Shown in pieces: positions 1 through 64,000 of a DNA stretch of 64,000 nucleotides. Source of the DNA: Agrococcus terreus. GTDB taxonomy: Bacteria; Actinomycetota; Actinomycetes; Actinomycetales; Microbacteriaceae. Under the pieces are notes generated by a model. That model searched no databases. It saw only the letters and a list, made by a program, of their open reading frames with translations, and was not told the DNA's origin. The number at the start of each line of letters is the position of its first letter. Within the stretch, counting starts at the first letter, position 1. The stretch covers positions 992,001 through 1,056,000 of the forward strand of contig NZ_BMLM01000001.1 of the NCBI RefSeq assembly GCF_014645235.1. The letters are read 5' to 3'. The position numbers and the translations under genes are program-made.

Positions 1-483
1 GAGCACGAAGTCCATCGCCTCGCCGATCTTCAGCCAGGGCGCGCCGACGGGCGCGCACAGCAGCGCGGGACGGACGTCGGGCACGGCGTAGGAGTCCCCC
101 GGGTGGTACAGCGCCTCGTTCACGAGCACGCCGAGGTTGTCGACCACGGGGATGGAGGAGTGGATGACGGCGTGCTGCCCGCCGAGGAAGCGCAGTCGGA
201 ACGGTCCGGCGGTCACGCGCTCGCCCGCCTCGACCGCGCGCACGTCGAAGCCCTCCGCGGCGCGGGCCACGCCCTCCGGGCCGTAGATGGGCACGTTCGG
301 GTTGGTCCCGCGGAGCGCCCGCAGGTGCTCGGCGTCCCAGTGGTCGGCGTGCTCGTGGGTGATGACGATCGCGACGACGCCCGTCGGGGCGAGCGGGCCC
401 GTCTGGTTGCCCGGGTCGATCACGAGCCGCTGCCCCTCCTCCTCGAGGACGAGGCAGGCGTGGGCATGCTTGGTGACGCGCAT
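1..483 (-). CDS. MBL-fold metallo-hydrolase, 3' end cut off by window edge
   Basis: A metal-dependent hydrolase of the metallo-beta-lactamase fold. The 161 visible codons begin at an ATG and run off the left edge, so the C-terminus is missing. Residues 43-48 are HEHADH, the HxHxDH zinc-ligand motif, and a later YHPGDS carries the usual next acidic/His ligand region. The start is supported by a TAGGGT box 6 nt upstream with no Shine-Dalgarno, which suggests a leaderless transcript. The gene is divergent from the lipid kinase at 691, and a long palindrome lies between them. The fold is clear; the substrate cannot be told, although UlaG-like lactonases and related phosphodiesterases share this layout. 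Confidence 0.85.
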   Translation of the reverse strand, partial: MRVTKHAHACLVLEEEGQRLVIDPGNQTGPLAPTGVVAIVITHEHADHWDAEHLRALRGTNPNVPIYGPEGVARAAEGFDVRAVEAGERVTAGPFRLRFLGGQHAVIHSSIPVVDNLGVLVNEALYHPGDSYAVPDVRPALLCAPVGAPWLKIGEAMDFVL

Positions 484-489
484 GCGGTC

Positions 490-495
490 ACCCTA
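490..495 (-). promoter_or_regulatory. Putative -10 box of a leaderless MBL-hydrolase transcript
   Basis: TAGGGT on the minus strand, then 6 nt, then the ATG at 483. No Shine-Dalgarno is present. Transcription would begin at or next to the A of the start codon. Inferred from spacing only. Confidence 0.5.
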
Positions 496-532
496 CGCCC
501 GCCCTCCGGCCACCGGGTGAGCGTGTCGCTCC

Positions 533-601
533 ACCCGCACATGTGCAGGAAACGGCTGTTCTGGCATGCGCATGGCAACCCTTTCCTGCACATGTGCGGG
601 T
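533..601. repeat. Long palindrome with perfect 20-bp arms between divergent genes
   Basis: Arms 533-552 and 582-601 are exact reverse complements over 20 bp, separated by a 29-nt loop. Each arm itself contains the palindrome GCACATGTGC, and the loop contains CATGCGCATG. The element lies between the divergent starts at 483 and 691, so it is not at the 3' end of either gene and is badly placed for a terminator. An operator or a REP-like element is more likely; the function is unknown. Confidence 0.85.
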
Positions 602-678
602 CGCCGCCGCGCGGACGAGCGGTGCGGGGCCGAGGGCGGGTCGCGGGGCGGATGCGCGGGGCGCGGGCCAGGCAGCCG

Positions 679-684
679 TAGGGT
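679..684 (+). promoter_or_regulatory. Putative -10 box of a leaderless lipid-kinase transcript
   Basis: TAGGGT followed by CGTGCC and the GTG start at 691. The arrangement mirrors the minus-strand TAGGGT-N6-ATG of the divergent neighbour. No Shine-Dalgarno is present. Confidence 0.5.
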
Positions 685-690
685 CGTGCC

Positions 691-1593
691 GTGCACGTCG
701 TGGTCGCCTCGAACCCCGCAGCCCGGTTCGGACGATCGGGCGAGGTGGGCGCGCGCGTCGCGGCCCGCGTCGCGGAGCTCGGCCACGAGGTGACGCACGT
801 CGCGGCGGCCGACGCGCGCGGCCAGCTCGAGCAGACGCGCTTCGCGATGATCCGCGGCGACGCGCTCGTCGCCGTCGGCGGCGACGGCATGGTGCACGTC
901 GCGCTGCAGGTGGTCGGCGGCACCTCGAAGCCGCTGCTCGTCGTGCCCGCCGGCAGCGGCAACGACCTCGCCGAGGCCCTCGGCATCCGCTCGGTCGAGC
1001 AGGCGATCGACGGGCTCGAGGCCGCGCTCGCCGCCCGCCCCGAGCGCATCGACCTCGTGCGCATCGAGCATCCCGAGGGCGTGGCGCTCGCGGCCGGCAT
1101 CGTGTCGGTCGGCTTCGACGCCGACGTCACGGTGCGGTCGTCCCGGATGCGCCGCGTGCCGAGCCGCGTCCGCTACGAGGCGGCGATCGTCGCGACGCTG
1201 CTGCGCCTGCGCCACCGCAGCTTCCGCGTCCGCATCGACGGGGGAGCGGAGCGCACCTGGCGCACCGTCATCGCCGCGGTCGCCAACAACCGCACGCTCG
1301 GCGGCGGCATCCCGCTCGCGGCGAGCGCCTCGATGCGCGACGGCCTGCTCACGGCGGTCTTCGCCGACGAGCTCCGCTACCCGGCGTTCCTGCGCCTGCT
1401 CGTGCGTGCGCTGCGCGGCACGCACCAGTCGGATCCGCGGGTGACGACGATCGACTGCGAGACGGTCGAGCTCGCGAGCGACGAGGAGGTCGTCGTGTGC
1501 GCCGACGGCGAGGTCGTGGGGCGCCTGCCCGTGCGCTGCTCGACCATGCCGGGCGCGCTGCGGGTGCTGCTGCCGGTGCCCTCCGGCGCGTGA
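691..1593 (+). CDS. Diacylglycerol/lipid kinase family protein
   Basis: An ATP-dependent lipid kinase of the DAGK catalytic (DgkB/YegS-like) family, 300 aa, the normal family length. The nucleotide-binding GGDG motif is in VAVGGDGMVH (about residues 63-72), followed by the conserved PAGSGNDLAE segment (about 88-97). The C-terminal beta-sandwich region is complete. It would phosphorylate diacylglycerol or a related lipid at the membrane and recycle it into phospholipid synthesis. The GTG start at 691 sits 6 nt after a TAGGGT box. It is transcribed alone, and tRNA-Glu follows. The family is certain; the exact lipid substrate is inferred. Confidence 0.88.
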   Translation: MHVVVASNPAARFGRSGEVGARVAARVAELGHEVTHVAAADARGQLEQTRFAMIRGDALVAVGGDGMVHVALQVVGGTSKPLLVVPAGSGNDLAEALGIRSVEQAIDGLEAALAARPERIDLVRIEHPEGVALAAGIVSVGFDADVTVRSSRMRRVPSRVRYEAAIVATLLRLRHRSFRVRIDGGAERTWRTVIAAVANNRTLGGGIPLAASASMRDGLLTAVFADELRYPAFLRLLVRALRGTHQSDPRVTTIDCETVELASDEEVVVCADGEVVGRLPVRCSTMPGALRVLLPVPSGA

Positions 1594-1709
1594 TCCTGCG
1601 GCGCATCGAGGCGCCGGAGGCGCGCTCGACGGCCCGACGTCCGCTCGATTTGGCGCACGCTCGGATCGTGTGCCACACTATCCAGGTTGCTTCCGCAGGG
1701 AAGCGGCAA

Positions 1710-1782
1710 GGCCCCATCGTATAGCGGCCTAGTACGCTGGCCTCTCACGCCGGTAACGCGGGTTCGAATCCCGCTGGGGTCA
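1710..1782 (+). tRNA. tRNA-Glu (anticodon CTC)
   Basis: A 73-nt cloverleaf. The 7-bp acceptor stem pairs GGCCCCA with TGGGGTC, including one G-U pair. The anticodon stem is CTGGC/GCCGG around the loop CCTCTCAC, with anticodon CTC at 1744-1746. The T arm is GCGGG-TTCGAAT-CCCGC. The discriminator is A1782, and the following bases are CCT, so the terminal CCA is not fully encoded. A strong stem-loop follows directly. Confidence 0.95.
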
Positions 1783-1788
1783 CCTGAT

Positions 1789-1821
1789 CGAAGCCCCCGC
1801 CCTCCACGGGCGGGGGCTTCG
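1789..1821 (+). terminator. Terminator after tRNA-Glu
   Basis: A perfect 14-bp stem (1789-1802 with 1808-1821) and a 5-nt loop, starting 7 nt after the tRNA. There is no T-tract, as is common in high-GC actinobacteria. Confidence 0.8.
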
Positions 1822-1943
1822 TCGCGTCCGGGCCAGGCCGTCGAGGACGGCCCGCCGCGGCACCCCCCTGTTCGCCGACGTCATCGGATGCGCACAGGCA
1901 CGCTCGGGAGGATGGCCGGCGGACCCCACGAGAGGAGCCCACC

Positions 1944-2432
1944 ATGCAGTGCCCTACCGACGGCACCACCCTCACCATGAGCGAGCGCAGCGGCATCGAG
2001 ATCGACTACTGCCCGCAGTGCCGCGGCATCTGGCTCGACCGCGGCGAGCTCGACAAGATCCTCGAGCGCGCCGAGCAGCAGGCGCCCGCAGCGCCGCAGG
2101 CCCAGCAGGGCGAGCCCGCCTACGGCCAGCCGGTGCCGTACGGCCAGCAGGCGCAGGCGCCGCAGGCGCCCTACGGCCAGCAGCCCGACCAGCAGCCGTA
2201 CGGCCAGCAGCAGCCCTACGGCCAGCCCCAGTGGGACCAGCGGCAGGGCGACCACCGGCAGGGGTCGTCGGGCGGCCTCGGTGCCGTCGCCGACAAGCTC
2301 CTGAACGAGGTGCAGAAGCGCGCGCAGGGCGATCGCCGCTACGACGACCGCCGCTACGACGACCGCTACGACCCGCGCTACGACCAGCGTCGCCGCTCGA
2401 AGGGCGGCTGGCTGGGCGACATCCTGGGCTGA
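1944..2432 (+). CDS. TFIIB-type zinc-ribbon protein with Gln/Tyr/Gly-rich tail
   Basis: A 162-aa protein. The first 40 residues are a zf-TFIIB ribbon: C3-P-T-D6, then C23-P-Q-C26, then RGIWLDRGELDKI. Position 6 is Asp where many family members have Cys, a substitution I recall from this subfamily. Residues about 50-110 are low complexity with repeats of YGQ, PYGQQ and QAPQAP. The last 50 residues are Arg/Tyr/Asp-rich (DDRRYDDRY) and end in a GGWLGDILG-like tail. GAGAGGAG precedes the ATG at normal Shine-Dalgarno spacing. The role is unknown; the ribbon plus disordered charged tail suggests protein or RNA binding (inference). Confidence 0.8.
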   Translation: MQCPTDGTTLTMSERSGIEIDYCPQCRGIWLDRGELDKILERAEQQAPAAPQAQQGEPAYGQPVPYGQQAQAPQAPYGQQPDQQPYGQQQPYGQPQWDQRQGDHRQGSSGGLGAVADKLLNEVQKRAQGDRRYDDRRYDDRYDPRYDQRRRSKGGWLGDILG

Positions 2433-2442
2433 GCGGCAGCCG

Positions 2443-3429
2443 TCAGCCGACGAGGCCGAGCTCGCGCACCTGCGCGCGCTCGGCCTCGAGCTCGTCGACG
2501 GAGGCGCGCACCTGCGCCGCGACGTCGGCGTCCAGCTCGAGTCCCTCGACGATCGACCACGCGCCGTCGGCGCACGTGACGGGGAACGACGACACGAGCC
2601 CCTCCGGCACGCCGTAGGCGCCGGTCGAGACGACCGACATCGAGGTCCAGTCGCCCTCCGGGGTGCCGCGCAGCCAGTCGCGCGCGTGGTCGATCGTGGC
2701 GCTCGCGGCGGAGGCGGCCGACGACGAGCCGCGCGCGGCGATGATCGCCGCGCCGCGCTGCGCGACGGTCGGCACGAACGACTCGCGCACCCACGAGCGC
2801 TCCACGAGCTCGGTCGCGGGCGTGCCCGCCACGGTCGCGTGCGTGAGGTCGGGCACCTGCGTGGCGGAGTGGTTGCCCCACACGGTCATCCGGCGGATGT
2901 CGGCGACGCGCGCGCCGGTGCGGGCGGCGAGCTGCGCGAGCGCGCGGTTGTGGTCGAGGCGCGTGAGCGCGGTGAAGCGCTCGCGCGGGATGTCGGGCGC
3001 GGCCGAGGCGGCGATGAGCGCGTTCGTGTTCGCCGGGTTGCCGGTGACGACGATCCGGATGTCGTCGCCCGCCGCATCCTGCAGCGCCCGGCCCTGCTCG
3101 GTGAAGATCGCGCCGTTCGCGGCGAGCAGGTCGCCGCGCTCCATGCCCGGCCCGCGCGGCCGGGCGCCGACGAGCAGCGCGAGGCTCGCGCCCGAGAAGG
3201 CGGTCGCGGCGTCGTCGCTCGTCTCGACGTCCTCGAGCAGCGGCAGCGCGGCGTCCTGCAGCTCCATCACGACGCCCTCGAGCGCCTGCATCGCCTGCGG
3301 CACCTCGAGGATGCGCAGCCGCACGGGCACGTCGGGCCCGAGCAGGTCGCCCGCGGCGATCCGGAAGAGCAGCGCGTAGCCGATCTGGCCCGCGCCGCCG
3401 GTGACGGCGACGTCGACGGGGGAGGTCAT
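2443..3429 (-). CDS. mdh: Malate dehydrogenase
   Basis: NAD-dependent oxidation of malate to oxaloacetate in the TCA cycle. At 328 aa it matches the 327-330 aa actinobacterial class. The Rossmann motif [10 protein letters not shown] is at residues 11-20, and the catalytic region [11 protein letters not shown]...[11 protein letters not shown] contains the active-site His. The start at 3429 ([10 protein letters not shown]) is chosen over an upstream in-frame ATG at 3459, because the upstream part is Arg-rich and GAGGAT lies 6 nt before 3429, either as a -10 box or as a Shine-Dalgarno GAGGA. It is monocistronic, convergent with the zinc-ribbon gene and downstream of corA on the same strand. Confidence 0.95.
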
Positions 3430-3481
3430 GCGGCCATCCTCGCGCCGTCGCCTGCGCACCGCCAGGGAGCGCCGGGACGCC

Positions 3482-4480
3482 TCAGAGCCAGTGCTTGCGC
3501 TTGAACGCGACGTAGAGGCCGACGGCGAAGACCAGCATGAGCAGCAGCGCGAACGGGTAGCCGAGCGCCCAGTGCAGCTCGGGCATCGCGCGGAAGTTCA
3601 TGCCGTAGACGCCGGCGATCAGCGTCGGCGCGAACAGGATCGCCGCCCAGCTGGTGACGCGCTTCACCTGCTCGCCCTGCTCGAACGAGCGCTCGGCGAG
3701 CGCCTCCATGTGCTCGTTCTGCCGTTCGGCGACGCGCGCCGCCTGCAGCTGCAGCATCCCCTGCACGAGCGCGTGCTGCGCCTCGAGCCGGGTCGCGGCG
3801 CGCTGCACGTGGTCGGCGACGTCGCGCACGTGGCGGCGCAGCTCCGCGTCGTCCTCGGGCACGGCGGCGCCGAACCGGACGACGACGTCGGCGAGCGGCT
3901 CGGCGAGCCGCGCGAGCCGCGCGACCTGCCGGAGCGCCCGGTACGACTCCTCGGCGGCGGGCGGCGCGTCGCCGAGCGCGCGCTCCTCGAGCGCCTGCGC
4001 GTCGTCGTCGAGCGCCTCGGCGCGCTCGAGCACCTCGTCGCCCACGGCGTCGAGCACCGCGTGGACGACGGCGCCGGGGGAGGGGCGGAGGTCGCCGTCG
4101 GCGGCCACCGCGCGCTCGCGCACGCCGTCGATCCAGGCCGCGCCCGCCTCGCCCCACGTCGCCGTCACGACCCAGGCGGGCGCGGCGACGACGTGCACCT
4201 CCTGCGGCGGGCCGTCGCCGTCGGGCCGGTGCAGCACGAGGTAGCGCACGTCGCCGTAGGGCTCGAGCTTCGTGCGCTGGCCGCGCGCGGCGATGTCCTC
4301 GACGAGCAGCGCGTGCAGCCCGAGCTCCGCGGCGACCGCCGCGAGCTCGCCCTCGGAGGGGTCGACGAGGTCCACCCAGGCGAAGCCGCCGCGGTCGGCG
4401 GCGGCCTCCTGCAGCCGCTCGAGCGGCACGTCGGCGTCGACGCCGCCGTCCGCGCCGTGCACCGTCGCCGCGCGGATCAC
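3482..4480 (-). CDS. corA: CorA-family magnesium/divalent-cation transporter
   Basis: A cytoplasmic-membrane channel for Mg2+ or similar divalent cations. The 332-aa protein has a long soluble N-terminal domain and two C-terminal membrane helices. The signature YGMNF, which forms the pore entrance, is at about residue 292 between the helices, and the protein ends with a basic KRKHWL tail. The start at GTG 4480 ([12 protein letters not shown]) fits the family length; longer readings add Arg-rich sequence that looks non-coding. It is divergent from leuC. A 10-bp inverted repeat (4485-4494 and 4567-4576) flanks the shared promoter region. Confidence 0.87.
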
Positions 4481-4562
4481 CGCGGTCTCGTCAGGTCGCC
4501 CACGCGTGCATCGTACGACCGTCCGGGACGGGTGCACGGGAATGCCGGCACGGCCCCGCGCG

Positions 4563-4568
4563 TAGACT
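4563..4568 (+). promoter_or_regulatory. Putative -10 box of the leu-mur-ddl operon
   Basis: TAGACT lies 45 nt upstream of the leuC ATG, leaving room for a short leader with the GGGAGAGGG ribosome-binding site. No T-box, leader peptide with Leu codons, or attenuator was recognised in the leader. Confidence 0.4.
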
Positions 4569-4613
4569 GACGAGACGGCCGCGCGAGCGGCGCGTGAGCG
4601 TGGGAGAGGGCTG

Positions 4614-6059
4614 ATGGGACGGACGCTGGCAGAGAAGGTGTGGGACGACCACGTCGTCGTCAAGGGCGAGGACGGCGCCCCCGACCTCATCTACATCGAC
4701 CTGCACCTCGTGCACGAGGTGACGAGCCCGCAGGCCTTCGACGGCCTCCGGCAGGCCGGCAGGCAGCTCCGTCGCGTCGACCTCACGGTCGCGACGGAGG
4801 ACCACAACACCCCGACGCTCGACATCGACAAGCCCATCCAGGACCCGACGAGCCGCAAGCAGATCGAGACGCTGCGCGCCAACGCCGCCGAGTTCGGCGT
4901 GCGCCTGCACTCGCTCGGCGACGCCGAGCAGGGCATCGTGCACCTCGTCGGTCCGCAGCTGGGCCTGACGCTCCCCGGCGTCACGGTCGTCTGCGGCGAC
5001 TCGCACACCTCGACGCACGGCGCGTTCGGCGCGATGGCCTTCGGCATCGGCACGAGCGAGGTCGAGCACGTCATGGCCACGCAGACGCTGCCGCTCAAGC
5101 CCTTCAAGACGATGGCGATCACCGTCGAGGGCGAGCTGCGCCCGGGCGTCACGGCGAAGGACATCATCCTCGCCGTCATCGCCAAGATCGGCACCGGCGG
5201 CGGCGCCGGCTACGTCTTCGAGTACCGCGGCAGCGCGATCCGCGCCCTCTCCATCGAGGGCCGCATGACCATCTGCAACATGTCGATCGAGGCGGGCGCG
5301 CGCGCCGGCATGGTCGCGCCCGACGAGACGACCTTCGCCTACGTCAAGGACAAGCCGCACGCGCCGAAGGGCGCCGACTGGGACGCGGCCGTCGAGCACT
5401 GGAAGACGCTCCCGACCGACGACGACGCCGTCTTCGACGCCGAGGTCTTCATCGACGCCTCCGAGCTCGAGCCCTTCGTCACCTGGGGCACGAACCCCGG
5501 CCAGGGCGCCTCGCTCTCGGCCTCCGTGCCCGACCCGGCGTCGTTCGCCGACCCGACCGAGCGCGCCGCCGCCGAGCGCGCCCTCGAGTACATGGACCTC
5601 GAGCCCGGCCGACCGCTGAAGACCATCCCGGTCGACACCGTCTTCATCGGCTCGTGCACGAACTCCCGCATGGAGGACCTCACGGCCGCCGCCGACATCA
5701 TCCGCGGCAAGCAGAAGGCGGAGGGCGTGCGCGTCCTCGTCGTGCCGGGCTCCGCCCGCGTCCGCCTCGAGGCGGAGGCCGCCGGCCTCGACAAGGTCTT
5801 CACCGACTTCGGCGCCGAGTGGCGCTTCGCCGGCTGCTCGATGTGCCTCGGCATGAACCCCGACCAGCTCGCCCCCGGGGAGCGCTGCGCCTCCACCTCG
5901 AACCGCAACTTCGAGGGCCGCCAGGGCAAGGGCGGCCGCACGCACCTCGTGTCGCCGCTCGTCGCCGCCGCCACCGCCATCCGCGGCACGCTCTCGAGCC
6001 CATGGGACCTGGCGCAGGACGCAGAGGTCGCCGCCTTCGCGACCGGAGAGGACGCCTGA
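4614..6059 (+). CDS. leuC: 3-isopropylmalate dehydratase large subunit
   Basis: With LeuD it isomerises 2-isopropylmalate to 3-isopropylmalate in leucine synthesis. The protein is 481 aa, full length for LeuC. The aconitase-superfamily landmarks are present: [12 protein letters not shown] near the N-terminus, [12 protein letters not shown], the cluster-ligand Cys in FIGSCTNSR, and the pair of Cys in [10 protein letters not shown] that complete the 4Fe-4S site. It has a GGGAGAGGG ribosome-binding site. It is the first gene of a seven-gene overlapping operon, and its TGA shares one base with the leuD ATG. Confidence 0.98.
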
Positions 6060-6667
6060 TGGAGAAGATCAGCACCCTGACGGGGCCGCTCGTCCCGCTC
6101 GAGCGCTCGAACGTCGACACCGACCAGATCATCCCCGCGGTGTTCCTCAAGCGCGTCACGAAGACGGGCTACGACGACGCGCTCTTCCACTCGTGGCGCC
6201 AGGACCCGGAGTTCGTGCTCAACCAGGAGCCCTACAAGCACGGCGGCGTCCTCGTCGTCGGCCACGACTTCGGCACCGGCTCGAGCCGCGAGCACGCCGT
6301 CTGGGCGCTCCGCGACTTCGGGTTCACCGCCGTGCTCGGCCCGCGCTTCGGCGAGATCTTCCGCGGCAACGCCGGCAAGCAGGGCCTGCTCGTCGGGCAG
6401 ATCAGCGACGAGGCGAAGGAGGCCCTCTGGGCCGTCGCCCGCGCGAACCCCGGCGCCGAGATCACCGTCGACCTCGAGACCCGCACGGCGACCGCCGGCG
6501 GCGTCGCGCACGACTTCCAGATCGACGACTACACTCGCTGGCGCCTGCTGGAGGGGCTCGACGACATCGCCCTGACCCTCCGGGACGAGGACGCGATCGC
6601 CGCGTTCGAGGCGAAGCGACCCAGCTGGCTGCCGCAGACGCTGCCGGTGGAGCGAGGAGCCCAGTGA
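6059..6667 (+). CDS. leuD: 3-isopropylmalate dehydratase small subunit
   Basis: The swivel-domain partner of LeuC, 202 aa, the normal length. It opens with a Thr/Gly-Pro-Leu-Val-Pro-Leu segment followed by [14 protein letters not shown], and has the conserved [17 protein letters not shown] substrate-recognition loop. The start overlaps the leuC stop (TGATG), and the end overlaps the murA start (GTGA). This implies translational coupling across the junction from amino-acid synthesis to cell-wall synthesis. Confidence 0.98.
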
Positions 6668-8025
6668 ACCTGACCGAGTTCTCGAAGAGCGCCGGCGCAG
6701 CCGTCGGCATGGACGTCGACACGCTCGTCATCCGCGGCGGCAAGCCCCTGCAGGGGCGCATCACCATGAAGGGCGCGAAGAACCTCGTCACGAAGGCGAT
6801 GGTGGCCTCGCTGCTCGCCGACAGCCCGAGCGAGCTTCGCAGCGTGCCGCAGATCAGCGACGTGCGGGTCGTCCAGGGCCTCCTGGAGCTGCACGGCGTC
6901 ACCGTCGACCGCGACGGCGACACCCTCCGCTTCGACCCGTCGAACGTGCGCACCGCGCACGAGACGTCGATCAACGCGCACGCGGGCTCCAGCCGCATCC
7001 CGATCCTGTTCTGCGGCCCGCTGCTGCACCAGCTCGGCGAGGCCTTCATCCCCGACCTCGGCGGCTGCCACATCGGCGACCGGCCGATCGACTTCCACCT
7101 CGAGGTGCTGCGCAACTTCGGCGCCGTCGTCGAGAAGCTGCCCTCGGGCATCCGGATGTCGGCCCCCAACGGCCTGCACGGCGCGAAGATCGCGCTGCCC
7201 TACCCCTCGGTCGGCGCGACCGAGCAGGTGCTGCTCGGCGCCGTGCGCGCGAAGGGCCGCACCGAGCTGACGAACGCGGCGGTCGAGCCGGAGATCCTCG
7301 ACCTCATCGCGATCCTGCAGAAGATGGGCGCCGAGATCCAGGTCGACACCGACCGCACGATCCGCATCGAGGGCGTCGACAAGCTCGTCGGCTACCGCCA
7401 CACGGCGCTGTTCGACCGCAACGAGGCCGCCTCCTGGGCGTGCGCGGCGCTCGCCACCGGCGGCGACGTGTTCCTCGAGGGCGCCCGCCAGCCCGAGATG
7501 ACGACGTTCCTCAACGTGTACCGGAAGGCCGGCGGCGCGTTCGAGATCGAGGACGACGGCATCCGCTTCTGGCACCCCGGCGGCGACCTCAAGCCCGTCG
7601 TCGTCGAGACCGACGTGCACCCCGGCTTCATGACCGACTGGCAGCAGCCGCTCGTCGTGGCGCTCACGAAGGCCACCGGCATCTCGATCGTCCACGAGAC
7701 CGTCTACGAGCAGCGCTTCGGCTTCACGGAGGCGCTCGTCGAGATGGGCGCGCAGATCCAGATCCACACCGACTGCCTCGGCAGCCACGCGTGCCGCTTC
7801 GGCGCCCGCAACTACCAGCACTCCGCCGTCATCGCCGGCCCCGTGGAGCTCCACGGCGCCGACGTGACCGTGCCCGACCTGCGCGGCGGCTTCAGCCACC
7901 TCGTGGCGGCGCTCACGGCCGACGGCACGAGCCGCATCTCGAACGTCGGGATCATCGCCCGGGGCTACGAGCGCTTCATCGAGAAGCTCACGACCCTCGG
8001 CGCGGACTTCGACGTGGAGGGCTGA
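6664..8025 (+). CDS. murA: UDP-N-acetylglucosamine 1-carboxyvinyltransferase
   Basis: The first committed step of peptidoglycan synthesis: transfer of enolpyruvate from PEP to UDP-GlcNAc in the cytoplasm. The protein is 453 aa. The Lys-Asn pair of the active site is in [10 protein letters not shown] (K39, N40). The PEP-binding and fosfomycin-target Cys is C135 in GGCHIGDRP, so the enzyme should be fosfomycin-sensitive at this residue, unlike mycobacterial MurA with Asp. The chosen start is GTG 6664, which overlaps the leuD stop. ATG 6709 is an alternative that would remove a 15-residue lead-in. It sits in the leuCD-plsC-gpsA-ddl operon. Confidence 0.95.
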
Positions 8026-8777
8026 TGGGGCTGCCCGGCAAGCCGCCGAAGCCGGAGCGATCCGGCATCTACCCCGCCCTCGCGGCCGTCGTCGTGCCCT
8101 CGATCGAGGGCATGGCGCGGCTGCGGATCACCGGCCACGAGCACATCCCGGCGACGGGCGCGTTCGTGCTCTCGCCCAACCACTACAGCGAGATCGACCC
8201 GCTCGTGATGGCGGTCGCGATCTGGCGCTCGGGCCGGGTGCCGCGCTTCATGGCGAAGGCGAGCCTGTGGAAGGTGCCGATCGTCGGGCGGATCCTCACG
8301 GCGGCCGGGCAGATCCCGGTCGAGCGCGCCGGGCGCTCCTCCCACGGCGAGCCGATGGCCGCCGCGCGGCAGGTCGTCGCCGACGAGCTCGGCGTCATCA
8401 TCTACCCCGAGGGCTCGCTCACCCGCGACCCCGACCTGTGGCCCATGCGCGGCAAGACGGGCGCCGTGCGCATGGCGCTCGAGGCCGGCGTGCCGCTCAT
8501 CCCGGCCGCCCACTGGGGCACGCAGCACCTCATGCCCCGCTACGGCAAGGGCATCCGGCCCTTCCCCCGGAAGACGATCGACATCCGCTTCGGGCCGCCC
8601 GTCGACCTGTCGGCGTTCGCGGGCAAGCGCGACCAGGCGTCGATGGCCGCCGCGACCGACGTCGTGATGGCGCGCATCGCGGGGCTCCTGGGCGAGCTGC
8701 GCGGCGAGGAGCCGCCGGCCGAGCGCTGGGACCCGACGCAGCGCGGGCAGACGGAGACGGGCCGCTTCGATGGCTGA
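8025..8777 (+). CDS. plsC: 1-acyl-sn-glycerol-3-phosphate acyltransferase
   Basis: Acylates lysophosphatidic acid to phosphatidic acid at the membrane. At 250 aa it has the PlsC/LPLAT motifs: NHYSEIDPL (the HX4D catalytic motif), a GQIPVERAGR block and YPEGSLTRD. The start overlaps the murA stop (TGATG), and the 3' end overlaps gpsA by 8 bp. Placing PlsC beside GpsA joins glycerol-3-phosphate supply with its acylation. Related actinobacterial proteins may acylate other lipids, so the substrate is inferred. Confidence 0.9.
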   Translation: MGLPGKPPKPERSGIYPALAAVVVPSIEGMARLRITGHEHIPATGAFVLSPNHYSEIDPLVMAVAIWRSGRVPRFMAKASLWKVPIVGRILTAAGQIPVERAGRSSHGEPMAAARQVVADELGVIIYPEGSLTRDPDLWPMRGKTGAVRMALEAGVPLIPAAHWGTQHLMPRYGKGIRPFPRKTIDIRFGPPVDLSAFAGKRDQASMAAATDVVMARIAGLLGELRGEEPPAERWDPTQRGQTETGRFDG

Positions 8778-9768
8778 CGTCGCCGTCCTCGGCGCCGGCA
8801 GCTGGGGCACGACGTTCGCGAAGGCGCTCGCGGACGGCGGCTCGTCGACCGTGCTGTGGGCGCGCCGCGCCGAGGCCGCGCGCGAGATCGACCAGTCGCG
8901 CCGCAACACGCGCTACCTGCCCGGCATCGACCTGCCCGCATCCCTCCACGCCACCGCCGACATCCGCGAGGCGCTCGCCGGCGCGTCGCAGGTCTACCTC
9001 GCCGTGCCCAGCCAGCACCTGCGCCAGGTGCTCCGCGACCACGGCGAGGCGATCGCCCCGGAGGCGCCCGTCGTCTCGCTCATGAAGGGCGTCGAGGCGG
9101 GCACGCGGCTGCGCATGAGCGAGGTCATCGCCGAGGAGCTGCGGATCGACGCGGGGCGCATCGCCGTCGTGTCGGGCCCGAACCTCGCGCTCGAGATCGC
9201 GCAGGAGCAGCCCACGGCCGCCGTCGTGTCGTCGTCGAGCCCGGAGACGGCGCGCGACGTCGCGCGCCGCGCCCGCAACGACTACTTCCACTCGTTCATC
9301 AACAACGACGTGGTCGGCACGGAGTTCGGCGGCGTGCTGAAGAACCTCGTCGCCGTCGCGATCGGCATCGTCGACGGCGTCGGCTACGGCGAGAACACGA
9401 AGGCGTCGATCATGACGCGCGGCCTCTCGGAGGTCACCGACTTCGCGGTCGCGTTCGGCGCCGAGCGCGAGACGATGCGCGGCCTCGCGGGCCTCGGCGA
9501 CCTCATCGCCACCTGCGGCTCGCCGCTCTCGCGCAACTTCACCGCCGGCCGGCTGCTCGGCATGGGCTACTCGCGCACCGACGTGATCGCCCGCATGGAG
9601 CAGACCGCCGAGGGGCTCGCCTCCGTCGAGCCGGTCGCGCAGCTCGCCGAGCAGCGCGGCGTGCGGATGCCGATCCTCGAGCAGGTGCGCCTCGTGCTCG
9701 ACGGCGCCATGGACCCGCGCGACATCGCCCCCCACCTGACGACCGACGACGAGCCGATCGAGGAGTGA
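8770..9768 (+). CDS. gpsA: Glycerol-3-phosphate dehydrogenase [NAD(P)+]
   Basis: Makes sn-glycerol-3-phosphate from dihydroxyacetone phosphate for phospholipid synthesis. The protein is 332 aa. The dinucleotide motif GAGSWG is at residues 8-13, SGPNLALEIA follows mid-protein, and the catalytic Lys region GVLKNLVAVAIGI leads into GYGENTKASIMTRGL. The start overlaps plsC by 8 bp. The plsC-gpsA-ddl order is common in actinobacteria. Confidence 0.97.
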   Translation: MADVAVLGAGSWGTTFAKALADGGSSTVLWARRAEAAREIDQSRRNTRYLPGIDLPASLHATADIREALAGASQVYLAVPSQHLRQVLRDHGEAIAPEAPVVSLMKGVEAGTRLRMSEVIAEELRIDAGRIAVVSGPNLALEIAQEQPTAAVVSSSSPETARDVARRARNDYFHSFINNDVVGTEFGGVLKNLVAVAIGIVDGVGYGENTKASIMTRGLSEVTDFAVAFGAERETMRGLAGLGDLIATCGSPLSRNFTAGRLLGMGYSRTDVIARMEQTAEGLASVEPVAQLAEQRGVRMPILEQVRLVLDGAMDPRDIAPHLTTDDEPIEE

Positions 9769-9770
9769 CC

Positions 9771-10868
9771 GTGAGCGAGCACCAGAGGAAGACGCGCGTG
9801 GCGCTGCTGTTCGGCGGCCGATCGAGCGAGCACCTGATCTCCTGCGCGACCGCGGGCAGCGTGCTCGCCCACATCGACCGCGACCGCTACGAGGTGGTGC
9901 CGATCGGCATCGCCCGCGACGGCCGCTTCGTGCTGCAGGCCGACGACCCGGCGCCGCTCGCGCTCGAGCGCTCGCCCGAGGTGGTCGGCGGCGACGCCGT
10001 GCTGCTGCCGACGGCCAAGGACTCCCGCGCACTCACCGCGGTCGACGCGGCCGGCGCGATGCGCGAGCTCGGCGAGGTCGACGTCGTCTTCCCCATCCTC
10101 CACGGCCGCTTCGGCGAGGACGGCACGGTGCAGGGCATGCTCGACCTCGTCGACATCCCGTACGTCGGCAACGGCGTGCTCGCGAGCGCGGTCGCGATGG
10201 ACAAGCACTTCGCCAAGACGGTGCTCGAGCACGTCGGCATCCGCGTCGCCCCGTGGATGACCGTCTCGCGCGGCGAGTGGCGGCGCGAGCCGGATGCGGT
10301 GCGCGCGCGCCTGGGCGACTTCCCGTTCCCGGTGTTCGTGAAGCCGGCGCGCGCCGGCTCGTCGGTGGGCGTCAGCCGCGTCGACTCGGTGCTCGACTTC
10401 GACCGGGCGATGGAAGTCGCGCTCGCCGAGGACTCGCGGGTGCTCGTCGAGGTGGGCGTCTCGGGCCGCGAGGTCGAGGTGGGCGTGCTCGGCGGCCGCG
10501 ACGGCGAGCGGCCGCGCGCGTCGCTGCCGGGCGAGATCGTGCTCGAGGAGGGCACGTACTACGACTTCGACGCGAAGTACCGCGGCACCCCGACGGCCCG
10601 CACCGAGTGCCCGGCCGACCTCGACGAGGCGACGGTGCACGCGCTGCAGGACACCGCGATCCGCGCGTTCGAGGCCATCGAGGGCTCCGGCCTCGCGCGC
10701 GTCGACTTCTTCGTCTCGCCCGAGCACGGCATCGTGCTCAACGAGATCAACACCATGCCCGGCTTCACGTCGATCTCGATGTTCCCGGTCGTGTGGCAGG
10801 CCTCCGGGATCGAGTACGGCGACCTCATCACCGAGCTCATCGAGCTGGGGCTCGCCGAGGAGCGCTAG
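9771..10868 (+). CDS. ddl: D-alanine--D-alanine ligase
   Basis: ATP-grasp ligase that makes D-Ala-D-Ala for peptidoglycan precursors. The protein is 365 aa. The N-terminal LLFGGRSSEHLIS, the HGRFGEDGTVQGM region, the ATP-grasp segment VFVKPARAGSSVGVS and the C-terminal metal site LNEINTMPGFT are all intact. The start is GTG 9771, because GAGGAG (9760-9765) ends 5 nt before it. GTG 9765 overlaps the gpsA stop but would have no ribosome-binding site. The Tyr/Phe switch for vancomycin-type D-Lac ligases was not assessed. Confidence 0.96.
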   Translation: MSEHQRKTRVALLFGGRSSEHLISCATAGSVLAHIDRDRYEVVPIGIARDGRFVLQADDPAPLALERSPEVVGGDAVLLPTAKDSRALTAVDAAGAMRELGEVDVVFPILHGRFGEDGTVQGMLDLVDIPYVGNGVLASAVAMDKHFAKTVLEHVGIRVAPWMTVSRGEWRREPDAVRARLGDFPFPVFVKPARAGSSVGVSRVDSVLDFDRAMEVALAEDSRVLVEVGVSGREVEVGVLGGRDGERPRASLPGEIVLEEGTYYDFDAKYRGTPTARTECPADLDEATVHALQDTAIRAFEAIEGSGLARVDFFVSPEHGIVLNEINTMPGFTSISMFPVVWQASGIEYGDLITELIELGLAEER

Positions 10869-11416
10869 TCGCGACGCTCCTGACCGTCGGCCACGGCACG
10901 CTCGACGGCGACGGCCTCCGGGCGCTGCTCGGCGGGGCCGGCGTCGAGCGCATCGTCGACATCCGCCGCTTCCCGGGCTCGCGCGCGAACCCGGCCGCCG
11001 CGCGCGACGCGATCGAGGGCGAGCTCGCGGCGGGCGACATCGGCTGGCGATGGGAGGAGCGGCTCGGCGGGCGCCGGCGGCTCACGGCGGCGGAGGATGC
11101 CGCGTCGCCCGACGCCTGGTGGCGCGTGGCCGCCTTCCGCGCCTACGCGGCGTGGACGCGCACGCCGGAGTTCGGGTCCGGGCTCGACGCCGTGCTCGCC
11201 ACGGCGGCGGAGGCGCGCACGGCGATCCTCTGCTCGGAGGCCGTGTGGTGGCGCTGCCACCGTCGGGTGGTCGCCGACGTGGCGGCGCTCGCGCACGGCG
11301 CCGAGGTGCTGCACCTCATGCACGACGGGCGCCTCGTGCCGCATCCGGTGTCGGAGGCGGCGGTCGTCGAGGGCGAGGGCGTGCGCTGGCCCGCGGCGGA
11401 GGCGGATCGGGGCTGA
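10868..11416 (+). CDS. DUF488 family protein, start codon appears to be GTC
   Basis: A DUF488 protein of 182 aa and unknown biochemical role. Typical features are the opening VATLLTVGHGTLD, VDIRRFPGSR, and the Cys-rich segment ILCSEAVWWRCHRRVVAD. It is the last gene of the ddl operon. Oddly, the ideal start position holds GTC at 10868-10870, exactly 5 nt after GAGGAG (10857-10862) and overlapping the ddl stop. The only normal in-frame start upstream (GTG 10793) adds 25 Arg-rich residues inside ddl. Either a G-to-C change in a GTG, a base-call error, or initiation at CTG 10880. Confidence 0.75.
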   Translation, partial: VATLLTVGHGTLDGDGLRALLGGAGVERIVDIRRFPGSRANPAAARDAIEGELAAGDIGWRWEERLGGRRRLTAAEDAASPDAWWRVAAFRAYAAWTRTPEFGSGLDAVLATAAEARTAILCSEAVWWRCHRRVVADVAALAHGAEVLHLMHDGRLVPHPVSEAAVVEGEGVRWPAAEADRG

Positions 11417-11447
11417 CGCCCTCGGCGGCGCGTGGCAGGGTCGTGCC

Positions 11448-12026
11448 ATGGACGACGCGCTGATGCCCATCCTCGCCCGCTACCTCCGCCGCCAGCACGA
11501 GGGGCTGCGGTGGAAGGTCGAGGGGCTGCCCGAGCGCGAGCTGCGCATGCCGCGCACGCCGACGGGCACGAACCTCCTGGGCCTGCTCAAGCACGTGTCG
11601 GGCGTAGAGGCGGACTACCTGGGCTCGTGCCTCGGGCGGCCCTTCGAGGAGCCGCTGCCGTGGATGGACGCCGAGCCCGACGACGACATGTTCGCCGCGG
11701 CCGACGAGAGCGTCGCGTGGGTGCTCTCGCTGCACGAGCGCGTGCGCGCTCACGCGGAGGCGACGATCGAGGCGCTGCCGCTCGACGCGCCCGCGCACGT
11801 GCCGTGGTGGGGCGAGCAGGCCGACACGACGATGGGGCGGTTGCTCGTGCACCTCACCGCCGAGGTCGCCCGCCACGCGGGCCACGCCGACATCCTGCGC
11901 GAGCAGATCGACGCGGCGGCGGGTCAGCGGCCCGGCATCGGCGACCTCGCGCACCGAGACCCCGCGGGCTGGGCCGCGTACGTGGAGCGGCTGCGGGCGA
12001 TCGCGGAGGCGACACCGGGGGAGTAG
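11448..12026 (+). CDS. DinB/DUF664 family protein
   Basis: A 192-aa four-helix-bundle protein of the DinB superfamily (DUF664 branch). Its three metal-binding His appear in LLGLLKHVSGVEADYLG, in the middle, and in VARHAGHADILREQI near the C-terminus. Actinobacterial members include mycothiol-dependent S-transferases, so a thiol-transfer role is possible but not shown. The ATG is 6 nt after CAGGGT, with no Shine-Dalgarno. It is transcribed singly and followed by a 30-bp perfect palindrome. Confidence 0.82.
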   Translation: MDDALMPILARYLRRQHEGLRWKVEGLPERELRMPRTPTGTNLLGLLKHVSGVEADYLGSCLGRPFEEPLPWMDAEPDDDMFAAADESVAWVLSLHERVRAHAEATIEALPLDAPAHVPWWGEQADTTMGRLLVHLTAEVARHAGHADILREQIDAAAGQRPGIGDLAHRDPAGWAAYVERLRAIAEATPGE

Positions 12027-12060
12027 GCCCCTCGGGCGGCGGCGCTGCCAGGCGGCGCGA

Positions 12061-12090
12061 CGGAGGCCCCGGCACGTGCCGGGGCCTCCG
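12061..12090. terminator. Bidirectional terminator, perfect 30-bp palindrome
   Basis: 12061-12090 is an unbroken palindrome able to form a hairpin of up to 15 bp. It lies between the convergent DinB-like gene (ends 12026) and the small minus-strand gene (ends 12098), so it can serve both. Confidence 0.8.
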
Positions 12091-12097
12091 TGGTCCG

Positions 12098-12313
12098 CTA
12101 CTGCGCGTTGGGGTCGTGCGGCGCCTCGGCGCCCTCGGCCTGGGCGTCGGCGTCGACCTGCGCGGGGTCGGCCTCGGCCGTGCCTGCGCCCTGCTCGCCC
12201 AGCAGGGCCTCCGCTTCGCCGTCGTCGCCGTAGCCGCCGGTCACGTCCTGCTCGGTCGGCTGCGCGTGCTCGGCGTGCTCGTGGCCCTCGTGCCCGTCCT
12301 CGTGGTGGCTCAT
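12098..12313 (-). CDS. Small acidic protein with His-rich N-terminus
   Basis: 71 aa, no recognised family. Residues 1-20 are rich in His, Glu and Gly (MSHHEDGHEGHEHAEH); the rest is acidic and Ala/Gln-rich with no hydrophobic core, so it is probably disordered. A strong GAGGAGG ribosome-binding site 8-9 nt before the ATG supports real translation. The His cluster could bind metal, but that is only a composition argument. It is transcribed alone; its 3' side shares the palindromic terminator with the DinB-like gene. Confidence 0.6.
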   Translation of the reverse strand: MSHHEDGHEGHEHAEHAQPTEQDVTGGYGDDGEAEALLGEQGAGTAEADPAQVDADAQAEGAEAPHDPNAQ

Positions 12314-12506
12314 GGCTTCCCTCCTCCTCGCGGCACCGGTCGTCCGCGTCCCCCGACGCTAGGGGCCGAGGCTGGCAGCGCGGTGACCGCCCGCGCAGGG
12401 ATCCGCCCCTCCGAAGGGGGCCGGAGGGGCGGATCGTGCCGCGGCGAGGGGGCGCCGCGGCTGCTCGGTGCTCGTGCGGGCTCGGAGCTCGTACGGGTCT
12501 CGGGGC

Positions 12507-13568
12507 TCAGACGCCGACGAGCGAGCGGCGGGCCGCCTCGATGCGGGCGAGCGCGCGCTCCTCGGCGGCGGCGAGCGGCGTGATGCCGCGCTCGCGGGCG
12601 TCGGCGAGCACATCCCGCACCGTGTCGCCGATGCCGGTGAGCCGCTCGGCGATCGCCGGCCACTCGAGGCCGTCGGCGATGCCCTGCAGGTGGATGACGC
12701 CGCCCGCGTTCACGACGAAGTCGGGGGCGTAGACGATGCCGCGGGTGGCGAGGCGATCGGCGCCCGAGCGATCGGCGAGCGGGTTGTTGGCGGGGCCGAC
12801 GACCGCGTGCACGGGCAGCGCGTCGATCGTCTCGTCGGTGAGGATGCCGCCGAGGCCCGCGGGGACCAGCACGTCGGCAGTGGTCGTGAGCGCCTCGTCG
12901 GGGCTGATCCAGCGGGCGCCGAGGTCGTCGGCGATCTGGCGCTTGCGCCCGTCGATGTCGGTGACGGTGAGGCGCGCGCCGTGGCCCGCGAGCATGCGGG
13001 CGAGGCGGCCTCCGACCTGGCCGAGGCCGGAGATCACGAAGCTGCGGCCCTCGATCTCGGGCGTGCCGAAGGCGGCCTCGAGCGTGGGGGCGATCGCGGA
13101 GTAGACGCCGAGCGCCGTGGCGCCGGCGGGCTCGCCCGCGCCGCCGCTCTCGGCGGGGAGGCCGACGACGTGCGCGGTGCGCTCGCGGACGACGAGCATG
13201 TCGTGCTCGGTCGTGCCGACGTCCTCGGCGGTGCGGTAGCGGCCGTCCATCGCCTCGACGAGGTCGCCGAGGTCGAGCAGCGCCGCGCGCCGGCGCTCGC
13301 CCTCGAGCACGACGCCCTGGGGGAGCGCGATCACCGACTTGCCGCCGCCCGCGTCGAGGCCAGCCGCGGCGTTCTTGAGCGTCATCGCGGCGCTGAGGCG
13401 CAGCGCGTCCGTCTGCCCGTCCGCCCACGTGGGGTAGCCCCACATGCGGCAGCCGCCGAGAGCGGGGCCGAGGACGCTCGAGTGCAGGGCCACCGTGACG
13501 ACGAGCCCGCTGCGGGCTCCCATCGCGGTGAGCACGCGCTCGTGGGTGAAGTCGGGGACGGCGCTCAT
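12507..13568 (-). CDS. Glu/Leu/Phe/Val dehydrogenase family (leucine/valine dehydrogenase-like)
   Basis: An NAD(P)-dependent amino-acid dehydrogenase, 353 aa, the length of leucine and valine dehydrogenases rather than of glutamate dehydrogenase. The N-terminal catalytic domain has GPALGGCRMW, then TLKNAAAGLDAGGGKSVI with the conserved Lys. The Rossmann domain has SGLGQVGGRLARML. The reaction is reversible oxidative deamination of a branched-chain or aromatic amino acid. The start at 13568 is preceded by GAGGAG. It is divergent from the PPOX gene at 13874 across 305 bp that contain short direct repeats, which may be regulatory. Confidence 0.88.
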   Translation of the reverse strand: MSAVPDFTHERVLTAMGARSGLVVTVALHSSVLGPALGGCRMWGYPTWADGQTDALRLSAAMTLKNAAAGLDAGGGKSVIALPQGVVLEGERRRAALLDLGDLVEAMDGRYRTAEDVGTTEHDMLVVRERTAHVVGLPAESGGAGEPAGATALGVYSAIAPTLEAAFGTPEIEGRSFVISGLGQVGGRLARMLAGHGARLTVTDIDGRKRQIADDLGARWISPDEALTTTADVLVPAGLGGILTDETIDALPVHAVVGPANNPLADRSGADRLATRGIVYAPDFVVNAGGVIHLQGIADGLEWPAIAERLTGIGDTVRDVLADARERGITPLAAAEERALARIEAARRSLVGV

Positions 13569-13873
13569 GGTTGTTCTCCTCGTCGAGAGCCCAGGGCGCC
13601 GCGGATCGCACGACGCCGGTGTCGTGGTGCGCCGCGGGTCGCGCGGCACGCCACGATGATGCTCCCGATGGGCTGTGCGCGCAAGCGTCGGCGCGTCGGA
13701 TGCGCGGAGTGCGCAAGCGTCGTGCGCCGGATGGCGACTCGGCTGCGCAGGGCGACCGGTGCTGCTGCGCAGGCCGGTCCGGTGCCTCCCGCGGCGGCTC
13801 GGGCTCGCCCAGCCGCCGGTGCTTGGGTGGAGGGGCGGCGCGAGCCCGCGCGCCGCATCCGAGAGGAGCCCCC
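13569..13873. other. 305-bp divergent intergenic region with a short direct repeat
   Basis: No gene seen. GCGCAAGCGTCG occurs exactly at 13679-13690 and 13711-13722, a 32-bp step, with looser similarity continuing into GGATG after each copy. It must hold the promoters of the amino-acid dehydrogenase (minus) and the PPOX gene (plus). The repeat could be a regulator site; there is no direct evidence. Confidence 0.5.
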
Positions 13874-14281
13874 GTGCCCGACGCCGCCTCGGGGATCGTG
13901 CCGATCCCCGACAGCCACCGCGACCTGCTCACCGGCACCCACCTCGCCGCCGTCGCGACGCTCGAGCCCGACGGCTCGCCGCAGGTGAGCGCCACCTGGA
14001 TCGACCTCGTCGACGGGCGGCTGCTCATCCCCGTCAAGCGGCGCCTGCGGAAGACGCAGAACCTCCGCCGCGATCCGCGCGTGTCGGTGCTCGTCGTCTC
14101 GCGCGACGATCCCGGTCGCTTCATCGAGGTGCGCGGCGTCGCCGAGCTCGTCGACGACCCGGACTCCGCCCTCACCGCGCGACTGTGGCAGCGCTACGAG
14201 GGCGTGCCGTGGCCGGGCGACGACCAGGGCGGCGAGCGCCTCCAGTGCCGGATCGCGCCCACGCGGGTGCGGACCTCGTAG
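13874..14281 (+). CDS. PPOX-class flavin/F420-dependent oxidoreductase
   Basis: A 135-aa split-barrel protein of the pyridoxamine-5'-phosphate oxidase-like superfamily. Characteristic segments are HLAAVATLEPDGSPQVSATWIDLVDG, then RKTQNLRRDPRVSVLVV (cofactor phosphate contact) and FIEVRGVAELVDD. Small actinobacterial members of this size bind F420, FMN or biliverdin; the cofactor cannot be decided here. GTG start with GAGAGGAG 5 nt upstream. It is a single gene, convergent with acylphosphatase. Confidence 0.85.
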   Translation: MPDAASGIVPIPDSHRDLLTGTHLAAVATLEPDGSPQVSATWIDLVDGRLLIPVKRRLRKTQNLRRDPRVSVLVVSRDDPGRFIEVRGVAELVDDPDSALTARLWQRYEGVPWPGDDQGGERLQCRIAPTRVRTS

Positions 14282-14311
14282 CGGCGCCAGCCGGGGCTGC
14301 GCGCGGCCGGA

Positions 14312-14587
14312 TCAGGCGATCCGGAAGCCCGTCTCGCCCTTCGCGGCCACCTCGCGCACGTCCACCCGCTCGACGCGCGCGCTCGAGGGGCCCTCGTGCA
14401 GCCACGCGACCATCGCGTCGACGCCCTCGCGGGACCCCTCGACCTCCGCCTCGACGGTGCCGTCGAGCAGGTTGCGCACCGTGCCCGCGACCGCGTGCCT
14501 GGCGGCCTCGCGCTGCGCGGCCCAGCGGAAGCCGACGCCCTGCACGCTGCCGTGCACGATCGCGCGCACGCGGACGGGGGATGCCAT
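14312..14587 (-). CDS. acyP: Acylphosphatase
   Basis: Hydrolyses the carboxyl-phosphate bond of acyl phosphates. It is 91 aa, the usual size. The catalytic Arg is R21 in GSVQGVGFRW and the catalytic Asn is N39 in AGTVRNLLDG. The ATG at 14587 lies 6 nt after TACGCT with no ribosome-binding site, so the transcript may be leaderless. It is a single gene between PPOX and the VOC gene. Confidence 0.95.
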   Translation of the reverse strand: MASPVRVRAIVHGSVQGVGFRWAAQREAARHAVAGTVRNLLDGTVEAEVEGSREGVDAMVAWLHEGPSSARVERVDVREVAAKGETGFRIA

Positions 14588-14656
14588 GGCGCCAGCGTAA
14601 CGCGGGCCTTGCGGGCGGGCCTGGGCGGGCGGATGATGCGGGCAGGAGGTGGCGGG

Positions 14657-15031
14657 ATGGTGGAGTACACGGGATCGTCGGGCATCTGGGCGGTGCCCGA
14701 CATCGAGGCGGCCCGGACGTTCTACGCGGATGTCCTGGGGCTCGACGTCTCGGACGAGATGGGCATGCTGCAGCTGCGGCTGCCGGGCGGCGCGACGGCG
14801 GTGGTCTACCCGAAGGACGACCACGCGCCCGCGGTGTTCACGATCCTCAACCTGATGGTGCGCGACCTGCCGGCGGCGGTCGACGAGCTCGTGGGCCGCG
14901 GCGCGCGGATGGAGCGCTACGACGGCTTCGAGCACGACGATCGCGGCATCGTCGGGGGCTTCGAGGAGGGTCCGGACATCGCCTGGACGACCGACCCGGC
15001 CGGCAACATCATCGCCCTCATCGCCGAGTGA
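14657..15031 (+). CDS. VOC-family (glyoxalase-like) protein
   Basis: A 124-aa protein of the vicinal-oxygen-chelate superfamily. It shows the paired beta-alpha-beta pattern: VPDIEAARTFYADVLGL at the N-terminus and TDPAGNIIALIAE at the C-terminus, the usual glyoxalase/dioxygenase ends. AGGAGG lies 9 nt before the ATG. The substrate is unknown. A terminator hairpin follows, then the repeat array in front of ychF. Confidence 0.85.
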   Translation: MVEYTGSSGIWAVPDIEAARTFYADVLGLDVSDEMGMLQLRLPGGATAVVYPKDDHAPAVFTILNLMVRDLPAAVDELVGRGARMERYDGFEHDDRGIVGGFEEGPDIAWTTDPAGNIIALIAE

Positions 15032-15034
15032 CGG

Positions 15035-15084
15035 GGGCGCCCGCCGCGCGACGTGCGTTTGCCCCGTCGTGCGGCGCGGCGCCC
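15035..15084 (+). terminator. Terminator after VOC gene
   Basis: Arms 15035-15052 and 15066-15084 pair over about 18 bp with one mismatch or G-U and one bulged base. The loop is 13 nt. It starts 4 nt after the VOC stop codon. Confidence 0.65.
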
Positions 15085-15149
15085 GCGCGGGCGCGTTCCC
15101 GCGCGCGCCCGAAGCCTCGAGGCGCTGCTGTGGCGCGCCTGCGCGCGCT

Positions 15150-15265
15150 GATCGGTCACTCCACGCTGCTGACCGGTCACTTCTTGCATCGAGTGGTCGC
15201 GTCCTGCGCTGATCGGTCGCTGCTTGCGACACAAAGCGACCACTGATCGCACGAAGTGACCACTC
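15150..15265. repeat. Array A: four direct and two inverted 20-21 bp units
   Basis: Forward units start at 15150, 15171, 15191 and 15211 with heads GATCGGTCAC, GACCGGTCAC, GAGTGGTCGC and GATCGGTCGC. Each head is followed by a 10-11 nt tail such as TTCTTGCATC or TGCTTGCGAC. Two units in the opposite orientation follow directly (15226-15245 and 15246-15265); read on the minus strand the last is GAGTGGTCAC then TTCGTGCGAT. The 20-21 bp step equals two helical turns. No protein reading is convincing. Confidence 0.85.
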
Positions 15266-15291
15266 TCGGCCGTGCGACAGCCTCGGGCTTC

Positions 15292-15441
15292 GAGTGGCGC
15301 CGTCTGGCTGGTGAGTGGCGCCGTCTCGCACTCGAGTGGCGCCGAACGCCATCGAGTGGCGCCGAACGGTCGACACTGGCGCCCAATGCCAGCCGTCCGC
15401 CGCCGCTCGACGCCAGAAGTCGCCACTCACCGACCACTGAG
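15292..15441. repeat. Array B: five direct units plus inverted copies
   Basis: GAGTGGCGCC begins at 15292, 15313, 15334 and 15354, and a variant CACTGGCGCC at 15374: steps of 21, 21, 20 and 20 bp. An inverted unit at 15409-15428 reads on the minus strand GAGTGGCGAC then TTCTGGCGTC. A partial array-A-type inverted unit (CAGTGGTCGG on the minus strand) ends at 15441. The inverted A and B units agree at 14 of 20 positions, so the arrays are two classes of one element. The array ends about 50 bp before ychF. Confidence 0.85.
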
Positions 15442-15479
15442 CCGCTCGGTGCGCGGACCCGGCCCGGCGCGCCCGCCGG

Positions 15480-15485
15480 TAGGCT
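15480..15485 (+). promoter_or_regulatory. Putative -10 box of leaderless ychF
   Basis: TAGGCT, then 8 nt, then the GTG start of ychF. No Shine-Dalgarno. It lies 39 bp downstream of the last repeat unit, so the arrays occupy the -35 and upstream region. Confidence 0.5.
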
Positions 15486-15493
15486 CGATCCTC

Positions 15494-16567
15494 GTGGCAC
15501 TCACCATCGGCATCGTCGGTCTCCCCAACGTGGGCAAGTCGACCCTCTTCAACGCGCTCACCAAGAACACCGTGCTCGCGGCGAACTACCCGTTCGCCAC
15601 GATCGAGCCGAACATCGGCGTGGTCGAGCTGCCCGATGCGCGCCTCACCCGCCTGGCCGAGATCCACGGATCCGCCAAGATCCTCCCGGCGGCGGTCTCG
15701 TTCGTCGACATCGCCGGCATCGTCAAGGGCGCGAGCGAGGGCGAGGGCCTCGGCAACCAGTTCCTCGCGAACATCCGCGAGGCCGACGCGATCGCGCAGG
15801 TCGTGCGCGGCTTCGCCGACCCGGATGTCGTGCACGTCGACGGCGCGGTCAACCCCGCCGACGACATGGAGACGATCAACACCGAGCTGATCCTCGCCGA
15901 CATGCAGACGCTCGAGAAGGCCATCCCGCGCCTCGAGAAGGAGGTGCGCGGCAAGAAGGCCGACGCCGCCACGCTCGCCGCGGCCGAGGAGGCGAAGGGC
16001 ATCCTCGACGCCGGCCGCACGCTGCAGCAGGCCGGCTTCGACACGGCCCCGATCAAGGAGCTCGGCCTCCTCACCGCGAAGCCGGTGCTCTACGTCTTCA
16101 ACGTCGACGAGCACGTGCTCACCGACGAGGCCCGCCGCGCGGAGCTCGCCGAGCTCGTCGCGCCCGCGAAGGCCGTCTTCCTCGACGCGAAGGTGGAGTC
16201 GGAGCTCATCGACCTCGAGCCCGACGAGGCGCTCGAGCTGCTGCAGAGCCTCGGCCAGGAGGAGTCGGGCCTCGACCAGCTCGCGCGCGTCGGCTTCGAG
16301 ACGCTCGGCCTGCAGACCTACCTGACCGCCGGTCCCAAGGAGTCGCGCGCCTGGACCATCCGGAAGGGCTGGACCGCGCCGCAGGCCGCGGGCGTCATCC
16401 ACACCGACTTCGAGCGAGGCTTCATCAAGGCGGAGGTCGTCTCGTTCGACGACCTCGACGCGGCCGGCACGATGGCCGAGGCGAAGTCGAAGGGCCGCGT
16501 CCGCATCGAGGGCAAGGACTACGTCATGGTCGACGGCGACGTCGTGGAGTTCCGCTTCAACGTGTGA
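15494..16567 (+). CDS. ychF: Redox-regulated ATPase/GTPase YchF
   Basis: An OLA1/YchF P-loop ATPase of the Obg-related class, ribosome-associated and linked to stress and redox responses in other bacteria. The protein is 357 aa. The G1 motif GLPNVGKST is at residues 9-17, the switch/G3 region is FVDIAGIVKGASEGEGLGNQFL, and the G4-equivalent is FNVDE, in place of NKxD, as expected for this ATP-preferring family. The C-terminal TGS-like domain is intact (AWTIRKGWTAPQAAGVIHTDFERGF). The GTG start follows a TAGGCT box. It stands alone. Confidence 0.96.
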   Translation: MALTIGIVGLPNVGKSTLFNALTKNTVLAANYPFATIEPNIGVVELPDARLTRLAEIHGSAKILPAAVSFVDIAGIVKGASEGEGLGNQFLANIREADAIAQVVRGFADPDVVHVDGAVNPADDMETINTELILADMQTLEKAIPRLEKEVRGKKADAATLAAAEEAKGILDAGRTLQQAGFDTAPIKELGLLTAKPVLYVFNVDEHVLTDEARRAELAELVAPAKAVFLDAKVESELIDLEPDEALELLQSLGQEESGLDQLARVGFETLGLQTYLTAGPKESRAWTIRKGWTAPQAAGVIHTDFERGFIKAEVVSFDDLDAAGTMAEAKSKGRVRIEGKDYVMVDGDVVEFRFNV

Positions 16568-16601
16568 CGCTGTCGCCCCGATGGCCGACCTCGCACGAAC
16601 C

Positions 16602-16856
16602 TCAGGCGACGGTGCCCTCGTCGCGGACCGCCGACGCGGTGAGGTCCTCCACCTGGTAGCCGCGCGTGGCGTCGTGCAGGCTGCCCATGGCGATGAGCCA
16701 GAGGACGTCCTTCTCGAGGTCGTCCTCGGTCGAATGCGTGATGAGCGAGCGCACGCCCGTGCCGTCGAGCTCGGTCCTGGCCCACGCGGACCGCAGCTCG
16801 AGCGGGTCGGCGACCTCCACGACCACCTCGATGCTGATCCGGAAGCGGTGCATCAT
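16602..16856 (-). CDS. Unknown 84-aa protein, second gene of a two-gene unit
   Basis: No family recognised. The sequence alternates hydrophobic and charged residues (ISIEVVVEVADPLELRSAW, LEKDVLWLIAMG), consistent with a small alpha/beta fold and no membrane segment. The start at 16856 (MMHRFR) overlaps the stop of the upstream gene as ATGA, so the two are almost certainly translated together. It is convergent with ychF. A toxin-antitoxin or phage-type pair is conceivable from size and coupling, but no family motif supports it. Confidence 0.55.
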   Translation of the reverse strand: MMHRFRISIEVVVEVADPLELRSAWARTELDGTGVRSLITHSTEDDLEKDVLWLIAMGSLHDATRGYQVEDLTASAVRDEGTVA

Positions 16857-17056
16857 CGCTCGCGCATCCAGCAGAGCAGGTGGTCGATCTCGAAGATCTC
16901 GTCCACCCACCACGGCATCCGCTCATCGGTCGCGGGGTCGTAGAGGATGGCGCGCCGCTCCATGGCCTCGAACGTCACCGTGCCTGAGGGGTCGAGGGCC
17001 CCGAGCATGCTGCGGAGGTCGGCCTCCGCATCGGCCCGGGTGGGATGCCGGGTCAC
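16853..17056 (-). CDS. Unknown 67-aa protein, first gene of a two-gene unit
   Basis: No family recognised. It reads MTRHPTRADAEADLRSML at the N-terminus and contains ILYDPATDERMPWWVDEIFEIDHLLCW. The proposed start is GTG 17056; longer in-frame readings add only Arg-rich sequence and lie in gene-poor DNA. The stop overlaps the start of the next gene (ATGA). Paired small unknown genes beside a gap suggest a recently acquired or lineage-specific unit (inference). Confidence is moderate because the start is weakly supported. Confidence 0.5.
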   Translation of the reverse strand: MTRHPTRADAEADLRSMLGALDPSGTVTFEAMERRAILYDPATDERMPWWVDEIFEIDHLLCWMRER

Positions 17057-17650
17057 GGCGCGCTGACGGGATCGGGAGGCGGGTCGTCGGGCGCTCGACC
17101 AGAGGGGATCCCTGGGAGCGATCTGCGTTGCGCGGGCATGCTGACTCCTGCGGCGCCTCATGCGCCATCGGATGGATGCCTCACACGTCGAAGCTTGGGG
17201 TTGCGGCCTCGCGGTCGATCCTCCACCCTCGCACGGGCGCCTGGGCGTTCCGTGACAGCGGCAGGTCGCCGGTGCAGGTCCGCCTCCGCGTCTCATGCTC
17301 GACAGGGCCTGCGCGCGCAGCTCGCCTCGCTCACGCTGCCTCATCGCGGGCCGGCAACCACCTCGGTCGCGCACAGGCTGCTCAGGCTTCGATTCGGGTA
17401 TCGCAAGACGGTCGCGCTGGCGCCCGATCGCGCGAGACGATGTCGAATCCTCAGACGAGGGCGATCGCGTCGAGCGCGCGGGCGCGCACAGCAGCGAGAC
17501 CGGCGTGGTCGGATGGCCAGCGAAGACCTCGGATACCCGGACCTCCTCCCGGGTGAGCTCGAAGCCATCGAGGCCGAGGATCGGCGCAGCAGGGAGCGCG
17601 CGAACGGCGCGGCAGCACGCTGATCGTCTGGAGCTCAGCGCCAGCCGGCG
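17057..17650. other. 594-bp stretch without a convincing gene
   Basis: All frames here are Arg/Ser/Pro-rich and lack family motifs or good ribosome-binding sites. A 36-codon plus-strand ORF at 17513-17623 (MASEDLGYPDLLPGELE...) has protein-like composition but no clear Shine-Dalgarno or -10 box, so it is not called as a gene. A degenerate palindrome lies at 17391-17449. It could hold a decayed gene. Confidence 0.5.
17391..17449. repeat. Imperfect ~59-bp palindrome, possible relative of 32161-32218
   Basis: It begins GATTCGGGTATCG and ends CGATGTCGAATC, pairing as 6 + 4 bp with an internal loop. It has GATCGCGC inside. The element at 32161 also begins GATTCGGGTA, has GATCGCGC inside and is 58 bp long. 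Shared ends, core and length suggest one dispersed family. Confidence 0.4.
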
Positions 17651-18013
17651 CTACTCCGGCGTCCCCATCACCAGCTGCCACTCCTCGCGGATCCGCCCGT
17701 CCTCGAGCCGCACGATGTCGAGCACGCGCAGGCCCGACGTGTCCTCGAGCTCGAGGATGTGCTTGCCGTTGAAGGTCTCCTGCGAGCGCAGCACGCGCCC
17801 CGGTCGTCGGCAGCCGACGCCGCCCATCCGCACCCGCCACAGGTAGTTGTCGCGGCCGCGCATCGAGAAGCCGGGCGTGCCCATGAGGTGCCACACGACA
17901 TCTGGGTGCAGCACCTCGGCGAGCGAGTCCCAGTCCTCCTCGCGCATCGCCTGCAGGGCGCGCGCGATGGGCTCGGGGAGCTCCGAGCGGCGAGTGCTCG
18001 TGGGGATGTCCAT
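17651..18013 (-). CDS. Nuclear transport factor 2/SnoaL-like protein
   Basis: A 120-aa NTF2-like cone-fold protein. It has the usual order: a helical N-terminus (ARALQAMREEDWDSLAEVLHPDVVWHLMG), a central MRGRDNYLWR segment, and C-terminal strands VLDIVRLEDGRIREEWQLV. Such proteins are ketosteroid-isomerase-like enzymes or ligand-binding domains; nothing identifies a substrate. TAGCCT lies 9 nt before the ATG. It is a single gene, divergent from the GNAT gene at 18117. Confidence 0.78.
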   Translation of the reverse strand: MDIPTSTRRSELPEPIARALQAMREEDWDSLAEVLHPDVVWHLMGTPGFSMRGRDNYLWRVRMGGVGCRRPGRVLRSQETFNGKHILELEDTSGLRVLDIVRLEDGRIREEWQLVMGTPE

Positions 18014-18116
18014 GGTGCGGCGAGGCTAGCCATCGGGCATCCGTCGCCGGTGTGCGCCGGCCGCACGCGCCGTGTGCGCGGCCTGGCAGGGCGGCCGCGG
18101 TGGTTGACTGCGAGGC

Positions 18117-18599
18117 GTGACCCGGGCCCTCCGACTCCGCCCGCTGCGCGTCGACGACGCCGCGGCGATGGCGGCGGTGCTCGCGCATCCCTCGCTGTAC
18201 GAGCACACGGGCGGCGAGCCGCCGACGGTCGCCGAGCTCGAGCGGCGCTACGCGATCCAGGTGCGCGGAGCGTCGGCCGACGGCCGCGAGACGTGGATCA
18301 ACGCGATCGTCGAGCTCGACGGCGCACCGATCGGGTACGTGCAGGCGACGATCGCCGAGGGCGGCCGCGAGGCCGAGGTCGCGTGGGTCATCGGACGCGC
18401 GTGGCAGGGGAGGGGGCACGCGCGATCGGCTGCGGCCCTGCTCGTCGACGGCCTCGCGCAGCGCGGCGTGCGCACGCTCGTCGCGCACGTGCGCCCGGGC
18501 CACGTCGCATCCGAGCGCATCGCCACCTCGCTCGGGATGGCGCCGACGGATGCGGTGCTCGACGGAGAGGTGCGATGGCAGGGGAACCTCCCCGGCTGA
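18117..18599 (+). CDS. GNAT-family N-acetyltransferase
   Basis: A 160-aa acetyl-CoA-dependent acyltransferase. The opening LRLRPLRVDDAAAMAAVLAHPSLYEHTGGEPPT and the central AEVAWVIGRAWQGRGHARSAA (motif A, Q/RxxGxG/A, which binds acetyl-CoA pyrophosphate) place it with the RimJ/RimL-like GNATs. GTG start without a clear Shine-Dalgarno. It is followed 47 bp later by a second, unrelated GNAT on the same strand. The target is unknown. Confidence 0.85.
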   Translation: MTRALRLRPLRVDDAAAMAAVLAHPSLYEHTGGEPPTVAELERRYAIQVRGASADGRETWINAIVELDGAPIGYVQATIAEGGREAEVAWVIGRAWQGRGHARSAAALLVDGLAQRGVRTLVAHVRPGHVASERIATSLGMAPTDAVLDGEVRWQGNLPG

Positions 18600-18646
18600 G
18601 CGGCCCGCTCAGCGCCGTCGGATGCGGGGGACGGAGGATGGGGGAC

Positions 18647-19069
18647 ATGGTGACCCTCCACGACCGCATCCCGACCGTCGCCGAGCAGCTCGCGATCGCC
18701 GACGCCGTCGGCTGGCACGACCGCTTCGACGCCGAGAGCCTCGGCCGGTCGCTCGAGCGCTCGCTCCACGGCGTCGTGGCGGTCGATGGCGACGGCGCGG
18801 TCGTGGCCATGGGTCGCCTCGTGGGCGACGGCGTGCGGTACTTCACCGTGCAGGACGTGCTCGTGCACCCCGACGCCGCCGAGCAGGGGGTCGCGACGCG
18901 GATCGTCGAGCGGCTGCTCGCGTGGGTGCGGGCGACGGCGCCGGCCGAGGCGATCGTGGGGCTGTTCTCGAGCCCGGAGGCGGTGGGCGTCTACGAGGCG
19001 GCCGGCTTCGAGCGGGCCGACCGCGACCCGATCGGGATGGTGCAGGCGCTGCGGCCCGACGCGCGCTGA
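18647..19069 (+). CDS. GNAT-family N-acetyltransferase
   Basis: A 140-aa GNAT. The acetyl-CoA motif is VQDVLVHPDAAEQGVATRIVERLL and the C-terminal signature is GVYEAAGFERAD. The start is taken as ATG 18647 (MVTLHDR), 7 nt after GAGGAT; ATG 18638 is in frame and adds three residues. The closest visible paralogue in this window is the minus-strand GNAT at 25868, which shares the VLVHPDA..RGIGRALLE pattern. The substrate is unknown. Confidence 0.83.
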   Translation: MVTLHDRIPTVAEQLAIADAVGWHDRFDAESLGRSLERSLHGVVAVDGDGAVVAMGRLVGDGVRYFTVQDVLVHPDAAEQGVATRIVERLLAWVRATAPAEAIVGLFSSPEAVGVYEAAGFERADRDPIGMVQALRPDAR

Positions 19070-19205
19070 GCGAGCGCCGCGGCGGTGGTGGAGCCGCGCC
19101 ACATCCTTCGCATCGGCCGCGTCCACCTGACGTCCAGACTCGTCCGGCAATGTCTTCCATGGCACTCCCGGGGCGGGCAACGCACTCGGACGAAGGCCCA
19201 GCGAC

Positions 19206-19234
19206 AGCCCCTCCGCCTCACGGCGCGAGGGGCT
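19206..19234. terminator. Stem-loop between convergent genes
   Basis: Arms 19206-19217 and 19222-19234 pair over 12 bp with one bulged base; the loop is TCAC. Located between the GNAT gene (ends 19069) and the DksA-type gene (ends 19293), it can end both transcripts. Confidence 0.6.
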
Positions 19235-19292
19235 TCGGCGTGTGCGGAGGCGGCGGATGCGCGGACCGGGCAGGCGGGCGCCGAGCCGCGTC

Positions 19293-19637
19293 CTACGCCG
19301 CGCAGTCGATGCAGGTCGTCGCGTCGGGTCGGGCCTCGAGCCGCGCGGGCGCGATCGGGCGGCCGCAGCTCGCGCAGGTGCCGCCGTCGCCGCGCGAGAG
19401 GCGGGCGGCCGCCTCGTCGATCGCCGCGAGCGACTCCACCTCCGCCTGGCGCAGCCCCTCGAGCCGCGACCACTCCGACGACAGCGAGACCCCGTCGGGG
19501 TCGTGCTCGTCGTCGTCGTTCAGCGTGCCGCGCAGGGCCCGCAGCTCGGCGAGCTGCCGCTCGACGTCGGCCAGCTGCTCGGCGACCTCGCGGCGCCGCT
19601 CGGCGATCTGCTCGGCCCGTGCCGTCGTGTCGGTCAT
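19293..19637 (-). CDS. TraR/DksA-type zinc-finger protein
   Basis: A 114-aa protein with an N-terminal coiled-coil-like region (residues about 8-80, Glu/Arg/Leu-rich, EQLADVERQLAELRAL) and a C-terminal four-Cys zinc finger: C88-x2-C91 ... C109-x2-C112. This is the DksA/TraR layout, but it is short, and the acidic tip residues of true DksA were not confirmed. RNA-polymerase binding is therefore an inference. The ATG lies 6 nt after TAGCGT with no Shine-Dalgarno. Confidence 0.82.
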   Translation of the reverse strand: MTDTTARAEQIAERRREVAEQLADVERQLAELRALRGTLNDDDEHDPDGVSLSSEWSRLEGLRQAEVESLAAIDEAAARLSRGDGGTCASCGRPIAPARLEARPDATTCIDCAA

Positions 19638-19643
19638 CCCGAC

Positions 19644-19649
19644 ACGCTA
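19644..19649 (-). promoter_or_regulatory. Putative -10 box of leaderless DksA-type gene
   Basis: TAGCGT on the minus strand, then GTCGGG, then the ATG at 19637. This hexamer has no resemblance to a Shine-Dalgarno. Confidence 0.5.
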
Positions 19650-19720
19650 GACCCGGCCGCCCACGGCGGCGCAGGCCCGCCGGCGCCGCGCGCAGGCCAC
19701 GTGGGCGTCGACCGAGCCGG

Positions 19721-20209
19721 TCAGCCCTCCTGGCGCAGCCGCTCCTGCCGCAGCACCGCGAGGTTCTGCAGCGGGCTCCACGCGCCGATCCGCGGGTGGT
19801 CGATCGTGACGCCCACGACGCCCGCCTGGCCGAACGACGCCACCCACTCCAGCGCGGCCGGCAGCGGCACGGCGAACATCCGCACCGGCTCGCCCTCGGG
19901 CACGAGCCCGGCGCCGACGGCGGCCTCGGTCGCGCGCTCCGCGCTGCTGTAGGCGCAGAGGATGGCCCCCTGCTCGGCCGCGAGCGCGTACGGCCGCGGG
20001 CTCTCGGGGGTGCCGCGGTCGACGAACACCCAGTGGTCGAGCGCGGCGACCGCGCGCCAGAGCGCGATCTGGCGGGCGATGTCATCCGGAGCGGCACGGC
20101 AGGCGGCGTCGAGCCGGTCGAGCTCGGCGAGCGTCTCTGCGCTCGGCTCGGCGGGCGGGGCGCCCGCCGAGTCGGTCGTGTCGGCGGGCTGGTCGGATCG
20201 GTCGTCCAT
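19721..20209 (-). CDS. SseB-like hypothetical protein
   Basis: A 162-aa soluble protein resembling the SseB N-terminal-domain family: ALDHWVFVDRG, LAAEQGAILCAYSSAERA, then MFAVPLPAALEWVASFGQAGVVGVTIDHPRIG. The first 25 residues are polar (Asp/Pro/Ala). The start at 20209 is supported by GAGGAG 6 nt upstream. Family assignment rests on the pattern 'report value / compare with position / hydrophobic GVxxxH', so it is moderate. The role is unknown. It is a single gene, divergent from the FAD oxidoreductase. Confidence 0.65.
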   Translation of the reverse strand: MDDRSDQPADTTDSAGAPPAEPSAETLAELDRLDAACRAAPDDIARQIALWRAVAALDHWVFVDRGTPESPRPYALAAEQGAILCAYSSAERATEAAVGAGLVPEGEPVRMFAVPLPAALEWVASFGQAGVVGVTIDHPRIGAWSPLQNLAVLRQERLRQEG

Positions 20210-20368
20210 CGCTTCTCCTCGTCGTGGCCTGCCATCCACCGTTCCACGTCGGGCGGCGGCGTTCCTGGGGCGCCGCGACCAGGGCGTGGTCAGCGGGCGC
20301 GCGTAGGGTCGGCCCCGCCCGCATCCGGCAGCGCCGCGACGGGCTCCGGAGCAGCAGGAGGGAGCCGC

Positions 20369-21629
20369 ATGGATGCCGACGCCGACGTCATCGTCGTCGG
20401 GGCCGGGCTCGCAGGGCTGCAGGCCGCGCGGCGGCTCGAGGCCGCCGGCCGCAGCGTGCTCGTGCTCGAGGCGGAGGACGCCGTCGGCGGCCGCATCCGC
20501 ACCGATCGCGTCGACGGCTTCCTCGTCGACCGCGGCTTCCAGGTGCTCAACCCCGCCTATCCGGCCGTGCGGCGATGGATCGACGTGGATGCGCTCGGCC
20601 TGCAGCGCTTCGGCGTCGGCGCGGTCGTGCGCAGCCGCGCGGGCATCAGCCGCGTCGCGCATCCGCTCCGGCATCCGCGGCTCGCCCTCGGCACGCTGCT
20701 GAGCCCGCACGTGCCGCCCGCCGACGTCGTGGCGCTCGCGCGCTGGCTCGGGCCGACGCTGCTCGACGCGCGCACCGCCTCCCGAGCCGCCGCGCCCGAC
20801 GAGGCGCTCCGCGACTCCCTCGACCGCGCGGGCCTCAGGGGCCGCCTCCGCCGCGACGTGCTCGACACGTTCCTCGCCGGGGTGCTCGGACGCGAGCGGG
20901 CAGGCATCGGCCGACTACGTGCGGCTGCTGCTGCGCTCCTTCGCGCTCGGCGCGCCGGGGCTGCCGCGCCGGGGCATGCAGGCGCTGCCCGAGCAGCTCG
21001 CGTCGGGCCTGGCCGCGCCCGTGCGGCTCGGCACGCCGGTGCGGACGGTGCGGGATGCGCGGCGCGGCGTCGAGGTGCTCACCGACGACGGGCCGCTGCG
21101 CGCCCGCGCCGCGATCGTCGCCGTCGGCGCCCAGCACCTCGCCGACCTCACCGACCTGCCCGTCCCCGAGACGCACGGCCTCACCACCTGGTGGTTCCGC
21201 GCGGCGGGGCGCCCGCGCACCGGCCCGTTCCTCGTGCTCGACGCGTCGCGGCCGGGCGGTGGCCCCGCCGGGCCGGTCTGGAACACGTCCGCGATCTCGG
21301 AGGCGGCGCCCTCCTACGCGCCCGCCGGCGAGGTGCTCGTGCACGCGACGACGCTCCTCGGTGAGCCCGACGGCGCGGCGACCGAGCGGGAGGTGCTGCG
21401 CGACCTGGCCCGCATCTACGGCACGCGCACCGACCGCTGGCAGCTGCTCGCGCACCACGTCGTGCCGCACGCGCTGCCCGCCCAGCCGCCCGGCCCGGTC
21501 GACCGCGCGCCCGCGCGGGCCGGCGCGCGCATCCTCGTCACCGGCGACCACCGGACGACCGCCTCCATCCAGGGCGCACTCGTCGCGGGCACGCTCGCCG
21601 CCCGCGAGGCGCGGGCGCTGCTCGGCTGA
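20369..21629 (+). pseudogene. FAD-dependent (amine-oxidase-like) oxidoreductase, frameshifted
   Basis: A flavoprotein of the NAD(P)/FAD-dependent, amine oxidase/phytoene-desaturase-like superfamily, about 419 aa if the frame is restored. Residues 11-16 are GAGLAG (FAD pyrophosphate loop), followed by EAEDAVGGRIRTDR. The first frame is coding from ATG 20369 to about 20902 (...GVLGRERA). Coding then continues one base out of phase from 20904 (ASADYVRLLLRSFALG...) to the stop at 21629, ending with the FAD-binding TGDHRTTASIQGALVAG. One extra base around 20900-20904 explains it. There is a TAGGGT promoter box and a GGAGGG site upstream. Whether this is a real mutation or an assembly error cannot be told. 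Confidence 0.85.
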
Positions 21630-21703
21630 GCGCCACCGCGTCGAGAGTGGCCCGGCCGCGGATGCCTACGCTCGATCCACCACGACGGATCCGGGAGGCA
21701 GGC

Positions 21704-22231
21704 ATGCACGAGCAGGGGAGCGGCGCAGCCGCCATCACGGGGCTCGCGGTGCGCCGCGCGCTCGTCGCCGGCCACGAGGTCGACACCGACCGCGCTCGGC
21801 TCGACGTGCCGCGCGTCCACCGCTGGCTCTCGACCGACGCCTACTGGGCGATGGGTCGGCCGCTCGAGCTCATGGAGCGCGCCATCGCCGGCTCGCTGAG
21901 CTTCGGCGCCTACGGGCCCGACGGCGCGCAGAGCGCCTACGCGCGCGTCATCACCGACGGCGCCACGTTCGCGTGGCTGTGCGACGTGTACGTCGACCGC
22001 GGCGCTCGCGGCATCGGCCTCGGCTCCGCGCTCGTCGGCGCGATCCTCGCGGCGCTCGAGCCGTACGGGCTGAAGCGCACGATGCTCGTGACAGCGGATG
22101 CGCACGAGGTCTACGCGCGGCACGGGTTCGAAGTGGCGGCGCACCCGGAGCAGCTGATGGCGCGGATGCGCGACGAGACGCCACCGCCGGCACCGCACCA
22201 CGACGCTTCCCGACCGGGCGCCGACGCCTGA
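21704..22231 (+). CDS. GNAT-family N-acetyltransferase
   Basis: A 175-aa GNAT. The N-terminal half has LDVPRVHRWLSTDAYWAMGRPLE, typical of a widespread GNAT subgroup. Motif A is WLCDVYVDRGARGIGLGSALVGAIL, followed by TADAHEVYARHGFEV. GGGAGG lies 7 nt before the ATG. The C-terminal 20 residues are Pro/His-rich. The next gene begins 11 bp later. The substrate is unknown. Confidence 0.88.
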   Translation: MHEQGSGAAAITGLAVRRALVAGHEVDTDRARLDVPRVHRWLSTDAYWAMGRPLELMERAIAGSLSFGAYGPDGAQSAYARVITDGATFAWLCDVYVDRGARGIGLGSALVGAILAALEPYGLKRTMLVTADAHEVYARHGFEVAAHPEQLMARMRDETPPPAPHHDASRPGADA

Positions 22232-22241
22232 GGATGGGCGC

Positions 22242-22573
22242 ATGCCCGACGACGAGCAGCCGCTGACCGACGCCCAGATCGCCGACGCCCTGGTCGCCGA
22301 CGAGCGCCTCCACGGCTGGCGGCTCGACGACAGCGCGCTCGTCGTGGTGCTCCGCACCCGCAGCTTCCGCCGGGGCCTCGAGGTCGTCGCCCGCGTCGGC
22401 GAGGCGGCGGAGGAGGCGGGGCACCACACCGACATCCTGCTGACGTACGGGCGCGTCCGGGTCACGATCACGAGCCACGACGCCGGCGGCGTCACCGTGC
22501 GCGACGTGCGGCTGCTCGGGCCGTCTCGTCGATCGCGGCGGAGCTCGGCGTCGAGCCCGAGCGCACTGCCTGA
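22242..22573 (+). pseudogene. 4a-hydroxytetrahydrobiopterin dehydratase, frameshifted near its C-terminus
   Basis: A pterin-4-alpha-carbinolamine dehydratase, about 110 aa if restored. It has the N-terminal LTDAQIADALVADERLHGWRLDD and the active-site EEAGHHTDILLTYGRVRVTITSHDAGG. After VRDVRL (about 22517) the frame is lost. One base further along, the expected C-terminus appears (ARAVSSIAAELGVEPERTA) and stops at 22571-22573. Inserting one G in CGGCTGCTCGGG restores it. Uncorrected, the first frame stays open for 878 codons across the next three genes, which is an artefact. Start: ATG 22242. Confidence 0.82.
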
Positions 22574-22644
22574 GCGTCGGGGGCGGCGCCTAGGCTCGTC
22601 CCGGAAGCGGCGCGACCCCCGCACCCCGATCCGAGGAGGAGCCC

Positions 22645-23091
22645 ATGGCCGCCGAGCCCGCGATGCGCCCCACCGGCGAGACGGTGGACGCCGTGCTCGA
22701 CCGCGTCACCGGCCCGCGCCGCGCGGAGGCCGACGACCTCCTCGAGCTGCTCGGCGAGGTCAGCGGCGAGGAGCCGGTGGTCTGGGCGGGCCGGATCGTC
22801 GGCTTCGGCGAGCGCGAGTACCGCTACGAGAGCGGTCACGGCGGGCGCGAGCCGCTGCTGGCCTTCGCGACCGGGTCGAGGCAGCACACCGTCTACCTGG
22901 CGAACGACTTCGCCGGCCGCTGGCCCGAGCTCGTCGAGCGGCTCGGCACGCCCCGCACGAGCACGGTCTGCCTGTACCTGACCCGCCTCACCGGCGTCGA
23001 CTGCGAGGCGCTGCGCGAGCTGCTGCGGCGCACGCTCGACGCGACGGGCACCGACGTCACGGGCGAGACCACGGGCGGCTCGGCCGCCTGA
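22645..23091 (+). CDS. DUF1801 family protein
   Basis: A 148-aa cytosolic protein of the DUF1801 (YdhG-like) fold. Typical elements are RRAEADDLLELLGEVSGEEPVVWAGRIVGFG, YRYESGHGGREPLLAFA and the C-terminal CLYLTRLTGVDCEALRELL. The biochemical function of the family is unknown. The start is firmly set by GAGGAGGAG 6 nt before the ATG. It is a single gene, convergent with arfB. Confidence 0.8.
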   Translation: MAAEPAMRPTGETVDAVLDRVTGPRRAEADDLLELLGEVSGEEPVVWAGRIVGFGEREYRYESGHGGREPLLAFATGSRQHTVYLANDFAGRWPELVERLGTPRTSTVCLYLTRLTGVDCEALRELLRRTLDATGTDVTGETTGGSAA

Positions 23092-23108
23092 CGCGCTCGG
23101 CCGCGCCG

Positions 23109-23546
23109 TCACTCCGTCGGCGGCCTCCGGTTGTGCTTCGTCTCCGAGCGCCGCCCCTTCGCCTCGAGCCGCCGGCGCTGCGACCCGCGCGTGGGCCGCG
23201 TCGCCCGGCGCACGAGCTCGGGCATCACGGCCTCGCGCAGCAGCGCCGCCAGCCGCGCCCGCGCCGCGACGCGGTTGTCGCGCTGCGAGCGATGCTCGGA
23301 GGCGGCGATCGTCAGCACCGAGCCGGCGAGCCGCGGCGCGAGCCGCGCGAGCACCCGCGCGCGCTGCACCTCGGTGAGGGCGGTCGTCGTCGCGAGGTCG
23401 ATGCTCAGCTGCACGCGCGAGTCCGTCGTGTTCACGCCCTGCCCGCCCGGCCCGGACGAGCGCGAGAACTGCTCGGCGAGCTCCGCCGCGGGGACGACGA
23501 GCCCGCGCGGAGCGCCCGGCCCCGGCGGCACGCGCAGCTCGTCCAT
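23109..23546 (-). CDS. arfB: Alternative ribosome-rescue peptidyl-tRNA hydrolase ArfB
   Basis: Releases nascent chains from ribosomes stalled without a stop codon. It is 145 aa. The catalytic GGQ is at residues 34-36 in SSGPGGQGVNTTDSRVQL, the release-factor domain. The Arg/Lys-rich tail (RRRLEAKGRRSETKHNRR) is the part that enters the empty mRNA channel in known ArfB proteins. The ATG at 23546 lies 6 nt after GAGGAT. It is divergent from the ABC-F gene; the grouping of two ribosome-associated factors is notable but may be chance. Confidence 0.94.
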   Translation of the reverse strand: MDELRVPPGPGAPRGLVVPAAELAEQFSRSSGPGGQGVNTTDSRVQLSIDLATTTALTEVQRARVLARLAPRLAGSVLTIAASEHRSQRDNRVAARARLAALLREAVMPELVRRATRPTRGSQRRRLEAKGRRSETKHNRRPPTE

Positions 23547-23607
23547 GCCCCGATCCTCGCATCGCGCGCCGGTCGGGCGGGCCCGCCGGGCCTGGGAGGA
23601 TCGAGGC

Positions 23608-25269
23608 ATGACCGCAACGCTCGTCGCGCAGGGCCTCGCCGGCGGCCACGGCCACCGCACGCTCTTCGACTCCCTCGACCTCACCGTCGCGCCCGGCGAC
23701 GTCGTGGGCGTCGTCGGCGCGAACGGCGCCGGCAAGTCGACGCTGCTGCGCATCCTCGGCGGCGACCTCGAGCCGCAGGCGGGCACGGTGCACCTCGCGC
23801 CCGCCGACGCGTTCGTCGGCTGGCTGCCGCAGGAGCACGAGCGCGTCGAGGGCGAGACGGTCGCCGCCTACATCGGCCGCCGCACCGGCTGCGCGCAGGC
23901 GACGCGCGACATGGACGAGGCGGCGGAGGCGCTCGGCGACCCCGCGAAGGCGGCGGCCGGCGTCGACCCGGCCGATGCCTACGCATCCGCCCTCGAGCGG
24001 TGGCTCGCGAGCGGCGCCGCCGACCTCGACGAGCGGCTGCCCGTCGTGCTCGCCGAGCTCGGCCTCGACCTCGGCGACGACCCCGAGGAGGCGCTCATGA
24101 CGAGCCTCTCCGGTGGCCAGACCGCCCGCGTCGGCCTCGCCGCGCTGCTGCTCAGCCGCTTCGACGTCGTGCTGCTCGACGAGCCCACGAACGACCTCGA
24201 CCTCGACGGGCTCGAGCGGCTGGAGGCGTTCGTGCAGGGGCTCCGCGGCGGCGTCGTGCTCGTCAGCCACGACCGCGAGTTCCTCGCCCGCTGCGTCACC
24301 CGGGTGCTCGAGCTCGACCTCGCGCAGGGCTCGAACCGCGTCTACGGCGGCGGCTACGAGTCGTACCTGGAGGAGCGGGCGAGCCTGCGTCGCCACGCGC
24401 GCGAGGCGTACGACGAGTTCGCCGACAAGAAGGCCGACCTCGTCGCGCGCGCCCGCACGCAGCGCGAGTGGTCGAGCCAGGGCGTGCGCAACGCCATGAA
24501 GAAGGCGCCCGACAACGACAAGAACCGCCGCCGCGCGATGACGGAGTCGAGCGAGAAGCAGGCGCAGAAGGTTCGTCAGATGGAGAGCCGCATCGCGCGC
24601 CTCGAGGAGGTCGAGGAGCCGCGCAAGGAGTGGCAGCTGCAGCTGACGATCGGCGAGGCGCCGCGCTCCAGCACCGTCGTCTCGAGCCTCGACGGGGCGA
24701 TCGTGCGGCAGGGCTCGTTCGAGCTCGGCCCCGTCTCGCTGCAGGTGAACGCGGGCGAGCGCATCGGCATCACCGGCCCGAACGGCGCCGGCAAGTCGAC
24801 GCTCCTGCGCACCCTCCTCGGCCGCCGCGAGCCGGATGCGGGCCGCGCGAGCATGGGCGCGAGCGTCCAGCTGGGTGAGATCGATCAAGCGCGCTCGCGG
24901 CTCGTGGGGGAGCGGCCGCTCGCCGACGCGTTCGAGGCGCTCGTGCCCGAGATGGCCTCCGGCGACGTGCGCACCCTGCTGGCCAAGTTCGGCCTCCGCG
25001 CCGACCACGTGCTCCGGCCCGTCGACGAGCTCTCGCCCGGCGAGCGCACCCGCGCCGCGCTCGCGCTGCTGCAGGCGCGCGGCGTCAACCTGCTCGTGCT
25101 CGACGAGCCCACCAACCACCTCGACCTGCCCGCCATCGAGCAGCTCGAGCAGGCGCTCGAGTCGTACCGCGGCACGCTGCTGCTCGTCACGCACGACCGG
25201 CGGATGCTCGAGACCGTGCAGGTCGACCGCCGCTGGCACGTGGAGGCGGGCCGCGTCCGCGAGCTGTAG
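23608..25269 (+). CDS. ABC-F family ATP-binding protein
   Basis: A 553-aa soluble tandem ABC ATPase without membrane segments. Walker A motifs are GANGAGKST (residues 37-45) and GPNGAGKST (about 390). Signature motifs are LSGGQ and the variant LSPGE, and Walker B motifs are VVLLDEPTNDLD and LLVLDEPTNHLD. Between them is the charged linker (EFADKKADLVARARTQREWSSQGVR...) expected to reach the ribosomal E site. ABC-F proteins act as translation factors or give resistance to ribosome-targeting antibiotics. It resembles the actinobacterial resistance-type branch, but this is not decidable by eye. The start is 6 nt after GAGGAT. Confidence 0.9.
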   Translation: MTATLVAQGLAGGHGHRTLFDSLDLTVAPGDVVGVVGANGAGKSTLLRILGGDLEPQAGTVHLAPADAFVGWLPQEHERVEGETVAAYIGRRTGCAQATRDMDEAAEALGDPAKAAAGVDPADAYASALERWLASGAADLDERLPVVLAELGLDLGDDPEEALMTSLSGGQTARVGLAALLLSRFDVVLLDEPTNDLDLDGLERLEAFVQGLRGGVVLVSHDREFLARCVTRVLELDLAQGSNRVYGGGYESYLEERASLRRHAREAYDEFADKKADLVARARTQREWSSQGVRNAMKKAPDNDKNRRRAMTESSEKQAQKVRQMESRIARLEEVEEPRKEWQLQLTIGEAPRSSTVVSSLDGAIVRQGSFELGPVSLQVNAGERIGITGPNGAGKSTLLRTLLGRREPDAGRASMGASVQLGEIDQARSRLVGERPLADAFEALVPEMASGDVRTLLAKFGLRADHVLRPVDELSPGERTRAALALLQARGVNLLVLDEPTNHLDLPAIEQLEQALESYRGTLLLVTHDRRMLETVQVDRRWHVEAGRVREL

Positions 25270-25288
25270 TCCCTCGCGGCGCGCGACA

Positions 25289-25346
25289 GGTGCGGCCGCA
25301 CCGCTCGGGTGCCGGTAGACCCGCACCCCAGCGGTGCAGGCGCACC
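25289..25346 (+). repeat. Long near-palindrome after the ABC-F gene
   Basis: Arms 25289-25312 and 25323-25346 pair over 24 bp with three mismatches; the loop is 10 nt. It starts 20 bp after the ABC-F stop, so it may be its terminator. It is longer and more perfect than needed for that. Confidence 0.7.
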
Positions 25347-25431
25347 CGTCGGCGCACAGCGCGGCGCGGCTGAGCGGGTACGGGGCGGCGAGCGCATCGC
25401 CCGCGCTCAGGCGCCGCCTCGGCGGGCGCCG

Positions 25432-25437
25432 TAGCCT
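25432..25437 (+). promoter_or_regulatory. Putative -10 box of leaderless PPOX gene
   Basis: TAGCCT, then CCAGGC, then the ATG at 25444. There is no ribosome-binding site. Confidence 0.5.
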
Positions 25438-25443
25438 CCAGGC

Positions 25444-25863
25444 ATGACGCAGCAGCAGCGCACGGCCTGGGACGCAGCGGCCGATGCCGAGTTCGTCTCG
25501 CTCGGCACCTTCCGGCGCAGCGGCGCCGTCGTCCGCACGCCGGTGTGGATCGCCCGCTCGGGCGACCGCCTCGTCGTCACGACCGAGCGCAGCACCGGCA
25601 AGGTGAAGCGAATCCGCAACGACGCGCGGGTCGTGATGGCGCCGTGCGGCCGGATGGGCAAGGTCGACGAGGGCGCGCATGACGTCGAGGGCACGGCCGC
25701 GATCCTCACCGACGAGCGCGAGATCGCCGCGGCGAACGCGGCGCTCGCCCGCGCCTACGGCTTCCAGTACCGCGCGTTCCTCGGCGTGGAGCGGCTCGTG
25801 CGCCGCATCCAGCGCAGGCCCGGCGACCGCGTGATCCTCGCGATCGAGCCCGCGACGAGCTGA
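25444..25863 (+). CDS. PPOX-class F420-dependent oxidoreductase
   Basis: A 139-aa split-barrel flavin/F420-binding protein. Segments FVSLGTFRRSGAVVRTPVWIARSGDRLVVTTERSTGKVKRIRNDARVVMAPCGRMG match the family in which the Thr-x-x-x-Gly-Lys-x-x-Arg stretch binds the cofactor phosphate. It is closer to the F420-dependent deazaflavin group than the paralogue at 13874. It is leaderless by sequence. Convergent with the GNAT gene at 25868, leaving only 4 bp between stops, so no separate terminator fits. Confidence 0.87.
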   Translation: MTQQQRTAWDAAADAEFVSLGTFRRSGAVVRTPVWIARSGDRLVVTTERSTGKVKRIRNDARVVMAPCGRMGKVDEGAHDVEGTAAILTDEREIAAANAALARAYGFQYRAFLGVERLVRRIQRRPGDRVILAIEPATS

Positions 25864-25867
25864 CCGC

Positions 25868-26293
25868 TCAGGCGAAGCGCACGAACGCGCGCAGCGAGCC
25901 CGGCGCCACGTCGCGGACCTCGGCGAACCCCAGCGCCTCGTAGAACGCGCGCTGCGCCGGCTCGTCGTCGGTGAGCAGCACGTGCTGCCGCACCGCGGCG
26001 TAGGGCGCGAAGACCGCCTCGAGCAGCGCGCGGCCGATGCCGCGGCGATGCGCATCCGGATGCACGAGCACGTCCTGCAGGTAGACGATCGTGGCGCCGT
26101 CGCCCACGACGCGGGCCAGCCCGACGAGCCGGCCGCGGTCGCGCGCCGTCACGATCCGCAGCGAACCTGCGACGCCGCGCTCCAGCGCCTCCGGGTCGCG
26201 CGTGTACGCCACCCACCCATTGGCGTCGTAGAGCTCGACCAGCTCCGCGCGGGTCGGTCGGTCGTCGTCCGCGATCGTCGGCTCGGCACGCAT
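25868..26293 (-). CDS. GNAT-family N-acetyltransferase
   Basis: A 141-aa GNAT: LVELYDANGWVAYTRDPEALERGVAGS at the N-terminus, then VYLQDVLVHPDAHRRGIGRALLEAVF (acetyl-CoA motif RRGIG) and AQRAFYEALGFAEV. GAAGAT lies 6 nt before the ATG. It is the first of several minus-strand single genes here. The substrate is unknown. Confidence 0.88.
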   Translation of the reverse strand: MRAEPTIADDDRPTRAELVELYDANGWVAYTRDPEALERGVAGSLRIVTARDRGRLVGLARVVGDGATIVYLQDVLVHPDAHRRGIGRALLEAVFAPYAAVRQHVLLTDDEPAQRAFYEALGFAEVRDVAPGSLRAFVRFA

Positions 26294-26347
26294 GCGTCCA
26301 TCTTCGCGCGCCGGTCGCGGGGAGCGATCCGACCGGCGCGCCGCGCC

Positions 26348-26677
26348 TCAGCTCGCCGGGTCGTACATGAACATCCGCAGCTCCTGCGGCGTGCGGCAGC
26401 CGGCCGCGATCCGAGCCGCCCAGTGCTCGGCCTCCTCGCGCGAGGCGACCCGCACGACGCAGAAGCCGCCGTCGAGCTGGTTCGACGACGGCTCCTGCGA
26501 GCCGTCCGGATGCACGAGCACGGGCGCCGTGGACTCGTCGAGGCCGCCGGCGAACACGTAGACGCCCGCGGCCTTCGCGTCCTCGATCGCCTCGTGCGAG
26601 GTGCGCACGACCTCCGGGAACTCCTCCTCCGTGAGCCGCATCGTCGCGCTCGGGAACGAGATCAGGTAGTGGTCCAT
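26348..26677 (-). CDS. YCII-related protein
   Basis: A 109-aa ferredoxin-like-fold protein of the YCII family: it opens MDHYLISFPSATM, contains VYVFAGGLDESTAPVLVHPDGS, and ends GGFCVVRVASREEAEHWAARIAAGC. Many actinobacterial members accompany ECF sigma factors, but none is adjacent here. Start at 26677, 6 nt after CAGGAT. Function unknown. Confidence 0.83.
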   Translation of the reverse strand: MDHYLISFPSATMRLTEEEFPEVVRTSHEAIEDAKAAGVYVFAGGLDESTAPVLVHPDGSQEPSSNQLDGGFCVVRVASREEAEHWAARIAAGCRTPQELRMFMYDPAS

Positions 26678-26725
26678 GGGCCCATCCTGGCGGCCGCCGC
26701 CCACCGTGTCACCCGGTCGGCGCGA

Positions 26726-26776
26726 GGTGCACGCGGTGGTCGTCCAGCGCGCGTCGGAACGACCACCGCGTGCACC
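26726..26776 (-). repeat. Perfect 18-bp inverted repeat after the Lrp gene
   Basis: Arms 26726-26743 and 26759-26776 are exact complements; loop 15 nt. It starts 16 bp beyond the stop of the Lrp-type gene (26793, minus strand), which suits a terminator for the Lrp/aminotransferase transcript, although the arm is unusually long and perfect. Confidence 0.75.
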
Positions 26777-26792
26777 AGCCGGAAGCAGCGAG

Positions 26793-27236
26793 CTAGCGCA
26801 CGCCCCACGCGTACGTCTGCTGCTGCAGCTTCAGGTACATGAGCGTGTCGGTCTCCCGCACGCCCTCGATCGCGCGGATCCGGCCCGAGACGAGCTCGAG
26901 CAGGTGCGCGTCCGACTCGCACACGACCTCCGCCAGCACGTCGTACGAGCCGGCCGTGATGACCACGTAGTCGACCTCCTGCATCGCCGCGAGCGCCTCC
27001 GCGACCGGCTCGAGCGGCCCGGCCACGCGGATGCCGATCATGGCCTGCCGGTCGAAGCCGAGCTGCATCGGGTCGGTCACCGCCACGATCTGCACGACCC
27101 CCGCATCCGTCAGCCGCTTCACGCGCTTCCGGATCGCCGTCTCGCTCAGCCCGACGGTCTCGGCGATCGACGCGTACGGCGCCCGGCCGTCGCGCTGCAG
27201 CTCAGCGATGATCGCCTTGTCCTGGGCGTCGAGCAT
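26793..27236 (-). CDS. Lrp/AsnC-family transcriptional regulator
   Basis: A 147-aa amino-acid-responsive regulator. The N-terminal helix-turn-helix is DKAIIAELQRDGRAPYASIAETVGLSETAIRKRVKRL, and the C-terminal RAM ligand-binding domain includes VDYVVITAGSYDVLAEVVCESDAHLLELV. The start is ATG 27236; GTG 27242 is in frame and overlaps the aminotransferase stop (GTGA), an alternative that gives two more residues. It is co-transcribed after the aminotransferase. The likely role is control of the aminotransferase/permease genes in response to an amino acid or amine (inference). Confidence 0.92.
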   Translation of the reverse strand: MLDAQDKAIIAELQRDGRAPYASIAETVGLSETAIRKRVKRLTDAGVVQIVAVTDPMQLGFDRQAMIGIRVAGPLEPVAEALAAMQEVDYVVITAGSYDVLAEVVCESDAHLLELVSGRIRAIEGVRETDTLMYLKLQQQTYAWGVR

Positions 27237-27238
27237 GC

Positions 27239-28579
27239 TCACAGCCGCGACCACGCCTCCGTGAGCACCCCGCGCAGCACCTGCTCGATCTCGTCGAAGT
27301 GCGACTGGTCGCAGATGAGCGGCGGCGAGAGCTGGATGACGGGGTCGCCGCGGTCGTCGGCGCGGCAGTAGAGGCCCGCGTCGAACAGCGCGGTCGAGAG
27401 GAAGCCGCGCAGCAGCCGCTCGCTCTCGGCGTCGTCGAAGGTCTCCTTCGTGGCCTTGTCCTTCACGAGCTCGAGGCCGTAGAAGTAGCCGTCGCCGCGC
27501 ACGTCGCCGACGATCGGGAGGTCGGAGAGGCGCTCGAGCGTGGCGCGGAAGCCGGCCTCGTTCGCGCGCACGTGCTCGAGCACGCCCTCCTGCTCGAAGA
27601 TCTGCAGGTTCTTGAGGCCCACGGCCGTCGCGACCGGGTGGCCGCCGAACGTGTACCCGTGCGCGAACATCGCGCCGGGCTCCCGGAACGGCTCGAACAG
27701 CCTGGCGCTCGCGATCATCGCCCCGAGCGGGGCGTAGCCGGAGGTGAGGCCCTTCGCGCACGTGATGATGTCGGGCTGGTAGCCGTAGCGCTCGGCGCCG
27801 AACATCGTGCCGAGCCGGCCGAAGGCACAGATCACCTCGTCCGAGACGAGCAGCACGTCGTGCCGGTCGCAGATCTCGCGCACCCGCTGGAAGTAGCCGG
27901 GCGGCGGCGGGAAGCAGCCGCCGGCGTTCTGCACCGGCTCGAGGAAGACGGCGGCGACGGTGTCGGGCCCCTCCTGCTCGATGGCGACCTCGATCTGGTC
28001 TGCGGCCCAGCGGCCGAACGCCTCGGGGTCGTCGCCGTGCAGCGGCGCGCGGTAGATGTTCGTGCTCGGCACGCGGAACGTCGAGGGCACGAGCGGCTCG
28101 AACATCTGCTTGAGCGCGGGTAGCCCCGTGATCGACAGCGCCCCGTGCGTGGTGCCGTGGTACGCGATCGCGCGGCTGATGACCTTGTGCTTCTGCGGCT
28201 TGCCGGTGAGGCGGAAGTAGTTCTTCGCGAGCTTCCACGCCGACTCCACCGCCTCGCCGCCGCCGCTCGTGAAGAACACGTGGTCGAGGTCGCCGGGCGC
28301 GAGCGAGGCGACCTTCTCGGCCAGCTCGCGGGCGCTCGGGTGCGCGTACGACCAGAGCGGGAAGTACGCGAGCGTCGACGCCTGCTCCGCGGCGACCGCG
28401 GCGAGGTCGGTGCGGCCGTGGCCGAGCTGGTTCACGAAGAGCCCCGCGAGCCCATCGAGGTAGCGCTTGCCGCGGTCGTCCCAGATGTACGCGCCCTCGC
28501 CGCGCACGATGACCGGGGCCTTGTCGGCCCCCGCCATCCGGCTGAAGTGCATCCACAGGTGGTCGGCGGGCGTGCTCAT
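27239..28579 (-). CDS. Class III PLP-dependent aminotransferase (aspartate aminotransferase family)
   Basis: A 446-aa omega-type aminotransferase. It has ILDxxG-like WDDRGKRYLDGLAGLFVNQLGHG, the PLP-phosphate site FFTSGGGEAVESAWKLAK, VLLVSDEVICAFGRLG with the pyridine-N Asp, and the PLP Lys at about residue 277 in TCAKGLTSGYAPLGA. Such enzymes move the amino group of diamines, beta-amino acids or omega-amino acids to pyruvate or 2-oxoglutarate. Neighbours are Lrp (coupled downstream), UspA and an APC permease upstream, and a divergent saccharopine-dehydrogenase-like gene. These suggest catabolism of putrescine, another polyamine, or lysine. GAGGAG precedes the start. Confidence 0.9.
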   Translation of the reverse strand: MSTPADHLWMHFSRMAGADKAPVIVRGEGAYIWDDRGKRYLDGLAGLFVNQLGHGRTDLAAVAAEQASTLAYFPLWSYAHPSARELAEKVASLAPGDLDHVFFTSGGGEAVESAWKLAKNYFRLTGKPQKHKVISRAIAYHGTTHGALSITGLPALKQMFEPLVPSTFRVPSTNIYRAPLHGDDPEAFGRWAADQIEVAIEQEGPDTVAAVFLEPVQNAGGCFPPPPGYFQRVREICDRHDVLLVSDEVICAFGRLGTMFGAERYGYQPDIITCAKGLTSGYAPLGAMIASARLFEPFREPGAMFAHGYTFGGHPVATAVGLKNLQIFEQEGVLEHVRANEAGFRATLERLSDLPIVGDVRGDGYFYGLELVKDKATKETFDDAESERLLRGFLSTALFDAGLYCRADDRGDPVIQLSPPLICDQSHFDEIEQVLRGVLTEAWSRL

Positions 28580-28702
28580 GCGGTTCGTCTCCTCGTCGGT
28601 CCGCTCGTCCTCGAGCGGGGTTCCGTGTCGTCGCGGTCGTTGGGGGATGGGCGAGGTGGATGCGCGGCGCGCGCCGGCGGGTGCGGGCGCGCGCCGCGCG
28701 GG

Positions 28703-29119
28703 TCAGTCGGCGGCCGGCACGCAGAGCACCGGCCGGCGGCTGAGGTGCAGCAGCTTGTGGGGCGTGGAGCCGAGGATCGCGCCGCGCATCGGGCTCTCGC
28801 CCCACGTGCCGACGACGATGACGCTCGCGTCGTGCGCCTCCGCCTGCTCGAGCAGCGCCTCCGTGGGCCGCGCCGAGACGAGCTGCGTCACGGCCTCGAC
28901 GCCCGCCGCCTCCGCGGCGGCGACGGCGTGCCCGACGGCGGTGCTGCCGAGCTGCTGGAGCGCCGCCTCGTGGCTGCGCGCCTCCTCGCCGAGCCCGCCG
29001 GGCGGGGCGGTGCCGTAGACGATCACGAGCCGCTCGCCGAAGCGCCGGGCGACGTCGATCGCGGTGGTGAGCGCGGCGCGGGCGCCGGGCGACTCGTCGT
29101 AGCCGAGGACGACGCTCAC
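28703..29119 (-). CDS. Universal stress protein UspA family
   Basis: A single-domain 138-aa USP: SVVLGYDESPGARAALTTAIDVA at the N-terminus, and near the end VIVVGTWGESPMRGAILGSTPHKLLHLSRRPVLCV, which holds the G-2x-G-9x-G(S/T) ATP-binding motif. The GTG start at 29119 overlaps the permease stop (GTGA). A USP tied to an amino-acid permease often acts as a cytoplasmic regulatory partner of the transporter; here that is inference from coupling. Confidence 0.92.
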   Translation of the reverse strand: MSVVLGYDESPGARAALTTAIDVARRFGERLVIVYGTAPPGGLGEEARSHEAALQQLGSTAVGHAVAAAEAAGVEAVTQLVSARPTEALLEQAEAHDASVIVVGTWGESPMRGAILGSTPHKLLHLSRRPVLCVPAAD

Positions 29120-30651
29120 GAGCCGGCCCCGTCGGTCGCGCGGGCGCGCTCGCGCTCGGCCTCGAATCGGACGATGTCGAGCTCGGCGGTGCTCGGCCGC
29201 TCCTGCCAGAAGCGGCGGTCGCGGAAGTACCAGATCACCATGAGCACCACGCCGGTGACGAAGATGCCGATGCCGATCACGAGCGGCGGCCCGAGCCCGA
29301 ACCAGGCGGTCTCGGAGTACGAGTTCTCGGGGTTGCCGTAGTCGATGATCGCCGCGACGAGCAGCCAGATGAGCAGCAGCGAGCCGAGCACGGGGCCGAC
29401 GCCGATGAGCACGAAGTTCTTCACGCTCGCGGTGAGGCGCTTGCGGAAGTAGATCGCGCAGGCGATGCCGGTGAGCGCGTAGTAGAAGGCGATGAGCAGG
29501 CCGAGCGCGGTGAGGGTGTCCCACAGCGCGGTCTCGCTGAGCAGGCCCACCACGAGGTAGTAGGCGCTCGCGATGCCGGCCACCCACCATGTCGACACGT
29601 CGGGCGTGCGGAAGCGGGGGTGGATCCGGCCGAACATCTTCGGGAACGCGCCGCGGCGGGCCATGCTGAGGCCCGTTCGGGAGGCGGGGATGATCGTCGT
29701 CTGCGTCGAGGCGATGGCCGAGGTGGCGACCGAGAGCATCACGACCCAGGCCCACGGGCCCATGGTGTCGCTCGCGAGCACCTGGAAGATCGCGTCCTCC
29801 TCGTCGGCGGTCTCTGCGAGGAACGCGTCGCCCGCGAGCGCGACGACCGCGATCGTCACCGACAGGTAGGTGACGACGAGCACGATCGTCGACCAGATGG
29901 CCGCCTTGCCGGGCGCCTGCGAGGAGTTCGTCGTCTCCTCGGTGAGGTTCACCGACGACTCCCATCCCCAGTAGGCGAAGACGCCGAGCAGCAGGCCCGC
30001 GGTCACGCCGGTCCAGCCGCCGCCGAAGGGGTTGAGCCACTCCCACGAGGGGGTGATGGAGTCGAACGCCGAGGTGTTCGTGAACACCTGGTAGAGCGCG
30101 ACGCCCGCGAAGGTGAGCAGCGAGAGCACCTGGAACACGATGAGCACGTTCTGCAGCCGCGCCGAGATCTCGGTGCCCCACACGCAGATCGCGGTCATCA
30201 CGAAGATCAGCACGATGGTGAGGACGCGGATCCAGAACGGGTCGTAGGCGAGGTCCTCGAGCCCGACGGTGAGCAGCGAGTAGCGCACGCCCACCTCGGC
30301 GAGGGAGCCGACGATGAGCACGCCGGTCATGGCGATCGCCCAGCCGCCGATCCACCCGAACCAGGGGCCCATGGCGCGCGTGACCCAGGAGAAGGTGGTG
30401 CCGCAGTCCTGGTCGACGGTGTTGAGGTAGTAGAAGGCGGAGGCGATGAGCAGCATCGGCACGAAGCTCGCGAGCATGATGCCCGGGGCGTGCACGCCGG
30501 TGTAGAGCACGAGGCCGCCGATGATGGCGGCGATCGTGTAGGCGGGCGAGGTGGATGCGAGGCCGATGACGAGGGCGTCGAAGAAGCCGATGGCGTTCGA
30601 CTTCAGCCGCGGGGCGTCGGCGCGGGCGGGGACGGTGCTGGGGTCGGTCAC
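29116..30651 (-). CDS. APC-family amino acid/polyamine permease
   Basis: A 511-aa membrane transporter of the amino acid-polyamine-organocation superfamily with about 12 predicted membrane segments. TM1 carries the unwound LxSTSPAYT region (VIGLASTSPAYTIAAIIGG). A short charged tail (FEAERERARATDGAGS) is cytoplasmic. The start is GTG 30651 (VTDPSTVPARAD) with GGGAG upstream; the reading from 30693 adds a Pro/Arg stretch. It is the first gene of permease-uspA, and the aminotransferase-lrp pair follows 123 bp after uspA. Divergent from the saccharopine-dehydrogenase-like gene. Substrate unproven. Confidence 0.9.
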   Translation of the reverse strand: MTDPSTVPARADAPRLKSNAIGFFDALVIGLASTSPAYTIAAIIGGLVLYTGVHAPGIMLASFVPMLLIASAFYYLNTVDQDCGTTFSWVTRAMGPWFGWIGGWAIAMTGVLIVGSLAEVGVRYSLLTVGLEDLAYDPFWIRVLTIVLIFVMTAICVWGTEISARLQNVLIVFQVLSLLTFAGVALYQVFTNTSAFDSITPSWEWLNPFGGGWTGVTAGLLLGVFAYWGWESSVNLTEETTNSSQAPGKAAIWSTIVLVVTYLSVTIAVVALAGDAFLAETADEEDAIFQVLASDTMGPWAWVVMLSVATSAIASTQTTIIPASRTGLSMARRGAFPKMFGRIHPRFRTPDVSTWWVAGIASAYYLVVGLLSETALWDTLTALGLLIAFYYALTGIACAIYFRKRLTASVKNFVLIGVGPVLGSLLLIWLLVAAIIDYGNPENSYSETAWFGLGPPLVIGIGIFVTGVVLMVIWYFRDRRFWQERPSTAELDIVRFEAERERARATDGAGS

Positions 30652-30829
30652 AGGAGCTCCCTCAGGGGCCAGGGGGCGGATACCGAGGCGCAACCCGCAC
30701 GGAGGTGCTGCATCCGTCCTTCTTGCCCGCTGACACTACTGATTCCGTCGTCGTTCCGCTAGAGTCGCCGGAAACCGAGCCCGAACCCGTCGACGGCGAC
30801 GCCGTCGCGGCCCGAGAGGAGTGGACTCC
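30652..30829. promoter_or_regulatory. Divergent promoter region, permease / saccharopine-dehydrogenase-like gene
   Basis: A 178-bp region between divergent starts. TAGAGT at 30760-30765 is a plausible plus-strand -10 box, 64 bp before the ATG at 30830. The Lrp protein encoded at 26793 is the obvious candidate regulator, but no Lrp consensus was identified by eye. Confidence 0.4.
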
Positions 30830-32065
30830 ATGCGCATCCTGCTGGTCGGAGCCGGAGGGGTCGGCGGCGCGTTCGCGGCCATCGCCGCGCGCCGCGACTT
30901 CTACGAGACGATCGTCATCGCCGACTACGACCGGGCGCGCGCCGAGCGCGCCGCCGCGGTCGACGACCGCTTCGTCGCCGGCCAGGTCGATGCCTCCGAT
31001 CCCGCCTCCGTCGCGGCCCTCTGCCGCGAGCACGGCATCACGCACGTCATGAACGCCGTCGACCCGCGCTTCGTGATGCCGATCTTCGACGGCGCGCTGC
31101 AGGCGGGCGCCGACTACCTCGACATGGCGATGAGCCTCTCGACCCGCCACCCCGAGCAGCCGTACGAGAAGGTCGGGCTCAAGCTCGGCGACGAGCAGTT
31201 CGCCAAGGCGGGGGAGTGGGAGGCCGCGGGCCGCCTCGCGCTCGTCGGCATGGGCGTCGAGCCCGGCATGTCCGACGTCTTCGCGCGCTACGCCGCCGAC
31301 GAGCTGTTCTCGTCGATCACCGAGCTCGGCACGCGCGACGGCGCGAACCTCGCCGTGCACGACGACGACGGCAACGAGATCTTCGCGCCGTCGTTCTCGA
31401 TCTGGACGACGATCGAGGAGTGCCTCAACCCGCCCGTCATCTGGGAGAAGGGGCGCCGCGACGTCGACGGCGGCTGGTTCACCACGGCGCCGTTCAGCGA
31501 GCCGGAGGTGTTCGACTTCCCGGAGGGCATCGGCCCGGTCGAGTGCGTCAACGTCGAGCACGAGGAGGTGCTCCTCATGCCGCGCTGGATCGACGCGGAG
31601 CGCGTCACCTTCAAGTACGGCCTGGGCGCCGAGTTCATCGGCGTGCTGCAGACGCTCCACACCCTCGGCCTCGACCGCACCGAGAAGGTGCGCGTCGGCG
31701 GCGTCGAGGTGTCGCCGCGCGATGTCGTCGCGGCCGTGCTGCCGGATCCGGCCTCCATCGGCCCGGTCATGACGGGCAAGACCTGCGCGGGCGTGTGGGT
31801 GCGCGGCACGGGGAAGGACGGCGAGCCGCGCTCGACGTACCTGTACCACGTGGTCGACAACGAGTGGTCGATGGAGGAGTACGGCCACCAGTGCGTCGTG
31901 TGGCAGACGGCCATCAACCCGGTGATCGCGCTTGAGCTGCTGGCGACGGGCGTGTGGTCCGGATCCGGTGTGCTGGGCCCCGAGGCCTTGCCGCCGAAGC
32001 CGTTCCTCGACATGCTCGTCGAGTACGGCAGCCCGTGGGGATCCATGGAGGTGCCGCAGCAGTAG
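30830..32065 (+). CDS. Saccharopine dehydrogenase-family protein
   Basis: A 411-aa NAD(P)-dependent enzyme of the saccharopine dehydrogenase/carboxynorspermidine synthase superfamily. It opens with the Rossmann loop MRILLVGAGGVGGAFAAIAA, has GITHVMNAVDPRFVMPIFDGALQAGADYLDMAM, and GMGVEPGMSDVFARYAADEL typical of the family. These enzymes reductively couple or oxidatively split an amino compound and a 2-oxo acid or aldehyde. Divergent from the permease/aminotransferase locus, it probably shares a substrate with it (lysine or a diamine). Strong ribosome-binding site GAGAGGAG before the ATG. Confidence 0.87.
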   Translation: MRILLVGAGGVGGAFAAIAARRDFYETIVIADYDRARAERAAAVDDRFVAGQVDASDPASVAALCREHGITHVMNAVDPRFVMPIFDGALQAGADYLDMAMSLSTRHPEQPYEKVGLKLGDEQFAKAGEWEAAGRLALVGMGVEPGMSDVFARYAADELFSSITELGTRDGANLAVHDDDGNEIFAPSFSIWTTIEECLNPPVIWEKGRRDVDGGWFTTAPFSEPEVFDFPEGIGPVECVNVEHEEVLLMPRWIDAERVTFKYGLGAEFIGVLQTLHTLGLDRTEKVRVGGVEVSPRDVVAAVLPDPASIGPVMTGKTCAGVWVRGTGKDGEPRSTYLYHVVDNEWSMEEYGHQCVVWQTAINPVIALELLATGVWSGSGVLGPEALPPKPFLDMLVEYGSPWGSMEVPQQ

Positions 32066-32162
32066 GCGCGGAGGCTCGCGCGACGGCGAGGTGGGGACCG
32101 AGATGCCGTCGCGCGCCTCCGCCGCCTCTGCGGCGGCCCGCTCCGCGCCGCGTCCGGCTCGA

Positions 32163-32217
32163 TTCGGGTACCGAACTGCGGCCCGACGCCGATCGCGCCC
32201 GCAGATCGGTACCCGAA
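32163..32217. repeat. 18-bp palindrome in an intergenic region
   Basis: Arms 32163-32180 and 32200-32217 match 17 of 18 bases (TTCGGGTACCGA core). Loop 19 nt. It lies 98 bp after the saccharopine-dehydrogenase-like gene and 65 bp before the SDR gene, both on the plus strand. A degenerate relative is at 17391. Confidence 0.75.
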
Positions 32218-32270
32218 CCGCCTGCTGGCCGCGTGCACCAGGCGCGCAGGGCTCGCCCGGATGCGCTCGG

Positions 32271-32276
32271 TAGCGT
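32271..32276 (+). promoter_or_regulatory. Putative -10 box of leaderless SDR gene
   Basis: TAGCGT, then GCCCGG, then the ATG at 32283. No Shine-Dalgarno. Confidence 0.5.
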
Positions 32277-32282
32277 GCCCGG

Positions 32283-33203
32283 ATGCGCGAGCATCCGTCG
32301 ACCGACGACCTGCTGCCCGACGACCTGCGCCGCGGGCGCATCGCCCGGCAGGACGGCCGCACCTGGCTGATCACGGGCGCCACGAACGGCGTGGGACGCG
32401 AGGTCGCGCGGGCCGCGGCCGCGGCGGGTGCGCGGGTCGTGGTGCCCGCCCGGGATGCGGCCAGGGGCGCGGCGCTCGCGGCCGAGCTCGAGCGCTGCGG
32501 CGGATCGGCCCGCGCGCTGGCGCTCGATCTCGCCGAACTCGCCTCGATCGAGGCCTTCGGCGCCGCGCTCGACGAGCCGGTCGACGTGCTGGTGCACAAC
32601 GCCGGCGCGGTCGTGCCGCGCCGCCGCGAGACCGTCGACGGCTTCGAGCTCGTGCTCGGCACGAACCTCCTCGGCCCGCACGCGCTCACGTGCCGCATCG
32701 CCGACCGGCTGCGCGGCCGCACGGTGGTGGTCGGCTCGGGCGCGCACCGCGCCGGGCGCATCGACGCCGCGGATCCGCACTTCCGCCACCGCCGCTGGTC
32801 GATCGCCGCCGCCTACGCGCAGTCGAAGCTCGGCGACATGCTGTGGGCGCGGGCGCTGCAGCCGCGCCTCGCGGCGCGCGACGACCGCCTCGACGTCCAG
32901 CTCGCGCATCCGGGCTGGGCGCGCACGAACATCCAGAACGTCACGGGCAGCCGGGCGCTCGACCGGCTCGTGACCGTCGCCACGCGGCCGCTGTCGCAGC
33001 CCGCGGCCGACGGCGCCCTGCCGATCCTCGCCGCCGCGGTCGCCGACCTCCCGCCGCTGACCTACGTCGGCCCCGACGGCTGGCGCCGGTGGCGCGGCGC
33101 GCCCGCGATCGAGCGGCCGTCGGAGCTCGCGCTCGACGACCGGGCAGCGGAGGCGGCGTGGGCGCTCTGCGTGCGCGAGACCGGGCTCGACCTGCCGGGC
33201 TGA
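32283..33203 (+). CDS. Short-chain dehydrogenase/reductase
   Basis: A 306-aa SDR. The cofactor loop TGATNGVG is at residues 31-38, the structural VLVHNAGAV follows, and the catalytic Ser-Tyr-Lys set ends in Y178-AQS-K182. The GARVVVPARD segment after beta-2 with a basic residue suggests NADP(H). The retinol-dehydrogenase-like C-terminus is present. The substrate is unknown. It is a single, apparently leaderless gene. Confidence 0.9.
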   Translation: MREHPSTDDLLPDDLRRGRIARQDGRTWLITGATNGVGREVARAAAAAGARVVVPARDAARGAALAAELERCGGSARALALDLAELASIEAFGAALDEPVDVLVHNAGAVVPRRRETVDGFELVLGTNLLGPHALTCRIADRLRGRTVVVGSGAHRAGRIDAADPHFRHRRWSIAAAYAQSKLGDMLWARALQPRLAARDDRLDVQLAHPGWARTNIQNVTGSRALDRLVTVATRPLSQPAADGALPILAAAVADLPPLTYVGPDGWRRWRGAPAIERPSELALDDRAAEAAWALCVRETGLDLPG

Positions 33204-33226
33204 GGGGGCGGCCGCACCCGCAGCGC

Positions 33227-33781
33227 TCAGCAGTCCGCGAGCGGGAGCCGCGCGACCTCCTCGTGCAGCGGCGCGCGGCCGCGCCCGAGCAGCTGCGAGT
33301 CGACGAGCACCACCTCGTGGACCGTCCACTCCCGCGACGCCCAGCCGTCGAGCACCCGCAGCCATCGCAGGGCGCTGCGGTCGCGCGGCGGGCGCGCGAG
33401 CGTGAGGTGCGGCTCGAAGCGCCGCCCGTCCGGCGCGGCGCCGGCGTCGTTCGCGGCGCCGCGGACGCGGCGGGCGAGCCGCTCGAGGTCGGCGCGCCCG
33501 CGGTCGACGCCGAGCCACAGGACCGACGGGCGGTCCGGATGCGGGAAGGCGCCGGAGCCGCCCAGCCGGCAGCCGAACGGTGCGAGGTCGACGACAGCCG
33601 CCGCGAGCCGCTCCACGAGCGGCTCCACCGCGCGCTCTGGCACGGAGGGCAGGAAGGCCAGCGTCAGGTGCATCCGCTCGGCCCGCGTCCAGCGCAGGCC
33701 CTCGCGCGGCTCGAGGAACGCGGCGAGCGACTCGCGCACGTCCTCGGGCGGCACGACGGCCGCGAACATCCGGCGCCCCAT
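33227..33781 (-). CDS. thpR: RNA 2',3'-cyclic phosphodiesterase (2H family)
   Basis: A 184-aa LigT/ThpR protein of the 2H phosphoesterase superfamily. The two catalytic HxT motifs are H38-L-T40 (MHLTLAFL) and H125-L-T127 (PHLTLAR). It opens cyclic 2',3'-phosphates on RNA ends; the physiological substrate is unsettled. The ATG lies 6 nt after TAGCGT (33788-33793, minus strand). Confidence 0.93.
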   Translation of the reverse strand: MGRRMFAAVVPPEDVRESLAAFLEPREGLRWTRAERMHLTLAFLPSVPERAVEPLVERLAAAVVDLAPFGCRLGGSGAFPHPDRPSVLWLGVDRGRADLERLARRVRGAANDAGAAPDGRRFEPHLTLARPPRDRSALRWLRVLDGWASREWTVHEVVLVDSQLLGRGRAPLHEEVARLPLADC

Positions 33782-33869
33782 CCGCCCACGCTAGCCGCGG
33801 CCGCCGCTCCCTGGGCGAGCGTGTCGGGGGACGGGAGTAGCGTGCGGCATCCCAGATCAGGAGGCGATC

Positions 33870-34118
33870 ATGACCGACGACACGCAGGCCCACGAGCACC
33901 CCTCGGGCGAGGGCGAGACGATCGGCGCCACGAGCGACGCGCAGGACCCGGCGCTCGAGAAGGACCCGGCCGACTGGGTCAGCGGCGACGACCCGATGAC
34001 CGAGGCGCAGCGCTCCTACCTCGACACGCTCGCGAAGCAGGCGGGCGAGGAGCTGCCCGCCGATCTCACGAAGGCAGAGGCGTCGCAGCACATCGACCGG
34101 CTGCGCGGCGCGGAGTAG
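33870..34118 (+). CDS. DUF3072 family protein
   Basis: An 82-aa protein: a polar N-terminal half, then DPMTEAQRSYLDTLAKQAGEELPADLTKAEASQHIDRLR, the DUF3072 domain found in many actinobacterial and proteobacterial small proteins. Function unknown. AGGAGG lies 7 nt before the ATG, and TAGCGT at 33838-33843 may be the -10 of a short-leader transcript. It is followed 21 bp later by the DUF2945 gene, so they are probably co-transcribed. Confidence 0.8.
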   Translation: MTDDTQAHEHPSGEGETIGATSDAQDPALEKDPADWVSGDDPMTEAQRSYLDTLAKQAGEELPADLTKAEASQHIDRLRGAE

Positions 34119-34139
34119 GCGACGGGGAGGGGGTCGATC

Positions 34140-34343
34140 ATGGCGTTCCGCAAGGGCGACGAGGTGAGCTGGAGCACGAGCCAGGGGACGACCCACGGCA
34201 CCGTGCAGGAGAAGCGCACGAAGGACTTCCAGTTCGAGAAGCAGCAGTTCCGGGCTTCGGAGGACGAGCCGTACTACATCGTCGAGTCCGCCAAGACGGG
34301 CGCGAAGGCAGCCCACAAGGAGTCGGCGCTCACCAAGCGGTGA
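34140..34343 (+). CDS. DUF2945/HVA1 (Tudor-like) family protein
   Basis: A 67-aa basic protein matching the DUF2945 'hypervirulence-associated' small beta-barrel: FRKGDEVSWSTSQGTTHGTVQEK at the N-terminus and EPYYIVESAKTGAKAAHKESALTKR at the end. Members are stress-induced in several bacteria, but the mechanism is unknown. GGGAGGGGG upstream of the ATG is a usable ribosome-binding site. It sits with DUF3072 in a probable two-gene unit. Confidence 0.83.
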   Translation: MAFRKGDEVSWSTSQGTTHGTVQEKRTKDFQFEKQQFRASEDEPYYIVESAKTGAKAAHKESALTKR

Positions 34344-34381
34344 CGGCGGCGATCGCCCTGGCGGCGGGCGCGACAGCGCCC

Positions 34382-34387
34382 TAGGCT
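34382..34387 (+). promoter_or_regulatory. Putative -10 box of leaderless YdeI/DUF1905 gene
   Basis: TAGGCT, then CGCGACC, then the ATG at 34395. Confidence 0.5.
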
Positions 34388-34394
34388 CGCGACC

Positions 34395-34847
34395 ATGAGC
34401 GAGCTGCGCCTCCGCGCCACCCTCCAGCAGCGCGGGCCCGCGGCCGCGATCGTGCTCACCGACGAGCAGGTCGCCACGCTCGGCAGCGCCAAGGCGCCGC
34501 CCGTGACGCTCACGATCGGCGGCAGGACCGTGCAGGCGCGCATCGGCCGGATGGGCGGCGAGAACCTGCTGGGCCTCAGCCGCGAGCGCCGCGAGGCGCT
34601 CGGCGTCGAGGCCGGCGACGAGGTCGACGCCGTCATCGCGCTCGACGACGGGGAGCGCGCGATCGAGCTGCCGACGGCGCTCGCCGAGGCGCTCGAGCAC
34701 GACCCTGCTGCCAAGGCCGCCTTCGACGCGCTCGCGCCGTCGCGCCGGAAGGAGCTCGCGCGGCAGATCGCCGAGGCGAAGCAGGAGGCGACGCGCTCGC
34801 GCCGGCTCGCGAAGGCCCTCGACGAGCTGCGCGGCGCCGCGACCTGA
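34395..34847 (+). CDS. YdeI/OmpD-associated, DUF1905-containing protein
   Basis: A 150-aa cytosolic protein. The first 85 residues form the DUF1905 beta-barrel (LRLRATLQQRGPAAAIVLTDEQVATLG...PVTLTIGGRTVQARIG...LGVEAGDEVDAVIALD). The C-terminal part (ALEHDPAAKAAFDALAPSRRKELARQIAEAKQEATRSRRLAKALDEL) is the YdeI/OmpD-associated helical repeat. Role unknown; often linked with stress. Convergent with the small minus-strand gene at 34870. Confidence 0.85.
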   Translation: MSELRLRATLQQRGPAAAIVLTDEQVATLGSAKAPPVTLTIGGRTVQARIGRMGGENLLGLSRERREALGVEAGDEVDAVIALDDGERAIELPTALAEALEHDPAAKAAFDALAPSRRKELARQIAEAKQEATRSRRLAKALDELRGAAT

Positions 34848-34869
34848 TCCGCGGGTCCACGGCGGGCGC

Positions 34870-35187
34870 TCAGCGCGGCGGCGCGAGCTCGTCGAGCCGC
34901 CCCAGCCGATCGGCGGCGCGCGCCGCCCGCGCCCGCTCGTCGAGCTCCCACCACGCGTCGCCGCGCTCGCCGAGCCCCTCCTTCGCCAGCTGCACGCGGT
35001 CGCGCGCCGCGCGCCGCTCCGCCTCGGAGCCCGCGCGGCCCACCGCGGAGCGGGCGCGCCCCAGGTGCGAGCGCAGCCGGTCCGCGACCTCTCGATCGAG
35101 CGACGGGTCCTCGGCCCGCCAGCGCCGGCCGTCCACGACGATCCAGCGCCCGTCGTCGGTGCGCTCCACGTCGTCCCGTGCCGCCAT
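34870..35187 (-). CDS. Conserved hypothetical protein
   Basis: A 105-aa charged protein that opens with RTDDGRWIVVDGRRWRAEDPSLD and ends GDAWWELDERARAARAADRLGRL. The WIVVDGRRWRA...LAKEGLGERGDAWWE pattern recurs in a widespread actinobacterial/proteobacterial family that I recall being labelled 'biopolymer transporter Tol'; nothing in the sequence supports a transport role. No signal peptide or membrane segment. GAGGAT lies 7 nt before the ATG. Confidence 0.65.
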   Translation of the reverse strand: MAARDDVERTDDGRWIVVDGRRWRAEDPSLDREVADRLRSHLGRARSAVGRAGSEAERRAARDRVQLAKEGLGERGDAWWELDERARAARAADRLGRLDELAPPR

Positions 35188-35241
35188 GCCCGTGATCCTC
35201 GCACTCGGTCCCGGGGGCTAGCCTGGCCGCGAGGAGGCGGG

Positions 35242-35952
35242 ATGCTCGAGGCGCTGCTGTGGGGCGGGATCGCCGCCGCGTCGCTGCTGCTCGGCGCCGT
35301 GCTCGCCGTCGTGCGCCCCTGGTCCGACACGGCGATCGGCCTCGTGCTCGCATTCGGCGCGGGCGCCCTCATCGCCGGCGTCGCGTTCGAGCTCGCGGAG
35401 GCCGGGATCGAGACGGGCGGACCGGTGGGCGTGGGCGTCGGCCTCGCGCTCGGCGCGGTCGCCTACGTCGCCGCCGACCGTGCAGTCGAGCGCTGGTCGG
35501 GCCGCCGCGGCGGGGGAGCGGCGGGGGCGCCGCTCGCGATCGGCGCGCTGCTCGACGGCATCCCCGAGCAGGCGGTGCTCGGCATCGGGCTCGCCGCGGG
35601 CGGCGGCGTGAGCCTCGCCCTGCTCGTCGCGGTGTTCGTCTCGAACCTGCCGGAGGCGATCGGCGCCTCCGCCGACATGCGCCGAGACGGCCGCTCGCGC
35701 CGCTTCGTGCTGCTGCTGTGGACGGGCGTCGCGATCGTCTGCGCGCTCGCGGCCGTCGGCGGCCGGCTCGTCGCCGATGCCGCGCCGCCCGAGCTGGTCG
35801 GCGGCATCGACGGCTTCGCCGCGGGCGCGCTGCTCGTCATGCTCATCGACGCGATGATCCCGGAGGCGCGCGCGAAGGCGAAGGACGGCGCCGGCCTCGC
35901 CACCGTGGTCGGCTTCGCGGTGGCCGCGGCGCTCTCGCTCCTGACCGAATGA
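35242..35952 (+). CDS. ZIP-like metal-transporter family protein
   Basis: A 236-aa integral membrane protein with about seven to eight hydrophobic segments. The metal-site helices carry ALLDGIPEQAVLG and FVSNLPEAIGAS, matching the ZIP TM4/TM5 pattern with His replaced by Asp/Asn in the first motif. It may therefore transport a different cation or be a degenerate relative. GAGGAGG lies 6 nt before ATG 35242; TAGCCT is further upstream. A longer in-frame reading from 35065 lies over the neighbouring gene and is rejected. Confidence 0.78.
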   Translation: MLEALLWGGIAAASLLLGAVLAVVRPWSDTAIGLVLAFGAGALIAGVAFELAEAGIETGGPVGVGVGLALGAVAYVAADRAVERWSGRRGGGAAGAPLAIGALLDGIPEQAVLGIGLAAGGGVSLALLVAVFVSNLPEAIGASADMRRDGRSRRFVLLLWTGVAIVCALAAVGGRLVADAAPPELVGGIDGFAAGALLVMLIDAMIPEARAKAKDGAGLATVVGFAVAAALSLLTE

Positions 35953-36010
35953 CGCGGCCCTGCGCGGCTCGGCCCGGCGGCGCAGCCCAGCGCGGCTCGG
36001 CCGGCGCCCC

Positions 36011-36430
36011 TCAGCCCAGCACGACCGGCACGTGCCGCGGGTGCGAGGGCCGCGCGGTGATCGGCACGCGCACCGTGAGCATGCCGTCGGCGTACGTCGC
36101 GGCGATGGCCGCCTCGTCGGCGCCCTGCGGGAGCCGCACGCTGCGCGCGAGCGCGCCGTAGCGGAAGCCCTGCCGCTGCGGCGGCGCATCGGGGTGGCGC
36201 TCGGCGTGGATCGTGAGCACGCCGCGGTCGACGGTCACGTCGATGTCGCGGCCCGCGTCGAGCCCCGGCAGCTCGGCGCGCACGACGAGCCCGCCCTCCT
36301 CGGCGAGCTCCTCCACGCGGATGCCCGGGAGCGGGCCGCGGCCGTCCCAGCCGCCCAGCAGGGCGACGGCGTCGACCCACTCGGTGAAGGTCGGGAAGAC
36401 CGGCTGGCGGCGCTCGGCGGATGCGGTCAT
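36011..36430 (-). CDS. Hsp20/alpha-crystallin family chaperone
   Basis: A 139-aa small heat-shock protein. The alpha-crystallin domain runs from VRAELPGLDAGRDIDVTVDRGVLTIHAERH to YADGMLTVRVPI (the conserved A-x-x-x-G-V-L-T-V motif). The N-terminal 40 residues are hydrophobic and Trp-containing, as in other oligomerising sHSPs. The C-terminal VPVV resembles the I/V-x-I/V anchor. GGGAGGAT upstream of the ATG. No HAIR or CIRCE operator was seen in the 98-bp divergent region. Confidence 0.93.
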   Translation of the reverse strand: MTASAERRQPVFPTFTEWVDAVALLGGWDGRGPLPGIRVEELAEEGGLVVRAELPGLDAGRDIDVTVDRGVLTIHAERHPDAPPQRQGFRYGALARSVRLPQGADEAAIAATYADGMLTVRVPITARPSHPRHVPVVLG

Positions 36431-36528
36431 GGGATCCTCCCTCCGAGGCGGCGATGCCTGGCCTCCCATCGTCCTCCTCGGCGCTCGCCGCGGCAACGGC
36501 GGATGCGCCGCTGTGGTTCGATGCATCC

Positions 36529-36978
36529 ATGACCGACGTCGACGTCCCCCGCGTCGTGCAGGCGAGCCGCCTGGTCGCGGCTCCCGCCGAGGTGATCTTC
36601 GAGCACATCGCCGACCCGGCGCGCCAGCCGGCCTGGGACGGCAACGACAACCTCGCGGAGGCGGCGCCGGGCCAGCGCATCCGGGCCGTGGGCGACGTCT
36701 TCACGATGACCCTCACGAACGGCGCCGTGCGCGAGAACCACGTCGTCGAGCTCGAGGAGGGCAGCCGGATCGCGTGGCTGCCCGCGGTGCCGGGCGAGGA
36801 GCCGCCCGGGCACCTGTGGCGCTGGGAGCTGCGGCCCGAGGGCACGGGCACTCGCGTGACCCACACGTACGACTGGAGCGGCCTGCACGACGAGTCGCGC
36901 ATGGCGCGGGCGCGCGCGACGGCGCCCGCGCAGCTGATCGCCTCGATCGACCGCCTCGCGGGCGTCGTCGAGGCCTAG
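36529..36978 (+). CDS. SRPBCC-family (polyketide cyclase/START-like) protein
   Basis: A 149-aa helix-grip protein: VVQASRLVAAPAEVIFEHIADPARQPAWDGN at the N-terminus, central strands ENHVVELEEGSRIAWLPA, and a C-terminal helix ATAPAQLIASIDRLAG. These bind hydrophobic ligands or act as cyclases; no specific role is visible. Divergent from hsp20. It has no clear Shine-Dalgarno. Confidence 0.88.
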   Translation: MTDVDVPRVVQASRLVAAPAEVIFEHIADPARQPAWDGNDNLAEAAPGQRIRAVGDVFTMTLTNGAVRENHVVELEEGSRIAWLPAVPGEEPPGHLWRWELRPEGTGTRVTHTYDWSGLHDESRMARARATAPAQLIASIDRLAGVVEA

Positions 36979-36987
36979 CGCGCGCCG

Positions 36988-37266
36988 CTACTGCTGCTGC
37001 GCGTCGCGCTGCTGGTCGACGTAGCGCTGCTGGTCGTCGCGGCCGTCCTGCTCGGCGGCCTGCTGCTCGGGAGTCTCGTCCTCGATGCCGTCGCCGTGCG
37101 CGGGCCGCCCCGTGTCCGGGTCGATGCCGGCGCCCTCCGCGCCGTCGGTGAACTCGCCGTGGCGGGAGTCGAAGGATCCGGCCGTGCCGCTCGTCGCGGG
37201 GACCGTCTCGTCGGCCCGGGTGCCGGGCTTGGCCGCGCCCTCGCGCAGCTCGTCGCTGGTGCTCAT
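36988..37266 (-). CDS. Hypothetical Gln/Asp-rich protein
   Basis: A 92-aa hydrophilic protein with no family recognised. The N-terminus is MSTSDELREGAAKPGTRADETVPATSG, the middle has GIDPDTGRPAHGDGIEDE, and the C-terminal 25 residues are Gln/Asp/Arg-rich (DQQRYVDQQRDAQQQ). It is likely disordered. A TAGGTT box 7 nt before the ATG supports a leaderless start. Convergent with the SRPBCC gene. Confidence 0.6.
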   Translation of the reverse strand: MSTSDELREGAAKPGTRADETVPATSGTAGSFDSRHGEFTDGAEGAGIDPDTGRPAHGDGIEDETPEQQAAEQDGRDDQQRYVDQQRDAQQQ

Positions 37267-37559
37267 GCGGCCGAACCTAGGCCCGGTCCCTGGGAGCGGG
37301 CGGCAGGGTTCGCATGCGCCCGCCATGCGAGCAGGGGCCGACCTGCGGCGCTCCCGCGCCGGTCCTGGGCGGATCCGGGGCACGAGAGGGTACGATGGTC
37401 CCGGCGTCAGCGCGCCGGCCACCGCTCCGGTGCCGTTCCATCGGCACCGCCCGTGCGCCGCAGCCGCTCTCGCCGGCTCGAGCCGCACCGCGTCCCGCCG
37501 GTGCCGCCGAGCGAGACCCTCGGGGCCGCTCCGCCGGTCCCGCCTCGAACGGAGGACAC
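37267..37559 (+). promoter_or_regulatory. Long leader of the helicase gene with competing hairpins
   Basis: TACGAT at 37391-37396 is a likely -10 box, giving a leader of about 155 nt before the GTG at 37560. CGGTGCCG (37428-37435) pairs perfectly with CGGCACCG (37442-37449) over 8 bp with a 6-nt loop. A second CGGTGCCG at 37499-37506 can pair with the same segment, so two structures compete. GGAGG at 37551-37555 is the ribosome-binding site. No known riboswitch class was recognised. Confidence 0.45.
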
Positions 37560-39686
37560 GTGGCAGACACCGCCACCATCGACGCGCCTGAGACGGGCGC
37601 TCCCCAGCAGCAGGGCGCGCGCGACCGCGACGCCCTCATCCCGCAGCTCGCCCGCGCCGTGCGCCAGGTCGAGGCGGGCGTCAAGCGCGGCGCCGTGTCG
37701 CGCTCCACCCGCACGAAGCTCCAGGTCGTAGCGATGCTGGCGCGCGAGGAGCGCGCCCGCGTGCGCGCCGACGAGGCGCTCAGCCCCGCAGCGCGCGCCG
37801 AGGACCTCAAGCGCCTCGACGGCATCGCCGTCATCCTCGCCAAGGCCGCGAGCCGCGAGCCCACGCTCCTGCCGCTGCTCGGCGAGGGCGCGCCCATCAC
37901 CGACGCCGTGCGCGAGCGCAAGGCCGAGATGCTGCAGGCCGCGGGCCTCGAGCCCGAGCCCGAGCCCGCGCCCGCCGTCGAGGCGGAGCCGCTCGAGCCG
38001 CAGGCGCCGCAGGTCGTGCCGCCCTCGGTGAAGCGCGTCCTGCTCGCGAACCCGTTCCTCGAGCCCGACCTCGACCACGTGCGCCGCCGCCCCTCGCGCG
38101 ACCGGCTCGCGGGCTTCGACCTGCTCTCGCCGCTGTACCTCTCGTTCGAGGTCGGCGCCGACGGCAGGCCCGCGTGCATGCCGCTGCCCGACCCGAAGCG
38201 GCGCATCGCGCCCGGCGGCAAGGAGCTCATGCACCACCAGGCAGAGCTCGTGCAGGCCGCGCGCGACGGCCACCGCACGTTCCTGCTCGCCGACGAGCCG
38301 GGCCTCGGCAAGACCGCGCAGGCGCTGCTCGCCGCGCAGGCCGCCGACGCGTTCCCGCTGCTCGTCGTCGCGCCGAGCGTCGTGAAGATCAACTGGGCGC
38401 GCGAGGTCGAGCGCTGGATCCCCGGCCGCCGCGCCGCGGTGGTGCAGGGCGACGGCGACACGCTCGACGCGTTCGCCGACGTCGTCATCGTCAACTACGA
38501 GGTGCTCGACCGCCACATCGGCTGGCTCGGCCAGTTCGGCTTCCGCGGCATGGTCGTCGACGAGGCCCACTTCATCAAGAACGTGCGCTCGAAGCGCTCC
38601 CGCCACGTGCTGCAGATCGCCGCGGCGCTCCGAGAGCGCATCGGCAACCCGCTGCTCATGGCGCTGACGGGCACCCCGCTCATCAACGACATCGAGGACT
38701 TCGGCGCGATCTGGCGCTTCCTCGGCTGGATCGACGAGAAGGAGCCGAACGCGCTCCTCACCGACCGGCTCGAGGACATCGGCCTCACGCCGATGGACCG
38801 CGCGTTCTACCCGGCCGCGCGCCGCGCCGTCATCGACATGGGCATCGTGCGCCGCCGCAAGCTCGACGTGGCCGCCGACATCCCCGCCCGCCGCATCGCC
38901 GACATCCCCGTCGAGCTCGACGACGCCGCCGTGCGCTCCATCCGCGCGGCCGAGCGCGAGCTCGTCGACCGCATGCTCCGCCGCTACGACGCGGCCATGG
39001 AGCAGCGGCCCGCCGACCAGCGCTACGAGGGGCTCGTCGACGGCGACCTCGTGCGCCGCATCGCGCGCAGCGAGGTCGAGACGAACGAGACCGGCACGGG
39101 CGAGAACGTGTTCGCGCTCGCCCGCCGCATCGGCCGCGCGAAGGCCGAGCTCGCCGCCGACTACGCGGGCCAGCTCGCGCACTCGGTCGGCAAGGTCGTC
39201 TTCTTCGCGAAGCACATCGACGTCCTCGACGCCGCCGAGCGCACGCTCGCGAAGGCCGGCATCCGCACCGTCTCGATCCGCGGCGACCAGACGCCGACGC
39301 AGCGCCAGGCGGCGATCGACGCCTTCACGAACGACGAGGGCGTGCAGGTCATCGTCTGCTCGCTGCTCGCCGCCGGCGTCGGCGTCAACCTGCAGACGGC
39401 GGCCGACATGGTGCTCGCCGAGCTCTCGTGGACCGACGCCGAGCAGACGCAGGCGATCGACCGCATCCACCGCATCGGACAGTCGATGCCCGTCACCGTG
39501 TGGCGCATCCTCGCCGCGCAGACCATCGACACCCGCATCGCCGAGCTGCTCGACGAGAAGGCCGGCCTCGTCGGCCGGGCGATCGACGGCGCGGCGGGCG
39601 ACGAGCCGACGAGCACGGACCTGCGCCTCGAGGCGGTCGTGGGCCTGCTGCACGACGCGGTCGCCGACCGCATCGCGCAGCGGTAG
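37560..39686 (+). CDS. SNF2-type DEAD/DEAH-box helicase
   Basis: A 708-aa superfamily-2 ATPase of the SNF2/SMARCAL1-like class. The N-terminal 220 residues are helical and charged with a Glu-Pro-Ala spacer (EPEPEPAPAVEAEPLEPQ). Helicase motif I is LADEPGLGKTAQALL (about residue 245), motif II VVDEAHFIKN (about 332), motif III LTGTPLIND, and motifs V/VI are LAAGVGVNLQTA and QAIDRIHRIGQ. It should translocate on double-stranded DNA or remodel forks/nucleoprotein. GTG start with GGAGG 4 nt upstream. It is followed 8 bp later by a methyltransferase gene, so they are probably one transcript. Confidence 0.92.
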   Translation: MADTATIDAPETGAPQQQGARDRDALIPQLARAVRQVEAGVKRGAVSRSTRTKLQVVAMLAREERARVRADEALSPAARAEDLKRLDGIAVILAKAASREPTLLPLLGEGAPITDAVRERKAEMLQAAGLEPEPEPAPAVEAEPLEPQAPQVVPPSVKRVLLANPFLEPDLDHVRRRPSRDRLAGFDLLSPLYLSFEVGADGRPACMPLPDPKRRIAPGGKELMHHQAELVQAARDGHRTFLLADEPGLGKTAQALLAAQAADAFPLLVVAPSVVKINWAREVERWIPGRRAAVVQGDGDTLDAFADVVIVNYEVLDRHIGWLGQFGFRGMVVDEAHFIKNVRSKRSRHVLQIAAALRERIGNPLLMALTGTPLINDIEDFGAIWRFLGWIDEKEPNALLTDRLEDIGLTPMDRAFYPAARRAVIDMGIVRRRKLDVAADIPARRIADIPVELDDAAVRSIRAAERELVDRMLRRYDAAMEQRPADQRYEGLVDGDLVRRIARSEVETNETGTGENVFALARRIGRAKAELAADYAGQLAHSVGKVVFFAKHIDVLDAAERTLAKAGIRTVSIRGDQTPTQRQAAIDAFTNDEGVQVIVCSLLAAGVGVNLQTAADMVLAELSWTDAEQTQAIDRIHRIGQSMPVTVWRILAAQTIDTRIAELLDEKAGLVGRAIDGAAGDEPTSTDLRLEAVVGLLHDAVADRIAQR

Positions 39687-39693
39687 GGGAGCG

Positions 39694-40437
39694 GTGCCCG
39701 ACCCGGTCTTCGACCACCCGCGGCTCGCCGCGGTCTACGACCCGCTCGACCCCGACCGCAGCGACCTCGACGCGTACGCGGCGATCGTCGCCGACGAGCT
39801 CGGCGCCCGCTCGCTGCTCGACGTCGGCTGCGGCACGGGCACGTTCGCGATCCGGATGGCGGGGCTCGGCCTCGCCGTCACGGGCGTCGACCCGGCCGCC
39901 GCGTCGGTCGACGTGGCGCGCGGCAAGCCGGGCGCGGAGGCGGTGACCTGGGTCGACGGCGTCGTCGACGCCGTGGCCGTGCCGGCGCCCGGGCGCGGCT
40001 TCGACGCCGCGACCATGACCGCGAACGTCGCGCAGGTGTTCGTCGACGACGCCGACTGGCTCGCGACCCTCCGCGCCGTCCGGGAGCGGCTCCGCCCCGG
40101 CGGGACGCTCGCGCTCGAGGCGCGCCGGCCCGAGCGGCGGGCATGGCTCGAGTGGACGGAGGCCGCCACGCGGCAGGTCGTCGACGTGCCGCACGAGGGC
40201 CTCGTCGAGGACTGGGTGCAGGTGACCGCGGTCGACGGCGAGCTCGTCACCTTCGTCTCGCCCACGCTCTTCCACCGCGACGGCGTGCGGATCGACTCGA
40301 CGTCGACCCTGCGGTTCCGCAGCCGGGAGGCGATCGAGGCGTCGATCGCCGAGGCCGGGCTCGAGGTCGTCGACGTGCGCGACGCGCCCGATCGGCCCGG
40401 CCGCGAGCACGTCTTCCTCGCCCGCCGCCCGGCCTGA
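39694..40437 (+). CDS. Class I SAM-dependent methyltransferase
   Basis: A 247-aa Rossmann-fold methyltransferase. Motif I is LLDVGCGTGTFAIRMA (SAM binding), motif II ends with the acidic GVDPAA, and the post-motif LRPGGTLALEARRP is clear. The target is unknown. It starts at a GTG 8 nt after the helicase stop with GGGGAG between them, so it is probably translated from the same mRNA. Confidence 0.9.
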   Translation: MPDPVFDHPRLAAVYDPLDPDRSDLDAYAAIVADELGARSLLDVGCGTGTFAIRMAGLGLAVTGVDPAAASVDVARGKPGAEAVTWVDGVVDAVAVPAPGRGFDAATMTANVAQVFVDDADWLATLRAVRERLRPGGTLALEARRPERRAWLEWTEAATRQVVDVPHEGLVEDWVQVTAVDGELVTFVSPTLFHRDGVRIDSTSTLRFRSREAIEASIAEAGLEVVDVRDAPDRPGREHVFLARRPA

Positions 40438-40473
40438 GCCCTCGCTGCCGCTCGGCGCCGGCCTGAGCCCTCC

Positions 40474-41133
40474 CTAGGCCTCGGGGACGGCCTCCTCGAG
40501 CGACGCCTCGCGGGCCCGCTCGAGCGCCTGCACGAACACCTCCGGCGGCTGCGCGCCCGAGACCCCGAGCCGCATGTCGAAGACGAAGAACGGCACGCCG
40601 CTCACGCCCAGCTGCTGCGCCTGCGCGATGTCGGCGCGCACGGCCGGCAGGTGCCGCTCGTCGGCGAGCGACGCGCGGATCTCCGCCTCATCGAGCCCCG
40701 CGCCCGTGCCGATCGCGACGAGCGCATCGATCGAGCCGATGTCGACGCCCTGCTCGAAGTGCGCCGAGAGCAGCGCCTCCTTCACCTCGTCCGCGCGGCC
40801 GTGCGCCTTCGCGAGGTGCAGCAGCTGGTGGGCGCGGATGCTGTTGGCCACGACGACGCGGTCGAAGTCGTACGCGAGGCCCTCGCCGGCGGCCTGCTCG
40901 GTGACGTGCGCGAACATCTGCCGCACCTGGTCGATCGGCATGCCCTTGCGGCTGGCGAGGTACTCGGCCTCGGTGCCGTCGTGGTGCTCGGGGAGGCTCG
41001 GGTCGAGCTGGTAGGAGTGCCAGGTCACCTGCACCTCGTCGCGGTGCGCCCAGCCGGCGAGCGCGCGCTCGAAGCGCCGCTTGCCGATGAAGCACCAGGG
41101 GCAGGCCACGTCGGACCAGATGTCGATCTGCAT
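40474..41133 (-). CDS. DsbA-family (FrnE-like) thiol oxidoreductase
   Basis: A 219-aa cytosolic thioredoxin-fold protein. The active site is C11-P-W-C14 directly after the first strand (MQIDIWSDVACPWCFIGKRR). The alpha-helical insert follows, and the cis-Pro loop is GVSGVPFFVF. FrnE-like proteins are disulfide isomerases/oxidoreductases, or 2-hydroxychromene-2-carboxylate-isomerase-like. It has no signal peptide. Single gene, convergent with the methyltransferase. Confidence 0.92.
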   Translation of the reverse strand: MQIDIWSDVACPWCFIGKRRFERALAGWAHRDEVQVTWHSYQLDPSLPEHHDGTEAEYLASRKGMPIDQVRQMFAHVTEQAAGEGLAYDFDRVVVANSIRAHQLLHLAKAHGRADEVKEALLSAHFEQGVDIGSIDALVAIGTGAGLDEAEIRASLADERHLPAVRADIAQAQQLGVSGVPFFVFDMRLGVSGAQPPEVFVQALERAREASLEEAVPEA

Positions 41134-41199
41134 GGTCGATGCAACCGCGATGCGCGAGGGGCATTCCCGCGCGGGACCTCCGCGCGCGGCGCTGCCGCC

Positions 41200-41652
41200 C
41201 TAGGCGGGCAGCTCGTCGATGAGGGCGTCGGCCTCGGGGTCGTCCCAGTCGTCGAGGTCGAAGTCGTCGTCGTCCTCGTCGTCCTCCGAGCCGTCGTCGT
41301 CCGAGCCGTCGTCGGCCGCGTCCTCCTCGTCGTCCTGGCCGAGCCACGCGTCGGCGGCCGCCTCGAGGTCGTCGTCGCCCTCGGCGTCGTCGACCTCGTC
41401 CTGGTCGGCGTCCTCCGCGAGCTCGTCGCGCAGCCACTGGTGCAGCTCGCCCTCGCCCTCGGCGTCGACCATCGCCTCGACGCTCTCGTCGTCGAGCGGC
41501 AGGATCGCGGCTACGCGGTCGCCGTCCCGCGCGACGATGGTGTCGGCCTCGCCGTCCTCGCCCGGCACCCGCTCGACGCTCTCGTGCCAGCCCGCGAGGA
41601 TGTCCTCGACCTGCGCCGCGAGCCGCTCGCGGTCCTCGTGCCAGTCGCTCAT
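41200..41652 (-). CDS. Highly acidic hypothetical protein
   Basis: A 150-aa protein without a recognised family. Residues 1-75 could be folded (MSDWHEDRERLAAQVEDILAGWHESVERV, then IVARDGDRVAAILPLDDE); the rest is almost continuous Asp/Glu ending in DDWDDPEADALIDELPA. The ATG overlaps the stop of the CDP-alcohol phosphatidyltransferase gene (ATGA), so the two are co-translated. The acidic tail could bind cations or basic proteins (composition argument only). Confidence 0.65.
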   Translation of the reverse strand: MSDWHEDRERLAAQVEDILAGWHESVERVPGEDGEADTIVARDGDRVAAILPLDDESVEAMVDAEGEGELHQWLRDELAEDADQDEVDDAEGDDDLEAAADAWLGQDDEEDAADDGSDDDGSEDDEDDDDFDLDDWDDPEADALIDELPA

Positions 41653-42305
41653 CGCGCGCCCTCCGCATCCGTGGCGCCCGCCGCGTCCGCGGGGGCAGCA
41701 TCCACCCTGCCACCATCCGCGCCGCGACGCGCCTCGCCCGTGCGTCGACGCGAGCCACCGGTTCCCCCGCGCGCCTTGCGGATGTAGTCGGCGCCCGCGA
41801 GGACGTGGAGGGCCGTGCCGACGAGCAGGAGCACGAGGCCGCCGACCGTCGCGGCGGGCCACACCGTCTCGCCGAGCACGAGCACGACGACGGCGGTGAG
41901 GAGCACGGCCGTGCGCCACTTGCCGAGCCACGACACCCGGATGCCGCCGTCGCGAGCCGCGGCGCCCGCGAGGGCGACCGTCGCGACGTCGGTCGCCGCG
42001 ATGATCGCGAGCACCCACCAGTCGACGACGCCGACGATCGCGAGCGACAGCGTGACGCCGGTGATCCCGACGCGGTCGGCGATGGGGTCGAGGATCTCGC
42101 CGAGCCGGGACGTCTGGCCGAGCGCACGGGCGAGCACGCCGTCGATCCAGTCGGTCGAGGCCCACAGCGCGAGCAGCACGGGCGGCCACCACGACCCCTC
42201 CGCGCCCTGCAGCACGAGCAGGCACACCGGCACGAGCAGCGCGAGGCGCGCGACGGTGATCGCGTTCGGCACCGTCCACACCCGCGTCTCGAAGCTGCCG
42301 GCCAT
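41649..42305 (-). CDS. CDP-alcohol phosphatidyltransferase
   Basis: A 218-aa membrane enzyme that moves a phosphatidyl group from CDP-diacylglycerol to an alcohol. The family motif D-x2-DG-x2-AR-x8-G-x3-D-x3-D is complete at D52-D55-G56, A59-R60, G69, D73, D77. About five to six membrane segments. Likely product phosphatidylglycerophosphate or a related lipid (PgsA-like), but the acceptor is not determined. The C-terminal 45 residues are Arg/Gly/Ala-rich. Start at 42305, 6 nt after GAGGAT; ATG 42323 is an alternative. Confidence 0.9.
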   Translation of the reverse strand: MAGSFETRVWTVPNAITVARLALLVPVCLLVLQGAEGSWWPPVLLALWASTDWIDGVLARALGQTSRLGEILDPIADRVGITGVTLSLAIVGVVDWWVLAIIAATDVATVALAGAAARDGGIRVSWLGKWRTAVLLTAVVVLVLGETVWPAATVGGLVLLLVGTALHVLAGADYIRKARGGTGGSRRRTGEARRGADGGRVDAAPADAAGATDAEGAR

Positions 42306-42454
42306 GGCAGCATCCTCCCGCATCCTCGCCCGCCTGCAGGGGATCCTGAGCGCAGCCCGAGGCTCGCGGGCGGACGGGCATGGGCACCCTTGGCACCGTC
42401 ACCGGCCCGGGCTAGCGTGAGCACGTCGCACCCCTCGAGCCCCGGAGGTCGCCC

Positions 42455-42862
42455 ATGCCCGTCCAGATGGTGTTCCCCAACTACGCGGTCGCCGACGTCG
42501 CCCGCGCCACCGCCTTCTACGAGGCGCTCGGCTTCCGCAAGAACCCGCAGTTCAGCGACGAGACGACGAGCTGCGTCGTCGTGAACGACGCGGTGGCGAT
42601 CATGCTGCTCGAGCACGACCGCTTCGACTCCTTCCTCACCGACGACCAGCGCCGCACCACCGACGGCTCGCTCGAGAACCTCCTCGCCGTCCTGCTCGGC
42701 AGCCGCGAGGAGGTCGACGCGCTCGCCGAGGCCGCGCTGGGCGCCGGCGGCACCCTGTCGAAGCCGGTCGAGGCGAACGAGCACGGCATGTACGGCGGTC
42801 AGCTCACGGATCCCGACGGCCACATCCTCGACTTCTTCTTCATGGAGGCGCCGCAGGCCTGA
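42455..42862 (+). CDS. VOC-family protein
   Basis: A 135-aa glyoxalase-superfamily protein: VFPNYAVADVARATAFYEALGFRKN, then CVVVNDAVAIMLLEHDRFDSFL, and the end YGGQLTDPDGHILDFFFME. This fits the glyoxalase/bleomycin-resistance-protein-like subgroup acting as dimers. CGGAGG lies 6 nt before the ATG and TAGCGT at 42414-42419 may be the -10. Substrate unknown. Confidence 0.87.
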   Translation: MPVQMVFPNYAVADVARATAFYEALGFRKNPQFSDETTSCVVVNDAVAIMLLEHDRFDSFLTDDQRRTTDGSLENLLAVLLGSREEVDALAEAALGAGGTLSKPVEANEHGMYGGQLTDPDGHILDFFFMEAPQA

Positions 42863-42957
42863 CCTGCGCGCCCCACCTCGACGCGGCGCGGCGGCGCGGG
42901 CGGGAATGCTCCTGCCCGCGCCGCCGTTGCACCGTCGTCACCTCACCCCGGAGCACC

Positions 42958-44463
42958 ATGCAGACGCACGAGCACGCCCAGCAGGGCACGCAACCCGCCC
43001 CTCCCGCCCGACCCGACCGGCTGCCGCCGGGCGGCGCGACGATCATCGCGACGCTGCTCGTCTCGGCGTTCGTCGTCATCCTCAACGAGACCGCCATGAA
43101 CGTCGCCATCTCGACGCTCGTGCGCGATCCTGCGCTCGCGATCGACGAGCGCGCCGCGCAGTGGCTCACCACCGCCTTCATGCTCACCATGGCCGTCGTC
43201 ATCCCGACGACCGGCTGGCTCATGGCGCGCTTCTCGACACGCACGCTGTTCATCGCCGCGATGAGCGCGTTCGTCGTCGGCACCGTCGTGGCGGGCATCG
43301 CCCCCACCTTTGCGATCCTGCTCGTCGGCCGCGTCGTCCAGGCGTCCGGCACCGCGGTCGTCTTCCCGCTGCTCATGACGACCGTGATGCGGCTCGTGCC
43401 GCCCGCCCGCCGTGGCGCGTTCATGGGCACGATCTCGCTCGTGATGTCGGTCGCGCCGGCGCTCGGCCCGACCGTCTCGGGCGCGATCCTGCAGTTCGCG
43501 ACCTGGCACTGGGTGTTCCTGGGCGTCGCGCCGCTCGCGCTCGCGATGCTGCTCGTCGGCGCTCGCAGCCTCAAGCCCACGCCGGTGGAGGGCGCGCCGC
43601 GCCTCGACGCGCTCTCGATCCCGCTCGCCGCCTTCGGCTTCGGCGGCCTCGTCTACGGCCTCTCGCTCATCGGTGCGGAGGGGCTCCCGGCCTGGCAGCT
43701 GCCGCTCGCGCTCGGCGTCGGCGTCGTCGCGCTCGTCGCGTTCGTGCTGCGCCAGGCGCGGCTGCAGCGCACCGACGACGCGCTGCTCGACCTGCGCACC
43801 TTCCGCCACCCGCAGTTCACCGTCGCGATCGTCATCATGGTGCTCGCGATGGCGTCGATGTTCGGCTCGCTCATCGCGCTGCCGCTCATCCTGCAGCAGG
43901 CGATGGGGCTCGAGCCGCTGCAGGTCGGCCTCATCACGCTGCCCGGCGCGCTGCTCACCGGCCTCCTCGGCCCGTTCGTCGGCCGCCTCTACGACCGCGT
44001 CGGGCCGCGCCCGATCGTCATCCCTGGCGCGATCGTCGTGCTCGCGGCGCTCGTGCTCTTCGCGCAGCTGCAGCTCCAGAGCCCCTGGTGGGTCGTGCTG
44101 CTCACGCAGATGGTGCTGAGCCTCGGCTTCGCGTTCACGTTCCCGCCGCTGTTCACCGTCTCGCTCGCCTCGCTGCCCGGCCACCTGTACGGCCACGGCT
44201 CGGCGATGGTGAGCACGGTGCAGCAGGTGGCGGGCGCCGCGGGCACCGCGGCGTTCGTGACCGTCATGGCGACCCAGCAGGCGGTGCTCGTCGAGCAGGG
44301 CGTCGACACCGGCGCGGCGCTGCTCGAGGGCGCCCGCTTCGCGTTCCTCGGCGCCGCGGCGCTGTGGCTCGTGGGCGTCGCCGCGACGTTCTGGCTGCGG
44401 AAGCCCGCCGACCACGTGGCCGACGAGCCCGAGCACGACGAGGCGGCGACGCCCGCGCACTGA
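42958..44463 (+). CDS. MFS transporter, DHA2-type drug:H+ antiporter
   Basis: A 501-aa exporter with 14 predicted membrane helices. Motif D1/A-like sequence AQWLTTAFMLTMAVVIPTTGWLMARFSTRTLF, motif C-like VMSVAPALGPTVSGAIL (antiporter signature G-x8-G-x3-GP-x2-G region), and a second half motif LYDRVGPRPI. Such proteins export drugs or metabolites using the proton gradient. The His-rich ends (MQTHEHAQQ; EHDEAATPAH) are cytoplasmic. No regulator is adjacent. A terminator hairpin follows. Confidence 0.93.
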   Translation: MQTHEHAQQGTQPAPPARPDRLPPGGATIIATLLVSAFVVILNETAMNVAISTLVRDPALAIDERAAQWLTTAFMLTMAVVIPTTGWLMARFSTRTLFIAAMSAFVVGTVVAGIAPTFAILLVGRVVQASGTAVVFPLLMTTVMRLVPPARRGAFMGTISLVMSVAPALGPTVSGAILQFATWHWVFLGVAPLALAMLLVGARSLKPTPVEGAPRLDALSIPLAAFGFGGLVYGLSLIGAEGLPAWQLPLALGVGVVALVAFVLRQARLQRTDDALLDLRTFRHPQFTVAIVIMVLAMASMFGSLIALPLILQQAMGLEPLQVGLITLPGALLTGLLGPFVGRLYDRVGPRPIVIPGAIVVLAALVLFAQLQLQSPWWVVLLTQMVLSLGFAFTFPPLFTVSLASLPGHLYGHGSAMVSTVQQVAGAAGTAAFVTVMATQQAVLVEQGVDTGAALLEGARFAFLGAAALWLVGVAATFWLRKPADHVADEPEHDEAATPAH

Positions 44464-44487
44464 GAGCCGCCACCGCGATCCACCCCG

Positions 44488-44513
44488 GGGCCGTCCGCAC
44501 GCGCGGGCGGCCC
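44488..44513 (+). terminator. Terminator after MFS gene
   Basis: Arms 44488-44498 and 44503-44513, 11 bp with one mismatch and a 4-nt loop, 25 bp after the stop. Confidence 0.65.
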
Positions 44514-44534
44514 TCGTCGTCCAGCCGGCGCCGG

Positions 44535-44540
44535 TAGATT
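44535..44540 (+). promoter_or_regulatory. Putative -10 box of the gene at 44547
   Basis: TAGATT, then GCCCCC, then the GTG start. No Shine-Dalgarno. Confidence 0.5.
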
Positions 44541-44546
44541 GCCCCC

Positions 44547-45245
44547 GTGGGCGAGATCCTCCAGTTCATCGAGCAGTACTGGTGGCTCGGCTTCTTCGTC
44601 GTGCCGGCCATCGGCGGCTGGATCGGCGGCGTCGCGAAGTACAACGAGCGCAAGCGCCGCGACCGCATCGAGCTCGAGCGCATCCGCCGCGCCCCGCTGC
44701 AGCAGGTCTCGGCGCCCGCGCAGCCGGCCGCGGCCGCGCACGACGCGACCGCCGATCGCGACCGGCAGATCGAGCGCATCCTCGCCGACCACGCGGAGGT
44801 CGACCGCCGATGGCTCGAGTTCGAGCTCGACGTCGCGAAGCTCATCGACTACCCGCTCGTCACCGACATGCGCGAGCCGCTGACGCAGGCGTTCCACCGC
44901 GCCCGCCGCGTCGCCGAGGGCCTGCGGCCGGAGGAGCCCCGGTCGCTCCGCCCCGAGGGCGCGCTCGAGCGGTACCGGGATGCGGTGCGCGACTACGAGG
45001 TCGCGTTCGACGCGGCCGTGCGCGAGGCGAAGCGCCGTGCCCAGACGGGCTTCTCGGACGACGAGCGCGCGCGCCTGCAGAGCGCGCAGCGGCTCATGGC
45101 GCTCGCCGGCGACGACGCGTCGACGCCCGCCGAGCGGCAGGTCGCCTACCGCCGCGCGCGGCGCGAGCTCGACGGTCTCATCGCGCTGCCCGAGGCGACG
45201 ACCGACGACCTCGAGCGGCGCATCGCGGGCGAGCTCGAGGCCTGA
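44547..45245 (+). CDS. Hypothetical membrane-anchored coiled-coil protein
   Basis: 232 aa. One N-terminal hydrophobic segment (residues about 8-28, YWWLGFFVVPAIGGWIGGVAKY) is followed by the basic NERKRRDR, so the N-terminus is outside or embedded and the rest cytoplasmic. The body is Glu/Arg/Ala-rich and helical (AVRDYEVAFDAAVREAKRRAQTGFSDDERARLQSAQRLM). No family is recognised, but the composition fits conserved actinobacterial membrane-anchored helical proteins. Convergent with the LOG gene. Confidence 0.7.
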   Translation: MGEILQFIEQYWWLGFFVVPAIGGWIGGVAKYNERKRRDRIELERIRRAPLQQVSAPAQPAAAAHDATADRDRQIERILADHAEVDRRWLEFELDVAKLIDYPLVTDMREPLTQAFHRARRVAEGLRPEEPRSLRPEGALERYRDAVRDYEVAFDAAVREAKRRAQTGFSDDERARLQSAQRLMALAGDDASTPAERQVAYRRARRELDGLIALPEATTDDLERRIAGELEA

Positions 45246-45263
45246 CGCGCCCGAGCCTGCGGG

Positions 45264-46376
45264 CTAGGGGCGGAAGGCGGCGATGCGGGCGGCGGCGTCG
45301 GCGGGGGAGTCGACGAGCGCGATGCCCGCCTCGCCGGGGCGGCCGCGCATGACCGCCTGCAGGAGCGGCCAGGCGGGCAGCTCCTCGGTCCAGTAGCGCT
45401 CGCCGAGCAGCACGAGCGGCGCCCACGCGCCCTCGGCCGCGTACGAGTTCTCGCACGCGTCCTGGAAGATCTCCTGCACGGTGCCGCCGGCGCCCGGCAG
45501 CACCACCACGCCGCCGGTGGCGACGCGCAGCAGGATGTCCTCCCGGACCGAGTTCTGGAAGTACTTCGCGATCGAGGTCGCGAACGAGTTGGGTGGCTCG
45601 TGCCCGTAGTGCCAGGTGGGGATGCCGAGCGAGACGCCGTCGCCGATGCGCGCCGCGACCGCGCGGGCGCTCTCGATCCACGCCGGGATCGCGCCGCGGA
45701 AGCTCGGCACCGCGGCCAGCTCGTCGATCGCGGCGTCGAGCTCGGCGGTGGTGCGGGCGGCCGCGCGCGCGCCGAGGTTCGCGGCCTCCATCGCGCCGGG
45801 CCCGCCGCCCGTCGCGACGACGCGCCCTGAGCGCGCGAGCGCGTGCCCGAGGTGCGCGGCGGCGCGGTAGGCGTCGGAGTCGCGCGTGAGGCCGTGCCCG
45901 CCCATCACGCCGACCACGATGCGGCCCTGCACCCATTCGGCGAGCGCGTCGTCGATCGAGTGGTCGTGGAGCGCCGCGGCGAGGGTGTTCGCGATGTCGT
46001 GGTGGCGGGTGCGCGACCACGCGTAGACGCGCGCGTCGAAGCTGGCCTCGTAGCCGTGCTCGATGCCCTCCACCAGGTCGTCGGGTGAGTACAGCGTCGA
46101 GCGGTAGGCGTTGAACGGCGTCTCGGGCACGTCTCTGAAGACGAGCGCGCCCTGCGCGACGAGCCGCTGCGCAGCGCCCGGCGGCAGGTCGGCCCCGAGC
46201 AGCAGCGCGCCGTGGCCGTCCATCTGCTCGAGGATGGGCCCGCGGTCGCGCAGGTCGACGTCCTGGATGCGCCACCCCGACATCCGCCCACCGGGCCTCG
46301 CGAGCCGGTCGAAGGCCTCGAGGGTCCCGATGTCGATGCGGCGGCCGTGCTGCGGCCGCTCGTCGAAGTCGCGCAT
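45264..46376 (-). CDS. LOG-family Rossmann-fold protein
   Basis: A 370-aa protein containing a LOG (lysine decarboxylase-like) domain in its C-terminal two thirds. The nucleotide loop GGGPGAMEAANLGA and the catalytic PGAGGTVQEIFQDA (PGGxGTxxE with Gly-to-Ala) are present. Plant/actinobacterial LOGs release cytokinin bases from nucleoside monophosphates; the long form with a 130-residue N-terminal part is less studied, so 'nucleotide N-glycosidase' is family inference. A TAGGCT box (46384-46389, minus) lies 7 nt before the ATG. Confidence 0.88.
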   Translation of the reverse strand: MRDFDERPQHGRRIDIGTLEAFDRLARPGGRMSGWRIQDVDLRDRGPILEQMDGHGALLLGADLPPGAAQRLVAQGALVFRDVPETPFNAYRSTLYSPDDLVEGIEHGYEASFDARVYAWSRTRHHDIANTLAAALHDHSIDDALAEWVQGRIVVGVMGGHGLTRDSDAYRAAAHLGHALARSGRVVATGGGPGAMEAANLGARAAARTTAELDAAIDELAAVPSFRGAIPAWIESARAVAARIGDGVSLGIPTWHYGHEPPNSFATSIAKYFQNSVREDILLRVATGGVVVLPGAGGTVQEIFQDACENSYAAEGAWAPLVLLGERYWTEELPAWPLLQAVMRGRPGEAGIALVDSPADAAARIAAFRP

Positions 46377-46417
46377 GGAGCGGAGCCTAGCCTCGGCCGC
46401 TCCGGCCGCTCCTGAGG

Positions 46418-49452
<3,035 letters not shown>

Positions 49453-49456
<4 letters not shown>

Positions 49457-50625
49457 CGGGCCGCCTCTGCGGCCGCCGCGCGCGCGAGGCCGTCGAGCAC
49501 GAGCGCCCGCTCCGCCTCGCTCGCGCCCTCGCCGCGCACGTGCGCGAGGAAGTCGTCGACGACCTCCGGCTCGCTCCGTCGCGCCAGCCGCTCGCGCACC
49601 GCGGCGCCCGTCCGTGCGCCCGCGCCGCCCGCCCACTCCACCTGCGCGCACCGCGGCCAGCGCGCCTGCAGCCGCCGCATCGCGTCGAGCGGCATCGCGG
49701 CGTCGGTGAGCACGACGCGCAGCCAGTGCTGCTCGGTGCCGTCGAGCGAGGGGTCGTCCAGCAGCGCGTCGAGCTCGCCGCGCACCTCGGTGAGCGGCCG
49801 CGGCACCGGGAGGTCGAGCCAGGTCACGGCCGCGAGCCCCGCGGCGTCGAGCTCGACGAGCCAGCCGCCGCGCTCGGGCGAGCGCTCGCGGAACGAGTAG
49901 TGCAGCGGCGCGCCCGAGTAGCGCACGCCCTCGGCGAGCACCTGGCGGGAGTGGATGTGGCCGAGCGCCGCGTAGTCGACGCCCTCGAACGCCGCGACCG
50001 GCACCACGTCGAGCCCGCCCGCGCGGATGTCGCGGGGCGCGTCGTCGTCGGCCTCCGCGACCCCCGCCGCGAAGCAGTGCGCCAGCACGACCGAGCGCAC
50101 GGGCGCGCCCGACGCCTCCGCGGCCGCCGCGAGCCCGGCCCGCACGGCGTCCATCGCCCAGCGCATCGCGTCGGCCTGCGTGCGGATGCCGGCCTCGGGC
50201 AGGGCCGCGCGCAGCACGACCGGCTCGAGGTAGGGGATCGCGACGACGTGCACGGACCCGTGCTCGTCGGCGAGCTCGACGACCCACGAGGCCGGATCGA
50301 GCGCGTCGGTGGAGAGGTGGAGACCACCGGCGCGCGCGAAGGCCGCGTTCGCGCCGAGCCGCGCGGGGGAGTCGTGGTTGCCGCTCGAGAGCACGAGCTG
50401 GGCGCCCGCAGCCCGGATGGCGCCGAGCGCCTCGGTGAGCGCCTCGACGTGGCGCCCCGCGGGCATCGCGGAGTCGAACACGTCGCCCGCGACGAGCACG
50501 ACGTCGATGCGCTCTCGGCGAACGCGATCGGCCATCGCGGCGAGCACCTCGACGAGCGCCGGGAGCGTGTCCGCCCCGTGGAACGTGCGCCCGACGTGCC
50601 AGTCGGAGGTGTGCAGGAGACGCAT
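49453..50625 (-). CDS. sbcD: Nuclease SbcCD subunit D (Mre11-like)
   Basis: The metallophosphoesterase nuclease partner of SbcC. The protein is 390 aa. The five phosphoesterase motifs are visible: D8-x-H10, G47-DVFD51, G82-NHD85, VLAHCF and LGHIHSRQ. The start at 50625 lies 6 nt after TACGGT (50632-50637, minus strand), so the sbcDC mRNA may be leaderless. Divergent from the mrp operon. Confidence 0.97.
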
Positions 50626-50724
50626 GCGACCACCGTAGGCGGCGCGGCTGACGTCCAGGAGGCATCCACCCGGCCGATAGGATGGTCGGAGCCCCACCCG
50701 CCCGCTCGAGAGGGACTGCACCGC

Positions 50725-53568
50725 GTGCTGCTCACCGTGACGATACTCGCCGCTCTGGCAGTCGTCGCGAGCGCCCTCAGCGGGGTCCTCGGGCGCCACG
50801 TCTTCCTGCTGCCGGCCGCCGCGAGCCTGGCCGCCGCCGTCTGGTTCGGCCTGCAGGCGCCGCTCGTCGCCTCGGGGCAGGTGCTGCAGGAGCGCGTCGA
50901 GTGGATGCCGTCGCTCGGCATCGCGATCGACCTCCGACTCGGAGCCCTCCAGTGGGTGCTCGCCATGGTCGTCCTCGGCGTCGGCGGCCTGATCTTCGTC
51001 TACTGCGCCTGGTACTTCAAGACGAAGTCGCTCGCGGCGCGCACCGTCGGCCTCCTCACCGCCTTCGCGGCCTCGATGCTGCTGCTCGTGCTGTCGGACG
51101 ACCTCATCGTGCTCGCCGTCGGGTGGGAGCTCACCACCGTCTTCTCGTACCTGCTCGTCGGCCTCAACCACCGCTCCGCGAGCAACCGCCGCGCCGCGCA
51201 GACGGCCCTCGTCGTCACGACCATCGGCGGTCTCTCGATGCTCACGGGCATCATGATGCTCGAGGCCGAGACCGGCACCTTCTCGCTCGCGGCCACCGTC
51301 GCCGACCCGCCGCGCACCGCGATGGCGGCGTGGGCGGTCGCGCTCGTGCTCGTGGGCGCGCTGTCGAAGTCGGCGATCGTGCCGTTCCAGTACTGGCTCC
51401 CCGGCGCGATGGCGGCGCCGACGCCCGTGTCGGCCTTCCTCCACGCCGCGGCGATGGTGAAGGCGGGCGTGTTCCTCGTCGCCGCGCTCACGCCCGCATT
51501 CGTCGACCTGCCCTGGTGGCGCTGGACGCTCGTGTCGCTCGGCATCGTCACGATGCTGCTCGGCGCGATCCGCGCCATGCGGCAGCTCGACATCAAGGTG
51601 CTCCTCGCGCACGGCACGGTGAGCCAGCTCGGCCTCCTCATCACGACGATCGGCATCGGCACCCAGTCGGCCATGCAGGCGGGCCTCACGCTGCTCGTCG
51701 CGCACGCCGTGTTCAAGGCGGCGCTGTTCATGGTCATCGGCGTCGTCGACCGCTCGACGGGCACGCGCGACCTGCGCGAGCTCGGCGGCCTCGCGCGCCG
51801 GATGCCCGTGGTCGCCGCCGCGGCGATCGTGTCGGCCGCGTCGATGGCTGGCATCCCGCCGCTGCTGGGCTTCCTCGGCAAGGAGGCGGCGCTCGACGCC
51901 GCGCTCCACGACATGGGCGAGCTCGGCGGGCTCGGCTGGGTCGCGTTCCTCGGCATCGCCGTCGGCGCCGCGCTCACGGTGGCGTACTCGCTGCGGCTCG
52001 TCGTGGGCACCTTCTTCGGCCCCGAGGGCGCGCCGGTCAAGCGCCGGTCGCGGATGCTCGTGGTCGCCCCCGTGCTCCTCACGGCGCTGACGATCGGCCT
52101 CGCCTTCCTCGGCAAGCCCATCACCGCGGTGCTCGCGCCCCACGTCGGCGCGGTGCCCGGCGGCGAGGAGGCGCCCTACCTGGCGCTGTGGCACGGCATC
52201 ACGCCCGCGCTCATCGCCTCCGTGCTCGCCTGGATCGTCGGCTACGCCATCCACCGCGCCGTCGGCGCCCGCCGCACCGAGGTCGGCGGCGAGGACCCGT
52301 TCGAGACGGCGTACCACGCGGGCATGCGCGGCCTCGACCGCCTCGCCGTCGAGGTGACCGGCCGCATCCAGACCGGTTCGCTCCCGCTCCACGTCACGAC
52401 GATCCTGCTGGTGCTCGTCGCGCTGCCGGGCTCGGCCCTGCTGCTCTCCGGCTCGCTCACGACCGACGTGCGCCTGTTCGACTCCGCCGGCCAGGTGGTC
52501 GCGGCCGCCGTCGTCGTCGTCGCGGGCTTCTTCGCCGCCACGTCCCGCGGCCGCCTGAAGGCGTTCATGCTGCTCGGCGTCGTCGGCTACGGCGTGGCGC
52601 TGCTGTTCCTGCTCCACGGCGCCCCCGACCTCGCGCTCACGCAGGCGCTCACCGAGACGGTGTTCCTCATCGTGCTCGTGCTCGTGCTGCGCCGCCTGCC
52701 GAAGTACTTCACGAACCGGCCGCTCCGGGCCGCCCGCTGGCTGCGCGCGCTGCTCGGCATCGCGGTCGGCACGATCGCCGCCGTCGCGGCCCTCGCCGCC
52801 CTGCAGGCGCGCACCGCCGAGCCCATCTCGGAGCTCTTCTACGACTACGCGTACGAGTTCGGCTTCGGCCAGAACATCGTCAACGTCACGCTCGTCGACA
52901 CGCGCGCGTGGGACACCCTCGGCGAGCTGTCGGTCGTGCTGGCCGCCGCCACGGGCGTCGCGAGCCTCATCTTCGTCCGCCGCCCGACGCGCGGCGCCGC
53001 GGTGCTGCGGCAGTCGCCCGACGGCCCGGGCCGCCGCACCTGGCTGCGCGGCGCGTTCGCCGACGAGGCGCTCGCCTCCCCGGTGCTCGAGATGATGACC
53101 CGCCTGCTGTTCCCGGTGATGATGGCGGTCTCGATCTACCTCCTCGCCGTCGGCCACTACCTGCCGGGCGGCGGCTTCGCCGGCGGCCTCGTCGCGGGCA
53201 TCGCGCTCGCCGTGCGCTACCTCGCGGGCGGCCGCGACGAGCTCGTCGAGGCCGTGCCCTTCGACGCGGGCAAGCTGCTCGGCGTCGGCATGGCGCTCGC
53301 CGTGCTCAGCATGGTCTGGCCGATGCTCATCGGCGGCCGCATCGGCGAGTCGTACAAGCTCGCGGTCGAGCTGCCGATCATCGGCGAGCTGTCGTTCGTG
53401 ACGACCCTGATCTTCGACGTGGGCGTCTGGCTCATCGTGGTGGGCGCGATGCTCGACTTCGTCCGCTCGCTCGGCGCCGGCGTCGACCTGCACGGCGAGC
53501 AGAACGTGGCCCCCAGGCCGCAGTACGGCTCCGACCGCTCGCTGCCCGGCGCGGAGGTGCGCTCGTGA
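50725..53568 (+). CDS. mrpA: Na+/H+ antiporter subunit A, fused A/B form
   Basis: The largest subunit of the Mrp multi-subunit Na+/H+ antiporter, homologous to complex I NuoL. It is 947 aa with many membrane helices. The proton-channel Lys/Glu region includes LMLGAIRAMRQLDIKVLLAHGTVSQLG-type sequence and LSKSAIVPFQYWLPGAMAAPTPVSAFLHAA. The C-terminal DUF4040 region is followed by a complete MnhB domain (MMTRLLFPVMMAVSIYLLAVGHYLPGGGFAGGLV), so subunit B is fused, as in other actinobacteria. GTG start with GAGAGGGA; TAGGAT at 50686-50691 is a likely -10. First of six coupled genes. Confidence 0.95.
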   Translation: MLLTVTILAALAVVASALSGVLGRHVFLLPAAASLAAAVWFGLQAPLVASGQVLQERVEWMPSLGIAIDLRLGALQWVLAMVVLGVGGLIFVYCAWYFKTKSLAARTVGLLTAFAASMLLLVLSDDLIVLAVGWELTTVFSYLLVGLNHRSASNRRAAQTALVVTTIGGLSMLTGIMMLEAETGTFSLAATVADPPRTAMAAWAVALVLVGALSKSAIVPFQYWLPGAMAAPTPVSAFLHAAAMVKAGVFLVAALTPAFVDLPWWRWTLVSLGIVTMLLGAIRAMRQLDIKVLLAHGTVSQLGLLITTIGIGTQSAMQAGLTLLVAHAVFKAALFMVIGVVDRSTGTRDLRELGGLARRMPVVAAAAIVSAASMAGIPPLLGFLGKEAALDAALHDMGELGGLGWVAFLGIAVGAALTVAYSLRLVVGTFFGPEGAPVKRRSRMLVVAPVLLTALTIGLAFLGKPITAVLAPHVGAVPGGEEAPYLALWHGITPALIASVLAWIVGYAIHRAVGARRTEVGGEDPFETAYHAGMRGLDRLAVEVTGRIQTGSLPLHVTTILLVLVALPGSALLLSGSLTTDVRLFDSAGQVVAAAVVVVAGFFAATSRGRLKAFMLLGVVGYGVALLFLLHGAPDLALTQALTETVFLIVLVLVLRRLPKYFTNRPLRAARWLRALLGIAVGTIAAVAALAALQARTAEPISELFYDYAYEFGFGQNIVNVTLVDTRAWDTLGELSVVLAAATGVASLIFVRRPTRGAAVLRQSPDGPGRRTWLRGAFADEALASPVLEMMTRLLFPVMMAVSIYLLAVGHYLPGGGFAGGLVAGIALAVRYLAGGRDELVEAVPFDAGKLLGVGMALAVLSMVWPMLIGGRIGESYKLAVELPIIGELSFVTTLIFDVGVWLIVVGAMLDFVRSLGAGVDLHGEQNVAPRPQYGSDRSLPGAEVRS

Positions 53569-54146
53569 CCCCCTCGCTCGTGCTCGCGATCGCGGGCGGC
53601 GCGCTCATCGCCGCCGGCGTCTACATGCTGCTCGAGCGCAGCCTCATGCGCATCCTGCTCGGCGTCATGCTCGCGGGCAACGGCGTCAACCTGCTCTTCC
53701 TCGTCGCCGCCGGCCCCGCGGGGCTGGCGCCCATCATCGGCGAGCCGCGCGACGAGATCGCCGACCCGCTGCCGCAGGCGATGGTGCTCACGGCGATCGT
53801 CATCGCGCTCGCGACGAGCGCGTTCCTGCTCGCCATGTCGTACCGCTCCTTCCAGCTCGAGGGCCACGACGAGGTCGCCGACGACGTCGAGGACTCGATC
53901 GTCCGCCGTCGCGCGCAGGCCGACCTGTCGAGCGAGGCGCACGTCGAGCCCACCTCGGGCGGCGACGACGACACGGAGTCCGGAGGCCGCCTCGTGCTCG
54001 ACGAGGAGGGCGACGACGAGCCCGAGCCCACCGAGACGGCGCAGGGCGAGGAGCCCGGCGAGGCCGAGGTCGCGCGGCGGCCCGAGGTGCGCGAGCCCGG
54101 CGAGCGCCTGGGCGAGCGGCCCGGCGACGGGCAGGGGGATCGCTGA
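53565..54146 (+). CDS. mrpC: Na+/H+ antiporter subunit C with long acidic tail
   Basis: A NuoK-like subunit. Residues 1-100 hold three membrane helices (LERSLMRILLGVMLAGNGVNLLFL carries the conserved Glu/Asn). The remaining about 95 residues are a hydrophilic acidic tail (GGDDDTESGGRLVLDEEGDDEPEPTE...) that most MrpC proteins of about 110-150 aa lack or have shorter. GTG overlaps the mrpA stop (GTGA). The tail role is unknown. Confidence 0.93.
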   Translation: MTPSLVLAIAGGALIAAGVYMLLERSLMRILLGVMLAGNGVNLLFLVAAGPAGLAPIIGEPRDEIADPLPQAMVLTAIVIALATSAFLLAMSYRSFQLEGHDEVADDVEDSIVRRRAQADLSSEAHVEPTSGGDDDTESGGRLVLDEEGDDEPEPTETAQGEEPGEAEVARRPEVREPGERLGERPGDGQGDR

Positions 54147-55654
54147 TGGACCTCGCCAACCTCGTCCCCGTCCCGGTGCTGCTGCCGCTGCTCGCCGCGG
54201 GCGTGACGCTCGGCCTCGCGCGCCGCCCCGGCGCGCAGCGGGTCGTCTCCGCCTCGACGCTCGCGCTCAACGCGGTGCTCGCGCTCGTGCTGTGCCTCGC
54301 CGCCGACCGGATGGGCCCGATCGTCCTGTGGGTCGGCAGCTGGCCCGACGGCACCGGCATCGTGCTCGTCGCCGACCGGCTCTCGGCGCTCATGGTGCTC
54401 GTCTCGAGCATCGTCACCGCGCTCGTCGTGATCTTCCCCTCGCGGCGCGACATCGCCGACAGCGCCGAAGGGGCGCCGGTCTCGGTCTTCCACCCGACGT
54501 TCCTCGTGCTGACGGCGGGCGTCGCGAACGCGTTCCTCGCGGGCGACCTCTTCAACCTCTTCGTCGGCTTCGAGATCCTGCTGTTCGCCTCGTACGTGCT
54601 CATCATGCTCGGCGCCACGAAGGAGCGGGTGCGCGCGGGATCGACGTACGTGGTCGTGAGCGTCGTCTCGTCCACGCTGTTCCTGCTCGCCATCTCGATC
54701 GTCTACGGCGCCACCGGCACCGTGAGCTTCGCGCAGCTGCCCGAGCGCCTCGCCGCGCTCGACCCGGGGCTGCAGCTCACCATCCAGCTGCTGCTGCTCG
54801 TCGTGTTCGGCATCAAGGCGGCCGTCTTCCCGCTGCAGGCGTGGCTGCCGGACTCCTACCCGACCGCGCCCGCGAGCGTCACGGCGGTCTTCGCGGGCCT
54901 CCTCACGAAGGTCGGCGTCTTCGCGATCATCCGCCTGCAGACGATCCTCTTCCCCGAGAGCCCGCTCACCGACCTGCTGCTCGTCGCCGCGATCCTCACG
55001 ATGCTGCTCGGCATCCTGGGCGCGCTCGCGCAGGGCGAGATCAAGCGTCTGCTGTCGTTCACGCTCGTGAGCCACATCGGCTACATGCTGCTCGGCGTCG
55101 CCCTCGGCACCGAGGCGGGCCTCGCGGGCGCGATCTTCTACATCGTCCACCACATCCTCGTGCAGACGGCGCTGTTCATCGTCGTGGGGCTCATCGAACG
55201 GGTGGGAGGCTCCACGAGCCTGTCCCGGCTCGGCGGCCTCGCCGCCGTGCCCCTGCTCGCCGCGCTCTACCTCGTACCCGCGCTCAACCTGGGCGGCATC
55301 CCGCCGTTCTCCGGCTTCATCGGCAAGGTGGCGCTCATCGACGGCGCGCTCGAGACCGGCTCGCCGCTCGCGCTCGTCGCCGTCATCGCGGGCGTCGCGA
55401 CGAGCCTCCTCACGCTCATCGCCGTCATCCGCGTGTGGCAGCGCGCGTTCTGGCAGGACCGCGCCGAGTCGGAGGAGCGCAAGCTGTCGCTCCGCGTGCT
55501 GCCGCGCATCTGGGTGGTCGCCGCGTCGGCGCTCGTCGGCATCACCGTCTCGCTCACCGTGCTCGCCGGTCCGCTCACCGACTACGCGGCCCGCGCGGCC
55601 CACGACATCCGCGACGGGGCCTACCACGTCGCGGTCGAGGAGGCGCAGCCGTGA
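54146..55654 (+). CDS. mrpD: Na+/H+ antiporter subunit D
   Basis: A NuoM/NuoN-like subunit, 502 aa, with about 14 membrane helices. Diagnostic segments are LFNLFVGFEILLFASYVLIML (helix with conserved Glu), FGIKAAVFPLQAWLPDSYPTAPASVTAVFAGLLTKVG, and QGEIKRLLSFTLVSHIGYML with the conserved Lys and His of the proton path. Start overlaps mrpC (TGATG); end overlaps mrpE (GTGA). Confidence 0.96.
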   Translation: MDLANLVPVPVLLPLLAAGVTLGLARRPGAQRVVSASTLALNAVLALVLCLAADRMGPIVLWVGSWPDGTGIVLVADRLSALMVLVSSIVTALVVIFPSRRDIADSAEGAPVSVFHPTFLVLTAGVANAFLAGDLFNLFVGFEILLFASYVLIMLGATKERVRAGSTYVVVSVVSSTLFLLAISIVYGATGTVSFAQLPERLAALDPGLQLTIQLLLLVVFGIKAAVFPLQAWLPDSYPTAPASVTAVFAGLLTKVGVFAIIRLQTILFPESPLTDLLLVAAILTMLLGILGALAQGEIKRLLSFTLVSHIGYMLLGVALGTEAGLAGAIFYIVHHILVQTALFIVVGLIERVGGSTSLSRLGGLAAVPLLAALYLVPALNLGGIPPFSGFIGKVALIDGALETGSPLALVAVIAGVATSLLTLIAVIRVWQRAFWQDRAESEERKLSLRVLPRIWVVAASALVGITVSLTVLAGPLTDYAARAAHDIRDGAYHVAVEEAQP

Positions 55655-56325
55655 ACCGCCCCGCCCTCCGCTACCGCGTCTCGTGGACCGCCACCGTCGG
55701 CCTCACGATCGTGTGGATGCTGCTCTGGGGCGAGCTCACGGTCGGGTCGGCGCTGTTCGGCGTGCTCGTCGCGCTGCTCATCCAGGTCGCCTTCCCGCTG
55801 CCCGACGTGCCGGAGCTCGACTCGTTCCACCCGATCGGCTTCGCGCGGCTCGTGCTCGTCACCCTCGGCGGCCTGCTCGTGTCGAGCTTCCAGGTGGCCG
55901 CGCAGGTGCTCGCGTTCTGGCGGCCGACCCGCAACGCGATCATCCGCGTCGAGCTGCGCACCGACTCGCCGTTCATCACCGTCATCACCGCCGAGCTCGT
56001 CTCGCTCGTGCCCGGCTCGGTCGCGGTCGACGCCGAGGACGGCGCGCTGCTCGTGCACGTGTTCGATGCCTCGAGCGACGCCGCCGTGGAGCGGGCGCGC
56101 GCGAGCGTGCGCGCCACCGAGGCGACCGTGATCCGCGCCTTCGGCACCGCCGAGGACCGGGCGCTGCTGCGGCAGGGCGGCGCCGCCGGCGCGCACCCCG
56201 CGACCGCCGACGCGCGCGGCGCCGACGACCGGGCCGACCGGCCGGCCAGCCACGACCGGCCGGCCAGCCACGACCAGCCGGCCAGCCACGACCAGCCGGC
56301 CAGCCACGACCAGGAGGAGCGCTGA
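55651..56325 (+). CDS. mrpE: Na+/H+ antiporter subunit E with C-terminal repeat tail
   Basis: A 224-aa MnhE subunit. The N-terminal 165 residues are the family domain: three membrane segments (VGLTIVWMLLWGELTVGSALFGVLVALLIQVAFPLP) and the cytoplasmic FITVITAELVSLVPGSVAVDAEDGALLVHVFD. After GTAEDRALLRQ the tail is unusual: four copies of a six-residue unit [R/Q]PASHD before QEER. The DNA is a perfect-period 18-bp repeat at 56239-56310. MrpE proteins are usually about 160-190 aa, so the tail is an extension. Confidence 0.94.
   Translation: MNRPALRYRVSWTATVGLTIVWMLLWGELTVGSALFGVLVALLIQVAFPLPDVPELDSFHPIGFARLVLVTLGGLLVSSFQVAAQVLAFWRPTRNAIIRVELRTDSPFITVITAELVSLVPGSVAVDAEDGALLVHVFDASSDAAVERARASVRATEATVIRAFGTAEDRALLRQGGAAGAHPATADARGADDRADRPASHDRPASHDQPASHDQPASHDQEER
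56239..56310 (+). repeat. Four-copy 18-bp tandem repeat inside mrpE
   Basis: 72 bp encoding RPASHD, RPASHD, QPASHD, QPASHD in frame. Copies differ only at the first codon (CGG versus CAG) with otherwise identical bases, suggesting recent expansion by slippage or recombination. The length is a multiple of three, so copy-number change would keep the frame. Confidence 0.9.
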
Positions 56326-56624
56326 TGGAGATCGTGCTCGTCATCGCGGGCCTCATGCTCGCGGCGGCCGCCGCGCTCACGCTCATCCGCATCGTGCGCG
56401 GCCCGAACCCGAGCGACCGCGTCGTCGCGACCGACGTGCTCATCGCCATCGTCGCGGGCACGCTCGCCGTCGAGGCGGCCATCAACCACCACGCGTACAC
56501 GATCCCGGTGATCCTCATCCTGTCGCTGCTCGCGTTCGCGGGCACCGTCTCGGTCGCTCGCTTCATCGCGGGGCGCCAGGGCGTCGTCGGCGAGAAGCCG
56601 CGGCGGAAGGGGGAGGGCGCATGA
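56325..56624 (+). CDS. mrpF: Na+/H+ antiporter subunit F
   Basis: A 99-aa subunit with three membrane helices. LTLIRIVRGPNPSDRVVATDVL with the conserved R-x-GP-x-x-x-DR-V-x-x-D motif identifies MnhF/PhaF. It has a short basic tail (RRKGEGA). Overlaps mrpE (TGATG) and mrpG (ATGA). Confidence 0.95.
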   Translation: MEIVLVIAGLMLAAAAALTLIRIVRGPNPSDRVVATDVLIAIVAGTLAVEAAINHHAYTIPVILILSLLAFAGTVSVARFIAGRQGVVGEKPRRKGEGA

Positions 56625-56965
56625 CGCTCGAGGGCGTGCTCGACGTGACGGGGGCCGTGCTGATCCTGCTGGGCGCGGCGCTCGCGCTCACGGCGGCGAT
56701 CGGCCTCGTGCGGCTGCCCGACGTGCTCAACCGCATGCATGCGGCCTCGAAGCCGCAGACGCTCGGCTTCCTGCTGCTGTGCGCGGGCCTCGCGCTCGTG
56801 CTCCGCGACGGCTCGGCGACGGCGATGCTCGTGCTCGCCGCGGGCCTCCAGCTCGTCACGGCGCCCGTCGCCACGCAGATGATGGCGAAGGCCGCGCACC
56901 GCACAGGCCAGTACCGCGCCGACCTCGTCGTCGACGAGCGCGACGAGCAGGGCGAGACCCGCTAG
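56621..56965 (+). CDS. mrpG: Na+/H+ antiporter subunit G
   Basis: A 114-aa MnhG subunit with three membrane helices and the motif AIGLVRLPDVLNRMHAASKPQTLGF (R-x-PD-x-x-x-R-x-HA). It ends the mrp operon. The TAG stop (56963-56965) lies inside TAGGAT, the probable -10 box of the following glycine-riboswitch operon, so the two transcription units abut. Confidence 0.95.
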   Translation: MTLEGVLDVTGAVLILLGAALALTAAIGLVRLPDVLNRMHAASKPQTLGFLLLCAGLALVLRDGSATAMLVLAAGLQLVTAPVATQMMAKAAHRTGQYRADLVVDERDEQGETR

Positions 56966-56968
56966 GAT
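56963..56968 (+). promoter_or_regulatory. Putative -10 box of the gcv operon
   Basis: TAGGAT overlapping the mrpG stop codon, about 30 nt upstream of the glycine-aptamer region. No good -35 hexamer is visible. Confidence 0.45.
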
Positions 56969-56995
56969 CGCTCGCAGAAGCACAGCAGGCCGCTG

Positions 56996-57095
56996 CAGCC
57001 CGTGCGGGAGAGCCCCTCCGGGGGCACCGAAGGAGCAAGCCTCCCCGCCAAACTCTCAGGTCCTCGAACCGTACGGGAAGGCCGCTCTGGAGCAC
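56996..57095 (+). ncRNA. Glycine riboswitch
   Basis: Matches the glycine aptamer consensus: CGGGAGAG (57005-57012), then ACCGAAGGAGCAA (57026-57038), CCGCCAAACTCTCAGG (57045-57060), and ACCGTACGGGAAGG (57068-57081), closing with CTCTGGAG (57085-57092). Only one aptamer is evident, so this is a singlet rather than the tandem form. It precedes gcvT by about 50 nt. Downstream, TCCG (57122-57125) can pair with CGGA (57133-57136) and hide the GGAGG ribosome-binding site, which suggests translational control turned on by glycine (inference). Confidence 0.9.
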
Positions 57096-57142
57096 GCCGC
57101 GAGGCTGCGACAGTGGGGGAGTCCGGACCCGACGGAGGACTC

Positions 57143-58288
57143 ATGACCGCAGACGCACCATCGACCGCAGCAGGCCAGGAGCCCGCCGCCCCGCAGCGCA
57201 CGCCGCTGCACGCCGTGCACGAGGCCGCGGGCGCGCAGCTCGTCGACTTCGCCGGCTGGGCGATGCCGGTGCGCTACGGCTCCGACCTCGCCGAGCACCA
57301 GGCGGTGCGCGAGCGGGCGGGGCTGTTCGACCTCAGCCACATGGCGGAGCTCCGCGTGCGCGGCGCCGAGGCGGGCGCGGCGCTCGATCGCGCGCTCGCC
57401 GGGCGCCTCTCGGCGCTCGAGCTCGGCCAGGCGAAGTACACGCTCCTGCTCGCCGACGACGGCGGCATCGTCGACGACCTCATCGTCTACCGGCTGGGCG
57501 AGGCCGAGTACCTCGTCGTCGCGAACGCCGGCAACCGCCGCGCCGCGGCCGACGCGATCGCCGAGCGCATCGCCGGCCTCGACGCGACGCTCGTCGACGA
57601 GACCGACGAGACCGCGCTCATCGCCGTGCAGGGTCCCGCCGCCGCCGCGATCGTCGGCGCGATCGGCCTCGAGTCGGAGCCCCTGGAGGGCCTCCGGTAC
57701 TACCGCGCGCTCGAGGCGGTGTTCGAGGGCGAGGACGTGCTCGTCGCCCGCACCGGCTACACGGGCGAGGACGGCTTCGAGCTGTACATCGCCGCCCACG
57801 CCGCCGAGGACCTCTGGCGCGCCATCGTGCTCGCCGGAGAGGAGCACGGCCTCGCGCTCTGCGGCCTCGCCGCGCGCGACACGCTGCGCCTCGAGGCGGG
57901 CATGCCGCTCTACGGGCACGAGCTCTCGCTCGCGACCCAGCCCGCGCAGGTCGGCCTCGGCCGCGTGCCGGCGCTGCGCACGAAGGGCGACTTCGTCGGC
58001 CGCGCCGCCGTCGAGGCGGGCCCCGCGGAGGGCGCCCCGGTGCTCGTCGCGCTCACGGCCGAGGGCCGCCGCGCACCGCGCGCCGGCTACCCGGTGCTCG
58101 ACGGCGGCCGCGTCGTCGGCGAGGTCACGAGCGGGGCGCTCTCGCCCACGCTCGGCCGCCCGATCGCGATGGCGCTCGTCGAGCCCGGCTCGGCGAACTC
58201 CGACTCCCTGACCGTCGACGTGCGCGGCACCCAGCTGCCGGCCGCCGTCACCCAGCTGCCCTTCTACACCCGAGAGGCCCGAGCATGA
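57143..58288 (+). CDS. gcvT: Aminomethyltransferase, glycine cleavage T-protein
   Basis: Transfers the methylene group from the aminomethyl-lipoyl arm of GcvH to tetrahydrofolate, releasing ammonia. The protein is 381 aa. Landmarks are [14 protein letters not shown] at the N-terminus, the catalytic-Asp region [22 protein letters not shown], and the C-terminal [21 protein letters not shown]. The ATG at 57143 has GGAGG 5 nt upstream, controlled by the glycine riboswitch. The TGA overlaps gcvH (ATGA). Confidence 0.97.
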
Positions 58289-58643
58289 GCGACACCCAGT
58301 ACACCCAGGATCACGAGTGGGTCCGCACCGAGGGCGACCTCCACGTCATCGGCATCACCGACTACGCGCAGGCCCAGCTCGGCGACGTCGTCTACGTCGA
58401 CCTCCCGGGCGTGGGCCGCTCGTTCGCCTCCGGCGAGTCGATCGGCGAGATCGAGTCGACGAAGTCGGTCGGCGAGCTGCTCGCCCCCGCCGCAGGCGAG
58501 GTCGTCGAGGTCAACGACGAGGTCGCGGGCGACCCGACGCTCGTGAACTCGGCGCCCGAGGCCGACGGCTGGCTCGTCAAGGTGCGCTTCACCGAGCAGC
58601 CCGCGCTGCTCGACGAGGCCGCCTACCGCGAGCTCACCGCCTG

Positions 58644-58644
<1 letters not shown>
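58285..58644 (+). CDS. gcvH: Glycine cleavage H-protein
   Basis: The lipoylated shuttle protein, 119 aa. The lipoyl Lys is K60 in [12 protein letters not shown], and the hammerhead-fold landmarks [32 protein letters not shown] and [12 protein letters not shown] are intact. It overlaps both gcvT (ATGA) and gcvP (TGATG), giving fixed-ratio translation. Confidence 0.98.
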
Positions 58645-61474
<2,830 letters not shown>

Positions 61475-61475
<1 letters not shown>

Positions 61476-63262
61476 TGCGGGCGCAGGCTCGCCGTCCCCT
61501 CGCCGCCGTCGCCCTGGCGGCGGTCGCGGCGAGCCTGCTCACGGCCTGCGGCCCCGACGCCGCGGCCACCGCCCAGCCGGGCACGGGGGTCGACGTCGCC
61601 TGGTCGGGCCAGCTCACGAGCGGCAACGCCGCGAGCGCGCAGGGCCGCACCGACGCGAACCTCGACGTCGCCGCCATGACCCGCGGCGCCTTCGCCGAGG
61701 TCGACGCGGCGGGCGAGGTCCGCGAGGACCCCTCGTTCGGCGTCGCGACGATCGTCGGCGACGCGCCGTTCACGGTGCGCTACGACCTCGCCGACGGCGT
61801 GCGCTGGTCGGACGGCGTGCCCGTCGACGCCGCCGACCTCATGCTGGCGTGGGCGGCGGGCTCGAACGCCCTCTCGACCCCCGACCTCGAGCTCGAGGCG
61901 CTCCGCGGCGAGGACGGCGCGCTCGACCTGCCGGAGGACGCCGTCTGGTTCGACGTCGCCGACGCGGGCGGCCTCCGGCACGCCGACGGCGCCGCGTCCC
62001 GCGACGACTGGGCGCGCTCGATCGACGTCCCGCTCGCGCAGCCCGTGCCGGACTGGCGCACGATGCTCGACGTGGCCGTGCCGGCCCACGTGCTCGGCCA
62101 GCGAGCCTTCGGCGTCTCGGATCCGATGGAGGCCAAGCAGCGCGTCCTCGACGCGATCGACCGGGCCGATCCGCTCGCCCTCGGGCCGCTCGCCGAGGAG
62201 TGGAGCACGGGCTTCGCCGTCGCGACGGCCGACCCCGACCCCGCCTCGCTCCTCTCGAGCGGCCCGTACCGCGTCGACGTCGTCCGCGACGGCCGGGTCG
62301 AGCTCGTCGCGAACGGGTCGTACGTCGGCGACCGCGGCGCGCGCGTCGAGCGCGTCGCCCTGCACGACGTCGCCGACGACGCCGCGGCGCTCCGCGCCGT
62401 CGCGGGCGGCGACCTCGACGTCGCGACCGTGCGCCCCGCCGCCGACGACCAGATGGTCGTGCGCGACCTCGAGCGCACGGGTGCCACGCTCAGCGAGGCC
62501 GGCTCCGACCGCCGGTGGGAGCTCGTGCTGCGCACCGACCGCGGGCCGTTCCGCTCGCCGGACGCGCGACGCGCCTTCCTGCGGCTCGTCGACCGCGGCG
62601 CGCTCGTCGAGGCGGCGCTGGGGGAGGAGGCCGAGTCCGCGCCCGTCGTCGACGGCATCCTCTTCCTCCCGAGCACGCGCCTCGCCGGCTATGCCGCCGA
62701 GGACGCCGGCTTCCAGGACGCGTTCCCCCGCACCGACGAGGAGGAGGCGGCCGCGCTCCGCGACGACGCGGCGGTGCCCGCCGGCACCGACGTGTGCGTG
62801 CGCTACGACCGCGGCGACGCCGTCGCGGCCGGCGCGCTGCCCGCGCTCGCCGCGCAGGCGTCGGCGGCCGGCTGGTCGGTGCGCGACTGCGGCGCCGACG
62901 ACCTCGTCGAGGGGCTCGCGCAGGACGACTGGCACGCGGTGCTGCGCGCCGTCGAGGTGCCGGACTCGGTGGAGGCGATCGACGAGCGCTGGCGCGGCGG
63001 CGGCATCGCCGCGGCGCCCAGCCCAGAGCGCGACGCGCTGCTCGACGAGGCGCTCTCGACCGCCGAGCCCGAGGCGCTCGAGACGACGCTGCTCGAGCTC
63101 GAGGCGGCGCTCGTCGCCGACTCGCTCGTGCTGCCGATCGCCCAGGTGCCGCAGCTCACCGTGAGCGCCGCGGGCGTGCAGGGCGTCGCGCCCCGCGCGG
63201 GCTCCGCGCCGCTCACGTGGAGCGCGTGGGAGTGGAGCATCGACCCGGCCGCGACGCCCTGA
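61475..63262 (+). CDS. Peptide/solute-binding lipoprotein (SBP family 5-like)
   Basis: A 595-aa exported lipoprotein. The signal peptide has RR at 6-7, a hydrophobic Ala/Val stretch and a lipobox L-T-A-C with Cys25 as the lipidation site. The mature part resembles the family-5 (oligopeptide/nickel) binding proteins: YDLADGVRWSDGVPVDAADLMLAWA, GPYRVDVVRDGRVELVANGSYVGD, and RSPDARRAFLRLVDRGALVEAALG. The start overlaps the gcvP stop, so it belongs to the glycine-cleavage operon. No ABC permease or ATPase gene is adjacent; the next gene is on the other strand. Ligand unknown. Confidence 0.8.
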
Positions 63263-63286
63263 CGCGTCGCGCGCGGGCCGTCGCGC

Positions 63287-64000
63287 CTAGGAGGCGCCGA
63301 ACAGCGCAGGGAACGTCGCGTACGCCCACGGGTAGCCGACGAACACGGCGACGTCGATGAGCGTGTGCGCGACGATGAGCGGCACGAGCCGCCCGGTGCG
63401 GGCATAGAGCCAGCCGAAGAGCACGCCCATCGCGACGTTGCCGACCATCCCCGGCACGCCCTGGTACAGGTGGTAGACGCCGCGGAGGGCCGCGGCGGCG
63501 AGGATGATCGGCCACGTGCCCCAGCCGAGCCGCCGCAGCCGCTCGAAGAGGTAGCCGACGACGATCACCTCCTCGGTGAGGCCGGCCCGCAGCGCCGAGA
63601 GCAGCAGCACCGGCACCGTGAACCAGTGCGCGTCGAGCGGCGACGGCACCACCGCGACGGTCAGGCCCATCGCGCGGCCCGCGAAGTACAGCGCGAGGCC
63701 CGGCACGCCGATGACGAGCACGAGCGCGGTGCCCCACGCGGTGTCGCGGATCGGGCGGGCGCCGTCGATGCCCAGGGCGCCGAGGTGCGGCCTGCGCATG
63801 CGCCACAACAGCCAGCACACGAGCGCCACCGGCACGACGTCGAGCGCGATGCCGGTCAGCTGGTACGCGAGGTCGAGCCAGGCGCGGTCCGAGCGCGACG
63901 GGTTGAGCGCCACCTGCTGCTCGCCGATGGGCCGGTCGCGGGTCGAGACGTCGATGAACTGGAGCACCGACCACAGCGCGCTCGCGCCGAGCGAGAGCAG
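63287..64000 (-). CDS. CPBP-family intramembrane protease, 5' end beyond window
   Basis: A type-II CAAX prenyl protease/bacteriocin-processing (ABI/CPBP) membrane protein. The frame stays open to the right edge (238 codons), so the true start is outside; a GTG at 63967 would cut the first helix (LLSLGASALWSVLQFI). The catalytic motif is TEEVIVVGYLFERL (EE-x-x-x-G/R form, second motif residues in GVYHLYQGVPG), and a third motif is VAHTLIDVA. About six to seven membrane segments. Converges with the lipoprotein gene; substrate unknown. Confidence 0.85.
   Translation of the reverse strand: MLSLGASALWSVLQFIDVSTRDRPIGEQQVALNPSRSDRAWLDLAYQLTGIALDVVPVALVCWLLWRMRRPHLGALGIDGARPIRDTAWGTALVLVIGVPGLALYFAGRAMGLTVAVVPSPLDAHWFTVPVLLLSALRAGLTEEVIVVGYLFERLRRLGWGTWPIILAAAALRGVYHLYQGVPGMVGNVAMGVLFGWLYARTGRLVPLIVAHTLIDVAVFVGYPWAYATFPALFGAS

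Follow-up and report, generated by a model that had tools for sequence, protein, structure and literature searches.

A dispersed palindrome of Agrococcus terreus as the probable recognition site of a chromosomal AbiEi-EDxHD nuclease

Introduction

In REPtrons, RAYT genes are flanked by the same repeats as their dispersed extragenic palindromes (PMC3733652). AbiEi-type binding to inverted repeats is described for Rv2827c, which occupies pairs of 23-bp repeats laid out as 23-13-23, 59 bp in all, with 0, 1 or 2 binding events (PMC7319586). For I-Bth0305I, a dimer on a target of nearly 60 bp has been reported (PMC3943268), and the MTES_1575 REase domain is named in PMC3710099.

Here we describe a palindrome from Agrococcus terreus, at positions 533-601 of the window (the whole stretch of 64,000 nucleotides that was analysed), together with the family to which it belongs. 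Its organization resembles that of REP/REPIN-RAYT systems, in that short dispersed extragenic palindromes accompany a cognate enzyme gene bracketed by the same repeats. It differs in that the enzyme is a predicted AbiEi-EDxHD nuclease, that several tag/enzyme pairs occur per genome, and that the elements measure 61-65 bp as opposed to 20-40 bp. A search of the A. terreus genome for RAYT (Y1_Tnp, PF01797) gave no match (0/1 genome; control positive in 5/14), and neither a GTAG nor a CGTC foot was found at the ends of the ten copies aligned below. Because the defining enzyme, the foot motif and the size all differ, we place the system outside REPtrons despite the similar organization.

With AbiEi operators (AbiE, Rv2827c) the system shares the predicted fold of the N-domain and an inverted-repeat pair of ~59-61 bp, one pair lying upstream of the gene; unlike them, it has an added nuclease C-domain, and it also has sites on the downstream side of the gene and dispersed through the genome. 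With I-Bth0305I and Vsr it has in common a predicted catalytic fold with conserved E, D, H and D, and the length of the palindrome recalls the reported dimeric target of I-Bth0305I. In contrast to EDxHD homing endonucleases, the gene is a resident of the chromosome, with no intron or intein seen, and it does not interrupt its own target, since two intact palindromes flank it in A. terreus. By weak sequence match the C-domain belongs to the DUF559/REase_MTES_1575 family (PF04480, PF18741); MTES_1575 itself is a large fused protein, presented without palindrome association in the excerpts of PMC3710099. Full-text searches of open-licence papers, judged mostly by titles and abstract openings, brought up nothing that we recognised on AbiEi/DUF559/MTES_1575-type nucleases with palindromic repeats. 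The pairing of gene and repeat, which recurs in other Actinomycetota, suggests a previously undescribed repeat-and-nuclease system, and we would place this possibly mobile system outside the known families. With a probability of roughly three in four, in our estimate, the chromosomal AbiEi-EDxHD nuclease recognizes the palindrome as its site, and the palindrome is a member of a REP-like family of dispersed repeats dependent on that nuclease.

A palindrome between two divergent genes

Over 20 bp the two arms, at 533-552 and 582-601, are reverse complements without a mismatch, and when extended to 26 bp they pair at 92%; GCACATGTGC occurs in each arm, and CATGCGCATG, at 565-574, forms a small palindrome in the loop (Table 1). 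A sequence-only reading of the window had reported this architecture, and arm comparison and shuffles bore it out, except that the arms it called identical are reverse complements of each other. The palindrome is real and far beyond chance; its RNA fold, on either strand, was better than 200 of 200 shuffles (z -5.6 and -7.8). It lies, as had also been noted, between two divergent genes, in a 207-bp spacer bounded by gene starts at 483 (-) and 691 (+).

Table 1. Features of the window and of the A. terreus nuclease locus (window positions unless a contig is named; R2 is the wider covariance model described in the text)
Feature	Position	Strand	Remarks
Solitary palindrome	533..601	none	Subject of this study; conserved 61-bp core GCACATGTGC-N41-GCACATGTGC at 537-597; R2 match 535-599, E 2.2e-17
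Left outer tag, GCACATGTGCAGG	537..549	+	Subfamily-specific; putative contact of the AbiEi-like domain
Right outer tag, GCACATGTGCAGG inverted	585..597	-	Read from the sequence
Left inner block	549..563	+	Related to the GAAyGGyCGyTCTG motif common to many subfamilies; would lie under the nuclease domains
Right inner block	571..585	-	Imperfect in the window copy
Metallo-beta-lactamase-fold protein, flanking gene	1..483	-	Start codon at 483; extends beyond the window; PF13483, E 1.3e-14
YegS/diacylglycerol-kinase-like protein, flanking gene	691..1593	+	PF19279, E 3.2e-36; PF00781, E 8e-15
Second superfamily element in window, tag GAGTGGCGCC	15349..15413	none	R2 E 2.2e-10; own-genome cognate rank 14/24
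Third superfamily element in window, tag AGGTGCACG	26720..26782	none	R2 E 1.6e-9 for 26726-26776; best own-genome score 11, tied, noise level
Nuclease gene, locus L018	G000:C2:746523-747443	-	306 aa; palindromes at 746429-746493 and 747506-747570

A -10-like TAGGGT stands 6 nt 5′ of each start codon, and TAGGCT or a close variant is found 5′ of the kinase start in relatives with a readable spacer; a simple scan found no sigma-70 promoter. The position of TAGGGT fits the earlier suggestion that both flanking genes are leaderless, which is plausible. Downstream of the kinase gene, a tRNA-Glu (CTC) occupies window positions 1710-1784. In two relatives (G023 at L233 and G021 at L234) the divergent spacer is 308-335 bp long, and to judge by eye a short ORF with CxxC-type motifs seems to lie in it, between the two genes.

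A dispersed family with variable outer tags

BLAST found six full copies of the element in the 2.83-Mb genome of A. terreus (G000), with an aligned core of 61 bp; four are solitary and two bracket a nuclease gene. The 19-nt arm occurs at 11 sites with at most 3 mismatches, against 2 for the reversed control. Among 40 genomes (A. terreus included, 24 of the genus), sequence matches to the window element were confined to A. terreus and a congener, G017, and in a set of 398 family genomes to which G017 does not belong, the exact pattern GCACATGTGC-N40..44-GCACATGTGC occurred in A. terreus only, at 5 places. At G000:C1:822452-822470 (L021, L210) there is half an arm of a GCACATGTGCAGG element whose partner is absent, possibly a decayed copy.

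We aligned ten copies (A1) and built a covariance model, R1, from them. R1 had matches in 27 of the 398 family genomes, A. terreus included, and many, but not all, of these were palindromes of the same length and plan with different outer sequences. A second alignment, A2, holds 46 elements from 21 genomes in one 60-61 bp frame, with doubtful or unneeded matches omitted (e.g. L036, L042, L046-L048, L050, L051 and L053); R2 is the wider model. In the plan of A2 the inner block reads approximately GAAyGGyCGyTCTG, a GA close to the ends is conserved, and the outer tag varies by genome and subfamily; mean information is 1.00, 1.33 and 0.64 bits per column, respectively. R2 matched 21 of the 24 genus genomes, with 35 matches in A. 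terreus and 41 in G017, both strands counted. Elsewhere in the window, R2 matches weakly and in part at 12400-12435 (E 1.4e-4, model positions 16-50), which may be a remnant or a chance hairpin. In another genome, at L071 (G171:C1:2866631-2866890), three elements stand in a row at 95-bp spacing.

Two-sided changes were present at 29 of 30 A2 pairs, and the covariation score was 0.686, compared with 0.212 in shuffles, in an alignment whose rows were picked by a structure model and which therefore leans towards pairing; in A1, with ten copies only, two-sided change was not above shuffles (420 of 500 as high). Paired changes and a strong predicted fold on both strands would suit an RNA hairpin acting as a terminator, an mRNA stabiliser or a small RNA, but we regard this explanation as very improbable. 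No Rfam family reached its gathering score for 533-601. As the sequence-only reading had argued, the element is not a normal terminator: it sits in a divergent spacer and has no terminator-like T run, and a scan returned 0 terminators. The A2 mismatches comprise 64 G.T, barely more than the 53 A.C, and 109 others, with no strand bias, and the elements show no strand overdispersion (chi2 34.9 for 42 elements). Because G.T and A.C are nearly equal and strand bias is absent, the constraint appears to act on DNA rather than on an RNA hairpin.

A nuclease gene bracketed by matching palindromes

Seven of nine examined pairs of elements lying ~1 kb apart enclose a gene of one protein family; among the nine, the L082 gene overlaps one element, and the ORFs listed for L066 and L049 fall outside this family. 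The tag core of the window copy, GCACATGTGCA, is present on 4/4 arms of the two palindromes that bracket the A. terreus gene, and the two bases that follow it vary (CG/GG in one palindrome, TG/TG in the other). The upstream palindrome ends 63 bp before the nuclease start, a distance that, like those given for G017 below, depends on a crude gene caller. Judged by eye, the neighbours of the gene are MFS transporter-like and 2H-phosphoesterase-like, and no AbiEii was recognised among them.

In Pfam searches with six nuclease proteins, REase_MTES_1575 (PF18741) matched 6/6 below the cut-off, DUF559 (PF04480) matched 1/6 above it, and AbiEi_1 matched two at E 0.03-0.08. PADLOC AbiEi models matched 4/6, the A. 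terreus protein not among them, with a best E of 1.1e-9. In an AlphaFold2 model of the A. terreus protein (43 sequences; pLDDT 93.8, pTM 0.89), residues 2-200 resemble, among the matches listed, S. agalactiae AbiEi 6y8q (Z 10.7, rmsd 6.8, 176 aligned) and Rv2827c 1zel (Z 8.1). For residues 205-306 the resemblance, again among the matches listed, is to the catalytic domain of I-Bth0305I 3r3p (Z 12.1, rmsd 2.6, 94 aligned), NGO0050 3hrl (Z 10.8) and Vsr 1cw0 (Z 9.5). The catalytic residues, by our own assignment to the letters of the EDxHD motif, are conserved, with E208, H256 and D265 in 83/83 genes and D239 in 82/83.

Between A. terreus and G017, dN/dS is 0.29 for the whole nuclease, 0.34 for the N-domain and 0.22 for the C-domain. 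The nuclease is 69% identical in these two genomes, the MFS-like neighbour 90% and the 2H-phosphoesterase-like neighbour 53%; because one neighbour is only 53% identical, fast divergence is no argument for the nuclease. A relative in Agrococcus sediminis NS18 is 54% identical over most of the protein. In G017 a further nuclease gene (G017:C1:1799847-1800725, L114) lies in pieces, in several frames and with an internal stop, and adjoins a GCGGTCAC-tagged palindrome.

The two sites of a gene change together

A profile of the six nuclease proteins matched 24/24 genus genomes. We collected 85 nuclease gene loci and used 83 for a shared-stretch test, leaving out L139 (short flank) and L208 (below 190 bits). 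A stretch of at least 14 bases common to the upstream and downstream flanks was present at 58 of the 83 genes, compared with 13 of 332 cross-gene pairs, a control that itself holds some same-tag or syntenic pairs. For the 50 of these 83 loci with 760 bp on both sides, the ungapped flank score was at least 15 at 41, compared with 2 of 100 controls taken from these loci with a 510-bp shift; at 9 of the 50, bracketing was below threshold.

Shared flanking sequence connects one nuclease locus across 18 genomes, and the nuclease genes are therefore resident. This residence argues against homing or gene drive, in which solitary palindromes would be empty targets and the bracketed gene the occupied form. 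Such a process would find support in the EDxHD-like catalytic fold, in a site-gene-site layout that looks like an occupied form, and in the existence of split, broken gene copies such as the one in G017. Both sites are intact beside the gene, however, so that it would have no immunity against its own cutting, and where a genome has the gene its solitary sites are still empty; we consider homing unlikely.

In 258 of 295 syntenic pairs, with 6 ties, the match between a gene's own upstream and downstream sites exceeded the cross-ortholog match (these pairs, from different genomes, share genes and are not independent). Mean scores were 33 for own and 17 for cross matches, against a null of 9.5, and the cross-ortholog score was 11-12 when protein identity was below 65%. 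Because the own match beats the cross-ortholog match, the two sites flanking a gene change jointly. Tags are often related where the proteins are, as with CGGGGAAG or CGGGAAG in the six cluster 1 genes, and a GGTACC group. Among non-syntenic genes, scored by exact 10-mer tags, the correlation between tag and protein is weak (Mantel r 0.09, with 2 of 2000 permutations as high), and ungapped tag scores show only a small rise with protein identity, above 0.5. In one protein cluster (L173, L177, L178, L180 and L181) the flanks carry tandem iteron-like repeats (TGAGTGGCGCCTCCCGCA and the like) and not clean palindromes.

Solitary copies and their turnover

For 22 of 40 solitary elements, the nuclease flanks of the element's own genome scored best of 24 genomes, and for 29 of 40 they were in the top three; ties are included and count as rank 1, and some rank-1 scores are at noise level (window 26720, score 11; L092, score 12). 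The other 18 of 40 had no best match in their own genome. The mean score of solitary elements was 19.25 with the genes of their own genome, compared with 10.4. The window copy scored 36 with the A. terreus gene, 16 with the G017 gene and at most 12 with others. The remaining window elements fail this own-genome test, the one at 15349 ranking 14th and the one at 26720 coming first only by a noise-level tie.

The divergent spacer is readable in 20 of 24 genus genomes (G003, G005, G012 and G015 being the unreadable ones); the palindrome is present there in A. terreus and G017 and absent in 18, so that 1 of 19 other readable genomes keeps the site. In G017 it lies 28 bp from one gene start and 20 bp from the other. 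The sequence-only reading had offered two interpretations, an operator with two half-sites, for which conservation in orthologous divergent regions would be expected, and a REP-like mobile palindrome. Because the site is kept in 1/19 and dispersed copies exist, its own tests favour the second, although not in the strict sense of REP, given a genome in which no RAYT (Y1 transposase) was found and a length of 61-65 bp. The operator idea survives in its geometry, as arms facing each other over ~60 bp match the layout of AbiEi-type operators and an AbiEi-like domain is predicted in the cognate protein, but the element is no operator reserved for this divergent gene pair. That reading is thus partly supported; the partner gene and the gene-specific tags had no place in it.

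Besides the nuclease locus, the window site alone has shared flanks among the fetched elements of A. terreus and G017. At three other sites (434k and 397k of A. terreus, 95k of G017) the other species has the flanks but not the element (no R2 match, E up to 1), and alignments of these empty sites show no clean junction and fit gain and loss equally. This count leaves out 415k, 221k, 1120k and 986k, two of which have superfamily elements nearby (L265, L266). R2 elements also lie close to the divergent genes that flank the window copy, without falling in the spacer itself, at L226 (972-1035), L233 (480-544) and L234 (433-497).

Dispersed, short elements with terminal inverted repeats and presence/absence differences call to mind a MITE: a transposon, itself non-autonomous, that has 20-bp terminal inverted repeats and is mobilized by an ordinary DDE or Y1 transposase. 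The recurrent partner gene encodes a nuclease, however (7/9 close pairs), our search, which covered Y1, found the genome to be without that transposase, and no target-site duplication was readable at the window or empty sites, where the spacers are too diverged to resolve one. We give the MITE explanation scant credence.

A more serious rival is a regulator without mobility. The protein would be an AbiEi-like repressor whose nuclease domain is vestigial or unrelated, its palindromes would be operators, and the solitary ones would be a small regulon or neutral strays, with no nuclease-driven spread. In their own promoters, AbiEi and Rv2827c occupy paired inverted repeats (Rv2827c: PMC7319586), one A. 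terreus palindrome ends 63 bp upstream of the nuclease start, and the window copy sits between two divergent starts. On the other hand, most of the genes tested have a matching repeat on their downstream side too, 82-83 of 83 genes retain the catalytic residues, dN/dS of the C-domain is 0.22, and solitary sites differ between A. terreus and G017. We regard a pure regulator as possible but somewhat doubtful.

A model for site recognition and spread

Under the preferred reading, in which the palindrome is the recognition site of the nuclease, each of the two inverted arms would be occupied by one protein molecule. Its AbiEi-like N-domain, the faster-diverging one, would read the outer tag of 10-13 bp, and the two conserved EDxHD/Vsr-like C-domains would meet over the inner motif at the centre. 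By analogy with the AbiEi-type and I-Bth0305I targets, a 61-bp palindrome with a variable tag and a conserved centre suits two molecules with diverging AbiEi-like and conserved EDxHD-like domains. The resident gene is bracketed by two matching sites, the upstream one probably serving autorepression. Solitary copies such as 533-601 would arise from copying of the site to new places, possibly through repair of nuclease-induced breaks, and may then act as stray operators, as the proximity of the G017 copy to two gene starts might allow. What the sequences show directly is the copies, the bracketing, the pairing of tags with genes, the joint change of tags on both sides of a gene, the presence/absence differences of solitary sites, the predicted fold and the conserved catalytic residues; binding, cleavage, copying, mobility and an effect on transcription are inferred. 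Since a single cell contains both uncut sites and a nuclease that is apparently intact, any cutting must be rare or conditional, if it takes place at all.

If this reading is true, a large number of actinobacterial proteins that have no function in family libraries (DUF559/MTES_1575 type) each gain a candidate target site, readable from their flanks. The arrangement would be a second, unrelated invention of that seen in REP-RAYT systems, and would provide a natural series of enzymes and sites for studying the evolution of DNA specificity. The origin of dispersed Actinomycetota palindromes would also become directly testable in laboratory strains.

Relatives in other Actinomycetota

The nuclease protein was found in 162 of 396 phylum genomes (Actinomycetota, A. 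terreus included) in a search that scored up to 5 genes per genome. We took the best match of each genome outside the genus and, with our own genome left out, used 29 of 30 loci. A shared upstream/downstream stretch of at least 14 bases bracketed 16 of the 29, compared with 0 of 174 controls; bracketing was below threshold at 13.

G463 belongs to another family of the same class. When 696 kb of this genome, away from the gene loci, were compared with the flanks of five listed genes, 17 matches were obtained, 14 of which fall in five places spanning a whole element (two matching the flanks of L302, two those of L300 and a longer one, of ~80 nt, those of L301) and three elsewhere. Reversed sequence gave 1 match (27 nt), and the flanks of eight genes from other genomes gave 8, one of them element-like. 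Across 708 kb of G463 the matches to R2 were no more than weak (best E 0.0014), and the model scored other-family sites poorly or not at all. To judge from these matches, solitary copies appear to occur in another actinobacterial family.

A broader proposal is a phylum-wide class of Actinomycetota elements, in which AbiEi-EDxHD nucleases propagate the palindromic sites that they recognize, or police them, each paralog has one site pair, and enzyme and tag diverge together; REP-like spread would then proceed by nuclease-driven copying, independently of RAYTs. We put the odds of this at about even.

Distant relatives of the nuclease are few in mobile-element collections. Three were found in a plasmid collection, on Arthrobacter plasmids, and a phage collection held one. 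The phage relative, at MT837503.1 4989-5972, is 30% identical over 97% of the protein and comes from an unannotated 6.7-kb phage record from human faeces.
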